From contig NZ_JAUSVX010000007.1 of NCBI RefSeq assembly GCF_030814995.1, positions 62,001 to 126,000 on the forward strand: 64,000 nt of DNA, read 5' to 3'. Below, in pieces: positions 1-64,000 of the stretch. Each line of letters begins with the position of its first letter. Position 1 is the stretch's first letter. Under the pieces are notes generated by a model. It had not been told where the DNA came from. It did no database searches and saw only the letters and a list, made by a program, of their open reading frames with translations. Origin of the DNA: Labrys wisconsinensis. Its GTDB lineage: Bacteria > Pseudomonadota > Alphaproteobacteria > Rhizobiales > Labraceae. The position numbers were made by a program, and so were the translations under genes.

Positions 1-974
1 GTCGGCGCCCAGAAGCCGGGGATCAGCCTCGTGTAGGAATTCACCGTGCAGGCGACCATGGCGAGCAGCTCGGGCATCAGCGCCTGCTGGCCGCCGACAT
101 ACCAGCGCATCTCGTCCGACATGGCGTGCGGCTTGCCCTTGTCGAAGAAGACGCCCTTGCCGGTCTTCAGCGACTGCAGCGAGGTGTGGAGATGGCCGGA
201 CTGGCCCGGCCAGTCGCGCGACCATTTGGCCATGAAGGTGGCCATCCAGCCGCGCTTCTGCGCCAGGATCTTGGTGAAGGTCTTGAACAGCGCCGCCTTG
301 TCGGCCATGGCCAGCGCCTCGTCGACGCGCAGCGCCGCCTCCAGCACGCCCGGGCCGGTCTCGGTGTGCAGGCCCTCGATCTCCATGTCCATGGCGCGGC
401 AGGTGTCGAGCAGCTCGCGGTAGAAATCGGCGTGCACGCCGGCGCGCAGCATGGAGTAGCCGTAGAAGCCCGGCGTGATGTTCTTGAGGTTGCGGTAGCG
501 CTTCTCGCGCACCGAATGCGGCGTCTCCTCGAAGACGAAGAACTCGAACTCGGCGGCGGCCGAGACGGCGTAGCCCATATCCCTGGCCTTGGCCAGGACC
601 CGTCGCAGCGTGCCGCGCGGGCAGATCGCCTCGGCCTCGTCGGCGAACTCGGCGATGAACAGCGGGACGTCGTCCTCGAAGGGGATGGTGCGCAGCGTGT
701 CGGGCACGACGCGGACATTGGCGTCGCGAAAGCCGTTGTGCCAGCCGGCGAAGGAGGTGTTGTCGTAGAGCTGGTCGTTGCTGTCCCAGCCGAGCACGAC
801 GTTGCAGAAGCCGAAGCCCTTCTCCAGCACGCCCTCGAACTTGTCGCGCGCCATGTACTTGCCGCGGAAGATGCCGTCGATGTCGAAGGCGCCGACCTTG
901 ACGTCGGGCACGCCGCGCTCGCGGACATAGGCGATGGCTTCGGCAACGGTCTTCGGCTTGGCGGGCTTCGTCAT
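1..974 (-). CDS. Glutamine synthetase family protein (partial, C-terminus outside window)
   Basis: About 324 N-terminal residues of a glutamine synthetase family ligase, cut by the left window edge. It starts at 974 (MTKPAKPKTV). Visible family landmarks are the beta-grasp N-domain (AFDIDGIFRGKYM), the metal-ligand motif EFEFF, a GHLHTS segment and the substrate-loop motif VNSYTRLIPGFWAP near the edge. The N-domain FDIDGxxRGK pattern is more like gamma-glutamyl-polyamine/amine ligases (PuuA/GlnT type) than nitrogen-assimilation GlnA, which is an inference. It lies in the same direction as the permease and N-formylglutamate amidohydrolase that follow, suggesting uptake and gamma-glutamylation of an amine or amino acid. 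The substrate is not determinable here. Confidence 0.85.
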   Translation of the reverse strand, partial: MTKPAKPKTVAEAIAYVRERGVPDVKVGAFDIDGIFRGKYMARDKFEGVLEKGFGFCNVVLGWDSNDQLYDNTSFAGWHNGFRDANVRVVPDTLRTIPFEDDVPLFIAEFADEAEAICPRGTLRRVLAKARDMGYAVSAAAEFEFFVFEETPHSVREKRYRNLKNITPGFYGYSMLRAGVHADFYRELLDTCRAMDMEIEGLHTETGPGVLEAALRVDEALAMADKAALFKTFTKILAQKRGWMATFMAKWSRDWPGQSGHLHTSLQSLKTGKGVFFDKGKPHAMSDEMRWYVGGQQALMPELLAMVACTVNSYTRLIPGFWAP

Positions 975-1056
975 GGTCCGCGCAACTCCCTGAACTCTCT
1001 GGCTGGATGGAACGGGGCCGCGGGATCGTGCCCGCGGCCCCCCGGATGGAGGTGGA

Positions 1057-2649
1057 TCAGACCTTCTCGCCGACGGCGATCTCGGCCGCCGCGATCTCGG
1101 CCTGGCGCTTGGCGATCTCGGCACCGATCGGCGGGCCCTTGAAGCGGCGCGCCTCGATGCCGAACCACAGCACGATCAGCAGCACGATCAGGCCGATGGC
1201 ATAGTTGATCAGGATGTCGAAGGGCGGCTGGATGCCGGCATACATCAGGATCAGCGTGCCGAGCAGCACGATGACGGCGAAGGGCTTGGACCAGACGCCG
1301 AGACGGAAGGGGCCGAACTCGGTCCAGCTCTTGCCCTCGGCAAGGAGGCCGGCGGCGATCGGCATGGCATAGGAGACATAGAGGAACAGGGCGCAGCCGG
1401 CGGCCAGGGCCGCGAAGGCCGGGGAATAGAGCGTCGCGGCCACCGACAGCACCGCGCCCAGCCAGATCGCCGCGACCGGCGTGCGCCAGGTCGGGCTGAC
1501 GACCTTCCAGACGCTCGATCCCGGCAGGCCGCCGTCACGGGCGAAGGCGAAGATCATGCGCGAGGTCGAGGTCAGGCCGGCCAGGGCGCAGATGAAGTTG
1601 GCGACCACGATGCCGATGGCGAGGATGTCCTTCAGCACGGTGGGAGCGGGCAGGTTGTTGAACAGGTTGAACCAGGCGCTGCCGCCGTCCTTGGCGGTCG
1701 CGGCGAGGTCCGGGCTGGCCAGGACGAAGGACACCGCCATGACGAAGCCGAACACCAGGGACCAGAACACCGAGTGGATCATGCCGCGCGGCACCGCCCG
1801 GCGCGCATCGCGCGTTTCTTCCGAGGTATGGGCCGAAGCGTCGAAGCCGGTAATGGTGTAGAGCGGATAGAGCAGGCCGACGAGGAAGGCGATGATCGCC
1901 GTGCGCGGCGAGGGAACGTAGCCGCCGCCGGCATCGCCGGTGTTGTTGACGAAGGCGAAGATGCGCGAGAAGTCCCAGCTCGCGCCCCAGATCAGGAACG
2001 TGGCGGTCAGGATCACGGCGACCACCAGGATGAGGTAGCCGGAGAAGTCGGTCAGCAGCGTGGTGAGCTTGATGCCGAAATGGTTGATCAGCGCCTGAAC
2101 GATGGTGATGAGGCTGACCGCGATGATCTGAACCCAGATCGCGTGGCTGTTGTTGGCGGCGACCTGGTCGGCGGTCATGCCCGTCGGCAGCGGATCGGTC
2201 GACAGCACGGTCCAGCTGGTGACGTCGACATGGAAGACGCCGTTGACGACGAGGTCGCGGAACAGCTGCCAGACGCCGACATTCACCGAGGCGACGACGA
2301 AGATCAGGCCGAGCAGGTTGATCCAGGCCGTGGCCCAGCCCCAGCCGCGCCCGCCCAGGATCGAGGACCAGTGATAGAGGCCGCCGGCGGTCGGGTAGGC
2401 CGAAGCGATCTGGCCGAGCGAGGCCGAGACGATCAGCGCGAAGAGGCCGCCGACGATCCAGCCGATCGTGGCTTCGAAAGCGCCGCCGGTGCCCATCGCC
2501 AGCGGGAAGGAGGTGATGCCCCCGGCCAGGATGCAGATGATCGAGAACGAGATGGCGAAGTTCGAGAACCCGCCCATGCGCCGGGAAAGCTCCTGGGCAT
2601 AGCCCATGGAGTGCAGGACTTTGACGTCCTCGCTGTGATGGTCACTCAT
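1057..2649 (-). CDS. APC-superfamily amino acid/amine permease
   Basis: 530-residue polytopic membrane protein with about 12 hydrophobic segments. The start of the first membrane region (FSNFAISFSIICILAGGI, then a GTGG stretch) and the YPTAGGLYHW motif are typical of amino-acid/polyamine/choline (APC) permeases of the GabP/amino-acid permease branch. It lies between the glutamine-synthetase-like ligase and the N-formylglutamate amidohydrolase, all on the minus strand, so it probably imports the amino acid or amine that those enzymes process. The start at 2649 (MSDHHSEDVK) sits 57 nt downstream of the amidohydrolase stop. The substrate is unknown; a gamma-aminobutyrate- or polyamine-like compound would fit the neighbours. 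Confidence 0.85.
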   Translation of the reverse strand: MSDHHSEDVKVLHSMGYAQELSRRMGGFSNFAISFSIICILAGGITSFPLAMGTGGAFEATIGWIVGGLFALIVSASLGQIASAYPTAGGLYHWSSILGGRGWGWATAWINLLGLIFVVASVNVGVWQLFRDLVVNGVFHVDVTSWTVLSTDPLPTGMTADQVAANNSHAIWVQIIAVSLITIVQALINHFGIKLTTLLTDFSGYLILVVAVILTATFLIWGASWDFSRIFAFVNNTGDAGGGYVPSPRTAIIAFLVGLLYPLYTITGFDASAHTSEETRDARRAVPRGMIHSVFWSLVFGFVMAVSFVLASPDLAATAKDGGSAWFNLFNNLPAPTVLKDILAIGIVVANFICALAGLTSTSRMIFAFARDGGLPGSSVWKVVSPTWRTPVAAIWLGAVLSVAATLYSPAFAALAAGCALFLYVSYAMPIAAGLLAEGKSWTEFGPFRLGVWSKPFAVIVLLGTLILMYAGIQPPFDILINYAIGLIVLLIVLWFGIEARRFKGPPIGAEIAKRQAEIAAAEIAVGEKV

Positions 2650-2706
2650 TGCCTAGTCCCCCGATGTTGCGACCCGCGAGGGTCCCGTCCACGACACGCC
2701 CCTGTT

Positions 2707-3531
2707 TCAACGCGCCCGGTCGGCCGGCTGTCCCGGCCCTTGTTCGAGCGCGCCCGGAAGCGCATCGGCAATCACATCCGCAAGTCTCTCGCCCCAGGCC
2801 TCCTCGGCCTCCGGCGTCGCGACGAGATCGTTCCGGATCTCGACCATGACGCTCGGCAGCCCGCGCGACTGCGCGTGCCGATCCAATGTATGATAAACCC
2901 GGTCGTCGGGACTGTAAGGCTGGTTCTCGCCGACGACGAGCCCGGTTTCGCGGCGCAATGCCTGCAAGATGGGCTGGGACAGGCGGCGGTCGCGGTCGAA
3001 CAGGATGCCGACATGCCAGGGCCGCGGCGTGCCGCGATAGACCGGGGTGAAGCTGTGCACGCTGACCACCGCCACCGGCCCGACCGCGCTCCTGGCGGCG
3101 ACGATCGCCGTCAGGGCCGCATGGAAGGGCTCGTAGACCTCGCGCGCGCGCCAGGCCCGATCGGCCTCGGTCAGTCCCGCGTTGCCGGGAATCGGCGTAT
3201 CCTCGCTCGCCGCGGGAATGGAATCGAACACGCCCGGCTCGCGGTTGCAGTCGAGCACGAGGCGCGAGACGCAGCTCAGCACCAGCGGGGCATCGAGGCG
3301 GCGGGCAAGGCTGCGCGACACGCCGAGGGCACCGGGGTCCCAGGCGATGTGGCGCAGGAGATCGGCCGGCGCCAGGCCGAGATCGCGGAAGCGGGCGGGA
3401 ACATGATTGGAGGCATGGTCGCAGGCGATGACGATCTGCCCACGCCCCTCGCCGTTCTCCACCCGCGCCGCGGCATCGGTCGCCGCGTCGCTGCCGCCCG
3501 TCCTGGTCGAGGTGCCTTGCGGATTGAACAT
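2707..3531 (-). CDS. N-formylglutamate amidohydrolase
   Basis: 274-residue protein resembling the N-formylglutamate deformylase family, which hydrolyses N-formyl-L-glutamate to formate and glutamate in one branch of histidine degradation. Landmarks are the early IVIACDHASNHVP segment, DPGALGVSRSLARRLDAPLV, the DCNREPGVFDSIP motif and SVHSFTPVYRGTPRPWHVGI. No other hut genes are seen, so within this cluster it may act on another N-acyl or gamma-glutamyl compound. It is the promoter-proximal gene of the minus-strand run with the permease and ligase. The 240-nt gap to the divergent RpiR-type regulator is the probable control region. Confidence 0.85.
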   Translation of the reverse strand: MFNPQGTSTRTGGSDAATDAAARVENGEGRGQIVIACDHASNHVPARFRDLGLAPADLLRHIAWDPGALGVSRSLARRLDAPLVLSCVSRLVLDCNREPGVFDSIPAASEDTPIPGNAGLTEADRAWRAREVYEPFHAALTAIVAARSAVGPVAVVSVHSFTPVYRGTPRPWHVGILFDRDRRLSQPILQALRRETGLVVGENQPYSPDDRVYHTLDRHAQSRGLPSVMVEIRNDLVATPEAEEAWGERLADVIADALPGALEQGPGQPADRAR

Positions 3532-3772
3532 TCGTTACGCCAATCGCCGATTGAGCGCCATGCGTTATTTTGAGTACAGAGTGCTGCATCTTGTCAATTG
3601 CGAAAGTGACGTCCAGTCTGGGTGATTGCCGGCCGGGAGGGTGCCAGACCAACGAAGCAGGGGCGGCTCGCGCCGCGTTGCCCGCCAAGGCCTTGAGATG
3701 GCGCGAGATCCTCGAGCCGCCCCGGCGTCGGAGAATCGAGCTGTTCGGCACCTATCCACAGGAAAGTTCAGC

Positions 3773-4639
3773 ATGATGGCGCTCACTCCAGCCCCAAGCA
3801 CCGCCGCCGGGACGCTGGCGACCGACATCCGGGCCCGGCTTGGGGAGCTGACGCCGACCGAGCGCCGCGCCGCCCATGTGCTCTTGTCGAACTATCCCTT
3901 CGCGGGGCTGGAGACGGTGGCGCAGTTCGCCTCGCGCGCCGGTGTCTCGGCGCCCTCGATCCTGCGCTTCATCGCCCGATTGGGCTTTTCCGCCTATGCC
4001 GACTTCCAGCGCCGGCTGAAGGAGGAGCTGGAGGCGCAGCTGCAATCGCCGCTGATGAAGCAGGCGCCGGCCGCCAGGTCCGCCTCGCCGCTCGCCGACT
4101 TCGCCAATGCCGTGATCGCCAACATCACCCAGACCTTCGACGCCATCGCACCGGCCGAGTTCGAGGCGATCCTGGCGCTGATCTGCGACACCAAGCGGCG
4201 CATCCATGTGGTGGGCGGGCGGCTGACCGAGGCGATCGCCCTCTATGCCGTGCGGCATCTGCGCGTCATCCGCCCGGACGTGGTGCTGATCGAGGGCCAG
4301 GCCGCGACCTGGCGCGATCAGGTCATCGATTTCGGCCGGCGCGACGTGCTGATCGTCTTCGACATCCGCCGCTACCAGGAGGACGTGGTGATGCTGGCCG
4401 AGGAGGCGGCCGAGCGCAGCTCGACCATCGTGCTGTTCACCGACCAGTGGCTGTCGCCGATCGCCAGGCTCGCCAAGCACGTCATCTCGGCGCGGATCAC
4501 CGTGCCCTCGAACTGGGATTCCAACGCCGCGCTCTTCTCCGTGGTCGAGGCCTTCGTCGCCGGCGCCACCAAGACGATGTGGGAGATGGCCGAGGCGCGG
4601 ATGAACGCTCTGGAGGAATTGCGCAAGAAGACGCGCTGA
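3773..4639 (+). CDS. MurR/RpiR family transcriptional regulator
   Basis: 288-residue regulator with an N-terminal RpiR helix-turn-helix (LTPTERRAAHVLLSNYP through GVSAPSILRFIARLGFSAYADFQ) and a C-terminal SIS-type sugar-isomerase domain (IHVVGGRLTEAIALYAVRHL, DVLIVFDIRRYQEDVV). The start is set at ATG 3773 because GGAAAG at 3761-3766 gives good spacing; a longer in-frame extension upstream lacks family similarity. It is divergent from the amidohydrolase/permease/ligase operon, so it is the likely regulator of that operon. Regulators of this branch next to amino-acid catabolic genes are common in rhizobia. The ligand is unknown. Confidence 0.88.
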   Translation: MMALTPAPSTAAGTLATDIRARLGELTPTERRAAHVLLSNYPFAGLETVAQFASRAGVSAPSILRFIARLGFSAYADFQRRLKEELEAQLQSPLMKQAPAARSASPLADFANAVIANITQTFDAIAPAEFEAILALICDTKRRIHVVGGRLTEAIALYAVRHLRVIRPDVVLIEGQAATWRDQVIDFGRRDVLIVFDIRRYQEDVVMLAEEAAERSSTIVLFTDQWLSPIARLAKHVISARITVPSNWDSNAALFSVVEAFVAGATKTMWEMAEARMNALEELRKKTR

Positions 4640-4830
4640 GCCCTGGTCGCCGGCGCCTGCCGCCCGAAGCCCGGGACAATGCGCCGAATGGATTTCCGAG
4701 CGCGGACCGAAAGGCAGATCTTGCCGATGGCGGCGGATCGAGAGACTTTCGCCCACGCAGGGGTGGGCCGCCCGGAAGGAATGGAGATCTCGACGATGCC
4801 CGGAAGCCGTTGCGTCCCCGGAGAGCGCCG

Positions 4831-6810
4831 GTGAGCGCGAACGTCATCGTGCTGCAAGGCCTCGATCACCATCGCAAGGGCCGATTGGACCAGGCGGAAG
4901 CCCTCTACCGCAAGGCGCTGGCCGCGAACCCCGGCGACTTCGATGCGCTGAACCTGCTCGGCGCCCTGCTGATCCAGCGCGGCGCCGCAGGGCAAGCCCT
5001 CGCGCCGCTGACGGAGGCCACGAAGCTCAGGCCGCGCAATCCGGATGCTCTCATGCGGCTGGCGAGCGTCCATCGCAGCCTCGGCGACCATGCCCGGGCG
5101 GAACGGTGCTACCGCAAGCTCATCCAGATCGAGCCGAACTTCGCCGACGGTCACTTCAACCACGGCAACCTGCTCGCCGCCGTCGGCAGGATCGACGAGG
5201 CCGCGGGCGCCTACAGGCGCTGCATCCAGCTGCAGCCACGCCATGCGGCGGCCTACCACAACCTGGCCGAGCTGCATTGCGCCGTGGGACAGTCGGAGGC
5301 CGGTCTCGGCTACTTCAAGACCCTCCTGCGGCTCGAGCCGCACTCCGCACGCGCGCATCTCGGACTGGGCCTCGCCCTGGACGGGCTCGGCCGGCTCGAG
5401 GAGGCGCTCGCCGCGAACGAACGGGGGCTGGCCCTGGAGACGGCCGGCAACGACATCGGCGCGGCCGCGGCCGTGCTCGGCGTGCGGCAGAAACTCTGCG
5501 CCTGGGACGGATGGACCGCTCTCCGGGACCGGATCGGGGCCACTCCACCCGGCGTCTCCTGCAACACGATGCCGTTCACGTTGCTGGCCGCGCTCGACGA
5601 GCCGGCCCTGCATCGCCGCGCGGCGGAAGATTTCATGGTCGGCAAGAGGCTGCCGACGCGCGCTCCGCCATCGCCCGCGCGCGATGCCCGGCGGATCCGC
5701 ATCGCCTACCTCTCGGCCGATCTGCACGTGCACGCCACCACCGTGCTGATGGCGGGCGTCCTGGAGGCGCACGACCGATCGCGCTTCGAGGTTCATCTCG
5801 TCTCCTGGGGCGAGGACGACGGCAGCGCCATGCGCAAGCGCCTGAAGGCGGCCTGCCATCAGTTCCACGAGGTCCGGCAATCGCCCGACATCGACGTCGC
5901 CGACAGGCTCCGCTCGCTCGACATCCATATCGCCGTCGACCTCAAGGGTCATACGCGCGGCGCGCGCCCCGCCCTCCTGTCGCTGCGCCCGGCTCCGATG
6001 CAGGTGGGCTATCTCGGCTATCCCGGCACGATCGGCACGGACTGCCTCGACTACGTCATTGCCGATGCCTTCGTGCTGCCCTTCGACCAGCAGCCCTTCT
6101 ATCCCGAGCGGATCGTGCATCTGCCGGGGTGCTACCAGCCCAATTCCGATGCGCGGCAGGCGGGGGACCGGAAGCCGCGCCAGGCCTGCGGCCTGCCGGA
6201 GAGCGGCTTCGTCTTCGCCTGCTTCAACAACACCTACAAGACGACGCCCGAGGTCTTCGCCGTCTGGATGAACCTGTTGCGCGCGGTGCCGGACAGCGTG
6301 CTCTGGCTCTACCGCGACAACCATGCCGCCGGGGAGAACCTGCGGCGCGAGGCCGAGGCTGCCGGCGTCGATCCCGGGCGCCTCGTCTTCGCCGACAAGG
6401 TCGTGCTCGAGGACCACCTCGCCCGCATCGGCCATGCCGACCTGTTCCTCGACACCCTGCCCTACAACGCCCATACCACCGCCAGCGACGCGCTCTGGGC
6501 GGGCGTGCCCGTCGTCACCTGCGCCGGCCGGTCCTTTGCCGCCCGCGTCGCCGGCAGCCTCCTGCATGCGGTCGGCCTGCCCGAGTTGGTGACGGAACGG
6601 CCCGGCGACTACGAGGCCCTCGCCCTCGCCCTCGCCCGCGACCCGTCCCGCCTTGCCGGGATCCGGGACAGGTTGCGGCACGCCGTCGAGACATCCGCCC
6701 TGTTCGCCCCGGCGGCGACGTGCCGGCATCTCGAAGCCGCCTATGAGGGCATGTACCGCCGATGGCTCGACGGCCAGGCTCCGGAAGCCTTCGCCGTTCC
6801 CGCGGCCTGA
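4831..6810 (+). CDS. TPR-containing O-linked GlcNAc transferase-like protein (SPINDLY family)
   Basis: 659-residue protein: about seven tetratricopeptide repeats (roughly residues 5-240, such as LDHHRKGRLDQAEALYRKAL) followed by a split SPINDLY/OGT-like glycosyltransferase-41 domain. Domain landmarks are RIAYLSADLHVHATTVLMAG, DLKGHTRGARPALLSLRPAP, VGYLGYPGTIGTDCLDYVIA, the ACFNNTYK segment, and DLFLDTLPYNAHTTASDALW with GVPVVTCAG. GTG at 4831 is chosen as the start because GGAGAG lies just upstream and the TPR repeats begin immediately after. Members attach sugars to Ser/Thr of target proteins; in several bacteria they modify flagellin. A flagellin gene lies 8 kb away, but the target is not shown. 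The 190-nt gap before it shows nothing notable. Confidence 0.87.
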   Translation: MSANVIVLQGLDHHRKGRLDQAEALYRKALAANPGDFDALNLLGALLIQRGAAGQALAPLTEATKLRPRNPDALMRLASVHRSLGDHARAERCYRKLIQIEPNFADGHFNHGNLLAAVGRIDEAAGAYRRCIQLQPRHAAAYHNLAELHCAVGQSEAGLGYFKTLLRLEPHSARAHLGLGLALDGLGRLEEALAANERGLALETAGNDIGAAAAVLGVRQKLCAWDGWTALRDRIGATPPGVSCNTMPFTLLAALDEPALHRRAAEDFMVGKRLPTRAPPSPARDARRIRIAYLSADLHVHATTVLMAGVLEAHDRSRFEVHLVSWGEDDGSAMRKRLKAACHQFHEVRQSPDIDVADRLRSLDIHIAVDLKGHTRGARPALLSLRPAPMQVGYLGYPGTIGTDCLDYVIADAFVLPFDQQPFYPERIVHLPGCYQPNSDARQAGDRKPRQACGLPESGFVFACFNNTYKTTPEVFAVWMNLLRAVPDSVLWLYRDNHAAGENLRREAEAAGVDPGRLVFADKVVLEDHLARIGHADLFLDTLPYNAHTTASDALWAGVPVVTCAGRSFAARVAGSLLHAVGLPELVTERPGDYEALALALARDPSRLAGIRDRLRHAVETSALFAPAATCRHLEAAYEGMYRRWLDGQAPEAFAVPAA

Positions 6811-6829
6811 CCCTCGGACCGCCTCCGCC

Positions 6830-8923
6830 TCACTCCACGCGGATCAGCGCGCTCGCGGTCCGGCCGCGGGCGTCGATCACCGAGAGCCGGGCGAAGCCCC
6901 TGGACGGCGCGTCCCAGCTCGCCTGGCGGCGGACCTCGCCGGTGACGATCGGCGTGCCATCGACCAGCCAGGTGAAGGGCGGCGCGCCGCCCATGGCCTT
7001 GAGGGCGAGCGCGGCGTCCGGCCCGCTCGCGCCGATGTCGACGCGCGCACCATTGGGCGGGAAGGAGATGCTGAGCGGCGCGTCGCCCGGGCCCGACGAC
7101 GCCGTCACCGGCAGGCCGTCCGGCCGGAAGCGCTGCAGCGCCACCGGCAGTTCCTCGGTGCGGGCGAAAACGACGCCGCGGGGCGGCGCGGCCAGGGGGA
7201 CCCGTCGCTCGCCGATGCGCTGGAAGGCGTCGAACAGCACCGGCGCGGCGCTGACCCGCCCGACCAGGCCGGGAACCGCGGCGCCGTCGGGCCGGCCGAT
7301 CCAGACCGCCACGGTGTTCGCCCCGTCGAAGCCCACCGCCCAGGCGTCGCGATAGCCGTAAGAAGTGCCGGTCTTGTAGGCGATGCGCCCGCCGAGCGCA
7401 TTCTCCGGCGGCGGCGCGCCGATCAGCACGTCGCCGACCTGCCAGGCGGCCGCCGCCTCGAGCAGCCGGCGGGTGGAGGCATCCTTCGCCACCCGGTCCT
7501 GCGAACGCCAGACCAGGGGCAGGGAATCGCCGTCCCTGGCGAGAGCGAGATAGAGCGTGGCGAGGTCGGTGAGACGCACGCCGGCCCCGCCGAGACCGAC
7601 GGCCAGGCCCGGCGCCGCGTCCGGCGGCAGCACGGCCGTGACGCCGGCATTGTGCAGGCGCGCCACCAGGCGGGTCGGGCCGACCGCCTTCAGCAGCATC
7701 ACCGCCGGCACGTTGAGCGACTGCTGCAGCGCCCGGCGCATGGTGACGGTGCCGCGGAAGCTCTCGTCGAAATTTTCGGGCTGGTAGGCCCCGAACCGGG
7801 CCGGCCGGTCGTCCACCAGCGTCTCTGGATGGGCGAGGCCGTCCTCGAAGGCGAGGCCGTAGATGAAGGGCTTCAGCGTCGAGCCGGGCGAGCGGATCGC
7901 CTGCGCCAGGTCGACCTGGCCGGCCCGGCTGCGGTCGAAATAGTCGACGCCGCCGACATGGGCGCGCACTTCGCCGCTGACATTGTCCACGGCGAGGATG
8001 GCGACGGAGACGCCGCCGCCGAGCGCCGCCGCACGCCCGCGTGCCAGGGCCTCGAGCTGCTCCTGCAGCGGACGCGACAGCGTCGTGCGCTCGACCGTGC
8101 CGTCGGCGTCGCCCTTGGCCAGGCGTTCCGCCACATGGGCGGCCAGCATCGGGAACGGCTTGCGCCCCTGCGGCGCCGGCTCCAGCCGCGCCGTCTCGGC
8201 CTGGTCGGCGCCGACCGCCCCCCTGGCGGCGAGCAGGGCGAGCACCCGGTTGCGCGCCGCAGCGGCGACGGCGGCGCCGCGGTCGGGCCGGCGGACCTCG
8301 GGCGCCTGGGGCAGCGAGACCAGGAGCGCGGCCTCGGCGGTCGACAGGCGCTTCGGCTCCTTGCCGAAATAGGCCAGCGAGGCGGCGCGCACCCCTTCCA
8401 GATTGCCGCCATAGGGCGCGAGCGCGAGATAGAGGGTGAGGATCTGGTCCTTGGACAAGGCCCGCTCGAGCTGGATGGCGCGCACCATCTCGACGAGCTT
8501 GGCGCCGAGCGTGCGCTCCGGGCGCGGCTCCAGGAGGCGCGCCACCTGCATGGTCAGGGTCGAGCCGCCGGAGACCACGCGGCCATGGCGCAGGGCCTGC
8601 CAGGCGGCACGCAGCAGGGCCCGGGCATCGACGCCGGGATGGCGGTAGAAGCGCTTGTCCTCATAGGCGACCAGCATGGCGAGGAAGCGCTTGTCCACCT
8701 CGCCGGGCGTCGCCGGCAGGCGCCAGAACCCGTCCGCGGTGGTGAAGGGCCGCAGCAGCCGGCCCTCGCGGTCGACCACCAGGGGCGAATAGGTGATGGC
8801 CTGACCGAGCGGCGGCGGACCGAGGCGGCGGAGCAGTTCCGAAACGCCGAAGCCGATCGCGTTGACCACGACGATGGTCGAGAACAGCGCCGCGCAGACG
8901 ATGCGGAAGCGGCGGGCGTTCAT
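6830..8923 (-). CDS. pbpC: Penicillin-binding protein 1C (bifunctional transglycosylase/transpeptidase)
   Basis: 697-residue class A penicillin-binding protein of the PbpC type. An N-terminal membrane anchor (about residues 8-27) is followed by a glycosyltransferase-51 domain with catalytic Glu88 in YEDKRFYRH and the GGSTLTMQ motif. The transpeptidase has SPGSTLK (Ser348, Lys351), SLN at 402-404 and KTGTS at 517-521, so all active-site motifs are intact. The C-terminus matches the PBP1C-specific beta domain. It follows the alpha-2-macroglobulin gene on the same strand, a pairing known in many proteobacteria and thought to combine peptidoglycan repair with periplasmic protease trapping. A 247-nt gap holding palindromic repeats separates the two. 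Confidence 0.95.
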   Translation of the reverse strand: MNARRFRIVCAALFSTIVVVNAIGFGVSELLRRLGPPPLGQAITYSPLVVDREGRLLRPFTTADGFWRLPATPGEVDKRFLAMLVAYEDKRFYRHPGVDARALLRAAWQALRHGRVVSGGSTLTMQVARLLEPRPERTLGAKLVEMVRAIQLERALSKDQILTLYLALAPYGGNLEGVRAASLAYFGKEPKRLSTAEAALLVSLPQAPEVRRPDRGAAVAAAARNRVLALLAARGAVGADQAETARLEPAPQGRKPFPMLAAHVAERLAKGDADGTVERTTLSRPLQEQLEALARGRAAALGGGVSVAILAVDNVSGEVRAHVGGVDYFDRSRAGQVDLAQAIRSPGSTLKPFIYGLAFEDGLAHPETLVDDRPARFGAYQPENFDESFRGTVTMRRALQQSLNVPAVMLLKAVGPTRLVARLHNAGVTAVLPPDAAPGLAVGLGGAGVRLTDLATLYLALARDGDSLPLVWRSQDRVAKDASTRRLLEAAAAWQVGDVLIGAPPPENALGGRIAYKTGTSYGYRDAWAVGFDGANTVAVWIGRPDGAAVPGLVGRVSAAPVLFDAFQRIGERRVPLAAPPRGVVFARTEELPVALQRFRPDGLPVTASSGPGDAPLSISFPPNGARVDIGASGPDAALALKAMGGAPPFTWLVDGTPIVTGEVRRQASWDAPSRGFARLSVIDARGRTASALIRVE

Positions 8924-8941
8924 GGCAGGGCCAGTGCATAA

Positions 8942-9148
8942 CCCCCCTCTCCCGGCCGGGAGAGGGGCAGGGGTGAGGGCCTAGACGGTGCCGTCCCGGG
9001 CCGGGACGCCCCGGCTTCGGGAGTCGTATGGTTCAGACCTACTCTTCGATCGGGTACACCCGGGCCGATCGGACAAGACCTCGGCGCGCCTCCTCCTGTG
9101 AGGCTTAGACCCTCACCCCTGCCCCTCTCCCGGCCGGGAGAGGGGTCT
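8942..9148. repeat. Intergenic palindromic repeat family A, paired inverted copies
   Basis: Two copies of a 40-bp unit face each other at about 8942-8983 and 9106-9148, separated by roughly 120 bp. Each carries the perfect palindrome CTCTCCCGGCCGGGAGAG next to a GGGCAGGGGTGAGGG arm or its complement. The whole element could fold into a long cruciform or RNA hairpin between the alpha-2-macroglobulin and PBP1C genes. A related single unit sits at 52543-52584. It may act as a terminator or processing site in the transcript; no coding potential was seen in the gap. Confidence 0.8.
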
Positions 9149-9170
9149 CGCGCCCATTCTTGAAAGCTCG

Positions 9171-12100
9171 TCACTTGTCCACCACCGTCAGCGTCGAGGT
9201 CTCGCCGCGGGCGAACAGCCCGGGGCGGTACATGTCCTCGACGCTGGCGCCGGGATGGACATATTTCCCCGGCGCGACGGCGCGGACCATGTAGGCGACC
9301 TTGGCGGTGCCGTCGCTGAAGGCCGCGACGAAGCGGTCGTCGCGGAACTCGGCATGGCTCGCCTGGGTGAGATCGGAGAGCCAGGCGAGCTTGCCGGTGT
9401 TGCCGGAGCCGACCAGGTTCGGGTTCTCGATCTCGAAGCCGGCCGGCAGCGGATCGACCAGCAGGAAGTTGCCGTCCTTGTCGTCGCCGGTCGGGCCGGC
9501 CGTCAGCACGACGACGAGCCGCGTGTTCTGCTTCACCGTCGCCGGATCGACCGGCTGGCCGCCCTGGGTGAAATATTGCCGCGTCACGGTCATGCCGTTG
9601 GCGGAAGCGGGCTCGGGCACCTTCGGCGAGCCGGAGACGGCGACCACCGCCCTGAGCGCGCCCTCGCCGGGATTGGCCACGGTGAAGGGGCTGGCGAGCC
9701 CCGCCTCTCGGAACACCTTGTAGAAGGCGCCCTGGCGGGCCTCGCCGTCGACGGTGAGATGGATCGAGCGCGCCTGCGCCACCACGGCGCGGGCCGCCAG
9801 CACCATCCAGGTCATCTCCTGGGTGGAGGCATAGCGGCTCTTCTCCCGCTCGGTCGCGATCACCGTCGCGGCGGCCTTGATCACGGGCAGGCCCGCGTCG
9901 GTGTCGCCGGCCAGCGCCACGATGGCGGCGGCATCGCGCAGCGGCGAGCCGTAATCGGAGCGGCTGGTGCGCTCGGTCTCGTCGGCTTCGGCGGCCAGGG
10001 CATCCCCGGCAGCGGCGAAGGCCTCCTCGGCGCGCGGCTTGTCGCCGAGCATGCCGAGCGCCGCCGCGATCTGGGCCCGGGCCAGCGCCGTGCCGAAGGA
10101 TCCGATCTTGGTGTCGGCGAAATATTTGAGGTCGCCGGCCGGGGCGCGGCCGGCGCGGGCCAGGGTGTAGAGGGCATAGGCGATGTCCTCGCCCTTGCCG
10201 TCCTCGACCTCCGGCGCGTTGCCGACGCGGTTCCTGAGATAGTCGACCGCATTGGTCAGCGCCTGCTCCGGCACGGCGAAGCCCTTCTCGCGGGCCCGCA
10301 GCAGGAAGTCGGTGACATAGGAGGAGAGCCAGAGGTCCTCGCCGTTGGCGTCCCACAGGCCGAAGGCGCCGGAGGCATCCTGGCGGGCGAGCAGGCGCTG
10401 CACGGTGTCGGCGAGGCGCTGGTCGACCTCGCCCTCGAGGTCGATCTCGGCGCCGCCGAGCTCGCTGAGATAGAGCAGCGGCAGGGCACGGCTGACGAGC
10501 TGCTCCGAGCAGCCATAGGGATAGCGGTCGAGCTCCTTGAGCAGGCCCGGCACGTCGAGATCGGTGAGCGGGCCGACCGAGAGCGACACGGCGCCGGTGC
10601 CCGGCACCATCTCGGCCAGCAGGTCGTTGCTCAGCGTGATCGAGCCGCCCTTGGCGGCGATGTCGCGCACGGTGCGGCGCGTCACCGGCGGGTTGGGCGG
10701 CAGCACGCCGAGCACGAAGGACTGGTCGATGGAGACGCCGCCGGGGCCGGCCAGCGTCGCCACCAGATGAGCCGTGCCGATGCCGGAGGCGGTGATCGGG
10801 ATGATCACCGGCGTGCGCGCGCCGGCCGCGCCGATGGTCACGGTCTGGTAGAGCGCCGAGGCTTCGGCGGCGATCGGGCCGTCGACATTGACGGCGAGGG
10901 TGTAGTCGCCGGGCTGCGCCTCGGCATTGAGCAGGTCGAGGCGGAAGCGCGACTGGTCGCCGTCGGAGAGGAAGCGCGGCAGGGTTCCGGCAATGACCAC
11001 GGGGTCGCGGACGATGACGTCGGCCGAGGCATGGCCGACCTTGGTCGGCGTCCAGGCCACCGCCATCACCCGCACGGTGCCGTTGAAGGCGGGGATGTCG
11101 AAGGAGACCTGCGCCGTGCCGTCGGCGCCGACCTCGACGATGCCGGAGAACTCGGCCAACGGCGCCTGCGCCGGCGGCGAGCCCTGCAGCGTGTCGGCGC
11201 CGCCGTCGCCGCCGGAGCGGATACGCCCACGCGCCCCCTGCATGCCGTCGATGAGCTGGCCGTAGAGGTCGCGCAGCTCGGCGGCGAGCCGCTTCTGGTC
11301 GAAGTAATATTTCTCCGGTTCCGGCGGCTTGTAGCCGGTGAGGTTGAGGATGCCGACATCCACCGCCGCGACGGTGACATAGGCCTTGTCGCCGGCGGCC
11401 AGGCCCTCGATCTTCACCGGCACCGTCAGCGCCTGGCGCGGCTTCATGGTGCCGACCGGCGAGAGCGCCACCTTCAAGGTGCGCTCGTCGCGGTCGATGC
11501 CGAACCAGGCGAGGCCGATCGAGCGGGTCGGCATGCGCTTGGCCGCGACGTCCATCGGCCGGAAATGGGTGACCACGACATAGGCGCCGGTGCCCCAGTC
11601 GCTGCCGACCTTGATCGGGACGGTGGTGCCGCCTTCGGGCACGTCCACCAGGCTGGCGAGGAACTGACGGTCGCCGACCACCTCGACGCTGGCCTTGCCG
11701 GCGAAGCGCGCGTCGATCTTGACGTTGAGGGTGTCGCCGGACTTCACGCTGGTGCGGTCGAGCGCCACCGGCAGCATGTCCGGCGTGTCGGCCTTGGACG
11801 CGGTGTAGTAGCCGGCCGAGAAGGTCCGGCTGGCGGGCTGCAGCCCCTCGCCGACGAGCTCGAGGCGGTATTCGCCCCATTCGACCGGCGTGGACAGGGT
11901 CTGCGGCGCATCCGCGGCGATGTCGATGGTGCCGCCGGCGATCTTGCGGGCCGAGGTCACGGCCTCGTAGTTCCAGGACCCGTCGGTGGAGAACCATTGA
12001 TAGGTGGTGGTCAGCTTCTTCAGCGACCAGGTCACGCCCTTGGCGGCGATGCGCGCGCCGGTCGGGTCGACCGCGATCAGTTGGAAGCTCGCCGGCCCGC

Positions 12101-14480
12101 TGTCCGGCACGCCTTCGCTGCCGAAGCCGGCCTTGACGGCGAGCATGGGCCTGGCCGAGGCGACCGGCAGGCTGGTGCTGCGCTCGACGCCGCGCCCGCC
12201 GGGCTCACGCATGCGGATGGCGAAGTCCGCCTTCAGCGGCCGGGTGGTGGTGGGCAGCTCCGGCAGCGGCACGGTGAGGTCGGCATGGCCCTTGGCGTCG
12301 GTCTGCGCCAGGTTGTCGATGGTGTTCTGCACTGCATCGACGGTCTCGTCGGTCAGGCCGAAGGCGTAGCCCTTCCACTGATCGAACGGGGTGTCGTCGA
12401 CCGAGACGGAGACGTCGCCCTCGAGGTCGAGATCGGCGGCGGGCGCGCCGAAGAGATAGCGGCCGTCGACGGTGAGCTTGGCGCCGGTCGCGGGCGCGAC
12501 GCGGTCTGCCGCGCTCTTCAGGTCGAACTCGATGCGGTCGGGCACATAGTCCTCGACCAGGAACGAGGTCTCGCCGACCGAGGCGGCCTTGGGATCGGTA
12601 TAGGCCTTGACGCGCCAGGTGCCGCCGGCGGCCGACTTGATCAGCGGGATGTCGAGCGTGCGCCCTCCCCCGCCCTGGTCGTTCAGCACGGTGCGGGAAT
12701 ATTCCACCCCGTCCGGCCGCTCGACGATCAGCGTCACCGGCGCGGCTGCCACCGCGTTGGCCTTCTCGTCGCGCAGCAGCACGGCGGCGTGCACGGTCTC
12801 GCCGCGGCGATAGACGCCGCGCTCGACATAGACGAAGGCGTCGATCGCCCCGGGCGGGTCACGGCCGGCGACGCCGCGGTCGGTGAGGTCGAAGGCCGAC
12901 TGGGTGATGTCGATGAAGCCGTAGTCGCCCTTGGTGTCGGAGGCGACGACCAGGGCCGGCTCCAGCCCGTCCGTGCCCTTGGTCAGGCCGGCGTCGAAGG
13001 CGGCCGCGCCGCTCGCGTCGGTCCTGACGGTGCCGAGGACCTCGTTGTTGCGGGCGATGAGGCGCACCTCGACATCGGCAAGCGGGCCGGCGGTGGCGAT
13101 GGAGCGCACCGAGACGTGCAGGCCGTCCTTGCCCTTCAGCGTGGAGAGGCCGAGGTCGGAGACCACGAACCATTGCGTCGCCTGCTCGGCATCGTTGTCC
13201 GCCGGCTTTTCCGCCGGCCGGGCGGTCATGACATAGAGGCCGGGCTCGATCTTGCCCAGCGCCTCGTCCACGGGAAAGGCTGTCGTCACGTCCTCGTTCA
13301 GGGTCGAGGCCGTGTCGAGCGTGCCCTCCCAGACCTTCTGGCCCTTGGAGCGGGCGATCTCGGCGGCCTGCGAGCCGTAGAGCTGCTGCAGGAAATTGGC
13401 ATCGATCACGGTCGCGGTGAGGCTGCGGTCGCCGACGCGGTAGAGCGCGAGCTTGGCCTGCTTGGAATTCACCGAGACCAGCGGCACGCCGTTCTGGCCG
13501 GTGCGCGGCAGGACGTAGCTCTTGCCGGCGAAGTGCACCGCCGGTGAGCGGTCGCGCACATAGATCTCGTATTCGGCGTCCTTGGGCAGCGTCTCCTCGA
13601 CGGCGGAGGGCAGGCCCTGGCGGGCGGTGATGGTGTAGCGCGCACCGTGCTTCAGGCCCTCGACGCAGAGCTTGGTGCCCTGCACCGTGACGGCCGTCAC
13701 CGGCCCGGGATCCTGGGTGAAGTAGGGCGCGAAGTCGGTCACCGTGCCGTCGAGCGGATCGGAAAACTGGAAGCAGATGCGCGGCTGCACCGCATCGCTC
13801 TCGACGGTGTAGTCGCTGATGCGGAAGCCGTGCTCGTCGCGCAGGTCCTCATAGGCCTTCTGCACGGTGTCGTCGGGGGCGAGCGCCAGGCTCGCCTTGT
13901 AGGCGTTGAGGGCGGGACGCCAGTCCTCCTTCTTCGCCAGCGCCTGCGCCAGGACGCCGAGGCTCGCGGCCTGGTCGGCCGGGCGGGTGGAAAGTCGATA
14001 GGCCATGACCGCGGCCCCCAGCGCCTTGTTGGGCAGCTCGTAGCCGTCCTGGTCGTTGAGAGGCTCGGCCGTCAGCAGGAGGTCGGCCAGCTTGGCCCAC
14101 AGGGCGCGATCCTGCGGCGATTTCGACAGGACCTGCTCGACCACCACCGCCGTGTTGCGGGCGTTGCCGGCGCCTTCCGTGGTGGCGAGGTCCTTCTGCA
14201 GCTGCGCCAAAGGCTTGGTGACGGACTTGGCGAGGCCCGTGAGCGTGCGCTGATACGCGGTGACGGCCCAGTCCCAGCGGTCGGTCTGGAAGGACCTCGC
14301 CCAGGCGCCGGTCGCTCCGAAGAGAAGCAGCATGGTCGCCAGGGCGAGCCACAGGCCCGCCTCGAAGCGCCAGGGGAGCTGCCGCCGCGCCGCGGGTCGA
14401 GGCTTGCCGCGGGCGGCCGACCCTGCGGCGTTCTCCTGCGGAAGCCTCCCCTGCCCATAGCCTGTGCGAGCGGCGATCAT
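9171..14480 (-). CDS. Alpha-2-macroglobulin family protein
   Basis: 1769-residue bacterial alpha-2-macroglobulin (YfhM/MagD-like), a periplasmic protein that traps proteases through a bait region and a reactive thioester. A hydrophobic segment at about residues 43-60 is probably an uncleaved anchor or late signal; no lipobox Cys follows it, unlike the E. coli lipoprotein. Macroglobulin domains occupy the middle (YVERGVYRRGETVHAAVLLR is the typical MG segment). The thioester motif GCSEQ is intact, with Cys1324 and Gln1327, followed by the alpha-toroid helices. The start is supported by AGGAGG six bases upstream of ATG 14480. Downstream on the same strand lies pbpC, the usual partner. Confidence 0.93.
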   Translation of the reverse strand: MIAARTGYGQGRLPQENAAGSAARGKPRPAARRQLPWRFEAGLWLALATMLLLFGATGAWARSFQTDRWDWAVTAYQRTLTGLAKSVTKPLAQLQKDLATTEGAGNARNTAVVVEQVLSKSPQDRALWAKLADLLLTAEPLNDQDGYELPNKALGAAVMAYRLSTRPADQAASLGVLAQALAKKEDWRPALNAYKASLALAPDDTVQKAYEDLRDEHGFRISDYTVESDAVQPRICFQFSDPLDGTVTDFAPYFTQDPGPVTAVTVQGTKLCVEGLKHGARYTITARQGLPSAVEETLPKDAEYEIYVRDRSPAVHFAGKSYVLPRTGQNGVPLVSVNSKQAKLALYRVGDRSLTATVIDANFLQQLYGSQAAEIARSKGQKVWEGTLDTASTLNEDVTTAFPVDEALGKIEPGLYVMTARPAEKPADNDAEQATQWFVVSDLGLSTLKGKDGLHVSVRSIATAGPLADVEVRLIARNNEVLGTVRTDASGAAAFDAGLTKGTDGLEPALVVASDTKGDYGFIDITQSAFDLTDRGVAGRDPPGAIDAFVYVERGVYRRGETVHAAVLLRDEKANAVAAAPVTLIVERPDGVEYSRTVLNDQGGGGRTLDIPLIKSAAGGTWRVKAYTDPKAASVGETSFLVEDYVPDRIEFDLKSAADRVAPATGAKLTVDGRYLFGAPAADLDLEGDVSVSVDDTPFDQWKGYAFGLTDETVDAVQNTIDNLAQTDAKGHADLTVPLPELPTTTRPLKADFAIRMREPGGRGVERSTSLPVASARPMLAVKAGFGSEGVPDSGPASFQLIAVDPTGARIAAKGVTWSLKKLTTTYQWFSTDGSWNYEAVTSARKIAGGTIDIAADAPQTLSTPVEWGEYRLELVGEGLQPASRTFSAGYYTASKADTPDMLPVALDRTSVKSGDTLNVKIDARFAGKASVEVVGDRQFLASLVDVPEGGTTVPIKVGSDWGTGAYVVVTHFRPMDVAAKRMPTRSIGLAWFGIDRDERTLKVALSPVGTMKPRQALTVPVKIEGLAAGDKAYVTVAAVDVGILNLTGYKPPEPEKYYFDQKRLAAELRDLYGQLIDGMQGARGRIRSGGDGGADTLQGSPPAQAPLAEFSGIVEVGADGTAQVSFDIPAFNGTVRVMAVAWTPTKVGHASADVIVRDPVVIAGTLPRFLSDGDQSRFRLDLLNAEAQPGDYTLAVNVDGPIAAEASALYQTVTIGAAGARTPVIIPITASGIGTAHLVATLAGPGGVSIDQSFVLGVLPPNPPVTRRTVRDIAAKGGSITLSNDLLAEMVPGTGAVSLSVGPLTDLDVPGLLKELDRYPYGCSEQLVSRALPLLYLSELGGAEIDLEGEVDQRLADTVQRLLARQDASGAFGLWDANGEDLWLSSYVTDFLLRAREKGFAVPEQALTNAVDYLRNRVGNAPEVEDGKGEDIAYALYTLARAGRAPAGDLKYFADTKIGSFGTALARAQIAAALGMLGDKPRAEEAFAAAGDALAAEADETERTSRSDYGSPLRDAAAIVALAGDTDAGLPVIKAAATVIATEREKSRYASTQEMTWMVLAARAVVAQARSIHLTVDGEARQGAFYKVFREAGLASPFTVANPGEGALRAVVAVSGSPKVPEPASANGMTVTRQYFTQGGQPVDPATVKQNTRLVVVLTAGPTGDDKDGNFLLVDPLPAGFEIENPNLVGSGNTGKLAWLSDLTQASHAEFRDDRFVAAFSDGTAKVAYMVRAVAPGKYVHPGASVEDMYRPGLFARGETSTLTVVDK

Positions 14481-14644
14481 GGCGGCCTCCTGTCGAACGC
14501 TTCCGGGCCGCCCCTGGGCGCAGGCGCGGCATGGTTCGGCGGGAGACTAAGGGGAGGCCTTGCCGCCCGCAATCGACGGGCGGGAGAATCTTGACGGTCC
14601 GTTACCTGGGAAACAGAGCGTTGGCCGGGGTCCTTCTCAACGCA

Positions 14645-14672
14645 GAAACGGCGGCCTGGAGGCCGCCGTTTC
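14645..14672 (-). terminator. Hairpin terminator downstream of flagellin
   Basis: Perfect 12-bp stem GAAACGGCGGCC / GGCCGCCGTTTC with loop TGGA, 27 nt past the flagellin stop codon. The stem ends in a short T-rich strand on the minus sense but lacks a long U run. It is a probable terminator for the flagellin mRNA and separates it from the alpha-2-macroglobulin gene. Confidence 0.7.
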
Positions 14673-14698
14673 CGAGCTCCGAGACGTTTTGCCGAATG

Positions 14699-16147
14699 TC
14701 AGCGCAGGAACTGCAGCACCGCCTGGTCCGCCTGCGAGGCGAAGGACAGCGAGGTGGTCTGCAACTGCTGGCGGGTGTTGAGGGCCAGGAGGTTGGCGCC
14801 TTCCTCGTTGGTGTCGGCCAGGGTCAGGTTGTCGGCGCCGACCTGCAGCGTGTTGGTCAGGGCCTTGGTGAAGTCCTGCCGGTTCTGCACGATCGACAGG
14901 TTCGAGCCGAAGGCCGAGGCCTGCGAGCGCAGCTTGGTCAGGGCGTCGGAGAGCTGGTCGAGGCGGGCATCGAGCGCCGAGTCGGACCCGAACTCGTCCG
15001 CCGTCGCGGCGCTGATGCCGAGCGTCGTGGTGTTGATGCCGCTGGCGTTCGTCGACTGGATCGTCAGGCTCGAGGTGGAGGACTCGTTGAAGTTGAGCTT
15101 CAGCTTGTCGCCCTTGAGCAGGTTGGTGCCGCTGAAGGAGGCGTCGTCCGCCAGCTTGTTGAGCTGGTCGCGGACATTGTTGAACTGCGTCACCAGGTTG
15201 TTGCGCACTTCGTTGCCGGCGACCGACCTGACGCCGGAGCCGCCGTCGAACTTGCTGGTCGCGGCGTTGTAGCCGGTGATCGACAGGCCGGAGGTGAAGT
15301 CGTTCTCGATGCGCAGGTTGCCGCCGTCGTTGGAGGCGCGGACCTTGCCCTGGAGCTTGGAGTTGTTGTTGATCGCATCGACGATCTGGTCGACGGTCTT
15401 GGGGGTGGTGCTGACCGTGGCCGAGGTGGTGGTGGCGGTGAGGCCGGTGGCGGTGAGAGCGGCGGCGTCGCCGCCGACGGTGACGTCGTTGCCGGAGGCG
15501 TTGGTCAGCACCAGCTTCGTGCCGGCCGCGTCCTTGGAGGCGACGATGCCGGAGCCGCCGGTGGCGGCATTGATCTTGTCGATGGTCGTGTCGAGCGTGT
15601 CGCTGGTGGTGAGGGCGACGGTCACGGCGCTGCCGCCGTTGACGTCGTCGGCCTGCAGGGTCAGGTTGCCGGCGGCGGCTGGGGCGGCGAAGTCGCTGGC
15701 GCCGGTCACCGTGGTGGTGCCGTTCAGGGCGACGCTGACGCCGGTCGAGCCGACGGCGCCGCCGGCGAAGCTCAGCGACTTGAGGGTCGTGGTGCCGATC
15801 GCGTTGCCGTCGAGGGCGTAGGACGCGCTCTTGAACGACTTGTCCTGGCGGGCCTGGCGCACGGTCGCCTGCAGCGACTCGATCGAGGTGGTGATCGCCG
15901 TGATGCCGTCATTGGCGGACTTCAGCGTCTGGATGCCGTTGGAGATGCCGTCCAGCAGGTTGGTCAGGTCGCTGGAGCGACTGGTCAGCGAGGCGGCGGT
16001 GAAGAAGTTCGACGGGTTGTCGAGCGCCGAGTTGACCTTCTTGCCGGTCGCCAGGCGACCCTGCGTGAGATTCTTCAGATCGGCGGTCTGCTGCAGGTTG
16101 AGCAGATTGGCGCGGACGCCCGCCGAGAGCGTGATATTCGAAGCCAT
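14699..16147 (-). CDS. Flagellin
   Basis: 482-residue flagellin, the filament subunit exported by the flagellar type III apparatus. The conserved D0/D1 N-terminus (NITLSAGVRANLLNLQQTAD, then GKKVNSALDNPSNFFTAASL) and C-terminus (LSIVQNRQDFTKALTNTLQV, then LALNTRQQLQTTSLSFASQA) are of the rhizobial/Caulobacter type. The central region is longer than in short rhizobial flagellins, Ser/Thr-rich, and includes a flagellin hook IN-like segment (DTIDKINAATGGSGIV region with SKDAAGTKLVLTN). It stands alone with no other flagellar gene in the window. The nearby SPINDLY-type transferase could glycosylate it, which is only an inference. The 145-nt upstream gap should contain its promoter, but no clear sigma-28 box was seen. 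Confidence 0.95.
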   Translation of the reverse strand: MASNITLSAGVRANLLNLQQTADLKNLTQGRLATGKKVNSALDNPSNFFTAASLTSRSSDLTNLLDGISNGIQTLKSANDGITAITTSIESLQATVRQARQDKSFKSASYALDGNAIGTTTLKSLSFAGGAVGSTGVSVALNGTTTVTGASDFAAPAAAGNLTLQADDVNGGSAVTVALTTSDTLDTTIDKINAATGGSGIVASKDAAGTKLVLTNASGNDVTVGGDAAALTATGLTATTTSATVSTTPKTVDQIVDAINNNSKLQGKVRASNDGGNLRIENDFTSGLSITGYNAATSKFDGGSGVRSVAGNEVRNNLVTQFNNVRDQLNKLADDASFSGTNLLKGDKLKLNFNESSTSSLTIQSTNASGINTTTLGISAATADEFGSDSALDARLDQLSDALTKLRSQASAFGSNLSIVQNRQDFTKALTNTLQVGADNLTLADTNEEGANLLALNTRQQLQTTSLSFASQADQAVLQFLR

Positions 16148-16292
16148 GTCGTTGTCCCAATCCCCAGGCGGGAACCCAATCCTTGCCCGCTCATGGTTAA
16201 AAGATGCCTGAGCACACTTAATGGGCAGTTAACCTTAACGAGAACGCGCGCTCATCTGCGGCACGCCATCGAATCCGCCTGGCGAAGCCTCG

Positions 16293-17897
16293 TCAGCCGG
16301 GCGTCGTCGGTCCGACCTGCCGCCATTCCAGGCCGAACCGTGCGAGATACTTGCGCAGCCGGTCCGCATCGTTGGCGCTGCCCTTGCGGGCCCGCGAGGC
16401 GGCGAACAGAGCCCGGCCGGCGGCGCTGAGCGAGGCATGGCGCCGGCAGACCCGCACCACTTCGGCAAGCTGGACGCGATCGAACAGGTCGAGCTCGGCC
16501 GCCCCCGGGCCGAGCAGCCCGGCGAGACCATCTTCGCCGCCGCCCGTGGAAGGCCGCGCCCAGAGCCGGCGCAGGCGCTCGATCTCCTCCTCCACCACGG
16601 CCTGGGTGATCCGGCCCGACGGCGCCAGCGTCGCCAGGCGGGTGATCGACGCCCCGAGGTCGCGGAAATTGGCGCGCCATTCCGCTTCCGGCGACATGGC
16701 GAAGGCGAGGTAGCGCTCGCGCGCCTCGCGGTTGAAGGTCGCCTGCACGCCCTCGGCCTTGGCGTAGCGCCGCAGCTCGAACTCGATATTCGGCTCGATG
16801 TCCTCGCGTCGTTCCTTGAGGCCGGGCAGGTCGAAGGTCCACAGGTTGAGCCGCGCCAGCAGATCCTCGCGGAACCGGCCGGCCGCCACGTCCTCGGCGA
16901 GGTCGCGGTTGGTGCCGGCGATGAGCTGGAAGTCGCTCGCCACCTCCCGGTCAGCGCCGACGGGGGGAAAGCGCTTGTCCTCGATGGCGCGCAGGATCAT
17001 TGCCTGCTCGTCCGGGCCGAGCTCGCCGATCTCGTCGAGGAACAGGATGCCGCGGTCGGCCGAGCGCAGCAGGCCGGCCCGCTCCTGCAGGGCGCCGGTG
17101 AAGGCGCCTTTGACATGGCCGAACAGCGCGGACATGGCGCCGTCGCCGCGCAGGGTGGCGCAATTCACCTCGACGAAGGCGCCGTCGACCTGGTGGCGGC
17201 TGCGCTTCAGATCGTAGATCCGCCGCGCCAGCTGCGACTTGCCGGCGCCGGTCGGCCCGCACAGCAGCAGCGGCGCGCGCGAGCGGACGGCCACCTGCTC
17301 GATGCGGTCGATCATGCGGTTGAAGGCTTCGCTGCGCGTGGCGATGCCGGACTTCAGGAAGGAGGTCGCCTCGACGGCCTCGACGCGGAAGCGCGTGGCG
17401 ATGCGGTCGTAGCGCGACAGGTCGATGTCGATCAGGCCGTAGCCGCCGGCGCCGCCCTCCTGCCCGCCCCTGGGCGGGGTGAGCTGCAGGATCTGCGCCG
17501 GGATGTAGCGCGCCTCGATCAGCAGGAACCAGCAGATCTGCGCGACATGGGTGCCCGTGGTGATGTTGACGACATAGTCCTCCCCGTCCCGGTCGAAGGG
17601 ATAGGCCCGGGCGAAATCGTGCAGGGCGCCGTAGACCTCCTCGAAATCCCAGGGATCCCTGAGATTCATGACGGTGGAGCGCACCTGCGTCTCCGGCGAG
17701 ACCTGGGCGATGTCGGCGCAGACCCGACGGGCCAGGGATTGCGACCGGGTGTCGTGCAGCAGCTCCAGGCGATCGACGACGAAGTCCTCGTGCTGGCAGA
17801 GCGCCACGGTGGGGCGCCAGCGCTCCCAGCGCGCCTCCAGCTTGCCCGCATCCATGGTCGTGCCGAGGAAGCCGAACACCACCCGCCGCCGCGCCAT
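16293..17897 (-). CDS. rtcR: RtcR, sigma-54-dependent activator of RNA-repair genes
   Basis: 534-residue enhancer-binding protein. The N-terminal ~180 residues form the RtcR-type CARF-like sensor (VVFGFLGTTMDAG, LHDTRSQSLARRV, VNITTGTHVAQICWFLLIEA), known in E. coli to sense RNA ends carrying 2',3'-cyclic phosphate. The central AAA+ domain has Walker A GPTGAGKS (residues 214-221), the sigma-54-contact loop GAFTGA (264-269) and Walker B GILFLDE. The C-terminus ends in a DNA-binding helix-turn-helix region. ATG 17897 is preferred over the adjacent GTG 17900. It is divergent from the rsr-kptA-rtcB-rtcA genes, whose promoter is a sigma-54 type, so it is almost certainly their activator. Confidence 0.95.
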   Translation of the reverse strand: MARRRVVFGFLGTTMDAGKLEARWERWRPTVALCQHEDFVVDRLELLHDTRSQSLARRVCADIAQVSPETQVRSTVMNLRDPWDFEEVYGALHDFARAYPFDRDGEDYVVNITTGTHVAQICWFLLIEARYIPAQILQLTPPRGGQEGGAGGYGLIDIDLSRYDRIATRFRVEAVEATSFLKSGIATRSEAFNRMIDRIEQVAVRSRAPLLLCGPTGAGKSQLARRIYDLKRSRHQVDGAFVEVNCATLRGDGAMSALFGHVKGAFTGALQERAGLLRSADRGILFLDEIGELGPDEQAMILRAIEDKRFPPVGADREVASDFQLIAGTNRDLAEDVAAGRFREDLLARLNLWTFDLPGLKERREDIEPNIEFELRRYAKAEGVQATFNREARERYLAFAMSPEAEWRANFRDLGASITRLATLAPSGRITQAVVEEEIERLRRLWARPSTGGGEDGLAGLLGPGAAELDLFDRVQLAEVVRVCRRHASLSAAGRALFAASRARKGSANDADRLRKYLARFGLEWRQVGPTTPG

Positions 17898-17903
17898 CAC
17901 CTG

Positions 17904-17915
17904 ATCCTATAGGAT
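17904..17915. promoter_or_regulatory. Candidate RtcR upstream activating palindrome
   Basis: Perfect 12-bp palindrome ATCCTATAGGAT immediately upstream of rtcR, about 130 bp upstream of the sigma-54 promoter. That is a usual distance for an enhancer-binding protein. A second AT-rich partial palindrome (GTATATTCTTATATC) follows at about 17921-17936. Assignment to RtcR is by position only. Confidence 0.4.
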
Positions 17916-18046
17916 AAGTCTGTATATTCTTATATCGATTTTCTCTCGACGTCGACTCAGGTCCGACCAGGCCTCCGACACGGGCCGAAAGAATTTATCC
18001 TTCTTCACCAAATAGTTGCTGGAAAATCTGGATCGGCGAAAGGACG

Positions 18047-18063
18047 TTGGCACGCTCCTCGCT
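18047..18063 (+). promoter_or_regulatory. Sigma-54 promoter of the RNA-repair operon
   Basis: TTGGCACGCTCCTCGCT matches the sigma-54 consensus with GG at 18049-18050 and GC at 18061-18062, exactly ten bases apart. Only one core base differs in the -12 element (TCGC for TTGC). Transcription would start near 18074, giving a leader of about 50 nt before rsr. It fits control by the adjacent RtcR. Confidence 0.88.
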
Positions 18064-18122
18064 AAAGGAAGTTCGAGCCTGGCGACCGCCGAGCTCCAGA
18101 GATCGAAGCCCGGAGGCACGTC

Positions 18123-19682
18123 ATGGCCAACAAGTCCGTCTTCGCATCCTTCGTGGGCAGGATGCTGCCCGGCGCCGCCGACCGCAATCGGGAGGGCGCG
18201 CCGGCCTATGCGCTCACGCCGAAGCACCGGCTGGCCCAGCTCGCCATGACCGGGACGCTCAACGGCACCTTCTATGCCGAGGCAGAGGCCCAGCTCACCG
18301 ACGTGCTGGCGGCGGCTGCGGCGGTCGAGCCGGGCTTCATCGCCCGCACGGCGGTCCATGCCCGCGAGAAGGGGCACATGAAGGACATGCCGGCGCTCTT
18401 GCTGGCGCTGCTCTCGACGCTGGCGTCGCCGGAGTTCCCGGCCGCCTTCGTCCGCGTCGTCGACAACGGCCGCATGCTGCGCAACTTCGTGCAGGTGATG
18501 CGGTCGGGCGCCGTCGGGCGCAAGTCCCTCGGGACCCGCCCGAAGAAGCTGGTGCAGGCGTGGCTGGAGCAGGCCTCGGCGATCGAGATCATGCGGGCGG
18601 CGGTGGGGCAGGATCCCTCGCTCGCCGACGTGATCAAGATGGTGCATCCCAAGCCGCGGGACGCCGAGCGCGCCGCGCTCTACGCCTGGCTGATCGGGCG
18701 GCCCTACGACGTCGGCGCGCTGCCGGCGGTCGTCGCGGCGTTCGAGGCCTTCAAGCGCGACGCCACGGCGCCGGTTCCCGACGTGCCGTTCCAGATGCTC
18801 ACCGCGCTCCCGCTCACCCGGGAGCACTGGGCGGCCATCGGGCGGCAGGCCGGGTGGCACATGCTGCGGATGAACCTCAACACCTTCGCGCGCCACGGCG
18901 CGTTCGAGGTCGAGGGATTCGCCCGGCACGTGGCGCGGCGGCTGGCCGATGCCGAGGCGATCCGTCGGGCGCGGGTGTTCCCGTACCAGCTCATGGCAGC
19001 CTATGCCATGGCCGGGACGGGCGTCCCCGCCGCGGTGCGCGAGGCGCTGCAGGACGCGATGGAGGTCGCGGTGGCCAACGTGCCCGCCGTGGCCGGCCGC
19101 GTGGTCGTGTGCCCCGACGTGTCGGGCTCGATGGGTTCGCCCGTCACCGGCACCCGCAAGGGCGCGACTTCGAGCGTGCGTTGCATCGACGTCGCGGCCC
19201 TGGTGGCGGCGGCGTTCCTGCGGGCGAACCGCTCGGCGCGGGTCGTGCCGTTCGAGCAGGAGGTGGTCGAGATCGGCCTCAACCCGCGCGATTCGGTGAT
19301 GACCAACGCGGCTCGCCTGGCGGCGATCGGCGGCGGCGGCACCAACTGCTCGGCGCCGCTGGCCAAGCTGGCGGCGGAGCGCGCCAAGGTCGACCTCGTC
19401 GTGTTCGTCTCGGACAACCAGTCCTGGGTCGACGCGACGAGCACGCCGCGGCGCGGGACGGCGATGATGCAGGCCTGGGACGTCCTGAAGAGGTACAACC
19501 CGAAGGCGCGCCTGGTCTGCATCGATCTCCAGCCCTACGGCACGACGCAGGCGCAGGAGCGTCGGGACATCCTCAACGTCGGCGGCTTCTCCGACGCGGT
19601 GTTCGACGTGATCGCGGCCTTCGCCCGGGGCGAGCTCGGCGCAAAGCACTGGGTGGGCGAGATCGAGCAGATCTCGCTCTGA
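18123..19682 (+). CDS. rsr: Rsr, Ro60-like TROVE-domain RNA-binding protein
   Basis: 519-residue bacterial Ro60 orthologue. The N-terminal two-thirds is a TROVE HEAT-repeat ring that binds Y RNA on its outer face and misfolded RNA ends in its cavity. The C-terminal third is a von Willebrand A domain with the metal-site motif DVSGSMGS (Asp332, Ser334, Ser336) and later GGGGTNCSAPL and FVSDNQSWVD, so the MIDAS site is intact. GGAGG at about 18111 supports ATG 18123. It is the first gene behind the sigma-54 promoter and is followed directly by four Y-RNA-like elements. That is the arrangement known in enterobacteria, where Rsr, Y RNA and polynucleotide phosphorylase form an RNA-degrading complex. 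Confidence 0.95.
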   Translation: MANKSVFASFVGRMLPGAADRNREGAPAYALTPKHRLAQLAMTGTLNGTFYAEAEAQLTDVLAAAAAVEPGFIARTAVHAREKGHMKDMPALLLALLSTLASPEFPAAFVRVVDNGRMLRNFVQVMRSGAVGRKSLGTRPKKLVQAWLEQASAIEIMRAAVGQDPSLADVIKMVHPKPRDAERAALYAWLIGRPYDVGALPAVVAAFEAFKRDATAPVPDVPFQMLTALPLTREHWAAIGRQAGWHMLRMNLNTFARHGAFEVEGFARHVARRLADAEAIRRARVFPYQLMAAYAMAGTGVPAAVREALQDAMEVAVANVPAVAGRVVVCPDVSGSMGSPVTGTRKGATSSVRCIDVAALVAAAFLRANRSARVVPFEQEVVEIGLNPRDSVMTNAARLAAIGGGGTNCSAPLAKLAAERAKVDLVVFVSDNQSWVDATSTPRRGTAMMQAWDVLKRYNPKARLVCIDLQPYGTTQAQERRDILNVGGFSDAVFDVIAAFARGELGAKHWVGEIEQISL

Positions 19683-19689
19683 CGACGAC

Positions 19690-19796
19690 GGCCGGGGGGA
19701 ATGCTCTCGGGACTCCATCGGCTTCGTGGCGATCCTCGGACACGCGCGAAGGGCTGCTTGCGCAGCGCTGTCTCGAGGTCCCTCGTCCCCCCGGCC
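19690..19796 (+). ncRNA. Y-RNA-like element 1 (degenerate)
   Basis: First of four tandem elements between rsr and kptA. An 11-bp perfect terminal helix pairs GGCCGGGGGGA (19690-19700) with TCCCCCCGGCC (19786-19796) and is followed by TTTT. It shares the GAATGC..CGGGACTCC block and the 3' TCTCG..CCTCGTC block with the other three. An internal hairpin GCTGC-TTGC-GCAGC (19753-19766) sits where the acceptor stem occurs in element 4. No recognisable T arm is present. The run of T after the helix means it could instead be an attenuator behind rsr. Confidence 0.5.
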
Positions 19797-19799
19797 TTT

Positions 19800-19925
19800 T
19801 CGAACGACCATGGCGAATGCCTGCGGGACTCCATCCGCCGACAGAGCGCCGACGGCAGGAACCGTCGCCCGGCTCACCGTTACCGGGAGCTCAGTCTCGC
19901 AACGCCTCGTCGCCATGGCCTTCGA
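19800..19925 (+). ncRNA. Y-RNA-like element 2
   Basis: Terminal helix formed by CCATGGCGA (19808-19816) and TCGCCATGG (19910-19918), with an outer TCGAA/TTCGA pairing beyond an internal loop. The 5' strand carries GGCGAATG, fitting the Ro-binding consensus GNCGAAN(0-1)G as recalled for bacterial Y RNAs, then the shared CGGGACTCC block. Inside are a hairpin CGACGG/CCGTCG (19850-19867) in the T-arm position and CCCGG/CCGGG (19868-19887) in the acceptor position. The loop is not a standard T loop, so tRNA mimicry is weaker than in elements 3 and 4. Confidence 0.65.
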
Positions 19926-19938
19926 GGGAGGCACCCTG

Positions 19939-20067
19939 CGGCATGACGAATGCCGGCGGAACTCCATATTAGCCGGTTCGAATCCGGCATCCCCGACATG
20001 CGCGTGGGACCGCAGCTCTGCAGGTGAGCATATGACAACCGGTTTCGTCGATCTCGTCGTCATGCCG
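19939..20067 (+). ncRNA. Y RNA (YrlA-like) with tRNA-like T and D arms
   Basis: Terminal helix of 11 bp pairs CGGCATGACGA (19939-19949) with TCGTCATGCCG (20057-20067). The 5' strand contains GACGAATG, matching the bacterial Ro-binding motif, then CGGCGGAACTCC. A perfect T arm GCCGG-TTCGAAT-CCGGC lies at 19972-19988 and a D arm GCTC-TGCAGGT-GAGC at 20015-20029. The T arm precedes the D arm, so the tRNA-like domain is circularly permuted as in Salmonella YrlA. The acceptor-like stem between them is short, about 4 bp (TCCC/GGGA). Confidence 0.83.
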
Positions 20068-20102
20068 TCCCCGCGGCTCGAATGAAATGAAACCGATTGG
20101 AA

Positions 20103-20245
20103 GGAGGCCGCGACGAATGCCGGCGGAACTACAGAGCTTCAAACTCCCGGGTTGCGGGTTCGAATCCCGCCGGGCTCACCATGCGAGCCCGTAGCTCAAC
20201 GGATAGAGCAGGACGTTTCGCCAATCCCTCGTCGTCGCGGCCTTC
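20103..20245 (+). ncRNA. Y RNA (YrlA-like) with near-perfect permuted tRNA domain
   Basis: Terminal helix of 14 bp (one G-U) joins 20103-20116 to 20232-20245, with core GGCCGCGACGA/TCGTCGCGGCC. The 5' strand carries the Ro-binding motif GACGAATG. The core reads as a tRNA in permuted order: T arm GCGGG-TTCGAAT-CCCGC (20154-20170), then acceptor strand CGGGCTC (20171-20177), loop ACCATGC beginning like discriminator plus CCA, acceptor strand GAGCCCG (20185-20191), TA, then D arm GCTC-AACGGATA-GAGC (20194-20209). All stem lengths (5, 7, 4) and the two-base acceptor-D spacer are canonical. The anticodon arm is replaced by the Ro-binding helix. It ends 19 nt before kptA. Confidence 0.88.
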
Positions 20246-20264
20246 CCGCCTGCAGGAGAGTGTC

Positions 20265-20825
20265 ATGAAAGAAGCCCTCAGCAAGTTCCTCAGCTATGTC
20301 CTGCGCCATGCGCCGCAGTCGATCGGCCTGACGCTGGATGCGCAGGGCTGGGCCGAGGTGGATGCGCTCATCGCCAGGAGCGCGGCCGCCGGACAGCGCT
20401 TCGACCGGGCGATGCTCGCCGAGCTGGTGGCGGCCAACGACAAGAAGCGGTTCACGCTGTCGCCCGACGGCACGCGGATCCGCGCCGCGCAGGGCCACTC
20501 CGTCGCCGTCGAGCTGGGCCTGGCCCCGTCGACGCCGCCGGACCGGCTCTATCACGGCACGGCAACCCGCTTCCTCGCCGCCATCCTGGCCGAGGGGCTC
20601 AAGCCCGGCTCGCGGCAGAAGGTCCACCTCTCGGCGGATCGGGAAACGGCACGGCGCGTCGGGCTCCGGCACGGCAAGCCGGCGATCCTGATCGTCGAGG
20701 CCGGGGCCCTGCACCTGTCCGGCCAGCCGTTCTGGCAGGCCGACAACGGCGTCTGGCTGACGGACCGGGTCGACCCGGCCTTCCTGCAGCCCGCCGAACC
20801 CGATGACGATCCGAACAGCGAGTGA
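20265..20825 (+). CDS. kptA: RNA 2'-phosphotransferase (KptA/Tpt1 family)
   Basis: 186-residue protein with the complete two-lobed Tpt1 fold. The N-lobe has LSKFLSYVLRHAPQSIGL (Arg14-His15 of the Arg-His-Arg-Arg set), GWAEVDAL and the KKRFTL segment. The C-lobe NAD-binding part has YHGT (96-99), KVHLSAD and FWQADNGVWLTDRV. The family transfers an internal RNA 2'-phosphate to NAD+, giving ADP-ribose 1'',2''-cyclic phosphate. The start at 20265 is fixed by AGGAGAG just upstream. It lies between the Y RNAs and rtcB and its stop overlaps the rtcB start region, so it is co-transcribed with the repair genes. This pairing is notable because RtcB itself leaves no 2'-phosphate. Confidence 0.93.
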   Translation: MKEALSKFLSYVLRHAPQSIGLTLDAQGWAEVDALIARSAAAGQRFDRAMLAELVAANDKKRFTLSPDGTRIRAAQGHSVAVELGLAPSTPPDRLYHGTATRFLAAILAEGLKPGSRQKVHLSADRETARRVGLRHGKPAILIVEAGALHLSGQPFWQADNGVWLTDRVDPAFLQPAEPDDDPNSE

Positions 20826-20830
20826 CGACG

Positions 20831-22081
<1,251 letters not shown>

Positions 22082-22122
22082 TCGCCGGCTCCGCCGGCAA
22101 GAAGACCACGAAAGCCGAGACC

Positions 22123-23193
22123 ATGATCACGATCGATGGTGCCCAGGGAGAAGGCGGCGGCCAGATCCTGCGCACCGCCCTCACCCTGTCGATGGCGACG
22201 GGCAAGCCGTTCCAGATCGACAGGATTCGCGCCGGCCGCGCCAAGCCGGGCCTGATGCGCCAGCACCTCGCCGCGGTGCGCGCGGCCGCGGCGGTCTGCG
22301 GCGGCCGCGTCGCCGGCGACGAGCCGGGCTCGACGCGGCTGCGCTTCGAGCCCGGCCCGGTGCGGGCCGGCGACTACATCTTCGCGATCAACTCGGCGGG
22401 GTCGACGGCGCTGGTGCTGCAGACGGTGCTGCTGCCGCTCGCCCTGGCCTCGCAGCCCTCCAGCCTGGTGCTGAGGGGCGGAACGCACAACGGCAATGCG
22501 CCGCCCTTCGAGTTCGTCGACAGGGCGCTGCTGCCGCTGCTGCGGCGGATCGGCCTCGCCGTCACCGCCGGCCTGAAGCGGCCCGGCTTCTATCCTGCCG
22601 GCGGCGGCCAGGTCGAGGTGGCGATCGCCCCGGCAGACGACCCGCTCCGGCCGCTCGACATCCTGGAGCGTGGCGAGTCGCGCGGGCGCAGCGCCGAGGC
22701 GATCCTGGCCAACCTGCCCTTCGCCGTGGCGCAGCGCGAGCTCGACACGCTGCGCGCGGCCTTGGACTGGCCGGTCGGCGCCATGCAGCCGAGGATCGAG
22801 ACGCAGGCCGACGGTCCCGGCAACGTCCTGGCGGTGACGCTGGTCTTCGAGGCCGTGACCGAGGTGGTGACCGGCTTCGGGGAGCGCGGCCTGGCCGCCG
22901 AGACGATCGCCCGGGATGTCGCCGGGCGAACCGCGGCCTATCTCGGCTCCGGCGCGGCGGTCGGCCCGTTCCTGGCGGACCAGCTGCTGCTGCCGATGGC
23001 GCTCTGCCGCGGCGGGCGGTTCTCGACCGTGCAACCGACGGCGCACACGACGACCAACCTGGCGGTGATCGGCGCGTTCCTCGATGACATCCGGTTCGAG
23101 GTCGCCGCCGCGGAGGAGGCGCGCTGGACCATCGGCGTGTCGAGCGCCCGCTGGGACGATGCGCCGATCCGGACTATGACGGCGGCGCCCTGA
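22123..23193 (+). CDS. rtcA: RtcA, RNA 3'-terminal phosphate cyclase
   Basis: 356-residue enzyme that converts an RNA 3'-phosphate to a 2',3'-cyclic phosphate through a covalent His-AMP intermediate. It has the hallmark N-terminus DGAQGEGGGQILRTALTLSM, GRAKPGLMRQHL, INSAGSTALVLQT, FYPAGGGQVEV and ADQLLLPMAL. The adenylylated His308 lies in PTAHTTTN. Length is normal for the family. ATG 22123 aligns with family starts; an alternative ATG at 22078 overlaps the rtcB stop and would add 15 residues. It is the last gene of the operon. A 7-bp hairpin GGCGACG/CGTCGCC directly after the stop (23194-23211) may end transcription, though it lacks a U tract. Confidence 0.95.
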   Translation: MITIDGAQGEGGGQILRTALTLSMATGKPFQIDRIRAGRAKPGLMRQHLAAVRAAAAVCGGRVAGDEPGSTRLRFEPGPVRAGDYIFAINSAGSTALVLQTVLLPLALASQPSSLVLRGGTHNGNAPPFEFVDRALLPLLRRIGLAVTAGLKRPGFYPAGGGQVEVAIAPADDPLRPLDILERGESRGRSAEAILANLPFAVAQRELDTLRAALDWPVGAMQPRIETQADGPGNVLAVTLVFEAVTEVVTGFGERGLAAETIARDVAGRTAAYLGSGAAVGPFLADQLLLPMALCRGGRFSTVQPTAHTTTNLAVIGAFLDDIRFEVAAAEEARWTIGVSSARWDDAPIRTMTAAP

Positions 23194-23302
23194 GGCGACG
23201 CCGCCGTCGCCCCCTGCCCCATCGACACCTGCCCTTGCGTCCGCAGGGGAAATGCCCTGGAATGGCATCTCCTCTCGGTTGTGCTCCGGCCGGATCCTCG
23301 CC

Positions 23303-24664
23303 ATGCGCAGTCTCCTCGTCGCCTTCGCCGCGCTCATCCTCGGCGTCGCACCGGCATGGGCGGCCAAGCCGCCGGCAAAGCCCGCGCCGGAGACCATGCG
23401 CGTCGTGCTGGTGCACGGCGACGAGACGGGCTGCGCGCCGCACTGCGCCGCCTGGATCTCGGCGGAAGGCACGATCACGTCGCAGACTCCGGCCGCCTTC
23501 CAGCGCCTGATCGGCGCCAGGGGCTTCGAGAAGGTGCCGGTCGTCATCCGCTCCCGCGGCGGCGACGTCGAGGCGGCCATGGCGATCGGCCGGCTGATCC
23601 GCGCCCACAAGCTCGACGTGGTGGTCGGGCGCACCTTCTTCGAGCCCTGCATTCCCGGCAGCCGGGACTGCGACGAGGCGGCCGGACGAGGCCTGACCGG
23701 CTCGACCTCGTCCTGGCGCGCCTTCTGCGCCTCGGCCTGCTCGGAGATCCTGGCCGCCGGAACGGGCCGCTTCGTGCCGGCCGATGCCGTCGTCGGCGTG
23801 CACCAGGTGGTGCGGACGGGCACCTTCGTCCGGAAGATGCTGACCTTCTCGGTCCGCCGCCGGCTGGTCGGCGGCGTGCCGGTGGAGGTCAGCCGCCGCC
23901 TGGTGCGCGAGAGGGTGGTGTCCAGCCAGACGCGCCAGGTCCCGACCAGCCAGGCCTATTACGACCGGATCGGGCGCTATTTCCGCGCCATGGGCATCGG
24001 CGAGGCCATCATGCCCATCATGGAGGCGACGCCGTCGGCCTCGATCCACTGGATGACGCGCGAGGAGCTCGACCAGTGCGGACTGGCGACGGGCATGGTG
24101 GCGCCGCAGAACGTGGTGGAGATGGCCAACCTGGCGCTGCATCCGCGCCCTGTCGCAGCGGCCGCTCCCCCGCCCGCGCCGATAGCACCAGCGGTCGTGC
24201 CTGCAGCGACGACGGCGCAGCCTCATGCCGCCGCCCCGCTTCCTGCGCGCCTGTCGGCCATGGGCGAGGCGCAAGTCGGTCGCTTCCAGGGCGCTCCGGT
24301 CACGGTGTTCGTCGCCTTCGCCTGGGAGCGTGGCTCCGCCTCGGTCGAAATCTCGGCGACACCTCTCGTCTCGCAGGGTGAGGTTCCGCTTTCCGACCTG
24401 CGGGTTCTAGTCCGGCCCGCATCCGCTCCGGACATGCTGCTCGCTGCCGACCATGCCGGCACCGGCCTCACGGCCCTCATGCCGAAATCGGCGTTCTGCG
24501 CATTGGCCGCGGATCCGAGGCTGAAGATCGACGTCGCCTCCTCGGGGACGCCGGCCATATCGGGCGAGACGCTCTATACCAGCGTCGGAGCGTTTCACGA
24601 TATCCGACCGATCCTGGGCGCCGCCTGCGCTCCGCCGGGCAGCCTGGCCTCCGCCCCGCCCTGA
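23303..24664 (+). CDS. Exported ClpP/crotonase-fold-like protein (COG3904-like)
   Basis: 453-residue protein with a signal peptide (MRSLLVAFAALILGVAPAWA, cut near residue 20). Residues 30-290 resemble a ClpP-like fold: RSRGGDVEAAMAIGRLIRAH recalls the ClpP SPGG helix region, FCASACSEILAAG places Ser144 like a nucleophile, and GVHQV places His167 like the catalytic His. A Pro/Ala-rich linker (about 285-320) leads to a C-terminal domain of unknown type. Proteolytic activity is not demonstrated for this family. It stands 110 nt after rtcA on the same strand but has its own start context, and a role in RNA repair is not implied. Confidence 0.65.
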   Translation: MRSLLVAFAALILGVAPAWAAKPPAKPAPETMRVVLVHGDETGCAPHCAAWISAEGTITSQTPAAFQRLIGARGFEKVPVVIRSRGGDVEAAMAIGRLIRAHKLDVVVGRTFFEPCIPGSRDCDEAAGRGLTGSTSSWRAFCASACSEILAAGTGRFVPADAVVGVHQVVRTGTFVRKMLTFSVRRRLVGGVPVEVSRRLVRERVVSSQTRQVPTSQAYYDRIGRYFRAMGIGEAIMPIMEATPSASIHWMTREELDQCGLATGMVAPQNVVEMANLALHPRPVAAAAPPPAPIAPAVVPAATTAQPHAAAPLPARLSAMGEAQVGRFQGAPVTVFVAFAWERGSASVEISATPLVSQGEVPLSDLRVLVRPASAPDMLLAADHAGTGLTALMPKSAFCALAADPRLKIDVASSGTPAISGETLYTSVGAFHDIRPILGAACAPPGSLASAPP

Positions 24665-24775
24665 GCCAATGGCTCCCGGCCGCTGGACGCGAGCGGCGAG
24701 CGATTGCAGGATCGGGCCTGGGGTGCGACATCGGCGGAGATGACCGGCCCCCGGCCGATTCACGGAGACCTGCCG

Positions 24776-25615
24776 ATGCAAACGGGCGAGCGCGGACGGA
24801 ATGGCACTCCCGGGACCGAACCCACCTTCGAGGATACGGACGAAACGCCGGCGGCTCTCGCCGAGCTCGGGGACTACGTACCGGAGTCCGCACCCTGGGT
24901 CCGTCTGGACGAGGAGAATGGCAGCTTTCCCGGGAAGCTGACGGGACGCCTGAAGCAGCTCGACCGCGAGCTCGTGCTCCTGCCCTTCGAGGAGCCGATG
25001 CTGATCAGCGAGCTCGACGGCTTCGTCGCCGGCCTGCTGGTCAGCCCGAATGCGGTCCCACCCGCCGAGTGGCTGCCGCTGGTCTGGGGTGCGGACGGCG
25101 AGAATGGCGAGGGTGACGAGCCCGCGTTCGAGCGCACCCGTCAGGCCGAGAAGGTCGTGCGCCTCGTCATGCAGCACCACGACGCCGTCGCTGCCGCCCT
25201 CGCCAAGGGAGGCCTGTCCTACGAGCCGATCTTCGATATCGACCCCCGCAACGACGACGTCCTGTGGGAGCCATGGGTGGTGGGCTTCATGAAAGGCTAC
25301 GCCGTCCATCCGCCGGAACGGGAAGACTGGCTGAGCGGCGACGAGGAGGCAGAAAGCGCCCTCAGCGCGCTGGTAGCATTGGCCGCGATCGACAGCGGCG
25401 AAAGCCTTGTCGACGAGGAGAAGGCGGAGGAGCTGACGCAGTCGGCTCCCGACATCATCCCTCTCTGTGTCGAGGCGCTGCACGCCTGGAAGGCGAAGCA
25501 GCCCGCCGCCCAGGCCGCGTCCATGCCGGTGCCGCACTTCGGCAAGGTTGGCCGCAACGACCCCTGCCCCTGCGGCTCCGGCCGGAAGTACAAGAAATGC
25601 TGCCGCCAGGATTGA
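24776..25615 (+). CDS. UPF0149 (YgfB/YecA) family protein with C-terminal SEC-C motif
   Basis: 279-residue cytoplasmic protein. The central region ([20 protein letters not shown], then EWLPLVWG and [11 protein letters not shown]) matches the UPF0149 YecA-like helical domain. The C-terminus is a zinc-binding SEC-C motif, [16 protein letters not shown], like that at the end of SecA. Function is unknown; SEC-C tails are proposed to mediate protein-protein contacts. ATG 24776 has GGAGA upstream. It converges on the aldehyde dehydrogenase gene over 45 nt. That gap holds a GC-rich inverted repeat (GGTCGC at 25617 and GCGACC at 25645) that may stop transcription from both sides. Confidence 0.8.
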
Positions 25616-25660
25616 CGGTCGCGGGCGGGCCGCGGCCGCCGTCGGCGACCGCGGCCGGGG

Positions 25661-27187
25661 TCAGCGCGTCGCGTCGAAGACGATGGTCTTGAGGTCCGAC
25701 ATTTCCAGGAGGGTGTGCCGTCCGCCGGTGCGGCCGAGGCCGCTGCCGGTGCCGGCGGCGCCCCCGGCCGGGATGTGGGCCTCCCAGTAGCAGCTCATCT
25801 CGTTGACGTTGACGATGCCGACCTTGAGCGCCTCGGCATAGCGGAAGGCGTTGCGGATCGTCGATGTGAACACCGCGGCGGAGAGGCCGAAGCGGCTCGA
25901 GGCGGCGAGCGCCAGCGCCTCCTCCTCCGTCTCGAAGCGCAGCACCGGGGCGATCGGCCCGAAGGACTCCTCGAGGTTGAGCAGGCTGTCGGCGGTCAGG
26001 CCGGCGACGACGGTCGGTTCGAAATGCAGCGCCGTCGGCAGGCCCGCGGCCCGGCCGCCGCCGCGCAGGACCGAGGCGCCGCGCCGGCGCGCATCCGCCA
26101 TATGCGCCTCGACCTTGGCGAGATTTGGTGCGTTGTTGAGCGGGCCCATGGTCGTGGCGGGGTCGAAGGCATCGCCGAGCCTGACCTTGTCGGCGGCCGC
26201 GGCGAGACCCTCGACGAGCGCGTCGTGCACCGAGGCATGGGCGAGGACGCGCTCGGTGGCGGTGCAGATCTGGCCGGCATTGGCGAAGCAGCCGGCGCCG
26301 ATCCGCGCCGCGGCCATCGCCACGTCGGCATCGGCCAGCACGATGGACGGGCCGTTGCCGCCGAGCTCGAGCAGGAGCGGCTTGCCCGCCGCCCGCCGGG
26401 CGATGGCATGGCCGGTCTCCGTGCTGCCGGTGAAGCCGACGGCGTCGGTGCCGGGATGGGCCACCGCCTCGTCGCCGATCTCCGGCCCGTCGCCGAGCAC
26501 GAGGTTGACCACGCCGTCGGGAACGCCGGCTTCGATGAGGCACTCCATCAGGGCGACGGCAATGAGCGAGGTCGTGGGCGCCGGCACCCAGACCATGGCG
26601 TTGCCCGTCGCCAGGCCCGGGCCGAGATAGTAGATCGCGGGCAGCGCCAGCGGGAAGTTCCACGGCGTCACGATGGCGAAGATGCCCTTGGGCTGCAGGA
26701 AGCTGAAGGCGCGCTTGTTCGGATCCTGCAGGGGGAAGGCCGCCGTCTCCAGCCACTTGATCTGCTCGCCGGCATTGCGGAAGCCGAGGACGGCGCCGGC
26801 GACCTCGCCCTTGGCCTCGGCATGCAAGGGCTTGCCCTGCTCCAGGCACAAGAGGCGCGCCAGCGCCTCGGTGCGGGCCTCGATCACGTCGGCGATGCGG
26901 TGACAGAGCCTTGCCCGATCGAAGACCGGCATGCGGGCGAAGCCGGCGCCGGCTGCGCGGGCCGCGGCCACGGCGCGCCCGACATCGGCGCGGGTCGACA
27001 GGGCGACATGGCCGACCGGCTCGCCCGTCGCCGGGCTGGTGACGGCCAGGAACTCGCCGCTCGACCCCGGCACCCAGGCGTCGCCGATCCGGTTGAGGCC
27101 GAGGCGGCTCCCCGACGGCACGTCGGAGACGACGGCGAGCCCCTTGATCTGTCGCTCGAAATCGTGGCGGTGCGCCGCAGCGGTCAT
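25661..27187 (-). CDS. NAD(P)-dependent aldehyde dehydrogenase
   Basis: 508-residue aldehyde dehydrogenase superfamily enzyme. It shows the oxyanion/cofactor motif TPWNFPLALP, GFTGSTETG, the general-base Glu in LELGGNGP, the catalytic Cys in FANAGQICTATER and LNLEESFGPIAPV. A long N-terminal arm is typical of succinate-semialdehyde or betaine-aldehyde-like subfamilies. Its ATG overlaps the creatininase-family stop codon by 4 nt (ATGA), making it the last gene of the ribose-type importer operon. It would oxidise an aldehyde made from the imported substrate; which one is unknown. Confidence 0.9.
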   Translation of the reverse strand: MTAAAHRHDFERQIKGLAVVSDVPSGSRLGLNRIGDAWVPGSSGEFLAVTSPATGEPVGHVALSTRADVGRAVAAARAAGAGFARMPVFDRARLCHRIADVIEARTEALARLLCLEQGKPLHAEAKGEVAGAVLGFRNAGEQIKWLETAAFPLQDPNKRAFSFLQPKGIFAIVTPWNFPLALPAIYYLGPGLATGNAMVWVPAPTTSLIAVALMECLIEAGVPDGVVNLVLGDGPEIGDEAVAHPGTDAVGFTGSTETGHAIARRAAGKPLLLELGGNGPSIVLADADVAMAAARIGAGCFANAGQICTATERVLAHASVHDALVEGLAAAADKVRLGDAFDPATTMGPLNNAPNLAKVEAHMADARRRGASVLRGGGRAAGLPTALHFEPTVVAGLTADSLLNLEESFGPIAPVLRFETEEEALALAASSRFGLSAAVFTSTIRNAFRYAEALKVGIVNVNEMSCYWEAHIPAGGAAGTGSGLGRTGGRHTLLEMSDLKTIVFDATR

Positions 27188-27975
27188 GGCTGTGTCCTCA
27201 TGGAATAGGTGGCGACGAGCTTGCGGATCGCCGCGCGGGTCTCGCGCACGGCGGCGTCGAACAGGGCCGCGCCGCGCTCGGGGCTGGCGTCGGCCGGCGT
27301 GCCGATGACGCCGGTCGGGTTGATCTCCTCGAAGCCGCGCCAGACCACCAGGCCGCCGGCGGCGTAGAGATGCGGGTCGGGCCAGCCCGGCGGCGTGCCG
27401 CCCTCGGGGATGCGGTCGCGGCGCACCGCGGCGGCGAAGAGGTGCAGCATCAGCGAGGTCTCGAGGGCGCAGGCATGGCCCGTGCCGTGGGCGACATCCG
27501 GCAGGATCGCCGCCGCATCCGCGGCGATCAGGTCGAAATAGGTCAGGGCCGCGGCGCGGATGCCGGCCGCCCCGAGCTCGGCGACCGCCACCTGCAGCGC
27601 GCCGCGATTGCCGCCATGGCCGTTGACGATCACGGGGAGGAAGCCGTCGGCGGCGAGGCAGGCGCAAACGTCCACCAGCACAGCGATGAAGCTCTGCGGC
27701 CGGAGGCTGAGCGTGCCGGGGAAGGCGCGGTGATGCGGCGAGACGCCGAAGGGCATGGGCTCGGCGACGCGGATATCGGCCTCGCCCGCGGCGGCGGCCA
27801 GCGACACGGCGGTGGCGAGCCAGATGTCGACGCCGAGGGGCAGATGCGGGCCATGCTGCTCGACGGCGCCGACCGGCAGCAGCACCGCCCTGCCCCTGCC
27901 TTCGCTGGGCTCCCGCAGGTCGGGCGAGGTCGCCCAGGCCTGGCGGAGCGGTCCGGGATTGAAGTCGGGGGTCAT
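27184..27975 (-). CDS. Creatininase family amidohydrolase
   Basis: 263-residue protein of the creatininase/ArfB/MftE family of metal-dependent amidases. Metal-site motifs are PVGAVEQHGPHLPLGVDIWL, the NGHGGNRGAL segment, and the Glu in ACALETSL. The family ranges from creatinine hydrolysis to deformylation of pathway intermediates, so the substrate cannot be named. It overlaps the upstream permease stop and the downstream aldehyde dehydrogenase start by 4 nt each, so it is tightly coupled to a transport operon. It probably opens an amide or lactam in the imported compound. Confidence 0.85.
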   Translation of the reverse strand: MTPDFNPGPLRQAWATSPDLREPSEGRGRAVLLPVGAVEQHGPHLPLGVDIWLATAVSLAAAAGEADIRVAEPMPFGVSPHHRAFPGTLSLRPQSFIAVLVDVCACLAADGFLPVIVNGHGGNRGALQVAVAELGAAGIRAAALTYFDLIAADAAAILPDVAHGTGHACALETSLMLHLFAAAVRRDRIPEGGTPPGWPDPHLYAAGGLVVWRGFEEINPTGVIGTPADASPERGAALFDAAVRETRAAIRKLVATYSMRTQP

Positions 27976-28943
27976 CCCAGCCTCCGGTCGAGCCGCAGCG
28001 AGGCCGCGGTGAGGGCGGCGTCGCCGAGCAGCGCCGCCATGATGATCAGGCCTTTGAACAGGTCGATCGACGAGGGGTCGACGCCGAAGACCCGCAGGGC
28101 GTTGGTGAGCAGGCTGACGATCAGGGCGCCGACCACCACGCCGCCGACCGAGCCGCGCCCGCCGAAGATGCTGGTGCCGCCGAGCACGGCGGCGGCGATC
28201 GCGTCGAGCAGCAGGCCGGTGCCGCCGATGTTCGGCGTCACGACGGGCACCCGGCTGACCATCAGCGCGGCGGCGAGGAAGGTGAAGACGCCGGAAGCGA
28301 CATAGACCAGCACGGTCTGGCGCAGGATCGGCACGCCGGCGAGCTCGGCTGCGCCGCGGTCGGAGCCGAGCGCATAGCTGCGCAGGCCGAAGCGGGTCAT
28401 CCGCATCAGCCCATAGGCGAGCGCCGCGACCAGCGCCGTCAGCACGATGGCGGCGGGCAGGCCGGCGATCCGTCCGAAGCCGACCGCCTTGAGCACGGGG
28501 TCGTTGACGATCAGCACCCCCTTCTGGGCGACGGCCAGGGTCGCGCCCTGCACGGCGACCATGGTCGCCAGCGTGGTGACGAAGGGCGGGATGCGCAGGA
28601 CAGCGATGACGAGGCCGTTGGCGAGGCCGACGGCCGCCATGGCGGTGCAGCCGAGCGCCAGCGCCGCCGGGAGCGGCAGGCCGCGGTCGAGCCCGCCGGC
28701 GATCAGGATGGCGCAGAGGGCGACGCCCACCCCGGCCGAGAGGTCGATGCCGGCGGTGAGCAGCACGATGAAGGTGCCGATGCCCAGCACGGCGATCGGC
28801 GTCGCCTGCGCCGCGATGTTGACGAGGCTCGCGGGCGCGACCACGCGCGGGTCGACGGCAGCGGAGGCGAGCAGCAGCGCGACGAGCAGGATCAGCGGCG
28901 TGAAGCCGAGGATGCGTCGCAGGAGGTGGTGGTCGAAACGCAT
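27972..28943 (-). CDS. Ribose-type (CUT2) ABC transporter permease
   Basis: 323-residue integral membrane permease of the RbsC/BPD_transp_2 family, about 8-10 segments. Landmarks are GTFIVLLTAGIDLSAG (canonical GIDLSVG-like motif), IPPFVTTLATM and AAVLGGTSIFGGRGSVGG. AGGAGA seven bases upstream supports ATG 28943. It is a second permease in addition to the permease half of the fusion at 30269-32806, suggesting a heterodimeric channel. Repeat family B sits between it and the oxidoreductase gene upstream. Confidence 0.88.
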   Translation of the reverse strand: MRFDHHLLRRILGFTPLILLVALLLASAAVDPRVVAPASLVNIAAQATPIAVLGIGTFIVLLTAGIDLSAGVGVALCAILIAGGLDRGLPLPAALALGCTAMAAVGLANGLVIAVLRIPPFVTTLATMVAVQGATLAVAQKGVLIVNDPVLKAVGFGRIAGLPAAIVLTALVAALAYGLMRMTRFGLRSYALGSDRGAAELAGVPILRQTVLVYVASGVFTFLAAALMVSRVPVVTPNIGGTGLLLDAIAAAVLGGTSIFGGRGSVGGVVVGALIVSLLTNALRVFGVDPSSIDLFKGLIIMAALLGDAALTAASLRLDRRLG

Positions 28944-29051
28944 ATCGGGTTCTCCTCGCGCTGTTATGGTGACGAGGATGCATCGCCTCGGAGGCAGGGT
29001 ACGCAACATCTGCCGCACGGGCACAGAGGACGAAACTCGACGCCTGCCGAT

Positions 29052-29156
29052 CCCCTCCCCCTTGCGGGGAGGGGTACGGGGTGGGGGTCCATCAGGACAG
29101 GTCGAGCCCTATGACAACGCCCCCCACCCTTTATCCCTCCCCGCAAGGGGGAGGGA
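29052..29156. repeat. Intergenic palindromic repeat family B, copy 1
   Basis: 105-bp imperfect inverted repeat. Its outer arms are CCCCTCCCCCTTGCGGGGAG and its complement, and inside are GGTGGGGGTCCATCAGGACAG and a CCCCCCACCCTTTATCCCTC arm. It fills the middle of the 304-nt gap 28944-29247; the rest of that gap shows no gene. Related copies lie at 37568-37710, 49420-49567 and 60692-60799. Confidence 0.85.
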
Positions 29157-29247
29157 AGACACAGGCGTCGCGCTCCATTCGACACGCTGGTGTCGCGCCC
29201 CGCCGGCTTCCGCCTCCCACCTGCCCCGACCTCAGCCATCCCTCCCC

Positions 29248-30267
29248 TCATACCCGCCAGTCCTCCACCGTCTCCGCCTTGCCGCTCTCGACGCTGCGCA
29301 GGATGGCGTCGTTGACGGCCACCGCCCGCATCGCGTCCTCGACCGGCATCACGAAGGGCCGGTCCTCCCGGACCGCATTGGCGAAGTGGCGGATCTCCTC
29401 GAACAGGTCGCCGCTGATGTGGCCGTTGATGCTGGGCCAGTGCAGCCCGTCCGGCAGGCTCCAGGCGCCGCGCGAATGAAGGCGCAGGCCGTGGTCGCGC
29501 ACGTCGAGGTCGATGATGCCCTCCGTGCCGATCACCTCGGTGCGGGCCCAGATGCCGGTGGGGATGTCGGAGGGCAGGCTCCAGCCGAAATAGAGCTGGC
29601 CGGTCATGCCGTTGCTCATCTCGACCGTCGAGAAGATCGCGTCCTCCGAGGCCACGCCCAGGCTCGGCATCAGCTTGGCGACCGCGCGGGAATAGACGGT
29701 CCTGACCTCGGCGCCGGAGATCCATTGCAGCGCATCGACGTCGTGGACGCCGAGGTAGAAGCACACGCTCGACGTGCCGTTCATGCGCGTGCCGATGTCG
29801 CGGACGGTGAAGCGGCCGCTGGTGGCGTGGATCGGCTCGCCGATCCGGCCGGCCTTGACCGCCTCCGCCGCCTGCACGTAGCGCGGATCGAAGCGCAGGA
29901 TATGGCCGACCAACAGCCGCCCGCCCCCTGCCCGCTCCGCCTGCGCCATGGCCCTGGCGGCGGCGAGGGTGTGCGCCATCGGCTTTTCCACCAGCACGGC
30001 CTTGCCGGCCTCCAGCAGGGCGCAGACCACCTCCTGGTGCAGCCTGTCCGGCAGGGCGACGACATAGGCGTCGATGCCGCCGGCATCGAGGGCGTCCGCG
30101 ACCGTCCGGAGGTAGCGCACGCCGAAGGCGTCGGCGACCTTGCGGCCCACGACCGGGGAGAGGTCGACGACCGCGGAGAGCTCGGCGACGTCGCTGCCGG
30201 CGATGGCCTGGGCGTGGAACTGGCCCATGAAACCGGCGCCGACCAGGGCGAGCTTGAGCTTCGACAT
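29248..30267 (-). CDS. Gfo/Idh/MocA family oxidoreductase
   Basis: 339-residue NAD(P)-dependent oxidoreductase with the N-terminal Rossmann motif LALVGAGFMGQFHAQAI, the cofactor/catalytic EKPMA segment and a C-terminal alpha/beta substrate domain containing YLGVHDVDALQWISG. The family includes inositol 2-dehydrogenase and other sugar or cyclitol dehydrogenases. ATG 30267 leaves a single base after the stop of the upstream transporter fusion, so the genes are co-translated. It probably oxidises the imported sugar-like substrate. Confidence 0.9.
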   Translation of the reverse strand: MSKLKLALVGAGFMGQFHAQAIAGSDVAELSAVVDLSPVVGRKVADAFGVRYLRTVADALDAGGIDAYVVALPDRLHQEVVCALLEAGKAVLVEKPMAHTLAAARAMAQAERAGGGRLLVGHILRFDPRYVQAAEAVKAGRIGEPIHATSGRFTVRDIGTRMNGTSSVCFYLGVHDVDALQWISGAEVRTVYSRAVAKLMPSLGVASEDAIFSTVEMSNGMTGQLYFGWSLPSDIPTGIWARTEVIGTEGIIDLDVRDHGLRLHSRGAWSLPDGLHWPSINGHISGDLFEEIRHFANAVREDRPFVMPVEDAMRAVAVNDAILRSVESGKAETVEDWRV

Positions 30268-30268
30268 G

Positions 30269-32806
<2,538 letters not shown>

Positions 32807-32863
32807 GCAGGTCTCCGGTCGTTCCGAATGGGCGTCTGCGGGTAAGTGCGCCGCACTTTCAGT

Positions 32864-32952
32864 CGTCATGGCCGGGCTCGTCCCGGCCATCCACGCGGAC
32901 GCGACGTTCGCCTGTGTTCGCGTGGATGGCCGGATCAAGTCCGGCCATGACG
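32864..32952. repeat. Intergenic palindromic repeat family C, copy 1
   Basis: 89-bp inverted repeat starting CGTCATGGCCGGGCTCGTCC and ending in its complement CCGGCCATGACG, with inner arms CCATCCACGCG and CGCGTGGATGG. It lies in the 281-nt gap between the fused transporter gene and its binding protein. The related copy is 52359-52511, and the first 33 bases are identical in the two. Confidence 0.85.
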
Positions 32953-33087
32953 AACCGCCTCACTTATATCAGGACGGCTCCTCAAACCCGGAGCCGCCCC
33001 CTCCTCCCGCAGGGAGAACGGGAGAAGGGAGCGCTCCAAACGAGCGCCGCCGAGGACAGGAGAAATCCGGCGGCGCTCCTGGCTCGG

Positions 33088-34116
33088 TTACTTGCCGACC
33101 GTCATGGCGCTCGCCGGCACCGAGGGACCGAGCTGGGCGGTGTAGTTCTTCGCCTCGATCTCGGCCTTGGCCGGCGTGATGTGCTCGAAGGTCACGCCCT
33201 TGGCCTTCAGGGCCTCGGCCGTGGCGTCGGAGGCGACGAAGAAGGTCGGCATGTAGAGGTCGTGGGGCAGCGTCTCGCCCTTGGCGAGGCGGGCGGCCAC
33301 GGCGATGTTCCAATAGCCGACGCGATAGGCGCCGGTGAGCACGTCCATCACCATGGTGCCGCTCTCCAGGAGCGGATGCATCTCGCTGTCGCCGTCATAG
33401 CCGCCATAGAGCAGCTTGTGGTCCATGGCCTTGGCCACGGCGTCGGCGGCGAGGCAGAGGGAATCGGAGATGCAGCCGATGGCCTTCAGGTCGGGATAGG
33501 TGGTGAGCCAGGTCTGGGCCGCGTTGGTGGCCTTGGCCGAGTCCCATCCCGTCGGCTCGATGCCGACCACCTTGATCTTCGGGAATTCCTTGGCGAGCGT
33601 GTCGACGAAGGCCTTCTCGCGCGTGTCGGAGACGAAATTGCCGCGCGTGCCGACCAGCAGCGCCACCTCGCCCTCCCCGCCCAGCGTGGTGCCGAGCGCC
33701 TTGGCCACCAGCGACATGTTCTGGTAGTCGGGATAGAGGGTGGAGTAGTTGGCCCCGGCCTCGACCTTGTTGCCCATGGTGACGACGGGGATGCCGGCGG
33801 CCTCCGCCTTCTTCAGCACCGGGATCAGGGCGTTCTTGTCGAGGGGGTCGACCAGGATGGCGCTGACCTTCTGGTTGATGAAGTTCTCGATGATGCCGAC
33901 CTGCTTCTCGAGGCTGCCCTCGGCGCTTTGCCAGCTCGACTTGACGCCGTAGTCCTTGGCGGCGGTGTCGCCCGCCTCCTTCATGCGCACGAAGAACGAG
34001 TTCTGGAGGTCGATGGCGGCGAGGCCGAGGACCGGCTCGGCCGCGAAGGCGACGCCGGTGCCGAGGACCATCGCGGCGGCGAGGCCGCCGAAGGTGATGC
34101 GACTGAACAACGTCAT
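33088..34116 (-). CDS. Ribose-type ABC transporter substrate-binding protein
   Basis: 342-residue periplasmic binding protein of the type I (RbsB-like) fold. A signal peptide ends at AFA before AEPVLGLAAI. Typical segments are LGLAAIDLQNSFFVRMKEAG, INQKVSAILVDPLDKNALIP, AGIPVVTMGNKVE and LLYGGYDGDSEMHPLLESGT. It is the first gene of the transport operon that includes the fusion, oxidoreductase, second permease, creatininase-like enzyme and aldehyde dehydrogenase. The enzymes suggest a cyclitol, sugar or sugar-amide ligand, but binding specificity cannot be read from sequence. Confidence 0.92.
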   Translation of the reverse strand: MTLFSRITFGGLAAAMVLGTGVAFAAEPVLGLAAIDLQNSFFVRMKEAGDTAAKDYGVKSSWQSAEGSLEKQVGIIENFINQKVSAILVDPLDKNALIPVLKKAEAAGIPVVTMGNKVEAGANYSTLYPDYQNMSLVAKALGTTLGGEGEVALLVGTRGNFVSDTREKAFVDTLAKEFPKIKVVGIEPTGWDSAKATNAAQTWLTTYPDLKAIGCISDSLCLAADAVAKAMDHKLLYGGYDGDSEMHPLLESGTMVMDVLTGAYRVGYWNIAVAARLAKGETLPHDLYMPTFFVASDATAEALKAKGVTFEHITPAKAEIEAKNYTAQLGPSVPASAMTVGK

Positions 34117-34188
34117 GGCTGGTTCTCTCCTCTGGTTGACGCCGGCCGTTTTCGGCTCGGCTTTCGTCTCGGGGCCGCGGCCCCGTCC

Positions 34189-35130
34189 TCACCTGCCCTG
34201 CATGCCCTCCGTACCGGCGCCGCAGACGAGGCCGCAGACGCGTTCGCCGGGCCGGATCGCCACGGCCCCGGTCATCAGCGCGGCGATCGAGGCCGCGCCG
34301 CTGAGGTCGGCGGCGATGCCGAGCTCGAACCAGAGCCAGCGGGCCGCCGCCTCGAGCGCCTCGTCCTCGACCAGGACGACCCGCTCGACCGCGTCCCGCA
34401 CGATCTCGAAGATGCTCTCGTCGGTGCGCCCGCAGGCCATGGTCGCCACGCGGGTCGTCACCGCGGGCAGGCGCACCACCTCGCCCGCGCGCAGGCTGTC
34501 ATGCAGCGTCGGCGAGCCCGTCGGCTCGATGCCGATGATGCGGGCCGACGGGTTCTTCTCGCGGATCGCCGTCGCCATGCCGGCGATCAGGCCGCCGCCG
34601 CCGACGGCGACGAGATAGACGTCGCAGGGACCGACATCCTCGATGATCTCCAGGGCGACGGTGCCCTGGCCGGCGACGATCTGCCGGTCGGCGAAGGGGT
34701 GGAAATAATAGGCGCCGCGCCGCTCCGCCTCGGCCCGGGCGAGCTCGTGCGCCTCGTCCCAGACCGATCCGCCGACATGCACCTCGGCGCCCCAGCCGCG
34801 CAGCTTCTCGATCTTCGAGGCCGCGGCGTTCCCGGGCAGGTAGATGGCCGCGGGCACGCCGGCGAGCCGGGCGGCACGGGCGGTCGCCACCCCGTGATTG
34901 CCGCCCGAGGCGGCGACGATGCCCCTGGTCAGCACCTCGGGCGGCAGGGTGAGGAGGCGGTTGGTGGCGCCCCGCGCCTTGAACGAGCCGGTGACCTGCA
35001 GGCATTCGAGCTTCAGCCAGAGGTCCTCGACGCCGAGCGGGGCGAAGAGCTGGTCGGCACGGACCATCGGGGTCCGCCGGACGTGCCCCCGGATGCGTTC
35101 GGCTGCCTGGGCGACGTCGGCGAAGTTCAT
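34189..35130 (-). CDS. Threonine dehydratase-like PLP enzyme (possibly EutB-type)
   Basis: 313-residue fold-type II pyridoxal-phosphate enzyme. The cofactor lysine is Lys51 in TGSFKARGA; the substrate loop is ASGGNHG; the phosphate-binding loop is VGGGGLIAG. It has no C-terminal ACT regulatory domain, as in catabolic or EutB-like dehydratases. Its start overlaps the stop of the DoeB-like deacylase by 4 nt. EutB plus DoeB are known from hydroxyectoine breakdown, so that role is a reasonable guess, but the other ectoine genes are absent here. Simple threonine/serine deamination is the alternative. Confidence 0.85.
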   Translation of the reverse strand: MNFADVAQAAERIRGHVRRTPMVRADQLFAPLGVEDLWLKLECLQVTGSFKARGATNRLLTLPPEVLTRGIVAASGGNHGVATARAARLAGVPAAIYLPGNAAASKIEKLRGWGAEVHVGGSVWDEAHELARAEAERRGAYYFHPFADRQIVAGQGTVALEIIEDVGPCDVYLVAVGGGGLIAGMATAIREKNPSARIIGIEPTGSPTLHDSLRAGEVVRLPAVTTRVATMACGRTDESIFEIVRDAVERVVLVEDEALEAAARWLWFELGIAADLSGAASIAALMTGAVAIRPGERVCGLVCGAGTEGMQGR

Positions 35131-36197
35131 CGGCTGCCGCTCCAGTCATAGGGGACGGCGACGACGAAGCAGCAATTGCCCGGCCTGACGCGTCCGGGCT
35201 GGCGGCGGGCGAAGAGGACCCCGTCGATGCGGTGCCGCAGCACGGCCGGCTCGCGTCCGGGATCGGTGAGGAAGTGGATGCGCCCGGCGACCGAGCCGGC
35301 CTGGACCGGCTCGCCCGGCGCCTGGGCCGCCTCGAACACGCCGTCATCGCCGGCGAAGCCGTAGGCGGCGGCGCCGGGGATGGTGAGGACGCGCGGCTCG
35401 CCCGCTGGCTTGACGAGGTGCTCGGGATCGATCACCCCGGCATGGGCGAGGACATTGCGGATGCCGCGCCGGCAGATGGCCAGGGCCTCGGCGCTCACCG
35501 TGCCGGCGCCGGCCATCTCGGTGCCGACCACGGTGAGCCCGGCATCGACGGCGGAGGCCGTCGAGGTGCGCCTCTCCCCGAGATTGTCCACCATGACGGT
35601 GGTCGGCGCGCCGAAGGCGAGCGTGGCGTCGATGTTGCGCCGGTGCTGGGCCGGGTCGGCCGCCGGCTCGATGATGGCGCTCGGCATGATCATCAGCGAC
35701 GACCCGCCGGAATGGAGGTCGAGGAAGAAATCCGATTCCGGGAACAGCACGTCGTGGACATAGGCCGAGAGCTGGCGGGTCAGCGTGCCGGCGGGGTCTC
35801 CGGGAAAGGTGCGGTTGAAGTTGAGGCCATCGACCGGCGAGGTCCGCTGCGCGGCGACCACGGCCGGCAGGTTGATGGCGGGAATGGCGATGATCCGTCC
35901 CTGGATCCCGGCCGGATCGATGCTGCGGATCAGCTCGCCGAGGGCGATCGGCCCCTCATATTCGTCGCCGTGATTGCCGCCTTCGATCAGCACGGTCGGG
36001 CCGGTGCCGTTCTTCACCACGGCCAGCGGCACGCGGACGGTGCCCCAGGCATCGTCGTGCGGCGATTGCGGCACATGGAAGAAGCCGATCTGCTTGCCGT
36101 CCCGTCCGAGGTCGACGTCGGAGAAGACGGTGCTGCGCCGGGGCACGCGCGGCGCCTTCGGCAGGTCTTCCTCGGTCGGCACGATGATCCCGGACAA
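35127..36197 (-). CDS. DoeB-like N-acyl amino acid deacylase (succinylglutamate desuccinylase/aspartoacylase family)
   Basis: 356-residue zinc deacylase. Zinc-site motifs are EGGNHGDEYEGPIALGELI and the downstream DLHSGG; NRTFPG is the substrate Arg region. Similarity to DoeB (N2-acetyl-diaminobutyrate deacetylase) includes the GFFHVP..DDAWGTVRVPLAVV segment with VKNGTGPT. The C-terminal biotinyl-like barrel is present (GVLFARRQPGRVRPGNCCFV). It is transcribed divergently from an IclR regulator and overlaps the dehydratase gene by 4 nt. The enzyme pair probably releases and then deaminates an amino acid. Confidence 0.87.
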   Translation of the reverse strand: MSGIIVPTEEDLPKAPRVPRRSTVFSDVDLGRDGKQIGFFHVPQSPHDDAWGTVRVPLAVVKNGTGPTVLIEGGNHGDEYEGPIALGELIRSIDPAGIQGRIIAIPAINLPAVVAAQRTSPVDGLNFNRTFPGDPAGTLTRQLSAYVHDVLFPESDFFLDLHSGGSSLMIMPSAIIEPAADPAQHRRNIDATLAFGAPTTVMVDNLGERRTSTASAVDAGLTVVGTEMAGAGTVSAEALAICRRGIRNVLAHAGVIDPEHLVKPAGEPRVLTIPGAAAYGFAGDDGVFEAAQAPGEPVQAGSVAGRIHFLTDPGREPAVLRHRIDGVLFARRQPGRVRPGNCCFVVAVPYDWSGSR

Positions 36198-36252
36198 GCC
36201 AGCCTCCTGGGTGCGACGTTCCGATCCTCATCGTTTTATATTTGATGTCAAG

Positions 36253-36264
36253 TTCATTTATGAA
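36253..36264. promoter_or_regulatory. Candidate IclR-type operator
   Basis: Perfect inverted repeat TTCAT-TT-ATGAA in an AT-rich island within the 120-nt divergent spacer between the deacylase gene and the IclR regulator. Size and position fit an operator controlling both directions. No binding evidence exists. Confidence 0.45.
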
Positions 36265-36317
36265 ATGATGGCCACGAACCGGTGCCACCCCTACAAGGGC
36301 AGCTCCAGGAGACGCCC

Positions 36318-37076
36318 ATGAAGACCGACAGCCCGTCCTACTCCGCCCCGGCCCTTGACAAGGGCCTCGACATCCTCGAGCTCCTGGCCGCGCGCGAGAG
36401 CGGGCTGTCGATGAAGGCGATCGCCGACGAGCTCGGCCGCTCGAAGAGCGAGATCTTCCGCATGCTGATGGTGCTGCTGGACCGCGGCTACATCGCCCGC
36501 GATGCGGCGACCGACGAATTCACGCTCACCAACCGCCTGTTCAACCTCGGCTTGCGCACGCCCAGGGTGAAGGACCTCCTGTCCCGGGCGGCGCCGATCC
36601 TGCGCCAGCTGGCGGAAGAGTGCGGCCACTCGCCCCATCTGGTGGTGGTCCATCACGGCGAGACCGTCACCATCGCCGCCGTATCCGGGGGCGCCGACAT
36701 GTCCTTCACCCTGAAGCTGGGCTATGGGCGCGTGGCGGTCGACGCGACCTCCGGCCAGGTGATCCTGGCCTTCCAGCCGCCGGAGGTGCGCCGGCACATG
36801 GTGGAGGAAAGCCGGCGTCTGCTCGACCGCGACCTCGATGAAGGCGAGCTCGGCGAAGCCTTCGAGCGCATCCGCGAGCAAGGCTACGAGATGCACGAGA
36901 GCCGCGACTTCGTCGGCATCACCGACATCTGCTGCCCCGTGCTCGGCGGCAATGGCGAGGCCATCGCCTGCGTCATCATCTCCTATGTCAACCGCCGCGG
37001 ACGCACCAGCCGCCATGCGGAGGTGCTGGACATGCTCCGGCAGAGCTGCCGGGCCATCGCAGAGGAGATCGCATGA
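36318..37076 (+). CDS. IclR family transcriptional regulator
   Basis: 252-residue regulator: winged helix-turn-helix (ALDKGLDILELLAARESGLS, then ADELGRSKSEIFRMLMVLLD) followed by the IclR effector domain (RVAVDATSGQVILAFQ and ITDICCPVLGGNGEAIACVI). ATG 36318 has CAGGAGA six bases upstream. It is divergent from the deacylase-dehydratase pair and followed by a RidA gene on the same strand, so it likely responds to an intermediate of that pathway. The direction of control (repressor or activator) is unknown. Confidence 0.9.
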   Translation: MKTDSPSYSAPALDKGLDILELLAARESGLSMKAIADELGRSKSEIFRMLMVLLDRGYIARDAATDEFTLTNRLFNLGLRTPRVKDLLSRAAPILRQLAEECGHSPHLVVVHHGETVTIAAVSGGADMSFTLKLGYGRVAVDATSGQVILAFQPPEVRRHMVEESRRLLDRDLDEGELGEAFERIREQGYEMHESRDFVGITDICCPVLGGNGEAIACVIISYVNRRGRTSRHAEVLDMLRQSCRAIAEEIA

Positions 37077-37104
37077 ATCCCTTTCCAGCCAGCGGAGCCT
37101 GCCG

Positions 37105-37491
37105 ATGATCGAGCGTATCGCCGAGGTGCCCGGCGGCGCCAGGCGCGGCGGCCACTATTCCCATGCGGTGATCGCGCACGGCTTCGTCCATGTCTCCGGC
37201 CAGGGCCCGGCGGACCCGCAGACCGGCCGCATCCCCGACGGCTTTGCCGACCAGGTGCGCCAGACCCTGGCAAATGTCCGCACCATCCTCCTCGCCGCCG
37301 GCGCCGACATGACGGACGTCGTCAAGGTGACGGCCTATCTCACCGACGTGACGCGCTTTGCCGAGTACAACGCCGTCTACAAGGAGTTCTTCCCCACCGA
37401 CCTGCCGGCGCGCACCACGGTGGGCGCGCAGCTGATCGGCATCCAGGTCGAGATCGACTGCGTCGCCGCGATCGGGGGCGAGCGGGCGTAG
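37105..37491 (+). CDS. RidA family protein (reactive intermediate deaminase)
   Basis: 128-residue YjgF/YER057c/UK114 family protein. It has HVSGQGPADPQTGRIP, the QVRQTLANVRTILLAAGAD helix and VVKVTAYLTDV; the C-terminal ARTTVG motif carries the conserved Arg that binds the substrate carboxylate. Such proteins hydrolyse 2-aminoacrylate or related enamines made by PLP dehydratases. That fits the dehydratase encoded 2 kb away and supports a common amino-acid breakdown pathway. It follows the IclR gene by 28 nt and is likely co-transcribed with it. Confidence 0.9.
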   Translation: MIERIAEVPGGARRGGHYSHAVIAHGFVHVSGQGPADPQTGRIPDGFADQVRQTLANVRTILLAAGADMTDVVKVTAYLTDVTRFAEYNAVYKEFFPTDLPARTTVGAQLIGIQVEIDCVAAIGGERA

Positions 37492-37567
37492 AGAGGCCCG
37501 GGGGCCCAACCGAGACGATGAGAGGCCGCGGCGCGGCGCTCTCAAGCCATTGCTCGACGCCGGCTTT

Positions 37568-37710
37568 TCCCCTCCCCCTTGCGGGGAGGGGCAAGGGGTG
37601 GGGGTCCATCAGGATAGGACGCAGCGCACGTCGCAGCGCGCCCTTTGCAGGCCGATCCGCCCTATTCTGCACGACCCCCACCCCTTGCCCCTCCCCGCAA
37701 GGAGGAGGGG
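37568..37710. repeat. Intergenic palindromic repeat family B, copy 2
   Basis: 143-bp inverted repeat with arms CCCTCCCCCTTGCGGGGAGG and CCTCCCCGCAAGGAGGAGGG, plus the family signature GGGGTCCATCAGGATAGGAC. It lies between the convergent RidA and amidase genes and may act as a two-way transcription end. No gene was found in the 279-nt gap. Confidence 0.85.
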
Positions 37711-37770
37711 ATCGGCAAGCGTTGCGTTTCAGACTGCTGGCGTCGCGCTCGACACGGCCGGGACGCCCCC

Positions 37771-39168
37771 TCACCCCACCGCCGGCCAGGCGATCGGCTC
37801 CTGCCAGGCCTCGTGGGTCAGCGAGAGCTGCAGGACCAGGACGTCGCCGAAGCGCGGGCCGACGATCTGCAGGCCGATCGGCATGCCGGCGCGGGAGAAG
37901 CCGCAATTGATCGAGGCGGCCGGCTGCTCCGACATGTTCCACGGCACGGTGAAGGCGATGTGCTCGAAGGGGCGGTCCGGGTCGTTGGTCGGCGAGGCAT
38001 GCTCGGCCGGAAAGGACACGACCGGGTTCGTCGGCGACAGCACGGCGTCGACGCTTTGGAACAGGCGGGCGCAGGCCTGGCGCATCGCCAGGGTCTGATC
38101 ATGGCCCCGGACGGCCCGCACGCCGGACATGGTCTCGGCCTTCGTAGCCCATGCGTGGATATAGGGCAGGATCCGGCGCTGGCGCTCCGGCGGCAGGAGC
38201 GAGATCTCGGCCCAGGCGCGGGCGCGCCAGAAATCGTCGAGGCCGTCGAGCATCGCCGCGGTGAGCACCGGGGGAACCGCCTCGACGATCGCGCCGGCCG
38301 CCTCGAAGCGCCTTGCCGCCGCCGTCACCGCATCGAGGATCTCGCGGTCGACCGGCAGGCCGCAGCCGGCATCGAGCATCAGGCCGAGGCGAAGGCCCCT
38401 GACGTCGGGCGCCTCGCCCGGCCAGTCCAGCGGCGTCGGCGGCAGGCTGGTGGCGTCCCGCCAGTCCGGACGCGACAGCGTCGGCATCATCATGACGGCA
38501 TCGGCGACCGTCCGGGTCATCGGCCCGGCGCAGCGGCCGGGATAGTAGGGGTCGATGGGAACGCGGCCATTGCTCGGCTTGAAGCCGAACAGGCCGGTCC
38601 AGCCGGCGGGAATGCGGATCGAGCCGCCGATATCGGTGCCGACATGCAGCGGTCCATAGCCGGCCGCCGCGGCGGCCGCGGCGCCGGAGCTCGAGCCGCC
38701 GGGATTTTTCGCGAGATTCCAGGGATTGCGCGTCAGGGGGTGGAAGCTCGACAGTCCGGACGACAGCATGCCGTAGTCCGGGCAGGTGGTCTTGGCGAAC
38801 AGGATGGCGCCATCCTCGCGCAGCCGCGCGGCGGCCGGCGCGTCCTGCCTGGCCGGCGCAAGCTCGCTCGCCGCCGAGCCGCGCGGCACCGGATCGCCCT
38901 CGGTGGCGATCAGCTCCTTGACCGTGACCGGCATGCCGTCGAGCGGCCCGATCGGCGCGCCGCGCCGCCAGCGCTCGGTCGAGGCGGCGGCCTCGCGGCG
39001 GGCGCGTTCGGGAGCATAGGCGTAGAGCGCGGCGATCTTCGGCTCCGCGGCGGCGATGCGGGCCTCGACGGCGGCCCATGCGTCGAGCGGCGTGACCGAC
39101 CCGGTGCGGAAGGCGGCGAGGAGCTGGCCGGCCGTCCAGTCGGCGAGCGAAGGCGGCGGTGCGGGCAT
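37771..39168 (-). CDS. Amidase signature family hydrolase
   Basis: 465-residue amidase signature enzyme using a Ser-cisSer-Lys triad: Lys in MPVTVKELIA, the Gly/Ser-rich stretch NPGGSSSGAAAA and the nucleophile segment GTDIGGSIRIPA. It hydrolyses a carboxamide bond; the substrate is unknown. It is the last gene of a long minus-strand run starting at 47700, following an SDR and an aldehyde dehydrogenase with 11-29 nt gaps. The setting, with a peptide importer and a NylB-like hydrolase, suggests an amide-containing nutrient. Confidence 0.9.
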   Translation of the reverse strand: MPAPPPSLADWTAGQLLAAFRTGSVTPLDAWAAVEARIAAAEPKIAALYAYAPERARREAAASTERWRRGAPIGPLDGMPVTVKELIATEGDPVPRGSAASELAPARQDAPAAARLREDGAILFAKTTCPDYGMLSSGLSSFHPLTRNPWNLAKNPGGSSSGAAAAAAAGYGPLHVGTDIGGSIRIPAGWTGLFGFKPSNGRVPIDPYYPGRCAGPMTRTVADAVMMMPTLSRPDWRDATSLPPTPLDWPGEAPDVRGLRLGLMLDAGCGLPVDREILDAVTAAARRFEAAGAIVEAVPPVLTAAMLDGLDDFWRARAWAEISLLPPERQRRILPYIHAWATKAETMSGVRAVRGHDQTLAMRQACARLFQSVDAVLSPTNPVVSFPAEHASPTNDPDRPFEHIAFTVPWNMSEQPAASINCGFSRAGMPIGLQIVGPRFGDVLVLQLSLTHEAWQEPIAWPAVG

Positions 39169-39179
39169 GATGTCCCCGT

Positions 39180-39926
39180 TCAGATGCAGCGGCCGCCGTC
39201 GACTTCCATGGCGACGCCGGTGATCATGCTCGCTTCGTCGGAGCACAGGAAGGCGGCGGCGTTGCCCATGTCCTCGGGCGTGGAGAAGCGGCCCAGGGGG
39301 ATCGTCGCCAGGAACTTGGCCCGCATCTCCGGCGTGTCCTCGCCCATGAAGGTCTTGAGCAGCGGGGTTTCGCCCGCCACGGGATTGATGGCGTTGACGC
39401 GGATGCCGAACGGGGCGAGCTCCACCGCCATGCCGCGCGTAGCGGTGATCGCCCAGCCCTTGGAGGCGTTGTACCAGGTGAGGTTCGGGCGCGGGCTGAC
39501 CCCGGCGGTGGAGGCGACGTTGAGGATGACGCCGCGCTTCTGTTCCTTGAACAGCGGCACGACGGCGCGGGCGCCGAAATAGATCGCCTTCATGTTGACG
39601 CGGCCGATGTGGTCGAACATCGCCTCGTCCAGCGTCTCCAAGGGCTGCGGCAGATGGCCTATGCCGGCATTGTTGACGAGGATGTCGAGGCCGCCGAAGG
39701 CCTGCTGCGCCCTGTCGAGAGCCGCGGCGAAGCCGGCCGCGGTGCCGACATCCGCCTCGACGGCCACGGCCATGTCGGGCAGGGAGCCGGCCACCCGCTC
39801 GGCGCCGGCCAGGTCGCGGTCGGCCACGACGACGCGCGCGCCCTCGGCGGCGAACTTGCGCACGATGCCTTCGCCGAAGCCGGAGCCGCCGCCGGTGACG
39901 ATTGCGATCTTGCCGTCGAGCCTCAT
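39180..39926 (-). CDS. Short-chain dehydrogenase/reductase (SDR)
   Basis: 248-residue classical SDR: cofactor motif TGGGSGFG, NNAG, catalytic Ser in VASTAG and Tyr-X3-Lys in WYNASK. The acidic residue after the second strand (VVADRD) points to NAD preference. It lies between the amidase and the aldehyde dehydrogenase and probably oxidises an alcohol intermediate of the same pathway. Substrate not identifiable. Confidence 0.9.
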   Translation of the reverse strand: MRLDGKIAIVTGGGSGFGEGIVRKFAAEGARVVVADRDLAGAERVAGSLPDMAVAVEADVGTAAGFAAALDRAQQAFGGLDILVNNAGIGHLPQPLETLDEAMFDHIGRVNMKAIYFGARAVVPLFKEQKRGVILNVASTAGVSPRPNLTWYNASKGWAITATRGMAVELAPFGIRVNAINPVAGETPLLKTFMGEDTPEMRAKFLATIPLGRFSTPEDMGNAAAFLCSDEASMITGVAMEVDGGRCI

Positions 39927-39955
39927 GGGCTTCCTCCTGCTCTTGTCGGCGCGCC

Positions 39956-41449
39956 TCAGTCGAGGCGGATGAACACCGCCTTGGTGTCGAGATATTCGGC
40001 GAGGTGCTCGGTGCCGCCCTCGCGGCCATAACCGCTCATCCCGGTGCCACCGAAGGGCACGGCCGGATCGATGGCGTGGTAGGTGTTGACCCAGACCGAG
40101 CCGGACCTGAGCGCCCGCGACAGGCGATGCGCCTTGCCGACGTCGCGGGTGAACACGCCGGCGGCGAGCCCGTAGGGCGTTGCGTTGGCGCGCGTCATCG
40201 CCTCCTCGAGCGTGTCGAACGGCATGGCGGAGATGACCGGCCCGAATATCTCCTCCCGGGCGATGGCCATGCTGTCGGAGACGTCGGCGAACACGGTCGG
40301 CGCCACGAAATGCCCCGCCGCCAGCGCCCCCTCGGTCAGGCGCGTGCCGCCCGTGACCAGCCGGGCGCCCTCGCGCGTCCCGGCATCGAGGAAGCCTTCG
40401 ACTCGCGTGAGTTGCCGCGCGGAGATCAGCGGCCCGATCTCGGTGGCGGGATCGGCGCCGTCGCCGATCCGCAGCGCCCTGGCATAGGCCGCGACCCGCT
40501 CGACGAAGTCGTCATGGATCGAGCGCTCGACGAAGAGGCGCGAGCCGGCGATGCAGATCTGGCCGGAATTGGCGAAGACCGCCATGGCCGCCACCGGCAC
40601 GGCCCGTTCCAGGTCGGCGTCGGCGCAGACGATCACCGGCGACTTGCCGCCGAGCTCCAGCGACAGGCGTTTCAGATTGCCGGCCGAGGCGCGGACGATG
40701 CTCTGGCCGGTGGCGGTCGAGCCGGTGAAGACCAGCTTGTCGACGCCGGCATGCTCGGCGAGCGCGGCGCCGGCCTCGCTGCCGGTGCCGGTCACGACAT
40801 TGACCACGCCCTCGGGCACGCCGGCCTCCTGCATGAGGTCGGCGATCAAGAGCGGGGTCAGCGGCGCCTCCTCGGAGGGCTTCAGCACCACCGTGCAGCC
40901 GGTCGCCAGCGCTGGGCCGATCTTCCACACCGAGGCTGCGGCCGGCGCGTTCCAGGGGATGATGGCGCCGACGACGCCAACCGGCTCGCGGCGGGTGTAG
41001 GAGACGACATCGCCGGCCAGGGAATTGTCGATGGTCTCGCCGTTGAGAGCGGTGGCCATGCCGGCATAGAAGCGCAGCATGCCGATGACCCGGTTGCGGT
41101 TGGCGCGCGTCCGCGTGATCGGCATGCCCATGTCGAGCGTGTCCGACTGGGCAATCTCCTCCCAGTGCTTCTCGAAGAGGTCGGCGACCTTCAGCAGCAG
41201 CACCTGACGCTCATAGGGCTTGAAGCGGCTCCACGGCCCCTCGAAGGCCCGCCGCGCCGCCGCCACCGCCCGGTCGATATCCCTCTGGTCGCCGCGCGGC
41301 ACGCGGGCGAGCACCGCCCCGGTCGCCGGGTTGCGCGTCTCCAGCGTGTTGCCGGAGGCGCCGCCGACCCAGGCGCCGCCGATCAGCATCGGGCGCATGC
41401 CGCCGTCGACGGGCTGGCGGAGGGCGACGGTGTCGTGAGCTGCGGGCAT
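39956..41449 (-). CDS. Aldehyde dehydrogenase
   Basis: 497-residue NAD-dependent aldehyde dehydrogenase of the betaine-aldehyde/phenylacetaldehyde-like group. Motifs are IIPWNAPAAASVWKIGPALA, FTGSTATGQ, the general-base Glu in LELGGKSP, the catalytic Cys in FANSGQICIAGSR and EEIFGPVIS. It sits between the NylB-like hydrolase and the SDR. In a nylon-oligomer-like or amino-alcohol route it would make a dicarboxylate or amino acid from a semialdehyde; this is inference. Confidence 0.92.
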   Translation of the reverse strand: MPAAHDTVALRQPVDGGMRPMLIGGAWVGGASGNTLETRNPATGAVLARVPRGDQRDIDRAVAAARRAFEGPWSRFKPYERQVLLLKVADLFEKHWEEIAQSDTLDMGMPITRTRANRNRVIGMLRFYAGMATALNGETIDNSLAGDVVSYTRREPVGVVGAIIPWNAPAAASVWKIGPALATGCTVVLKPSEEAPLTPLLIADLMQEAGVPEGVVNVVTGTGSEAGAALAEHAGVDKLVFTGSTATGQSIVRASAGNLKRLSLELGGKSPVIVCADADLERAVPVAAMAVFANSGQICIAGSRLFVERSIHDDFVERVAAYARALRIGDGADPATEIGPLISARQLTRVEGFLDAGTREGARLVTGGTRLTEGALAAGHFVAPTVFADVSDSMAIAREEIFGPVISAMPFDTLEEAMTRANATPYGLAAGVFTRDVGKAHRLSRALRSGSVWVNTYHAIDPAVPFGGTGMSGYGREGGTEHLAEYLDTKAVFIRLD

Positions 41450-41465
41450 GGTGCCTCCCTGCCTT

Positions 41466-42692
41466 TCAAGCGAGCGCCTGCAGGGCCGCCTTGATGAAGT
41501 CGAGCCGCATCTCCGACCCGCAATGCGACGAATTCCCGTGCAGCGCGCGGTCTTCGGGCGTCATGTAGACGTGCCGGGGCACCGCCCCCAGGATCGCCGC
41601 GACCGCGTTGTGCGCCGGGCTGACATAGATCCACTGGCCGTAGCTGCCGAGGGCCTGGTAGTCGCCGCCTTCGCGCGTCCACCAGAGATAGCCATAGCCG
41701 GTGAAGGCCGAATCCGCCCCGCCGGCGACGCCGCGTTCGCCGCCGAAGTCGAAGGCGAAATTCGGCGCCGTCGGGCTGGTCGACGCCTTGACCCAGCCTT
41801 CGGGGAGCAGGCGGCGGCCGTCGATCACGCCGTCGGACAGCATCAAAAGCCCCCACCTGGCATAGTCGCGCAGGGAGGCGCCGCAGCAGCTGCCGACGAC
41901 CTCGTGCCCGTCGTCGCTGTCGAGGATGAAGAAGCCGTCCTGCTCGCAGCCCATGGGCTTCCAGACCTTGTCGGAGCAGTAGTCGGAGACGGTCATGCCC
42001 GTGGCGCGGCTGAGGATGTGGCTCAGCAGGAACGTGTCGCCGGTGTTGTAGTAGAACTGCGTGCCGGGCGGGTTGGCGCGCGGGCGCGTCCTGAGGTAGT
42101 CGACGATATAGTTCGGCCGGCGGGCCGCGATCACCTTGATGTAGTGCTCGGCGACATCCGTGGTGAGGTCGTCGGTGTTCTCGACCCAGGCGACGCCCGA
42201 GGCCATGTGCAGGAGGTTGCGGATGGTGACGCCCTCATAGGCCGAGCCGGCCAGCTCCGGCAGGTAGTCGATGATCGGCTGGCCGATGTTGCCGATTGCC
42301 CCGTCCTGGACGGCGGCGCCGACCAGGATGGCGGCCAGCGACTTCACCATGGAGGAGGATTGCCAGCAGCGCCGGGGATCGAGGCCCATGGCGTAGCGCT
42401 CCAGCCTGATCTCGCCGTCCTTGACGACGAGGAGGCCGCTGACGAACTCCCGCCGCATCAACTCGTCGATCGTGCGCGTCGCGCCATGGCTCTCGAAGGT
42501 GAGGTCCAGCGGCGCGCGCGCCTGCGGCAGGGGCCTGGGCGTGCCCCTGGCGATGGTGCGCGTCGCCCAGATCCGATCCCAGTTGAGGAAGCCTTCCGCC
42601 TGGATGTTGGGCGACCACAGGAGGAAGTCGCCCGCCAGGTGGCGGCGCAGGAAGGGCTCGACCGGTTCGCCCGTGACGGTCTCGGTCAACAT
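41466..42692 (-). CDS. Serine hydrolase of the class C beta-lactamase fold (NylB-like)
   Basis: 408-residue penicillin-recognising serine hydrolase. The nucleophile motif is SMVK (Ser114, Lys117) and the second motif is YYNTGD. Other segments (IIDYLPELAGSAYEGVTIRN, RDYARWGLLMLSDGVIDG, LPEGWV) resemble 6-aminohexanoate-dimer hydrolase NylB and EstB-type esterases. No signal peptide is evident, so it is probably cytoplasmic, unlike true beta-lactamases. ATG 42692 has GAGGGAG upstream; a GTG at 42707 is possible. Its position after a peptide-type importer suggests it cleaves an imported oligo-amide or ester. Confidence 0.82.
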   Translation of the reverse strand: MLTETVTGEPVEPFLRRHLAGDFLLWSPNIQAEGFLNWDRIWATRTIARGTPRPLPQARAPLDLTFESHGATRTIDELMRREFVSGLLVVKDGEIRLERYAMGLDPRRCWQSSSMVKSLAAILVGAAVQDGAIGNIGQPIIDYLPELAGSAYEGVTIRNLLHMASGVAWVENTDDLTTDVAEHYIKVIAARRPNYIVDYLRTRPRANPPGTQFYYNTGDTFLLSHILSRATGMTVSDYCSDKVWKPMGCEQDGFFILDSDDGHEVVGSCCGASLRDYARWGLLMLSDGVIDGRRLLPEGWVKASTSPTAPNFAFDFGGERGVAGGADSAFTGYGYLWWTREGGDYQALGSYGQWIYVSPAHNAVAAILGAVPRHVYMTPEDRALHGNSSHCGSEMRLDFIKAALQALA

Positions 42693-42703
42693 GCTCTGCT
42701 CCC

Positions 42704-44340
<1,637 letters not shown>

Positions 44341-44344
<4 letters not shown>

Positions 44345-45192
44345 GGCCGGGCCTCCGAGCGCGGGTCGAACAGGTCGCGCAGGCCGTCGCCCATGAGGTT
44401 GAGCCCGAGCACCGCCAGCGCGATGGTCACGCCGGGCGCGATCGCCATCCATGGCGCCTGGCCGAGATAGGTCTGGGCATCGCTCAGCATCCGTCCCCAG
44501 CTCGGCGCCGGCGGCGCCAGGCTGAGGCCGAGGAAGCTGAGGCCGGCCTCGACCAGGATGGCGAGGCCGACCTGGATGGTGGCCTGCACGGCGAGCGCGC
44601 CGGCGATGTTGGGCAGCACATGGTCGAGGGTGATGCGCAGCCGGCCCTTGCCGGCCGCCTGGGCCGCAAGGCAGAAATCCTGCGACCAGACCCTGAGCGC
44701 CACGCCGCGCGAGACGCGGATGAACACCGGCACGTTGAACAGGCCGATGGCGATCACCGCCGTGGCCCCGCCCGGGCCGATCAGGGCGGCGATCATGATG
44801 GCCGAGATCAGGGCGGGGAAGGCGAAGACCACGTCGGCCGCCCGCATGATCGCCTCCTCGGTCCAGCCGCGCGCCGCCGCGGCGGCGGTGCCGAGCGCGA
44901 CGCCGAGGGCGGCGCCGAACAGGATGGCGAGGAAAGCGATCGACAGCGAGTTCCAGGCGCCCGCCATCAGCATGGAGAAGATGTCGCGCCCGAAGGCGTC
45001 GGTGCCGGCGAGGCCGGAGACCAGCGGCGCCTTCAGCTTCTCGGCGAAGCGCATCCGGGTCGGCGCCTCCGGCGTCCAGAACCGCGACAGCACGGCGACG
45101 GCGACGAAGGCCCCGGTGAGGACGAGGCCGGCATGGAGGCGGACGCGCGGCGGGAAGATCGAGCCCGGCACCGGGGAGGCCATATCAGCCAT
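44341..45192 (-). CDS. Dipeptide/oligopeptide ABC transporter permease (DppC-like)
   Basis: 283-residue permease with an N-terminal membrane segment, the GTDAFGRDIFSMLMAGAWNS motif characteristic of DppC/OppC and an EAA-like loop AAQAAGKGRLRITLDHVLPN. Six membrane segments are expected. ATG 45192 overlaps the DppB-like stop by 4 nt. Confidence 0.92.
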
Positions 45193-46133
45193 CACGCCCT
45201 CCTCAGCCGCGGATCGAGCCAGAGATAGGCGAGGTCGACCAGGAAGTTCACGGTGATGACCAGGCCGGCGAACAGCATGGCGACGTTGCGGATGACGATG
45301 AGGTCGCGCTGGGCCAGCGACTGGTAGGCGAGCCGCCCGATCCCGGGCAGGTTGAAGACGTTCTCCACCAGCACGGCGCCGGCGACCAGGAAGGAGAATT
45401 GCAGCCCGACGATGGTGACGATCGGCACCAGGGCGTTGCGCACGGCATGGCGCCACAGCACGCGCCGCGCGCTGAGGCCCTTGGCCCGGGCGGTGCGCAC
45501 GAAGTCCTCGCCGGCGACCTCGAGCACGGCCGAGCGCGTCACCCGCGTCAGCACCGCCGCCTGCGGCAGGGCGAGCGCGAGCGCCGGCAGCAGCAGCGCC
45601 TTCATCGCGGCCGCGGGGTCGCTCCAGCTGGGGAAGCCGCCGGCGGAGAACCAGTGCAGCGTGGTGGAGAACAGGAGGATGAACAGGATGCCGAACCAGA
45701 AGTCCGGCACGGCGATGCCGACCTGCGCGAGGCCGGAGGCGATCCGGTCGGGCGCCCTGCCCTGCCCGGCGGCGGCCGCGACCCCGAGGCCGACGCCCAG
45801 CGCCACGGCGATGGCGAGCGCCAGGGCGGCGAGCGGCAGCGTCACCGCCAGGCGCTCGGCGATCAGGCCGCCGACCGGCACGCCATAGGTGGCGGAGCGG
45901 CCGAGATCGCCGGTGAAGGCGCCGACGATCCAGGCGAGATAGCGGACATAGCCGGGCTGATCGAGACCGAGCTGCTGCTCGAGCGCCGCGATGGTGTCGG
46001 GCCGCGCCGCCGTGCCGAGCAGGATGGCCGCCGCATTGCCCGGCAACAGGTCCAGCACCGCGAACACCAAAAGCGACGCGACGAACAAGGTCAGCGCGAA
46101 GGACCCGAGACGGCGGAGGATGGTGCGGCCCAT
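45192..46133 (-). CDS. Dipeptide/oligopeptide ABC transporter permease (DppB-like)
   Basis: 313-residue permease of the DppB/OppB/GsiC family. It starts ILRRLGSFALTLFVASLLVF, has the large periplasmic loop with LGLDQPGYVRYLAWIVGAFTGDLGRS, and the loop RTARAKGLSARRVLWRHAVR that contacts the ATPase. The start is set at ATG 46133 because upstream sequence is not family-like. It follows the binding-protein gene by 73 nt. Confidence 0.92.
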   Translation of the reverse strand: MGRTILRRLGSFALTLFVASLLVFAVLDLLPGNAAAILLGTAARPDTIAALEQQLGLDQPGYVRYLAWIVGAFTGDLGRSATYGVPVGGLIAERLAVTLPLAALALAIAVALGVGLGVAAAAGQGRAPDRIASGLAQVGIAVPDFWFGILFILLFSTTLHWFSAGGFPSWSDPAAAMKALLLPALALALPQAAVLTRVTRSAVLEVAGEDFVRTARAKGLSARRVLWRHAVRNALVPIVTIVGLQFSFLVAGAVLVENVFNLPGIGRLAYQSLAQRDLIVIRNVAMLFAGLVITVNFLVDLAYLWLDPRLRRA

Positions 46134-46206
46134 GGGCAGGCTGGCCCTCTTGCTCCGGCGCCGGCCGCCCCGGCCGACGCCACCGGGCGGACGCGGCGCC
46201 GCGAGG

Positions 46207-47700
46207 CTATTGCGCCCAGGAGGCGTCACGGACATACATCTGCGAGATCGGCTCGTTCGGCCAGAGCCCCTGCAGCTTCGCGTCCCAGATGTTGAGGCGA
46301 GGCAGGTCCATCAGGTAGAGCGCCGGCACCTCGTCGGCCAGGATCTTCTGCGCCTCGCCGTAGAGCTTGCTGCGCCCGGCCTCGTCGGCGAGCTTGTCGG
46401 CCTTGGCGACGAGGTCGTCGAAGGCGGCGTTCCTGTAGCGGAAATAATAGGCCGGCCGCGCATAGATATCGATGTCCATCGGCTCGGCATGATCGATGAT
46501 GGTGACGTCGTAGTCGTACTTGACGAAGACCTCGTCGATCCATTTGGCCGGGAACTCGCTCGGCACGATGTTGAGCGTGATGCCGACCTCGGACAGCATG
46601 GCCTGCATGATCTCGCAGGACCGCGTGGTGTAGCTCATCTGCGGGCACTTCATGGTGACGGTGAAGCCGTCGCCGTGCCCGGCCTCGGCCAGGAGCTGCC
46701 TGGCCTTGGCCGGGTCGTAGGGCAGCACGCCGGTGAGGTCGACATAGCCGGGGTCGGTCGGGGCGAAATGGCTGCCGATCGGGGTGCCGTAGCCGGAGAA
46801 GGCGCCGTCGATGATCGCCTTGCGGTCGATCGCCTGCATCATCGCCCGGCGCACCCTCGCATCGTCGAGCGGCGGCTTGGAATTGTTGAGGCCGGCGACC
46901 AGCTTGCGCGGCGTGGCGCCGACCACGGTGGCGAAGCGTGCATCCTTCTGGAACTCGCCGAACAGCTCCGGCGCGGTGAAGTTGGGGAAGCCGTCGATGT
47001 CGCCGGCCCTGAGCGCCGCCGCCTGGGCCTGGGCGTCGCCGATGAAGCGGAAGGTGACCGCGGCGAGCTTGGGCACGCCCTTGTCCCAATAGTCGTCGTT
47101 GCGCGCCAGCTCCACCCGGTCGCCGCGCTGCCAGGCCTTGAACTTGAAGGGCCCGGTGCCGATCGGGTCGGTCTTGTTGGTGCCGACCGTCTTGGGGTCG
47201 AGCATGACGGCATCGCCCCAGGCGAGGTGGTAGAGGAAGAGGCCGGCCTGCTGCTTCAGCCTGATCACCGCCGTCATCGGGTCCGGCGTCTCGATGCTGC
47301 CGATCGGCGCGAAGAACTGCTTCTGGGCATTGGTGGAATCGGGCGCGCGGGCCCGGTCGAGCGAGAACTTGACGATCGAGGAGTCGAACGGCGTGCCGTT
47401 GTGGAAGCGCACGCCCGGGCGCAGCTTGAAGGTGTAGGTCAGGCCGTCGGGCGAGACGGTCCAGCTCGTGGCGAGCAGCGGCTGGATGCGGCCGTCCTTG
47501 TCGAGCGTGGTCAGCCCTTCGTAGAGGTTGCCCCAGGTGACCTCGCGGATCGCCACCGGCGCGGAGATGGTCGGGTCGAGCCCGGTCGGCTCCACCGCCA
47601 TGCCGAGCGTCAGCGTATCCTTGGCCGGCGCCGGCGAGGCGCCGCACAGCAGGGCGACGGCGGCGAGCGCCAGCCCTCGTCCGATCCGATTCGTGATCAT
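46207..47700 (-). CDS. Peptide-type ABC transporter substrate-binding protein (DppA-like)
   Basis: 497-residue SBP family 5 protein with a Sec signal peptide (GLALAAVALLCGASPAPA). Family segments are LGMAVEPTGLDPTISAPVAI, LATSWTVSPDGLTYTFKLRP, PIGTGPFKFKAWQRGD and the RRAMMQAIDRKAIIDG region. GGGGAA upstream supports ATG 47700. It is the first gene of the minus-strand run to 37771 and is divergent from an amidase. The family binds peptides, opines, glutathione, sugars or amides, so the ligand is open; neighbouring amidases favour an amide. Confidence 0.92.
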   Translation of the reverse strand: MITNRIGRGLALAAVALLCGASPAPAKDTLTLGMAVEPTGLDPTISAPVAIREVTWGNLYEGLTTLDKDGRIQPLLATSWTVSPDGLTYTFKLRPGVRFHNGTPFDSSIVKFSLDRARAPDSTNAQKQFFAPIGSIETPDPMTAVIRLKQQAGLFLYHLAWGDAVMLDPKTVGTNKTDPIGTGPFKFKAWQRGDRVELARNDDYWDKGVPKLAAVTFRFIGDAQAQAAALRAGDIDGFPNFTAPELFGEFQKDARFATVVGATPRKLVAGLNNSKPPLDDARVRRAMMQAIDRKAIIDGAFSGYGTPIGSHFAPTDPGYVDLTGVLPYDPAKARQLLAEAGHGDGFTVTMKCPQMSYTTRSCEIMQAMLSEVGITLNIVPSEFPAKWIDEVFVKYDYDVTIIDHAEPMDIDIYARPAYYFRYRNAAFDDLVAKADKLADEAGRSKLYGEAQKILADEVPALYLMDLPRLNIWDAKLQGLWPNEPISQMYVRDASWAQ

Positions 47701-47856
47701 CGTCCCGTTCCCCGTATCGACGTCGTTGCCGTCATCGGCGGCCTCGTGGCCGCTCGCCTTGCCGCCGCGGTCCGGCACGCCCGCAGCGGCGCGCACCGGC
47801 AGACCCCGCGTCGCGCGGGTTCCGCAAGCCTGCTCGGAGCGTAGGAGGGCCGTCGC

Positions 47857-47880
47857 AAAGTTGTCAAATAATTTTATTGC
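47857..47880. promoter_or_regulatory. AT-rich candidate promoter/operator between importer operon and amidase
   Basis: AAAGTTGTCAAATAATTTTA followed by TTGC is a sharp AT-rich island in the 282-nt divergent spacer 47701-47982. A closely similar element, AAGTTGTAAAAAATAATAGC, lies at 50437-50456 just upstream of the FCD-type GntR regulator, so both could be sites for that regulator. The rest of the spacer holds no gene. Confidence 0.4.
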
Positions 47881-47982
47881 TTTTGCCGGACCGCGATGAA
47901 ACCTTCGCGATCGTCCGCCGGGCCTGCCGCGCAACATCGATGCAGGCTGGCCCCGGGGACGGCGGCAGGGATCGAGGGCATC

Positions 47983-49377
47983 ATGACGGCGCTGCACTAC
48001 TGGTCGATCATCGAGCTTTCCGAAAAGATCCGGCGCGGCGAAGTCTCGCCGGTGGAGGTGGTGCGCACCGTGCTGGCGCGGATCGAGGCCCTCGACGGGC
48101 GCCTCAACAGCTACATCACGGTGATGGGCGAGCAGGCCCTGGCGCGGGCGCGCCTCGCCGAGGAGGAGCTCGGCCGCGGCCAGTGGCGCGGGCCGCTGCA
48201 CGGCGTTCCCCTGGCGGCGAAGGACCTGTTCGCCACCCGGGATGCCCCGACCACGGCGGGGATGAGCATCTATCGCGACCATGTGCCGGACCACGATGCG
48301 ACGGTGATCGAGCGGCTCTACGGCGCCGGCGCCATCCTGCTCGGCAAGCTGACGCTGACGGAGGGCGCCTATACCAACAACCATCCGCTCTATCCCGTGC
48401 CGCTCAACCCCTGGAACGCCGATTACTGGGCCGGCACCTCGTCGAACGGCTCGGGCGTGGCGACGGCGGCCGGCCTGACCTTCGGCGCCCTCTCCACCGA
48501 CACCGGCGGCTCGATCCGCTTCCCCTCCGCCTGCAACGGCATCACCGGCATCAAGCCGACCTGGGGCCGCGTCAGCCGGCACGGCGTGTTCACGCTGTCG
48601 CATTCGCTCGACCATGTCGGCCCCTTCGCCCGCAGCGCCGAGGACGCCGCCGCCATCCTCGGCGTCATCGCCGGCCCGGACGGTCGCGACCCGACGGCGC
48701 TGAGCGCCGACGTGCCCGACTATCTCGCCGCCACAGCCCGCGGCGTGCGCGGCCTCAGGATCGGCGTCGACGAAGGCTTTATCGCCACCGGCACCCATCC
48801 GGAGGTGGTGGCCGCGGTCGAGGCGGCGCGCCGCGTCCTGCAGGGGCTCGGCGCCCGCATCCGGCCCATGTCCTTCCCCTCGCCCTACGAGGCGCTCCGC
48901 GGCTGGTTCCACATCTGCGGCGCCGAGACGGCGCGGGTGCACGCGGCGACCTATCCCTCGCGCGCCGGCGAGTACCATGCCGGCATGGCCGGGCTGATCG
49001 AGCACGGCCGCGCCGTCAGCGGCGAGACCGTCGCCCAGGCCTGGGTCGACCGGCTCGCCTTCTCCGGGCGCCTCGCCGCCGCGTTCCAGGACGTCGACCT
49101 CCTGCTGATCCCGACCATGACCACGCCGACGCCGACCCTGCCCGAGCTCGAGGCGTTCGGCGCCGACGACGAGGTGCTGCTGCAGATGATCCGCTACACC
49201 GCCCCCTTCGACCTCGCCGGCAATCCGACGATCGTGCTGCCCTGCGGCTTCTCCTCGGCCGGCGTGCCGATCTCGCTGCAGCTCGTCGGCAAGCCCTGCG
49301 CCGAGGACCTGCTCTGCGCCGCCGGCCACGCCTACCAGCGCGCTACCGACTGGCACCTGCGCCGGCCGCTGGCGTGA
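47983..49377 (+). CDS. Amidase signature family hydrolase
   Basis: 464-residue amidase signature enzyme. It has the catalytic Lys in LAAKDLFAT, the Ser-rich stretch WAGTSSNGSGVATAAG (a variant of the usual GGSSGGS) and nucleophile segment STDTGGSIRFPSACNG. GAGGG near ATG 47983 supports the start. It is divergent from the peptide-type importer operon and followed by repeat family B. With the amidase at 37771 it makes two such enzymes in one locus, so the imported substrate may need two amide cleavages. Substrate unknown. Confidence 0.9.
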   Translation: MTALHYWSIIELSEKIRRGEVSPVEVVRTVLARIEALDGRLNSYITVMGEQALARARLAEEELGRGQWRGPLHGVPLAAKDLFATRDAPTTAGMSIYRDHVPDHDATVIERLYGAGAILLGKLTLTEGAYTNNHPLYPVPLNPWNADYWAGTSSNGSGVATAAGLTFGALSTDTGGSIRFPSACNGITGIKPTWGRVSRHGVFTLSHSLDHVGPFARSAEDAAAILGVIAGPDGRDPTALSADVPDYLAATARGVRGLRIGVDEGFIATGTHPEVVAAVEAARRVLQGLGARIRPMSFPSPYEALRGWFHICGAETARVHAATYPSRAGEYHAGMAGLIEHGRAVSGETVAQAWVDRLAFSGRLAAAFQDVDLLLIPTMTTPTPTLPELEAFGADDEVLLQMIRYTAPFDLAGNPTIVLPCGFSSAGVPISLQLVGKPCAEDLLCAAGHAYQRATDWHLRRPLA

Positions 49378-49419
49378 GGGTGATCCGGGAGACAGGGCAT
49401 CGAACGCGACGGCGGCCGT

Positions 49420-49567
49420 TCCCTTCCCCTTGCGGGGAAGGGTAAGGGATGGGGGTCCATCAGGACAGGGCTCAAGCTCAGTCGAGGGTCGCAGCCTGAT
49501 CCTGAGTCGTTGAGCTCTACGTCCACGACCCCCACCCTTTATCCCTCCCCGCAAGGGGGAGGGAAGA
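49420..49567. repeat. Intergenic palindromic repeat family B, copy 3
   Basis: 148-bp inverted repeat with arms CCCTTCCCCTTGCGGGGAAG and CCTCCCCGCAAGGGGGAGGG and the family signature GGGGGTCCATCAGGACAGGG. It separates the convergent amidase and GntR genes and may end both transcripts. Confidence 0.85.
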
Positions 49568-49586
49568 CGCAAGCGTCGCGGTCTTA

Positions 49587-50414
49587 TTAACGAATGGACG
49601 CGTCTCGCTCCACCGGAGTCGCTACTGCCGCCCCCGCGTCGGATGCCGAGATGAAGTCGATCAGGCGGAGGCGGGCGGCGTCGATGTGCTTCCACATCGC
49701 CGAGCGGGCGCCGTCGGCGTCGCGCTCGCGGATCAGGGCGAGGACCTGGCCGTGCTCGCGCAGCACCGCCACGCCGCGATGGCTCGGCAGGAAGTGGATG
49801 AGATGGCGCATCTGCAGGCGGGCGTCGCCGGGCCGGTATTCGAGCGAGCGGACCGCATCGACGAAATGGCCGTTGGTCGTCGCCAGCGCGATCGACTCGT
49901 GGAAGAGATAGTCGAAATGATGGGTGATGGCGCCGGCCGCGTGCGCGTCCTCGAACCGGCGCATCGCCGCCTCCATTCGCTCCATGTCGGCCGGCGTGCG
50001 CCGCCGGGCCGCGAAGAAGGCGGCTTCGGGCTCGATCACCTCGCGAAACTCCAGGTCATCGAGAAGATGCTGCATCTGCACCGGCGAGAACGGAGCCGAT
50101 GCCGCCGCAGCGCTCGGGGCCTCCTCGCCGCCCCGGACATAGTTGCCGGAGCCGCGCTGGGATTCGATCAGGCCGTCGCGCCGAAGGATGTCGAGCGCCT
50201 GGCGCACCACCGGCCGCGACACGCCGAAGGTCGCCGCCAGCTCCGCCTCGGACGGCAGCCTGGCGCCCTTCTCGAACTTGCCGGAGGCGATGGCGTGGCT
50301 GAGGCTGCGATGGACGCGCTGATGCAGGCCGCCCGGCCTGTCCGTCTCGAACAGCCCCTTGCTCGCGCCGGCCCGCGCGCGGCCCGTGCCCGTCTGGTCC
50401 GAGGAATCCGCCAC
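49587..50414 (-). CDS. GntR family regulator, FadR/FCD subfamily
   Basis: 275-residue regulator: winged helix-turn-helix (GLHQRVHRSLSHAIASGKFE, LPSEAELAATFGVSRPVVRQ, GLIESQRGSGNYV) and an all-helical FCD effector domain (EFREVIEPEAAFFAARR, HHFDYLFHESIALATTN, metal-type His residues). The start is taken as GTG 50414, preceded by a GGGGCGG stretch; an ATG at 50477 would add 21 residues across an AT-rich element that looks like a promoter. It may control either the amidase/peptide block to its left or the amino-sugar importer to its right. Confidence 0.85.
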   Translation of the reverse strand: MADSSDQTGTGRARAGASKGLFETDRPGGLHQRVHRSLSHAIASGKFEKGARLPSEAELAATFGVSRPVVRQALDILRRDGLIESQRGSGNYVRGGEEAPSAAAASAPFSPVQMQHLLDDLEFREVIEPEAAFFAARRRTPADMERMEAAMRRFEDAHAAGAITHHFDYLFHESIALATTNGHFVDAVRSLEYRPGDARLQMRHLIHFLPSHRGVAVLREHGQVLALIRERDADGARSAMWKHIDAARLRLIDFISASDAGAAVATPVERDASIR

Positions 50415-50436
50415 GATCCGCCCCGATGCCGTATCG

Positions 50437-50456
50437 AAGTTGTAAAAAATAATAGC
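50437..50456. promoter_or_regulatory. AT-rich candidate operator upstream of FCD-type regulator
   Basis: AAGTTGTAAAAAATAATAGC shares the start AAGTTGTNAAANAAT with the element at 47857-47880 in the importer/amidase spacer. Position directly upstream of the GTG 50414 start suggests a promoter or autoregulatory site. Confidence 0.4.
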
Positions 50457-50515
50457 ATCGACGGCGACCGATCGCATCCGGCGATTTGCGACGTCCGCTG
50501 CCGCGGATGCGGCGG

Positions 50516-51352
50516 TCAGCCCTTGACCGCGCCGCTCGCCAGCGACCCGCCGATATAGCGGTAGGCGAACAGGCTGATCAGCAGCGGCGGCAGGGTGCTG
50601 ATCACCATGACGGCCGCGGCGATGCCCCAGTTGACGCCGCCGCCGCTGGCCGAGAAGAAGAAGGAGGCGCCGACCGTCATCGGCACGGCGCGCCGGGTGG
50701 TCAGCATCAGCCCGAACAGGAACTCGTTCCAGGCATAGATGAAGGCGAGGATCAGCGAGGAGGCGATCACCGGCAGCGACAGCGGCAGCACGATCCTGAT
50801 CAGGATCGCCACCGTGCCGGCGCCGTCGACGCGGGCGGCCTCCTCGATCTCGATCGGCAGCTCGCGCAGGCTGTTGACGATCAGCACCAGCACCAGGGGC
50901 AGGTTGACCAGGCACAGGATCAGGGCGAGGCCGGTGCGGGTGTCGAGCAGCGAGAGCTGCTGGTAGACGAGGTAGATCGGGATCGAGAAGATGATCAGCG
51001 GGATCGCCCTGAGATTGGTGACGATCGGCAGCAGCCATGTCTCGCCGACGCCGTAGCGCACCACCGCATAGGCGGCGGGAAAGGCCAGCACCACCGAGAG
51101 CAGCGCGCCGAGGCCGGCCGCCGCCAGGCTGTTCCAGAGGTAATGGGTGATGTCGAAGCGGTCGCTGATCTCGGCGATGGCGCGGTAGTTCTCCAGCGTC
51201 GGCGTCTCGATGACCAGCGAGGCGTTCGAGGCGATCTCGCCGGCGCTCTTGAACGAGGCGACGAGCGTGGCGATCAGCGGGAAGTTGAGGACGAAGGCCG
51301 CCAGCACGAAGACGGCGATGCGCAGGATCATCATCAGCGGCGCAGCTTTCAT
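50516..51352 (-). CDS. CUT1 sugar ABC transporter permease (MalG-like)
   Basis: 278-residue permease with six predicted segments and the EAA loop IEIEEAARVDGAGTVAILIR. Segments NSLAAAGLGALLSVVLAFPA and YAWNEFLFGLMLTTR are typical of MalG-type carbohydrate permeases. ATG 51352 overlaps the partner permease stop by 4 nt. It is the last gene of the nanE-nanK-linked importer operon. Confidence 0.92.
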   Translation of the reverse strand: MKAAPLMMILRIAVFVLAAFVLNFPLIATLVASFKSAGEIASNASLVIETPTLENYRAIAEISDRFDITHYLWNSLAAAGLGALLSVVLAFPAAYAVVRYGVGETWLLPIVTNLRAIPLIIFSIPIYLVYQQLSLLDTRTGLALILCLVNLPLVLVLIVNSLRELPIEIEEAARVDGAGTVAILIRIVLPLSLPVIASSLILAFIYAWNEFLFGLMLTTRRAVPMTVGASFFFSASGGGVNWGIAAAVMVISTLPPLLISLFAYRYIGGSLASGAVKG

Positions 51353-52212
51353 CGGCGGATCCTCGCCAGGCGCAGCAGCACGAACAGCACCACGAAGGAG
51401 AGCGCCAGCAGGATCAGCGAGGCGGCGACGGCGACACCGATATCGTTGCGGCGGAAGAAGGCCTCGTAGATGTAGATGCTGATGGTGGTGGTCGAGCCGC
51501 CGGCCCCGCTGCCGGTCAGCACATAGACGTTGTCGAAGACGCGGAAGCTGTCGATGAAGCGGAAGAAGGCGGTCACCAGGATCGTCGGCAGCATCAGCGG
51601 CAGGTCGACATGCCGGAGCGCCCCGAGCGGCCCGGCGCCGTCGAGCGCCGCGGCCTCGCGCAGCTCGTCCGGGATCGCTCGGTAGGCGGAATAGAGGATC
51701 AGCAGCGCGAAGGGCGTCCATTGCAGCACCTCCACCACCACCAGGGTGCGGAAGGCGTTCTGGCCGTCGAGGAAGGCCGGGCTGTCGCCGGTGAAGAGGG
51801 TGAGGTAATAGGGCACGACGCCGACGAATTCCTGCAGGACGAGCCGGTACATCAGCCCGACCAGCGCCGGCGCCAGCATCATCGGCAGCATCAGGATCGC
51901 CATCAGCCAGGGCGCCCTGGCGAGGAGCGGGGCGAGGAAGATCGCCAGGAACAGGCCGAGCACGAGCTGCGCCAGCGAGGCCAGCACGGCGAACTTCAGC
52001 GAGAAGCCCATGGCGCCCCAGAAGGCGCCGTCGCCGAGCACGGCGGCGAAATTGCCGAGGCCGCTGAAGCTCGGAGCGCGCAGCGTCTCGAAGGTGACGC
52101 GCGACAGCGCATAGACGATGTCGATGGCGAAGGGCAGCCCGAGCAGCGCCAGCAGGAACAGCGTCATCGGCGCGATCAGGAGGTAGGGCGTTCGCCGGTC
52201 AACGATCTCCAT
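51349..52212 (-). CDS. CUT1 sugar ABC transporter permease (MalF-like)
   Basis: 287-residue permease. The N-terminal segment TPYLLIAPMTLFLLALLGLP and EAA loop ELREAAALDGAGPLGALRHV are typical of MalF/UgpA-type carbohydrate permeases. GGAAGG six bases upstream supports ATG 52212. It pairs with the MalG-like permease; no ATPase gene lies in this operon. Confidence 0.92.
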   Translation of the reverse strand: MEIVDRRTPYLLIAPMTLFLLALLGLPFAIDIVYALSRVTFETLRAPSFSGLGNFAAVLGDGAFWGAMGFSLKFAVLASLAQLVLGLFLAIFLAPLLARAPWLMAILMLPMMLAPALVGLMYRLVLQEFVGVVPYYLTLFTGDSPAFLDGQNAFRTLVVVEVLQWTPFALLILYSAYRAIPDELREAAALDGAGPLGALRHVDLPLMLPTILVTAFFRFIDSFRVFDNVYVLTGSGAGGSTTTISIYIYEAFFRRNDIGVAVAASLILLALSFVVLFVLLRLARIRR

Positions 52213-52358
52213 CAAGGCCTTCCGGTTGGCAGGGGCCCCTATCCAGTCGGGAAGGGGGGGTTGAACGGTCGCCGTGAAGGGGCGCAGGCAAGGTGGGTCT
52301 TCTCGGCTTGCCAAGAGGCTCAGGGGACCTCTGCAGATCGGTGCGCTACGCTTTCCGC

Positions 52359-52511
52359 CGTCATGGCCGGGCTCGTCCCGGCCATCCACGCGAACTCCGT
52401 CGGTTCAGAAGGGATGTCGCCCCTGTCGCGCAAGCACTGCGATCGTCGCGTTCTCCGCGAAATCGAATTCGATTTCGCTTGGGATGGGCCGGGACGAGCC
52501 CGGCCATGACG
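52359..52511. repeat. Intergenic palindromic repeat family C, copy 2
   Basis: 153-bp inverted repeat bounded by CGTCATGGCCGGGCTCGTCC and GGGACGAGCCCGGCCATGAC. The outer arms match the copy at 32864-32952; the inner part is longer and unique, with a GAAATCGAATTCGATTTC palindrome near 52460. It lies in the 388-nt gap 52213-52600 between the permease and binding-protein genes. Apart from this and the family A unit, the gap shows nothing. Confidence 0.85.
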
Positions 52512-52542
52512 GATCATCTCACTTGTCCCGAGCGACGCGTTA

Positions 52543-52584
52543 GTCCCTCGCCCCTGCCTCTCTCCCGGCCGGGAGAGAGGTTTT
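52543..52584. repeat. Intergenic palindromic repeat family A, single unit
   Basis: Contains CTCTCCCGGCCGGGAGAG preceded by GTCCCTCGCCCCTGCCT, matching the arms of the paired element at 8942-9148. It lies 17 nt past the binding-protein stop codon on the minus strand, so it could act as an mRNA-stabilising or attenuating hairpin between binding protein and permease. Confidence 0.75.
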
Positions 52585-52600
52585 CGCGGGTGCCCGCGCC

Positions 52601-53926
52601 TCATTTCTTCAGGAGCCCGGTCATCGCCTTGTCGGCATCGGCCAGCGCCGCGTCGAGCGTCGAGCTGCCGCCCCAATAGCCGGTGAAGGCCTTGGCCTGC
52701 GCCTCGTAGACCGGCAGGGCCGCGGCCGAGGTGGCGCCGGTCATGACGTAGCCGTACTGCCCGGCGAAGGCGCCGAGCTTCACCAGGTCCGGCCGCTCGG
52801 GCAGCTTGGCGGTGATCGCCTCCGACACCGCCGGCGAGCCGCCGGCCTTGGCATAGGCGGTCATCGCCTCCGGGGTCGCCAGCCAGTCGAGGAACTTCAG
52901 CGCCTCCTGCTTGTGGGCCGAGGCCTTGTTGAGGCCGAAGCCCAGGCCGTGGATATGGGTGAAGCGTCCCTGCGGACCCGCGGGCGGGGCGACGGTGCCG
53001 ATCTTGCCGGCCACGGCCGGGGTCTTGTCCTTGTTGTCGAGGTCGGCGGCCGCGGCGTTCCACTGCAGCATGGTCGCGACCTGGCCGGAGCCGAAGGCGG
53101 CATTGGCCTCGGCGAACTCGGCCGAGAGCGAATCCTTCGGCGAGGCGCCGGCGTCGTAGAGCGTCTTGTAGAGATCGAGGCCGGTGCGGTAGGCGGGCGA
53201 ATCCACCGTGATCCTGCCCGAGGCGTCCATCCAGTCGGCGCCGTAGGCACGCGGCAGGGACTGGAACACCATCATGTTGAAGAGCAGGTTCTTCATCTGC
53301 AGCGCGGTGCCGTAGCGCACCGGGCTCGCCGGGTTGACGCTCTTGGTGAAGAACAGCGCCGTTGCCGCCCAGTCGTCCCAGGTCCATTTGTCGGGATCGA
53401 CCGGGGTCAGCGCCTTGCCGAGATATTTCTGCGCAATCTCGCCATAGGTCTTCTTCCAGTCCTCGTCGGCGAGCAGCTTGTCGATCAGGTCCTTGCGATA
53501 ATACATGAAGTGCAGCGACAGGTCGGTCGGCACGCCGTATTGCTTGCCGTCGAACTGCATGGTCGTGAGCACCTTGTCGGAGAACACGTCCCTGGCGCCG
53601 GCCGGCAGGGTGATCGGCTCCATGAACGGGGCATATTTGCCGATGGCGTAGGTCGCGAGCAGGTTGAGGTCGAACTCGCCCGAGCCGGCGGCGAGGTCGG
53701 CCTGCAGCTTGTCCCAGAAGCCGTCGCGGTTGAAGAAGATCAGCTTGACCTTCTCCGCGTCGCTGACGCCGGACTGGGCGTTGTAGATCTCGGCGACCTT
53801 GCGCAGGGCCGTCTCCTCCGGCCCGCCCGGCCAGCCGACCACGGTGACTTCGGCCTGGGCCGGCAGCGTTCCGGCACCGGCGAGCGCGCAGAGCCCGAAC
53901 AAGGCGGATGTCAGCTTGAGTCTCAT
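52601..53926 (-). CDS. Sugar ABC transporter substrate-binding protein (SBP family 1)
   Basis: 441-residue binding protein with a signal peptide (LTSALFGLCALAGAGTLPAQ then AEVTVVGWPGG). Segments such as FDLNLLATYAIGKYAPFMEP, YGVPTDLSLHFMYYRKDLID and GKIGTVAPPAGPQGRFTHIH fit family 1 carbohydrate-binding proteins. ATG 53926 overlaps the NanK-like stop by 4 nt, linking uptake to amino-sugar phosphorylation. The ligand is likely an amino sugar or its derivative. Confidence 0.9.
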   Translation of the reverse strand: MRLKLTSALFGLCALAGAGTLPAQAEVTVVGWPGGPEETALRKVAEIYNAQSGVSDAEKVKLIFFNRDGFWDKLQADLAAGSGEFDLNLLATYAIGKYAPFMEPITLPAGARDVFSDKVLTTMQFDGKQYGVPTDLSLHFMYYRKDLIDKLLADEDWKKTYGEIAQKYLGKALTPVDPDKWTWDDWAATALFFTKSVNPASPVRYGTALQMKNLLFNMMVFQSLPRAYGADWMDASGRITVDSPAYRTGLDLYKTLYDAGASPKDSLSAEFAEANAAFGSGQVATMLQWNAAAADLDNKDKTPAVAGKIGTVAPPAGPQGRFTHIHGLGFGLNKASAHKQEALKFLDWLATPEAMTAYAKAGGSPAVSEAITAKLPERPDLVKLGAFAGQYGYVMTGATSAAALPVYEAQAKAFTGYWGGSSTLDAALADADKAMTGLLKK

Positions 53927-54804
53927 CGGTTCCCCTCGATTGCGCCTGGTGTCGTTGTCGCGAGATCGGCGATGCCGATCAGGCCCGCATTCGCGCCCAG
54001 CGCGGCGGCGCGAAGGTCGGGCCGAAACTCCTGTGGCAGGCCCGCGAGGGCGAGACGCAGCCGGTCGAGATAGCCCGGCGCCAGGCCGAGGCCGCCGCCG
54101 ATGACCACGAGGTCGGGATCGAGCTCCAGCTGCAGCGCCCTGAGCCGCCACGCCACCGGGACGATCACCGCATCGAGCAGGCCGAGTGCCCAGGCCTCGC
54201 CGGAGGCGGCCGCGGCCAGCACCGCCGGCGGCTCCTCGCTGCGCCCGCCGGCACGGGCGAGGCGGGCGAGCGCGGCGCCGGAGCCGATCGCCTCCAGCAT
54301 CGCCTCGCCGGCCGCGGTCTCGACCGGGGCGACGCCGAGATGGCCGGCGAGGCCGCTCCGTCCGGCGACCAGCCTGCCGCCGAGGACGATGCCGCCGCCG
54401 ATGCCGGTGGAGATGGTGAGGAACACCATGTCGGCGCCCTGCCCGGCACCGTGGCGGTACTCGCCCCAGGCTGCGGCCTGGGCGTCGTTGCGGGCGGCGA
54501 CCGGCACTCCAAGCCGCTGCGACAGGGCTGCGACGATGGGAAAGCCCGCCGGCACCGGCAGGGTCTCGGGGTTGAGCGCCGACCAGCGGCCGCCGCTGAC
54601 GCCGCCGGTGAGCGCCACGCCGGCCCGGGCGAAGCGCCCGCGCCAGGGCGCGGCGAGGCAGGCCATGGCGTCGAGCCAGGCCTCGGCCCCCTCCCCGCGC
54701 GGCGTGGCCGCCTGGACGCTCGCGAGCACCTGCGCGCCCTCGACCAGCGCCGCCAGGATCTTGGTGCCGCCGAGGTCGATGGCGAGGACGGGCCCGGCCG
54801 TCAT
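53923..54804 (-). CDS. nanK: ROK family sugar kinase, probable N-acetylmannosamine kinase
   Basis: 293-residue ROK-fold kinase. ATP-site motif LAIDLGGTKILAALV at the N-terminus, catalytic Asp in ARNDAQAAAWGEY, phosphate motif STGIGGGIVLGG and VIGGGLG. The usual ROK zinc cluster (CXCGXXGCXE) after the GHLGV segment is missing: only GEAMLEAIGSG remains. The stop/start overlap with nanE makes N-acetylmannosamine kinase the best guess, giving ManNAc-6-phosphate for NanE. The neuraminate lyase gene is not in the window. Confidence 0.82.
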   Translation of the reverse strand: MTAGPVLAIDLGGTKILAALVEGAQVLASVQAATPRGEGAEAWLDAMACLAAPWRGRFARAGVALTGGVSGGRWSALNPETLPVPAGFPIVAALSQRLGVPVAARNDAQAAAWGEYRHGAGQGADMVFLTISTGIGGGIVLGGRLVAGRSGLAGHLGVAPVETAAGEAMLEAIGSGAALARLARAGGRSEEPPAVLAAAASGEAWALGLLDAVIVPVAWRLRALQLELDPDLVVIGGGLGLAPGYLDRLRLALAGLPQEFRPDLRAAALGANAGLIGIADLATTTPGAIEGNR

Positions 54805-55505
54805 GCGCGGCCGCCTGCGGCCAGCGGGCCGCGCCGCCCCTCCGCCATGGCTCCGGCGAACCAGGCGGTGATGTGCTCGGGCCGCGTCACGGCCGAGCCG
54901 ACCACGACGGACCAGGCGCCGGCCCGGCTCGCCGCCTCGACCTCTTCGGCCGTGCGGTATCGCCCCTCGGCAAAGACCGGCCCGCCCAGCTCCTCGGCGC
55001 AGGCCTCGACCAGGACGATGTCCGGATCCTCCGGCACCGGCCCGCCGGTATAGCCGGACAGGGTGGTGCCGACGACGTCGCAGCCGGCGTCCCGGGCGCG
55101 GCGCGCCTGCGAGCGTGTCGCGATGTCGGCCATGGCGATGCGCCCGGCCAGGTGAACCTCCTCGGCGAGCGCCAGCACCGGCTCAGGCCGGTCCCGGTCG
55201 GTGGCATCGAAGGCGACGATGTCGGCCCCGGCCTCGGCCAGGGCGGCGACGTCCGCGCGCGTCGGCGTGATGATGATCGGCGTCGTCGGATCGACGCGCT
55301 TGACGATGCCGATGATCGGCAGGTCCGTGGCGGCGCGCACCGCCCGCACCCTCTCCACCCCCTCGATGCGCAGGCCCGCCGCCCCGCCGGCCACGGCGGC
55401 AAGGGCAAAGGCCACGACGATCTCGGTGCGATCCATCGGGCCGCCGACCACGGGCTGGCAGGAAACCACGAGCCTGCCCCTCAGCCGATCGAGTACGGAG
55501 TGCAC
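54801..55505 (-). CDS. nanE: N-acetylmannosamine-6-phosphate 2-epimerase
   Basis: 234-residue NanE-family TIM barrel that converts ManNAc-6-phosphate to GlcNAc-6-phosphate. Motifs are VVSCQPVVGGPMD, GLRIEGVERVRAVRAATDLP, IIGIVKRVDPTTPIIITPT, ADIVAFDATDR and VGTTLSGYTGG, including the catalytic Lys in IVKR. The start is set at GTG 55505 from family length; the longer frame begins with TTG and crosses the repeat operator. It is the first gene of the nanE-nanK-importer operon, about 50 nt downstream of three direct repeats. Confidence 0.92.
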   Translation of the reverse strand: MHSVLDRLRGRLVVSCQPVVGGPMDRTEIVVAFALAAVAGGAAGLRIEGVERVRAVRAATDLPIIGIVKRVDPTTPIIITPTRADVAALAEAGADIVAFDATDRDRPEPVLALAEEVHLAGRIAMADIATRSQARRARDAGCDVVGTTLSGYTGGPVPEDPDIVLVEACAEELGGPVFAEGRYRTAEEVEAASRAGAWSVVVGSAVTRPEHITAWFAGAMAEGRRGPLAAGGRA

Positions 55506-55556
55506 GTGTGCGGTTCCAGTCTGCGCCTGATCGGGTAGGAGCTTAGGATGGAACAG

Positions 55557-55589
55557 ACCGGTATGCAACCGGTATGAGACCAGTTTGAG
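55557..55589. promoter_or_regulatory. Three tandem 11-bp direct repeats upstream of nanE
   Basis: ACCGGTATGCA, ACCGGTATGAG and ACCAGTTTGAG follow one another with an exact 11-base period at 55557, 55568 and 55579. Such same-face spacing suggests cooperative binding by a regulator, most likely the UTRA-type GntR protein at 56024-56806. Location directly upstream of nanE fits a promoter operator. Confidence 0.6.
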
Positions 55590-55619
55590 AACTATCAGTT
55601 CTACATGGGATCGCCGGCG

Positions 55620-55916
55620 TCAACTCCGGTCGATTTCGTCCTTGATGAAGCGGGAGACAGCTTCATCGGTCTCGTAGAGAGCAAAGCGCGGATAGCCGAG
55701 ACCACTATCGCTCCAGGTCAGGTGAACAATGGCGAAGCGTCCGTCGCTCGTCTCAACCAAAACGTCGTCATTTGCGTCACTTCGAGCGACGATCATTCCA
55801 CTTGATCGTGCAAGCGGATGTGCGCCGGCCACTTCAATATCATAGCGGCGCTGGAAAGCATCGTGCTCATCGCCCTCGTCAAGCAGACGCCAAGGACAGG
55901 AAACCGAAATTGCCAT
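55620..55916 (-). CDS. Small hypothetical protein
   Basis: 98-residue protein from ATG 55916 (MAISVSCPWRLLDEGDEH). It is soluble and acidic, with IVARSDANDDVLVETSDGRF and LTWSDSGLGYPRFALYETDE, the latter resembling a short beta-sheet domain seen in uncharacterised proteobacterial proteins. AGGAG lies 10 nt upstream, a somewhat long spacing. Base composition here is clearly lower in GC than the neighbours and the upstream 100 nt is AT-rich, hinting at separate acquisition. Function unknown. A 66-residue overlapping frame on the plus strand (55605-55805) is less likely. Confidence 0.6.
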   Translation of the reverse strand: MAISVSCPWRLLDEGDEHDAFQRRYDIEVAGAHPLARSSGMIVARSDANDDVLVETSDGRFAIVHLTWSDSGLGYPRFALYETDEAVSRFIKDEIDRS

Positions 55917-56023
55917 TGCATATGCACTCCTAAACATTCCAAAATCTCAAATATTATTGATATACCTACAATATAAACCAAACATTCAAGTAGTATTTAT
56001 GATGTCAAGACCACGAAGTCCGC

Positions 56024-56806
56024 CTACCGCTGCAGCTCCATGAGAAAATCATAGCGGTCGCCGCGGTAGCGGCTGCGGCAATATTCGACGGCGCGGCCGC
56101 CGGCGAGGAAGCAGCGGCGCTCGATCTCCAGCACCGGCGCGCCGCGGGAGAGGCCGAGGAGCCTCGCCTCCTCGGTGCCGGCCACGGCCGAGCGCAGGCG
56201 CTGCAACGCCCGCACCGGCTCGTGCCCGAGCGCCTCCAGCGCCTCGTAGAGCGAGGTCGTCACCAGGTCGGGGTCGGGCAGGAACTCGGCCGGCACCACC
56301 GAGAACTCGACCGCCATCGGCTCGGCGTCGGCGGTGCGCAGCCGGTTGAGCCGGCAGACCTCCGCCCCCGGCGACAGGCCGAGCGCCATGGCTTCGGCCG
56401 GCAGGGCGACACCCCTTTCTCGCCCGAGCCAGACGGCGCCGGGCTGATGGCCGCGGGCCAGCATGTCCTGGGAGAAGCTGGTGAACTGGCCGGCGGGCTT
56501 CTCGACCCGGTCGGCGACGCTGGTGCGTGCGCCCGGACGCTGCACCAGCAGGCGGTCGTCGACCAGCGCCTTGATCGCCTTGCGCACGGTGACGCGCGAG
56601 AGGTTGAGGCGCTGCGCGAGGTCGCGCTCGCCGGGGATCGCCGCGCCCGGCGGGATCAGCGCCTCCCGGATGGCGCCGCGGAAGGCCCCTTCCAGGCGCT
56701 GATAGAGGGCGGTGGGACTGTCGGCATCGAGCCTGGCCGCATCGCGCAGATAGGTGACGAGCTGGTCCGTGTGTTCGAGCGCGACGCCCGATTGCCCATC
56801 CGTCAT
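56024..56806 (-). CDS. GntR family regulator, HutC/UTRA subfamily
   Basis: 260-residue regulator: N-terminal winged helix (SPTALYQRLEGAFRGAIREA, IPGERDLAQRLNLSRVTVRK, LVQRPGARTSV) and C-terminal UTRA effector domain (LGLSPGAEVCRLNRLRTADA, MAVEFSVVPAEFLPD, and ending YRGDRYDFLMELQR). UTRA regulators near amino-sugar genes (NagR, NanR-like) sense sugar phosphates. It lies 220 nt upstream of the small protein gene and about 500 nt from nanE, so it is the best candidate to bind the 11-bp repeats. It could also control the SDR/isomerase operon upstream. Confidence 0.88.
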   Translation of the reverse strand: MTDGQSGVALEHTDQLVTYLRDAARLDADSPTALYQRLEGAFRGAIREALIPPGAAIPGERDLAQRLNLSRVTVRKAIKALVDDRLLVQRPGARTSVADRVEKPAGQFTSFSQDMLARGHQPGAVWLGRERGVALPAEAMALGLSPGAEVCRLNRLRTADAEPMAVEFSVVPAEFLPDPDLVTTSLYEALEALGHEPVRALQRLRSAVAGTEEARLLGLSRGAPVLEIERRCFLAGGRAVEYCRSRYRGDRYDFLMELQR

Positions 56807-56879
56807 GACAGATCCCGACTCGGCCCGCCCGCGCGGGCCGCGGTCAATCTAGTGCATCGGGCGGCGGAAGCGGAAGCGC

Positions 56880-57689
56880 TCACCCCGGAAACAGCGTCAC
56901 CCCGCCGTCGACCCGCAGCACCTGGCCGTTGATGAACCTGGCCCGCGGCCCCGCGAGGAAGGCGACGGCGTCGGCGATCTCCTCCGGCTCGCCGTAGCGG
57001 GCGAGCGAGCGGATCGACGAATCCATCCGGGCGGGGTCGACGACGCGCGTCGCCTGGAAGCGCGCCGTCTTGGTGGCGCCCGGGCTCACCGCGTTGATGC
57101 GCACGCCCTCGTGCAGCAGCTCCTTGGCCAGGCACCTTGTGTAGTGGACCACGGCGGCCTTCAGCGTCGAATAGACCACCTCGGGCGAGCAGCCCATGTG
57201 CGCCGCGGCCGAGGCGATGTTGATCACCGAGCCGGAGCCGGCCTTGACCATCGGCGGGATGAAGGCCTGGCAGACGAGGATGGTGCCGATCAGGTTGTTG
57301 TTGGTCAGCACCTGGATGTCCTCGAAGGCGATGTCGAGGGCGTTGTTCGGATTGGGCTTGCCGCCGGAGGCGCCGATGTCGCCGCCGGCGCAGTTGACCA
57401 GGATGTGCACCTCGCCGAGCCCGGCGTCGATCGCCTGCTTCATTTCGGCGACGGCCGCCTTGTCGCCGATATTGCCGGTGACCGCCATGACGCGGGTGCC
57501 ATGCTTGCCGATCTCCTTCGCCACGGCGCCGAGGTCGGAGAATTCGCCGTACTTGGCCGGCGCGGTCCAGTCGATGTCGTGGATCGCCACGTCGGCGCCG
57601 AGCTCGGCCAGGCGCGCCGCCATCACCCGGCCGAGGCCCCGGCCGGAGCCGGTGACGAAGGCGGTCCTGCCGTCGAGTTCCCTGGTCAT
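56880..57689 (-). CDS. Short-chain dehydrogenase/reductase (SDR)
   Basis: 269-residue classical SDR with VTGSGRGLG, the variant VNCAGGD in place of NNAG, catalytic Tyr-X3-Lys in YSTLK and a C-terminal NGQVLRVDGG. ATG 57689 overlaps the stop of the TIM-barrel gene by 4 nt. It is the last gene of the sugar-importer operon starting at 63966 and probably oxidises the imported sugar or polyol. Substrate unknown. Confidence 0.9.
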   Translation of the reverse strand: MTRELDGRTAFVTGSGRGLGRVMAARLAELGADVAIHDIDWTAPAKYGEFSDLGAVAKEIGKHGTRVMAVTGNIGDKAAVAEMKQAIDAGLGEVHILVNCAGGDIGASGGKPNPNNALDIAFEDIQVLTNNNLIGTILVCQAFIPPMVKAGSGSVINIASAAAHMGCSPEVVYSTLKAAVVHYTRCLAKELLHEGVRINAVSPGATKTARFQATRVVDPARMDSSIRSLARYGEPEEIADAVAFLAGPRARFINGQVLRVDGGVTLFPG

Positions 57690-58681
57690 GCCTCTGTCTC
57701 CATCCATTCGAGCGAGGCCATGGCGGCGGCGCTGCGCCGGATCATGGCGAGTTCATAGGCGACGAGCTCGCCGTCCGCGCCGCGCTCCCAGGGGGTGCGG
57801 GCGTCGACCTCCTCCGGCAGGCGGTTGAGGCGCGCCGCGGCGAGGCAGGCGGCGAGCTCGGGGGCGGAGACCGGCGCATAGCCGTTCCACCAGTCCGGCG
57901 TGAGCAGGCGGACGTGGCGGGCCTCCAGCGCGCCGGGCTCCAGCACCGCGGTCAGGCTGTCGTGGTGCCGGGCGAGGATGGCGGTGATGCCCGGGAATGG
58001 CACGGCGCCGTCGCCGATGGCGCAGCGCACCAGGCGGAAGCCCTCGCCGGTGAACTGCACCCGGTAGTCCTTGAGATGGAGGTGGCGCACATGCGGCGCG
58101 ACCCGGTGCGCGAAGTCGAGCGGCGCCTCGGCCACCGGGAAGGCATTGCCGGTGTCGAAGCAGATGCCGAGGCCCGGCCCGGCCATCTCGCAGAAGGCGA
58201 CGAGCTCGCGGCTGGTGAAGTCCTGGTGGTTCTCGATGGCGAAGACCAGGCCGGCATCCGCGGCCATCGGCGCGAGGCGCAGGAGGGCGTTGCGGATGGT
58301 CTCGGTCAGCTCACGCCATTTCGGGCCCCAGGCGTTGCGGTCGCCGCACAGCACCGGGCTGAGGCCGAGGCGGATCACGCGGGCGCCGAGGGCTTGCGCC
58401 GTGCGCAGCGTGTCCTCCACCGGCCCCATGCCGGCGAGCCCGGCGCTGACCACCGGCACCATGCCGAGGGCGGCCAGCCGCTCGCGCAGCGCCGCGAGGC
58501 CGCGGGCGTCGAGGGCGGCGAGCCAGGGCTGATAGATCTCCAGCACCTTGGCGCCGAGCTCCTCGGCGATGGCGATGAAGCCGTCGAGGCCGGCGCCGGC
58601 CGGGTTCGCCCGCGGCGTGTCCCGCCCCTGCAGGCCGAGATGATAGGTCAGTCCATAGGGATTGAGGCCGATGCGCAGCAT
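57686..58681 (-). CDS. Sugar phosphate isomerase/epimerase family (xylose-isomerase-like TIM barrel)
   Basis: 331-residue AP-endonuclease-2 family TIM barrel. Metal-binding candidates lie in FAIENHQDFTS, ICFDTGNAF and HLHLKDYRV. The fold covers hexulose epimerases, inosose dehydratase/isomerase and related enzymes. The start is ATG 58681 (MLRIGLNPYG), 14 nt after the upstream SDR stop. Flanking SDR genes on both sides suggest a two-step oxidation plus isomerisation of a sugar or cyclitol. Confidence 0.85.
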   Translation of the reverse strand: MLRIGLNPYGLTYHLGLQGRDTPRANPAGAGLDGFIAIAEELGAKVLEIYQPWLAALDARGLAALRERLAALGMVPVVSAGLAGMGPVEDTLRTAQALGARVIRLGLSPVLCGDRNAWGPKWRELTETIRNALLRLAPMAADAGLVFAIENHQDFTSRELVAFCEMAGPGLGICFDTGNAFPVAEAPLDFAHRVAPHVRHLHLKDYRVQFTGEGFRLVRCAIGDGAVPFPGITAILARHHDSLTAVLEPGALEARHVRLLTPDWWNGYAPVSAPELAACLAAARLNRLPEEVDARTPWERGADGELVAYELAMIRRSAAAMASLEWMETEA

Positions 58682-58694
58682 GGGGATCTCGGGC

Positions 58695-59459
58695 TCAGCG
58701 GATGCCGGCATCGACGGTGATCGCCTGCTTGGTGATCATCCGGCTGTCGTCGGCGGCGAGGAACAGGGCGGTGCGGGCGATCTCCTCGCCGAGCAGCACG
58801 GTCTTGAGCGCCTGGCGCTGCACCATGGCATCGACGCTCTCGGGCGTCGGATACCAGAGCCGGCGCTGGCGCTCGGTGATGACCGCGCCGGGCTCGATGG
58901 CGTTGACGCGGATGTTGTCGGGCCCGAAGGCCTTGGCCAGCGCCCGCGTCAGGCCGAGCACGCCGGCTTTGGCCGCGGCATAGGCGACCATCTGGTCGGC
59001 GCCGGCGCGCCAGGCGATCGAGGAGAAATTGATGATCGAGCCGTGGCCGAGCTCGACCATCTGCGGATGCACCGCCTGCGCCGCGAAGAAATGCGGGCGC
59101 AGGTTGATGTCCTGGGAGCGGTCCCAATAGTCCGGCGTCACCTCGGCGATGCGGTGGCGCTCGTCGTTGGCGGCATTGTTGACCAGCACGGCGATCGGGC
59201 CGAGGCGCTCGCGCGTCGTGACGATCGCCGCCTGCAGCGCGGGAATGTCGGTGACGTCGCATGCGAGGAACAGCGGCGGATGGGCGGCGTCGGCGAGCTC
59301 GGCGGCGAGGCGCTCGCCGTCCTCGACCAGGATGTCTGGAAAGGCGACCCTGGCGCCGTTGGCGGCGAAGGCGCGCACCATGTCGGCGCCGATGCCGCTG
59401 GCGCCGCCGGTCACCAGGACGACGCGGCCGGAGAGGCTGGGATAGGTTGCAAAGGCCAC
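58695..59459 (-). CDS. Short-chain dehydrogenase/reductase (SDR)
   Basis: 254-residue classical SDR: TGGASGIG cofactor loop, NNAA (variant NNAG), Ser in INFSSIAW and Tyr-X3-Lys in YAAAK. The Asp at the end of the second strand (AFPDIL) suggests NAD. It follows the ATPase gene by 13 nt, so it belongs to the sugar-importer operon. Related enzymes include xylose and sugar-lactone-forming dehydrogenases. Confidence 0.9.
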   Translation of the reverse strand: MAFATYPSLSGRVVLVTGGASGIGADMVRAFAANGARVAFPDILVEDGERLAAELADAAHPPLFLACDVTDIPALQAAIVTTRERLGPIAVLVNNAANDERHRIAEVTPDYWDRSQDINLRPHFFAAQAVHPQMVELGHGSIINFSSIAWRAGADQMVAYAAAKAGVLGLTRALAKAFGPDNIRVNAIEPGAVITERQRRLWYPTPESVDAMVQRQALKTVLLGEEIARTALFLAADDSRMITKQAITVDAGIR

Positions 59460-59472
59460 GGTGGTTGCGTCC

Positions 59473-60576
<1,104 letters not shown>

Positions 60577-60691
60577 GCGGGGCTCCTCGGGGTGGCGGGG
60601 GACAGGCTCGGAAGAGGCTGGGAGCGCGAGGAAGCCCCTCGGTTCGGTCGGGCGAGACGCAGAGGCTGACGGCCGAGGCGCGACGTGCGCG

Positions 60692-60799
60692 TCCTCCCTC
60701 CCCCTTGTGGGGAGGGATAAAGGGTGGGGGTCGTAGGCATAGGGTTCGCCTTATCCGGATGGACCCCCACCCCTACCCCCTCCCCACAAGGGGGAGGGG
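60692..60799. repeat. Intergenic palindromic repeat family B, copy 4
   Basis: 108-bp inverted repeat with arms CCTCCCCCTTGTGGGGAGGG and CCTCCCCACAAGGGGGAGGG. The inner signature is in reverse orientation relative to copies 1-3. It lies in the 268-nt gap between the MalG-like permease and the ATPase gene; nothing else was found there. Confidence 0.85.
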
Positions 60800-60844
60800 A
60801 ATGGCAGGCGTCGCGCACAGAACCTGCCCCACCAACCGCCCCCC

Positions 60845-61744
60845 TCACTTGATCGCCCCCTGCGTCAACCCGCGCACGAAATACTTGCCGCCGAGGAAGT
60901 AGACCAGCAGCGGCGGCAGGGCGCCGATCAGCACGGCGGCGCTCATCACGTCGTAGACGCGGACATTGGTGCCGTTGGTCGAGAGCGCCACCAGCGCCGC
61001 GGTGATCGGCTGCTCGCGGCCCGAGGTGAAGACCACGCCGAAGAGGTACTCGTTCCAGATGCCGGTGAACTGCCAGATCACCGTGACGATCAGGATCGGC
61101 GGCGAGAGCGGCAGCACGATGCGCCGGAAGATGCGCCAGAAGCCGGCGCCGTCGATGCGCGCCGCCTTGATCAGGTCGTCGGGGATGCCGAGATAGTAAT
61201 TGCGGCAGAACAGCGTGGTGAAGGACAGGCCCTGCACCACGTGGATCAGGATCAGCCCGTAGGTGGAGTTGGTCAGGCCGAGCTTGCCGAGGATGAAGGC
61301 CCAGGGCATCAGCGCGATCTGGCCGGGCATGAACACGCCGAGCGTCATGCAGGCGAACAGCGCCTCCGAGCCGGGAAAGCGCCATTTCGACAGGATATAG
61401 CCGTTGACCGCGCCGATCAGGGTCGAGATCACCGTGGCGGGAATGGCCATCTTCAGCGAATTGTAGAAATTGCCCTGCATGCCGGCGCAGGTGCCGCCGA
61501 TGCAATAGGTGCTCCAGGCCTCGGCCCAGGCGTGGAAGGAGAAGCTCCTCGGCCAGGCGATCAGGCCGTTGGCGGCGATCTCCGGCAGCGACCGGAACGA
61601 GTTCGCCACGATCACCAGGAGCGGCAGGACATAGACGAGCGAGATGGCGCCGAGGACGCCGTAGACCGCGAGGCGCGAGACGAAGTGGCGCCGGCGCGCC
61701 GCGGCGGCCTCGGGGTCGAAGGCGGGAAGGGTCGCGTCAGCCAC
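60845..61744 (-). CDS. CUT1 sugar ABC transporter permease (MalG-like)
   Basis: 299-residue permease, six segments, with EAA loop PDDLIKAARIDGAGFWRIFR and C-terminal LIGALPPLLVYFLGGKYFVR. The periplasmic loop contains two Cys (CIGGTC), as in glucose/mannose-type permeases. The start is GTG 61744, with GGGGAGG upstream, overlapping the partner permease by 8 nt. Confidence 0.92.
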   Translation of the reverse strand: MADATLPAFDPEAAAARRRHFVSRLAVYGVLGAISLVYVLPLLVIVANSFRSLPEIAANGLIAWPRSFSFHAWAEAWSTYCIGGTCAGMQGNFYNSLKMAIPATVISTLIGAVNGYILSKWRFPGSEALFACMTLGVFMPGQIALMPWAFILGKLGLTNSTYGLILIHVVQGLSFTTLFCRNYYLGIPDDLIKAARIDGAGFWRIFRRIVLPLSPPILIVTVIWQFTGIWNEYLFGVVFTSGREQPITAALVALSTNGTNVRVYDVMSAAVLIGALPPLLVYFLGGKYFVRGLTQGAIK

Positions 61745-62675
61745 GGCCGGCCTCCCCTCGGCGGCGCCAGACCACCCAGAGCGCATAGGGCACCAGCACC
61801 ACGGAGAGCGCCATCAGCATCATGACCGCCGCCGCCGCGCCCTCGGCGATCTGGCCGCGCTGGAACATCAGGTCGAAGACGTAGATGGCGGGAAAGGTGG
61901 TGGCGATGCCGGGGCCGCCATTGGTGAGGGCCACCACCAGATCGAAGGTCTTGATGGCGAACTGCAGGAGGACCACCGCCACGGCGATGAAGATCGGGCC
62001 GATGGTCGGCAGGATCACCTTGCGATAGGTGCGGAAGGCCGAGGCGCCGTCGATCTGCGCCGCCTTGACCAGGTCCTGGTCGACCGAGCGCAGCCCGGCC
62101 AGCAGCAGTGCCATGGCGAAGCCCGAGGACTGCCAGATGCCGGTGGCGATGATGGCGTAGATGGCCAGGGTCCGGTTGGTGGTGAGGCGGAAGGTGAAGT
62201 CGCTCCAGCCCAGGCTCCGCACGAAGAACTCGATGCCGGCATTCGGGCTGTAGAGCCAGCTCCACACCGTGCCGGTGACGATGAAGGAGACCGCCAGGGG
62301 ATAGAGGAAGATGGTGCGCCAGCCCGCCTCCCCCCTCACCCGCTGGTCGATGCAGATCGCCAGGACCAGCCCCACCGCCATGGCGAGCACGACATAGAAG
62401 GCGCTGAACAGGAAGAGGTTGGTGTAGGCGATGTTCCAGCGCTTGTTGTTCCACAGCGAGACGTAGTGCTCCAGGCCGACGAAGCCGTAGCTCGGCAGCT
62501 GCGAACTGTCGGAGAGCGAGATGTAGAGCGTCCAGATCGTGAAGCCGAAGACATAGACGAAGGTCGCCAGCAGCGAAGGAACGAGCACGAGAAACGGCAG
62601 GGCCGCGGCCAGCCGGTCGCGCAGAGGCGGCCGCGCCGCCTCCACGCCTGACATGTCGGTCACGATGGTCGCCAT
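61737..62675 (-). CDS. CUT1 sugar ABC transporter permease (MalF-like)
   Basis: 312-residue permease with six segments. It has LPFLVLVPSLLATFVYVFGF at the N-terminus, the SLGWSDFTFRLTTNRTLAIY loop typical of glucose/mannose (GtsB-like) permeases and EAA loop DQDLVKAAQIDGASAFRTYR. The start is ATG 62675; an internal ATG seven codons later is possible. It follows the binding-protein gene by 28 nt. Confidence 0.92.
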   Translation of the reverse strand: MATIVTDMSGVEAARPPLRDRLAAALPFLVLVPSLLATFVYVFGFTIWTLYISLSDSSQLPSYGFVGLEHYVSLWNNKRWNIAYTNLFLFSAFYVVLAMAVGLVLAICIDQRVRGEAGWRTIFLYPLAVSFIVTGTVWSWLYSPNAGIEFFVRSLGWSDFTFRLTTNRTLAIYAIIATGIWQSSGFAMALLLAGLRSVDQDLVKAAQIDGASAFRTYRKVILPTIGPIFIAVAVVLLQFAIKTFDLVVALTNGGPGIATTFPAIYVFDLMFQRGQIAEGAAAAVMMLMALSVVLVPYALWVVWRRRGEAGRG

Positions 62676-62703
62676 CGCGTCATCCTCCGAAGCCGCGCCA
62701 GCC

Positions 62704-63966
62704 TCACTTCTGCGCTTCGACCGCGTCGGCCATGGCGTTGGCCGCCTCCTCCGGCGTGGTGTCGGAATTCACGAAGGACGTGACCGTCTCCATGATGGCG
62801 CCGCGGTACTTCTGCAGGACGGTCATGTTGTGGGCCATGGAGCGCACCAGCGTGCCTGCCGCCATCGAAGCCTCCAGGTCCTTGTGCGAGAGCTGCTGGC
62901 AGGGGTTGAAGCCCTTGGAGAGGTCGACGTCGAGGCGGGCGGGGATCGAGCCCTTGGCCTGGTTGAACACGACCTGGAACTCGGGCGAGAGGATCAGCTT
63001 GGCGAGCAGGGTCTGGCCGGCGACGTAGTCCGGGTCCTTCTGCTTGAAGAACACCACGGAATCGGAGTTGAGGATGAAGCCGGGCTTGCCCCAGTCGGTC
63101 GGCGCCTGGGCGCAGACATAGTCGGCGCCCTCCTTGAAGCCGGCGGCGGTGAGCGTGCCGATCTCCCAGTCGCCCATGATGAAGAAGGCGGCCTCGCCAT
63201 TGGCCATCATGTTGGAGGCTGCGTCATAGTCGCGGCCGGCGATGGCGGGATCCATGTATTTCGACACCATGGTGCGCAGCTGCGCCAGGGCCTTGACCAT
63301 GCCGGGGCTGCGCATCGCCTCGACGTCGCCCTCGACGAAGGCCTTGCGGTAGAGGTCGATGTCCTGGCCGTAGAGGACGACCTCGAAGGTGGTGGCGTCG
63401 GTCCAGTCGGTGCTGAGATGGGCGAGGCAGACGATCTTGGCGGCCACCGCCTTGTCGCAGTCGGCGTTGAACTCGGCCCAGGTCTTGGGCAGCCCGGTGA
63501 TGCCGGCCTTGGCCATGGCCTTGGTCGAGCCCCAGATCCAGTTGATCCGGTGGATGTTCATCGGCGCCGCTACCCATTTGCCGGTCGGCTTCATCACCGA
63601 CAGGAGCTCGGGCGCCACCACCTTCTCCCAGCCCTCGGACGCGGCGAGGCCGTCGAGATCGGCGGTCATGCCGGTGGCGTTCCACTCGGCGATCTCCGGC
63701 CCCTTGAGCTGCACCGCCGGCGGGGCGTTGCCGGCGATGACGTCGGCCCGAAGCTTGGCCAGCGTGTTGGCGGTGTGGCCGGCAATCGAGGTCTGCTCCC
63801 ACTTGCCGCCGGCGGCCGTGAACATCTCGCCGAGCTTGGCGATGGCGGCGGCGTCGGAGCCGGTCGACCATTGATGCAGGATATTGGTCTTGGGTTCGGC
63901 GAGCGCGGATCCCGCCATCGGCGCAAGCGCCATCGTCGCGGCCAAGGCCGCAGCCTTCAAACGCAT
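62704..63966 (-). CDS. Sugar ABC transporter substrate-binding protein (GtsA-like)
   Basis: 420-residue binding protein with a signal peptide (MRLKAAALAATMALAPMAGS, cut after ALA). Segments ILHQWSTGSDAAAIAKLGEM, GNAPPAVQLKGPEIAEW, NIHRINWIWGSTKAMAKAGI and AAFFIMGDWEIGTLTAAGF match glucose/mannose-type SBP family 1 proteins. It is the first gene of the operon running to 56880. The ligand is therefore probably a hexose or hexose-like sugar. GAGAGAAACG just upstream of ATG 63966 serves as ribosome site. Confidence 0.92.
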   Translation of the reverse strand: MRLKAAALAATMALAPMAGSALAEPKTNILHQWSTGSDAAAIAKLGEMFTAAGGKWEQTSIAGHTANTLAKLRADVIAGNAPPAVQLKGPEIAEWNATGMTADLDGLAASEGWEKVVAPELLSVMKPTGKWVAAPMNIHRINWIWGSTKAMAKAGITGLPKTWAEFNADCDKAVAAKIVCLAHLSTDWTDATTFEVVLYGQDIDLYRKAFVEGDVEAMRSPGMVKALAQLRTMVSKYMDPAIAGRDYDAASNMMANGEAAFFIMGDWEIGTLTAAGFKEGADYVCAQAPTDWGKPGFILNSDSVVFFKQKDPDYVAGQTLLAKLILSPEFQVVFNQAKGSIPARLDVDLSKGFNPCQQLSHKDLEASMAAGTLVRSMAHNMTVLQKYRGAIMETVTSFVNSDTTPEEAANAMADAVEAQK

Positions 63967-64000
63967 CGTTTCTCTCCCTCGGTCTGCCTGGCGGCGGGTG

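What the first reader, a model, noticed from the sequence alone, without database searches (positions are those of the whole stretch)
19690..20245. Array of four tandem Y-RNA-like elements inside an RNA-repair operon
Between rsr and kptA there are 582 non-coding bases organised into four consecutive units. Each unit is closed by a long terminal helix: 11 bp, 9 plus 5 bp, 11 bp and 14 bp. All four share a 5' block (GAATGC..CGGNACT) and a 3' block (TYTCG..YTCGTC). Helix sequences differ between units while pairing is kept, which is covariation visible within one locus. Enterobacterial rsr loci carry one or two Y RNAs; four in a row with graded tRNA mimicry looks unusual.
Basis: partly seen in the sequence, partly recalled or inferred. 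Interest (0 to 1): 0.92.

Follow-up and report, generated by a model that had tools for sequence, protein, structure and literature searches.

The report
Tandem array of diversified Y RNAs
Between two genes of a bacterial RNA-repair operon lie four different small-RNA genes of the Y RNA kind, two of them built like rearranged transfer RNAs; related bacteria carry similar ordered sets, so four is normal there, but the variety within the sets looks under-described and is testable.

Summary
The 582-base rsr-kptA gap has four units, each with an outer helix, an AUGC/CUCG internal loop and an inner helix. A motif-and-helix scan finds only these four on either strand of the window (0.075 per shuffle). 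A covariance model built without window sequences finds all four (E 6.7e-37 to 6.1e-9); its next match is E 5.3.

They are best read as bacterial Y RNAs, partners of Rsr. Unit 4 carries a tRNA-like domain (T arm, acceptor, D arm, Y stem in place of the anticodon arm). Unit 3 is a weaker copy. Units 1 and 2 have other upper modules, found elsewhere too.

"Four is unusual" is wrong: 42 of 80 named rsr loci hold four or more by the same scan. Arrays follow rsr: three rtcR loci without rsr have none; two rsr loci have arrays with no rtc genes within the 12 kb taken.

Arrays are ordered sets of distinct classes. In other genomes, one class is a tRNA opened in the D-loop instead, with a 4-base loop at the anticodon position in 34 of 43 units parsed. 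I found no description in the held library; the key 2014 paper was not held. Function (Rsr binding, tethering, decoy) is inferred.

The parts
16293..17900 (-). rtcR, sigma-54 activator with RtcR sensor domain, divergent to the operon
   Evidence: PF06956 E 8e-83, PF00158 E 5.5e-48
18047..18063 (+). sigma-54 (-24/-12) promoter-like site TTGGCACGCTCCTCGCT before rsr
   Evidence: pattern match; one mismatch to the recalled consensus; similar sites before rsr in L016-L019 and L021; 30 of 79 loci with enough upstream DNA (window included) match the pattern used, so 49 do not
18123..19682 (+). rsr, bacterial Ro60 orthologue
   Evidence: PF25045 vWA_Ro60 E 1e-18, PF05731 TROVE E 2.4e-6
19690..19796 (+). 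Y RNA unit 1 (class A): 11-bp outer helix, AUGC/CUCG internal loop, inner helix, GC-rich upper stems, no tRNA features
   Evidence: models without window sequences: R1 E 6.1e-9, R3 E 2.1e-13; same class in L016, L017, L027
19808..19918 (+). Y RNA unit 2 (class B): outer helix CCATGGCGA/TCGCCATGG, inner helix, GAGC/GCTC stem enclosing two hairpins, no T-loop
   Evidence: R1 E 2.9e-10, R2 E 1.1e-17; 9-sequence alignment, 18 of 34 pairs with two-sided changes
19938..20068 (+). Y RNA unit 3 (class C): T arm and D arm kept, acceptor stem poorly paired
   Evidence: RF02553 34.7 bits; R1 E 2e-15 with four acceptor pairs non-standard; not read as tRNA when circularised
20103..20245 (+). Y RNA unit 4 (class C, YrlA-like): permuted tRNA-like domain (T arm, acceptor with ACCA in its loop, D arm), Y stem in place of the anticodon arm
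   Evidence: RF02553 68.3 bits against cut-off 69; R1 E 6.7e-37; circularised module read as tRNA by ARAGORN in 74 trim variants
20265..20825 (+). kptA, RNA 2'-phosphotransferase (Tpt1/KptA)
   Evidence: PF01885 E 9.8e-47; found in 2 of 80 named rsr loci, L044 and L057, within the flanks fetched
20831..22081 (+). rtcB, RNA ligase
   Evidence: PF01139 E 1.2e-126
22123..23193 (+). rtcA, RNA 3'-phosphate cyclase
   Evidence: PF01137 E 1e-74

Best explanation
The gap encodes four non-identical Y RNAs, cotranscribed with rsr, kptA, rtcB and rtcA from one sigma-54 promoter under RtcR (inferred from layout). The lower double stem of each unit is the Rsr-binding handle (inferred from the family). The upper part is a variable effector module. 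In units 4 and 3 it is a circularly permuted tRNA body whose anticodon arm is replaced by the Y stem (shown by model and circularisation for unit 4; weaker for unit 3); in units 1 and 2 it is a different fold shared with other loci. Most likely, tRNA damage activates RtcR, and the cell then makes Rsr together with a set of RNAs that load it with different upper modules: tRNA-like ones that dock PNPase or enzymes which recognise tRNA, and others that gate or address the ring differently (inferred). The array follows rsr and not the rtc genes (shown in the genomes examined).
For: Only four units in the window, none on the other strand, against shuffles. Models without window sequences find all four. 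In 80 named rsr loci 285 of 286 forward scan hits lie within 3 kb downstream of rsr and none on the reverse strand; four loci had none by scan, of which three have covariance-model hits and the fourth has only 231 bases after rsr. Three rtcR loci without rsr have no units in 13-14 kb; two rsr loci (G073, G108) have arrays with no rtcR, rtcB or rtcA match in 12 kb, though both genomes have an rtcR elsewhere. rtcR divergent, rsr, array, then rtcB in 66 of 80 loci by scan. Circularised modules read as tRNA in 89 of 108 class C units at some trim, one shuffled set 0 of 108. A divergent TROVE/vWA_Ro60 protein in another genome also has an R1 match beside it. RtcR responding to tRNA fragments, and Rsr-YrlA-PNPase complexes: passages of PMC7790460 and PMC8394870.
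Against: No transcript, processing site or Rsr binding is shown; no promoter or terminator was found between units, so separate RNAs depend on processing that is not demonstrated. All four units miss the Rfam cut-off. Model R1 is not specific genome-wide: it hits tandem tRNA genes at up to about 53 bits (14 of 15 such places checked), above the scores of units 2 and 1 (42.2 and 37.7 bits), whose support comes from the lower stems, R2, R3 and position. The own-genome search scored 150 of 3770 candidates and itself missed unit 1. Unit 1's class rests on three other sequences, and R3 also gives a match elsewhere in the window at E 0.0028. R2 and R3 were built from units chosen because they cluster with the window's. 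The 80 loci are the best of 574 and include many near relatives, so counts are not independent.
Confidence: 0.8

Rival explanations
1. The tRNA-like units act mainly as decoys: tRNA bodies without a cuttable anticodon loop, held on Rsr, that occupy tRNA-cleaving nucleases or tRNA-fragment binders while RtcB and RtcA repair real tRNAs.
For: The anticodon arm is replaced by the Y stem in class C; in cluster 9 units of other genomes the anticodon-position hairpin has a 4-base loop in 34 of 43 analysed (tRNA control 1 of 32). PMC7790460 raises competitive inhibition by the YrlA tRNA-like domain (passage).
Against: Units 1 and 2 have no tRNA features; no binding to any nuclease is shown; a held review describes a PNPase tether instead. 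ARAGORN parsed a 3-base anticodon in 11 of the 35 cluster 9 units it read.
Confidence: 0.3
2. The gap is a cis-acting leader for kptA-rtcB-rtcA, a structured tRNA-sensing or attenuating element, not a set of RNA genes.
For: It sits between rsr and rtcB in 66 of 80 loci, and tRNA-like folds in leaders exist in principle (recalled).
Against: It is absent from three rtcR loci without rsr and present after rsr in two loci without rtc genes in 12 kb; unit number varies from 1 to about 9; no terminator-like switch was found.
Confidence: 0.08
3. The units are decaying tandem tRNA genes or pseudogenes.
For: T arm, ACCA and D arm stand in the order of a tRNA-spacer-tRNA junction; model R1 hits real tandem tRNA pairs, best on repeated tRNA-Lys genes, so an origin of the class C domain from such a junction is plausible.
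Against: Linear modules give no tRNA in ARAGORN; lower stems unrelated to tRNA covary in classes B, 8 and 9; classes recur across genera.
Confidence: 0.02

Closest known systems
Bacterial Y RNA YrlA (Rfam RF02553)
   Same: Unit 4: lower double stem, GAAUGC/CUYGUC blocks, T arm, acceptor and D arm in permuted order, next to rsr.
   Different: Window copies score just below or well below the cut-off; units 1 and 2 have other upper modules; four units stand in a row.
Salmonella rsr-yrlB-yrlA-rtcB-rtcA operon
   Same: Divergent rtcR, rsr first, Y RNAs, then rtc genes; sigma-54 control (passages of PMC9879122; PMC7790460).
   Different: Four units here instead of two, with kptA before rtcB.
Deinococcus radiodurans Rsr-Y RNA-PNPase complex (RYPER)
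   Same: Ro60 orthologue with a Y RNA whose lower stem binds Rsr (passages of PMC4726728; PMC8394870).
   Different: RNA-repair operon and an array of distinct units; PNPase binding not tested here.
Permuted tRNA genes of algae and archaea (recalled, no call)
   Same: Halves of a tRNA in swapped order.
   Different: Here fused to a Y stem, acceptor closed by a loop, no usable anticodon loop in class C; not expected to decode.

Membership tests
Bacterial Y RNAs (Yrl), broad family | Encoded beside an rsr/Ro60 gene | tested here: met
   Seven bases between the rsr stop and unit 1
Bacterial Y RNAs (Yrl), broad family | Long stem pairing 5' and 3' ends with conserved internal loop | tested here: met
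Bacterial Y RNAs (Yrl), broad family | Binding to Rsr | not testable with these tools
   Needs pull-down or gel shift
Bacterial Y RNAs (Yrl), broad family | Discrete small transcripts | not testable with these tools
   Needs RNA data
YrlA (Rfam RF02553) | Score at or above the curated cut-off of 69 bits | tested here: not met
   68.3, 34.7, 25.7 bits, unit 1 unmatched; not filed as RF02553 members, only as Y RNAs of the broad kind
YrlA tRNA-like domain | T arm, acceptor and D arm in permuted order (unit 4) | tested here: met
   All model pairs kept, ARAGORN after circularisation
YrlA tRNA-like domain | Same domain in unit 3 | tested here: inconclusive
   T and D arms kept, four acceptor pairs non-standard; ARAGORN negative
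YrlA tRNA-like domain | Same domain in units 1 and 2 | tested here: not met
   Module not aligned in the R1 match; only a wrong-strand hit in 2 trims for unit 2
RtcR-controlled RNA repair operon | rtcR divergent, rsr, rtcB, rtcA | tested here: met
RtcR-controlled RNA repair operon | sigma-54 promoter before rsr | tested here: inconclusive
   One-mismatch site at 18047-18063; no activity data

The most novel reading that the evidence does not exclude
Rsr arrays are ordered panels of RNA adaptors in which a common Rsr handle is grafted onto tRNA bodies at different points: in the anticodon arm (class C, window units 3 and 4) and, in other genomes, in the D-loop (cluster 9, and cluster 8 with a long variable arm like tRNA-Leu), mostly with the anticodon loop replaced by a 4-base loop, beside non-tRNA modules (window units 1 and 2). 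The panel presents several tRNA faces that cannot be cut or decoded, to capture or block different tRNA enzymes and nucleases during tRNA repair.
Probability: 0.4. Interest if true: 0.82.

Novelty: new variant of a known kind. Interest (0 to 1): 0.6.

Why it matters
The role of Rsr and Y RNAs in RNA repair is left open in PMC7790460 (passages). Arrays of distinct, conserved Y RNAs suggest that Rsr is loaded with alternative effector modules. That can be tested unit by unit, and tRNA bodies without a normal anticodon loop give a concrete hypothesis. At its cut-off Rfam found at most one YrlA in each of ten loci tested (7 with one, 3 with none; two of the ten hold only 1.5 kb after rsr), so most units are probably unannotated.

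Tried and rejected
Rfam at gathering threshold: nothing in the window. ARAGORN on the window: one tRNA-Val inside rtcA on the other strand, taken as false. sigma-70 promoters and terminators from 17850 to 20900: none. Nearest own tRNA for circularised modules: no clear isotype for most; the set had 32 tRNAs and no tRNA-Leu, so the Leu likeness of cluster 8 rests on recalled features. Stretches with further class II tRNAs were fetched but never analysed. Class B as a decayed D-loop-opened tRNA (GAGC/GCTC stem enclosing hairpins): suggestive only. ARAGORN on the unit 2 module: two hits on the complementary strand, counted as noise. Pfam gave nothing for 23252-24661. Weak R1 hits in other genomes of the phylum as new Y RNAs: rejected, since 14 of 15 stretches fetched (a selection of the hits, strong and weak) are tandem tRNA genes; the fifteenth (G148, 68 bits) is in a genome with rsr. 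The other weak hits were not checked.

Limits: the scanner demands pairing, so pairing of lower stems in its output is by construction; support for those stems is their location, the empty reverse strand and the models. The covariation counts use alignments whose structures came from the same sequences; one measure for class B was not above shuffles (further pair types, 128 of 500). The cluster 9 alignment used 23 of 51 units, that of cluster 8 used 9 of 10, and R1 used 30 of 108 class C units. In one search, 8 of 51 cluster 9 units were missed by the parser. Without trimming away the inner stem, circularisation gave tRNAs only in class C (21 of 108) and in no cluster 8 or 9 unit; the figures for those clusters need the trims (up to 99 per unit, same for shuffles).

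Full report
What is there. Between rsr (ends 19682) and kptA (starts 20265) lie 582 bases with four units on the + strand: 19690-19796, 19808-19918, 19938-20068 and 20103-20245. Each has an outer helix ending in GA/TC, an internal loop with AUGC on one side and a stretch ending CUCG on the other, and an inner helix of about 8 bp. Helix sequences differ between units while pairing is kept. A scan for this motif and helix finds these four and nothing else on either strand of the window. Dinucleotide shuffles of the window gave 0.075 hits per shuffle, and shuffles of the gap 0.0005.

Neighbours. Pfam gives rtcR on the other strand, then rsr, kptA, rtcB and rtcA. A sigma-54-like site with one mismatch lies at 18047-18063, before rsr. 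No sigma-70 promoter or terminator was found from 17850 to 20900, so the units are probably part of one transcript. The genome is probably a Labrys: two same-genus genomes share contig lengths with Labrys sp. KNU-23 and L. okinawensis. Among the 80 named loci the nearest Rsr is that of Inquilinus limosus, 80% identical.

Identity. Rfam's YrlA model scores units 4, 3 and 2 at 68.3, 34.7 and 25.7 bits, cut-off 69, and does not report unit 1. Model R1, built from 30 tRNA-like units of other genomes (two from the congener L018), finds all four at E 6.7e-37, 2e-15, 2.9e-10 and 6.1e-9; its next match is E 5.3. Model R2 (eight class B units, window left out, two from congeners) gives unit 2 E 1.1e-17. 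Model R3 (three class A units) gives unit 1 E 2.1e-13, but also a match elsewhere at E 0.0028. R2 and R3 members were picked because they cluster with the window's units, so these are not blind tests. In the whole genome R1 found nothing else above 31 bits, and that match overlaps a tandem tRNA pair; this search scored 150 of 3770 candidates and missed unit 1.

A caution on R1. In 398 genomes of the phylum R1 had matches at E 1e-6 in 65. Most are weak. Of 15 places fetched, 14 are tandem tRNA genes, often two copies of tRNA-Lys, at up to about 53 bits; the fifteenth, at 68 bits, is in an rsr genome. So scores below about 55 bits mean little genome-wide. The likeness itself is informative: the class C domain has the layout of the junction between two copies of one tRNA gene (T arm, acceptor end, CCA, spacer, acceptor start, D arm), which suggests how it may have arisen (inference).

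Upper modules in the window. Unit 4 keeps every pair of the model: T arm, 7-bp acceptor with ACCA in its loop, D arm. In a tRNA the order would be acceptor, D, anticodon, T; here the acceptor ends are joined by a loop and the molecule is opened at the anticodon arm, where the Y stem sits. Circularised, the module is read as a tRNA by ARAGORN. Unit 3 keeps the T and D arms but four acceptor pairs are not standard, and ARAGORN does not read it. Unit 2 has a GAGC/GCTC stem enclosing two hairpins; in nine sequences, the window's included, 18 of 34 pairs show two-sided changes. Unit 1 has GC-rich stems shared with three other loci.

How common. A scan for Rsr relatives kept the best 80 of 574 loci. 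In these, 285 of 286 forward hits lie within 3 kb downstream of rsr and none on the reverse strand; units per locus were 0:4, 1:3, 2:12, 3:19, 4:18, 5:16, 6:7, 7:1. Of the four empty loci three have R1 hits (L077, L083, L093) and the fourth, L065, has 231 bases after rsr. A congener (G002) has nine R1 hits, two of them weak (E 1.6e-4 and 0.024), and six by scan. So four is ordinary. rsr itself is not common: 14 of 120 relatives, own genome included, at E 0.001, two of them weak, and 7 of 385 genomes drawn from the class, own included, at E 1e-20.

What the array follows. rtcR loci without rsr (G011, G014, G048) have no units by scan or model in 13-14 kb. Two loci (G073, G108) have rsr and an array but no rtcR, rtcB or rtcA match in 12 kb; both genomes have an rtcR elsewhere. 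A divergent protein with TROVE and vWA_Ro60 domains also has an R1 match beside it (L216, 72 bits). This favours RNA partners of Rsr over a leader for the rtc genes. In the 80 loci rtcR divergent, rsr, array and rtcB stand in that order in 66; RtcR was found in 78, RtcB in 71, RtcA in 24 and KptA in 2, with flanks of 5 kb or less.

Classes. Clustering 289 units (four of the window, 285 others) gives recurrent classes in a fairly fixed order: A-B-C-C in the window, A-B-C-D-E-C in Inquilinus, C-T-D-R in four loci of Rhizobium and relatives, C-T-D-E-L in a Mesorhizobium (letters as, D = cluster 9, L = cluster 8). Of 77 loci with units, the window's included, 74 hold class C. The nearest unit is in another locus for 285 of 289 units; near relatives inflate this, and for window unit 3 the margin is small (0.40 against 0.34). 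The units look old and diversified, not fresh repeats.

A second permutation. In cluster 9 (51 units, 42 loci) RNAalifold on 23 units places a D stem directly inside the inner stem, enclosing an anticodon-position hairpin, a T hairpin and an acceptor hairpin: a tRNA opened in the D-loop. 21 of 34 pairs have two-sided changes; 96.3% of cells pair against 80.3% in shuffles. Cluster 8 (10 units, 9 aligned) adds a long variable arm, as in tRNA-Leu (recalled); 16 of 38 pairs have two-sided changes. With the inner stem trimmed away, circularised modules read as tRNA at some trim in 35 of 51 (cluster 9), 6 of 10 (cluster 8), 89 of 108 (class C), 5 of 39 (cluster 10), 1 of 28 (cluster 15) and 1 of 9 (class B, wrong strand); one shuffled set of all 289 modules gave 1, the linear modules none. 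Untrimmed, only class C was read (21 of 108; 0 of 2890 shuffles). The anticodon-position hairpin of cluster 9 has a 4-base loop in 34 of 43 analysed units (10 GNRA, 1 UNCG, 23 others; 8 units not parsed), against 1 of 32 own tRNAs folded the same way; in cluster 8 it is 5 of 10. ARAGORN itself parsed a 3-base anticodon in 11 of 35 cluster 9 modules and 2 or 4 bases in 24. These two clusters are absent from the window itself.

Mechanism. Shown: units, stems, tRNA-like domain, association with rsr. [quoted passage not shown] PMC9879122); YrlA's stem binds Rsr and its tRNA-like domain binds PNPase (PMC8394870). Inferred: each unit loads Rsr with a different module, tRNA-like ones for PNPase or enzymes that recognise tRNA, others for other partners or gating. 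The decoy reading is compatible and was raised for YrlA in PMC7790460.

Novelty. Bacterial Y RNAs, their tRNA mimicry and the operon are known. I recall that Chen et al. 2014 reported Y RNAs near Ro60 in over 250 species with at least one tRNA-like per species, which implies several in some; that paper and the 2018 and 2020 reviews were not held. Word searches, of which I saw the listings and passages of six papers, showed nothing on permuted classes or long arrays, but the library is partial. I rate it a new variant of a known kind.

Noticed in passing
L123:4093-4911, L121, L096, L118, L137 (viral contigs): 19 of 58 Rsr-bearing viral contigs, some near-identical to each other, hold two or more units by the same scan anywhere in the fetched stretch, up to 8; none on the reverse strand. 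Phage-borne Y RNA arrays may be common.
   Followed up: partly
window 20265-20825: kptA between array and rtcB is rare: 2 of 80 named loci (L044, L057).
   Followed up: partly
L017: A genome labelled Mycobacterium sp. KBS0706 has an Rsr 78% identical to the window's and the same A-B-C-D-E-C array as Inquilinus; the label looks wrong.
   Followed up: no
L216:1501-1626: Class C Y RNA match (72 bits) beside a divergent TROVE/vWA_Ro60 protein in G119, where the class search found no Rsr at E 1e-20.
   Followed up: partly
L009:3520-3597: Between Y units of G078 ARAGORN reads an unpermuted tRNA-Pro, and a second tRNA-like stretch follows by eye: tRNA genes inside a Y RNA array.
   Followed up: partly
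L005 and L008, after the array: In place of kptA a different reading frame seems to begin shortly after the array (by eye: MTRIDGNTLIGWGF.. and a similar one).
   Followed up: no
G411:C23:215592-215881, G401:C196:21773-21983 and others: Tandem copies of tRNA-Lys genes score up to about 53 bits with the Y RNA model, a hint at the origin of the YrlA domain and a trap for annotation.
   Followed up: partly
window 24704-25615: UPF0149 protein with a C-terminal SEC-C motif downstream of the operon.
   Followed up: no
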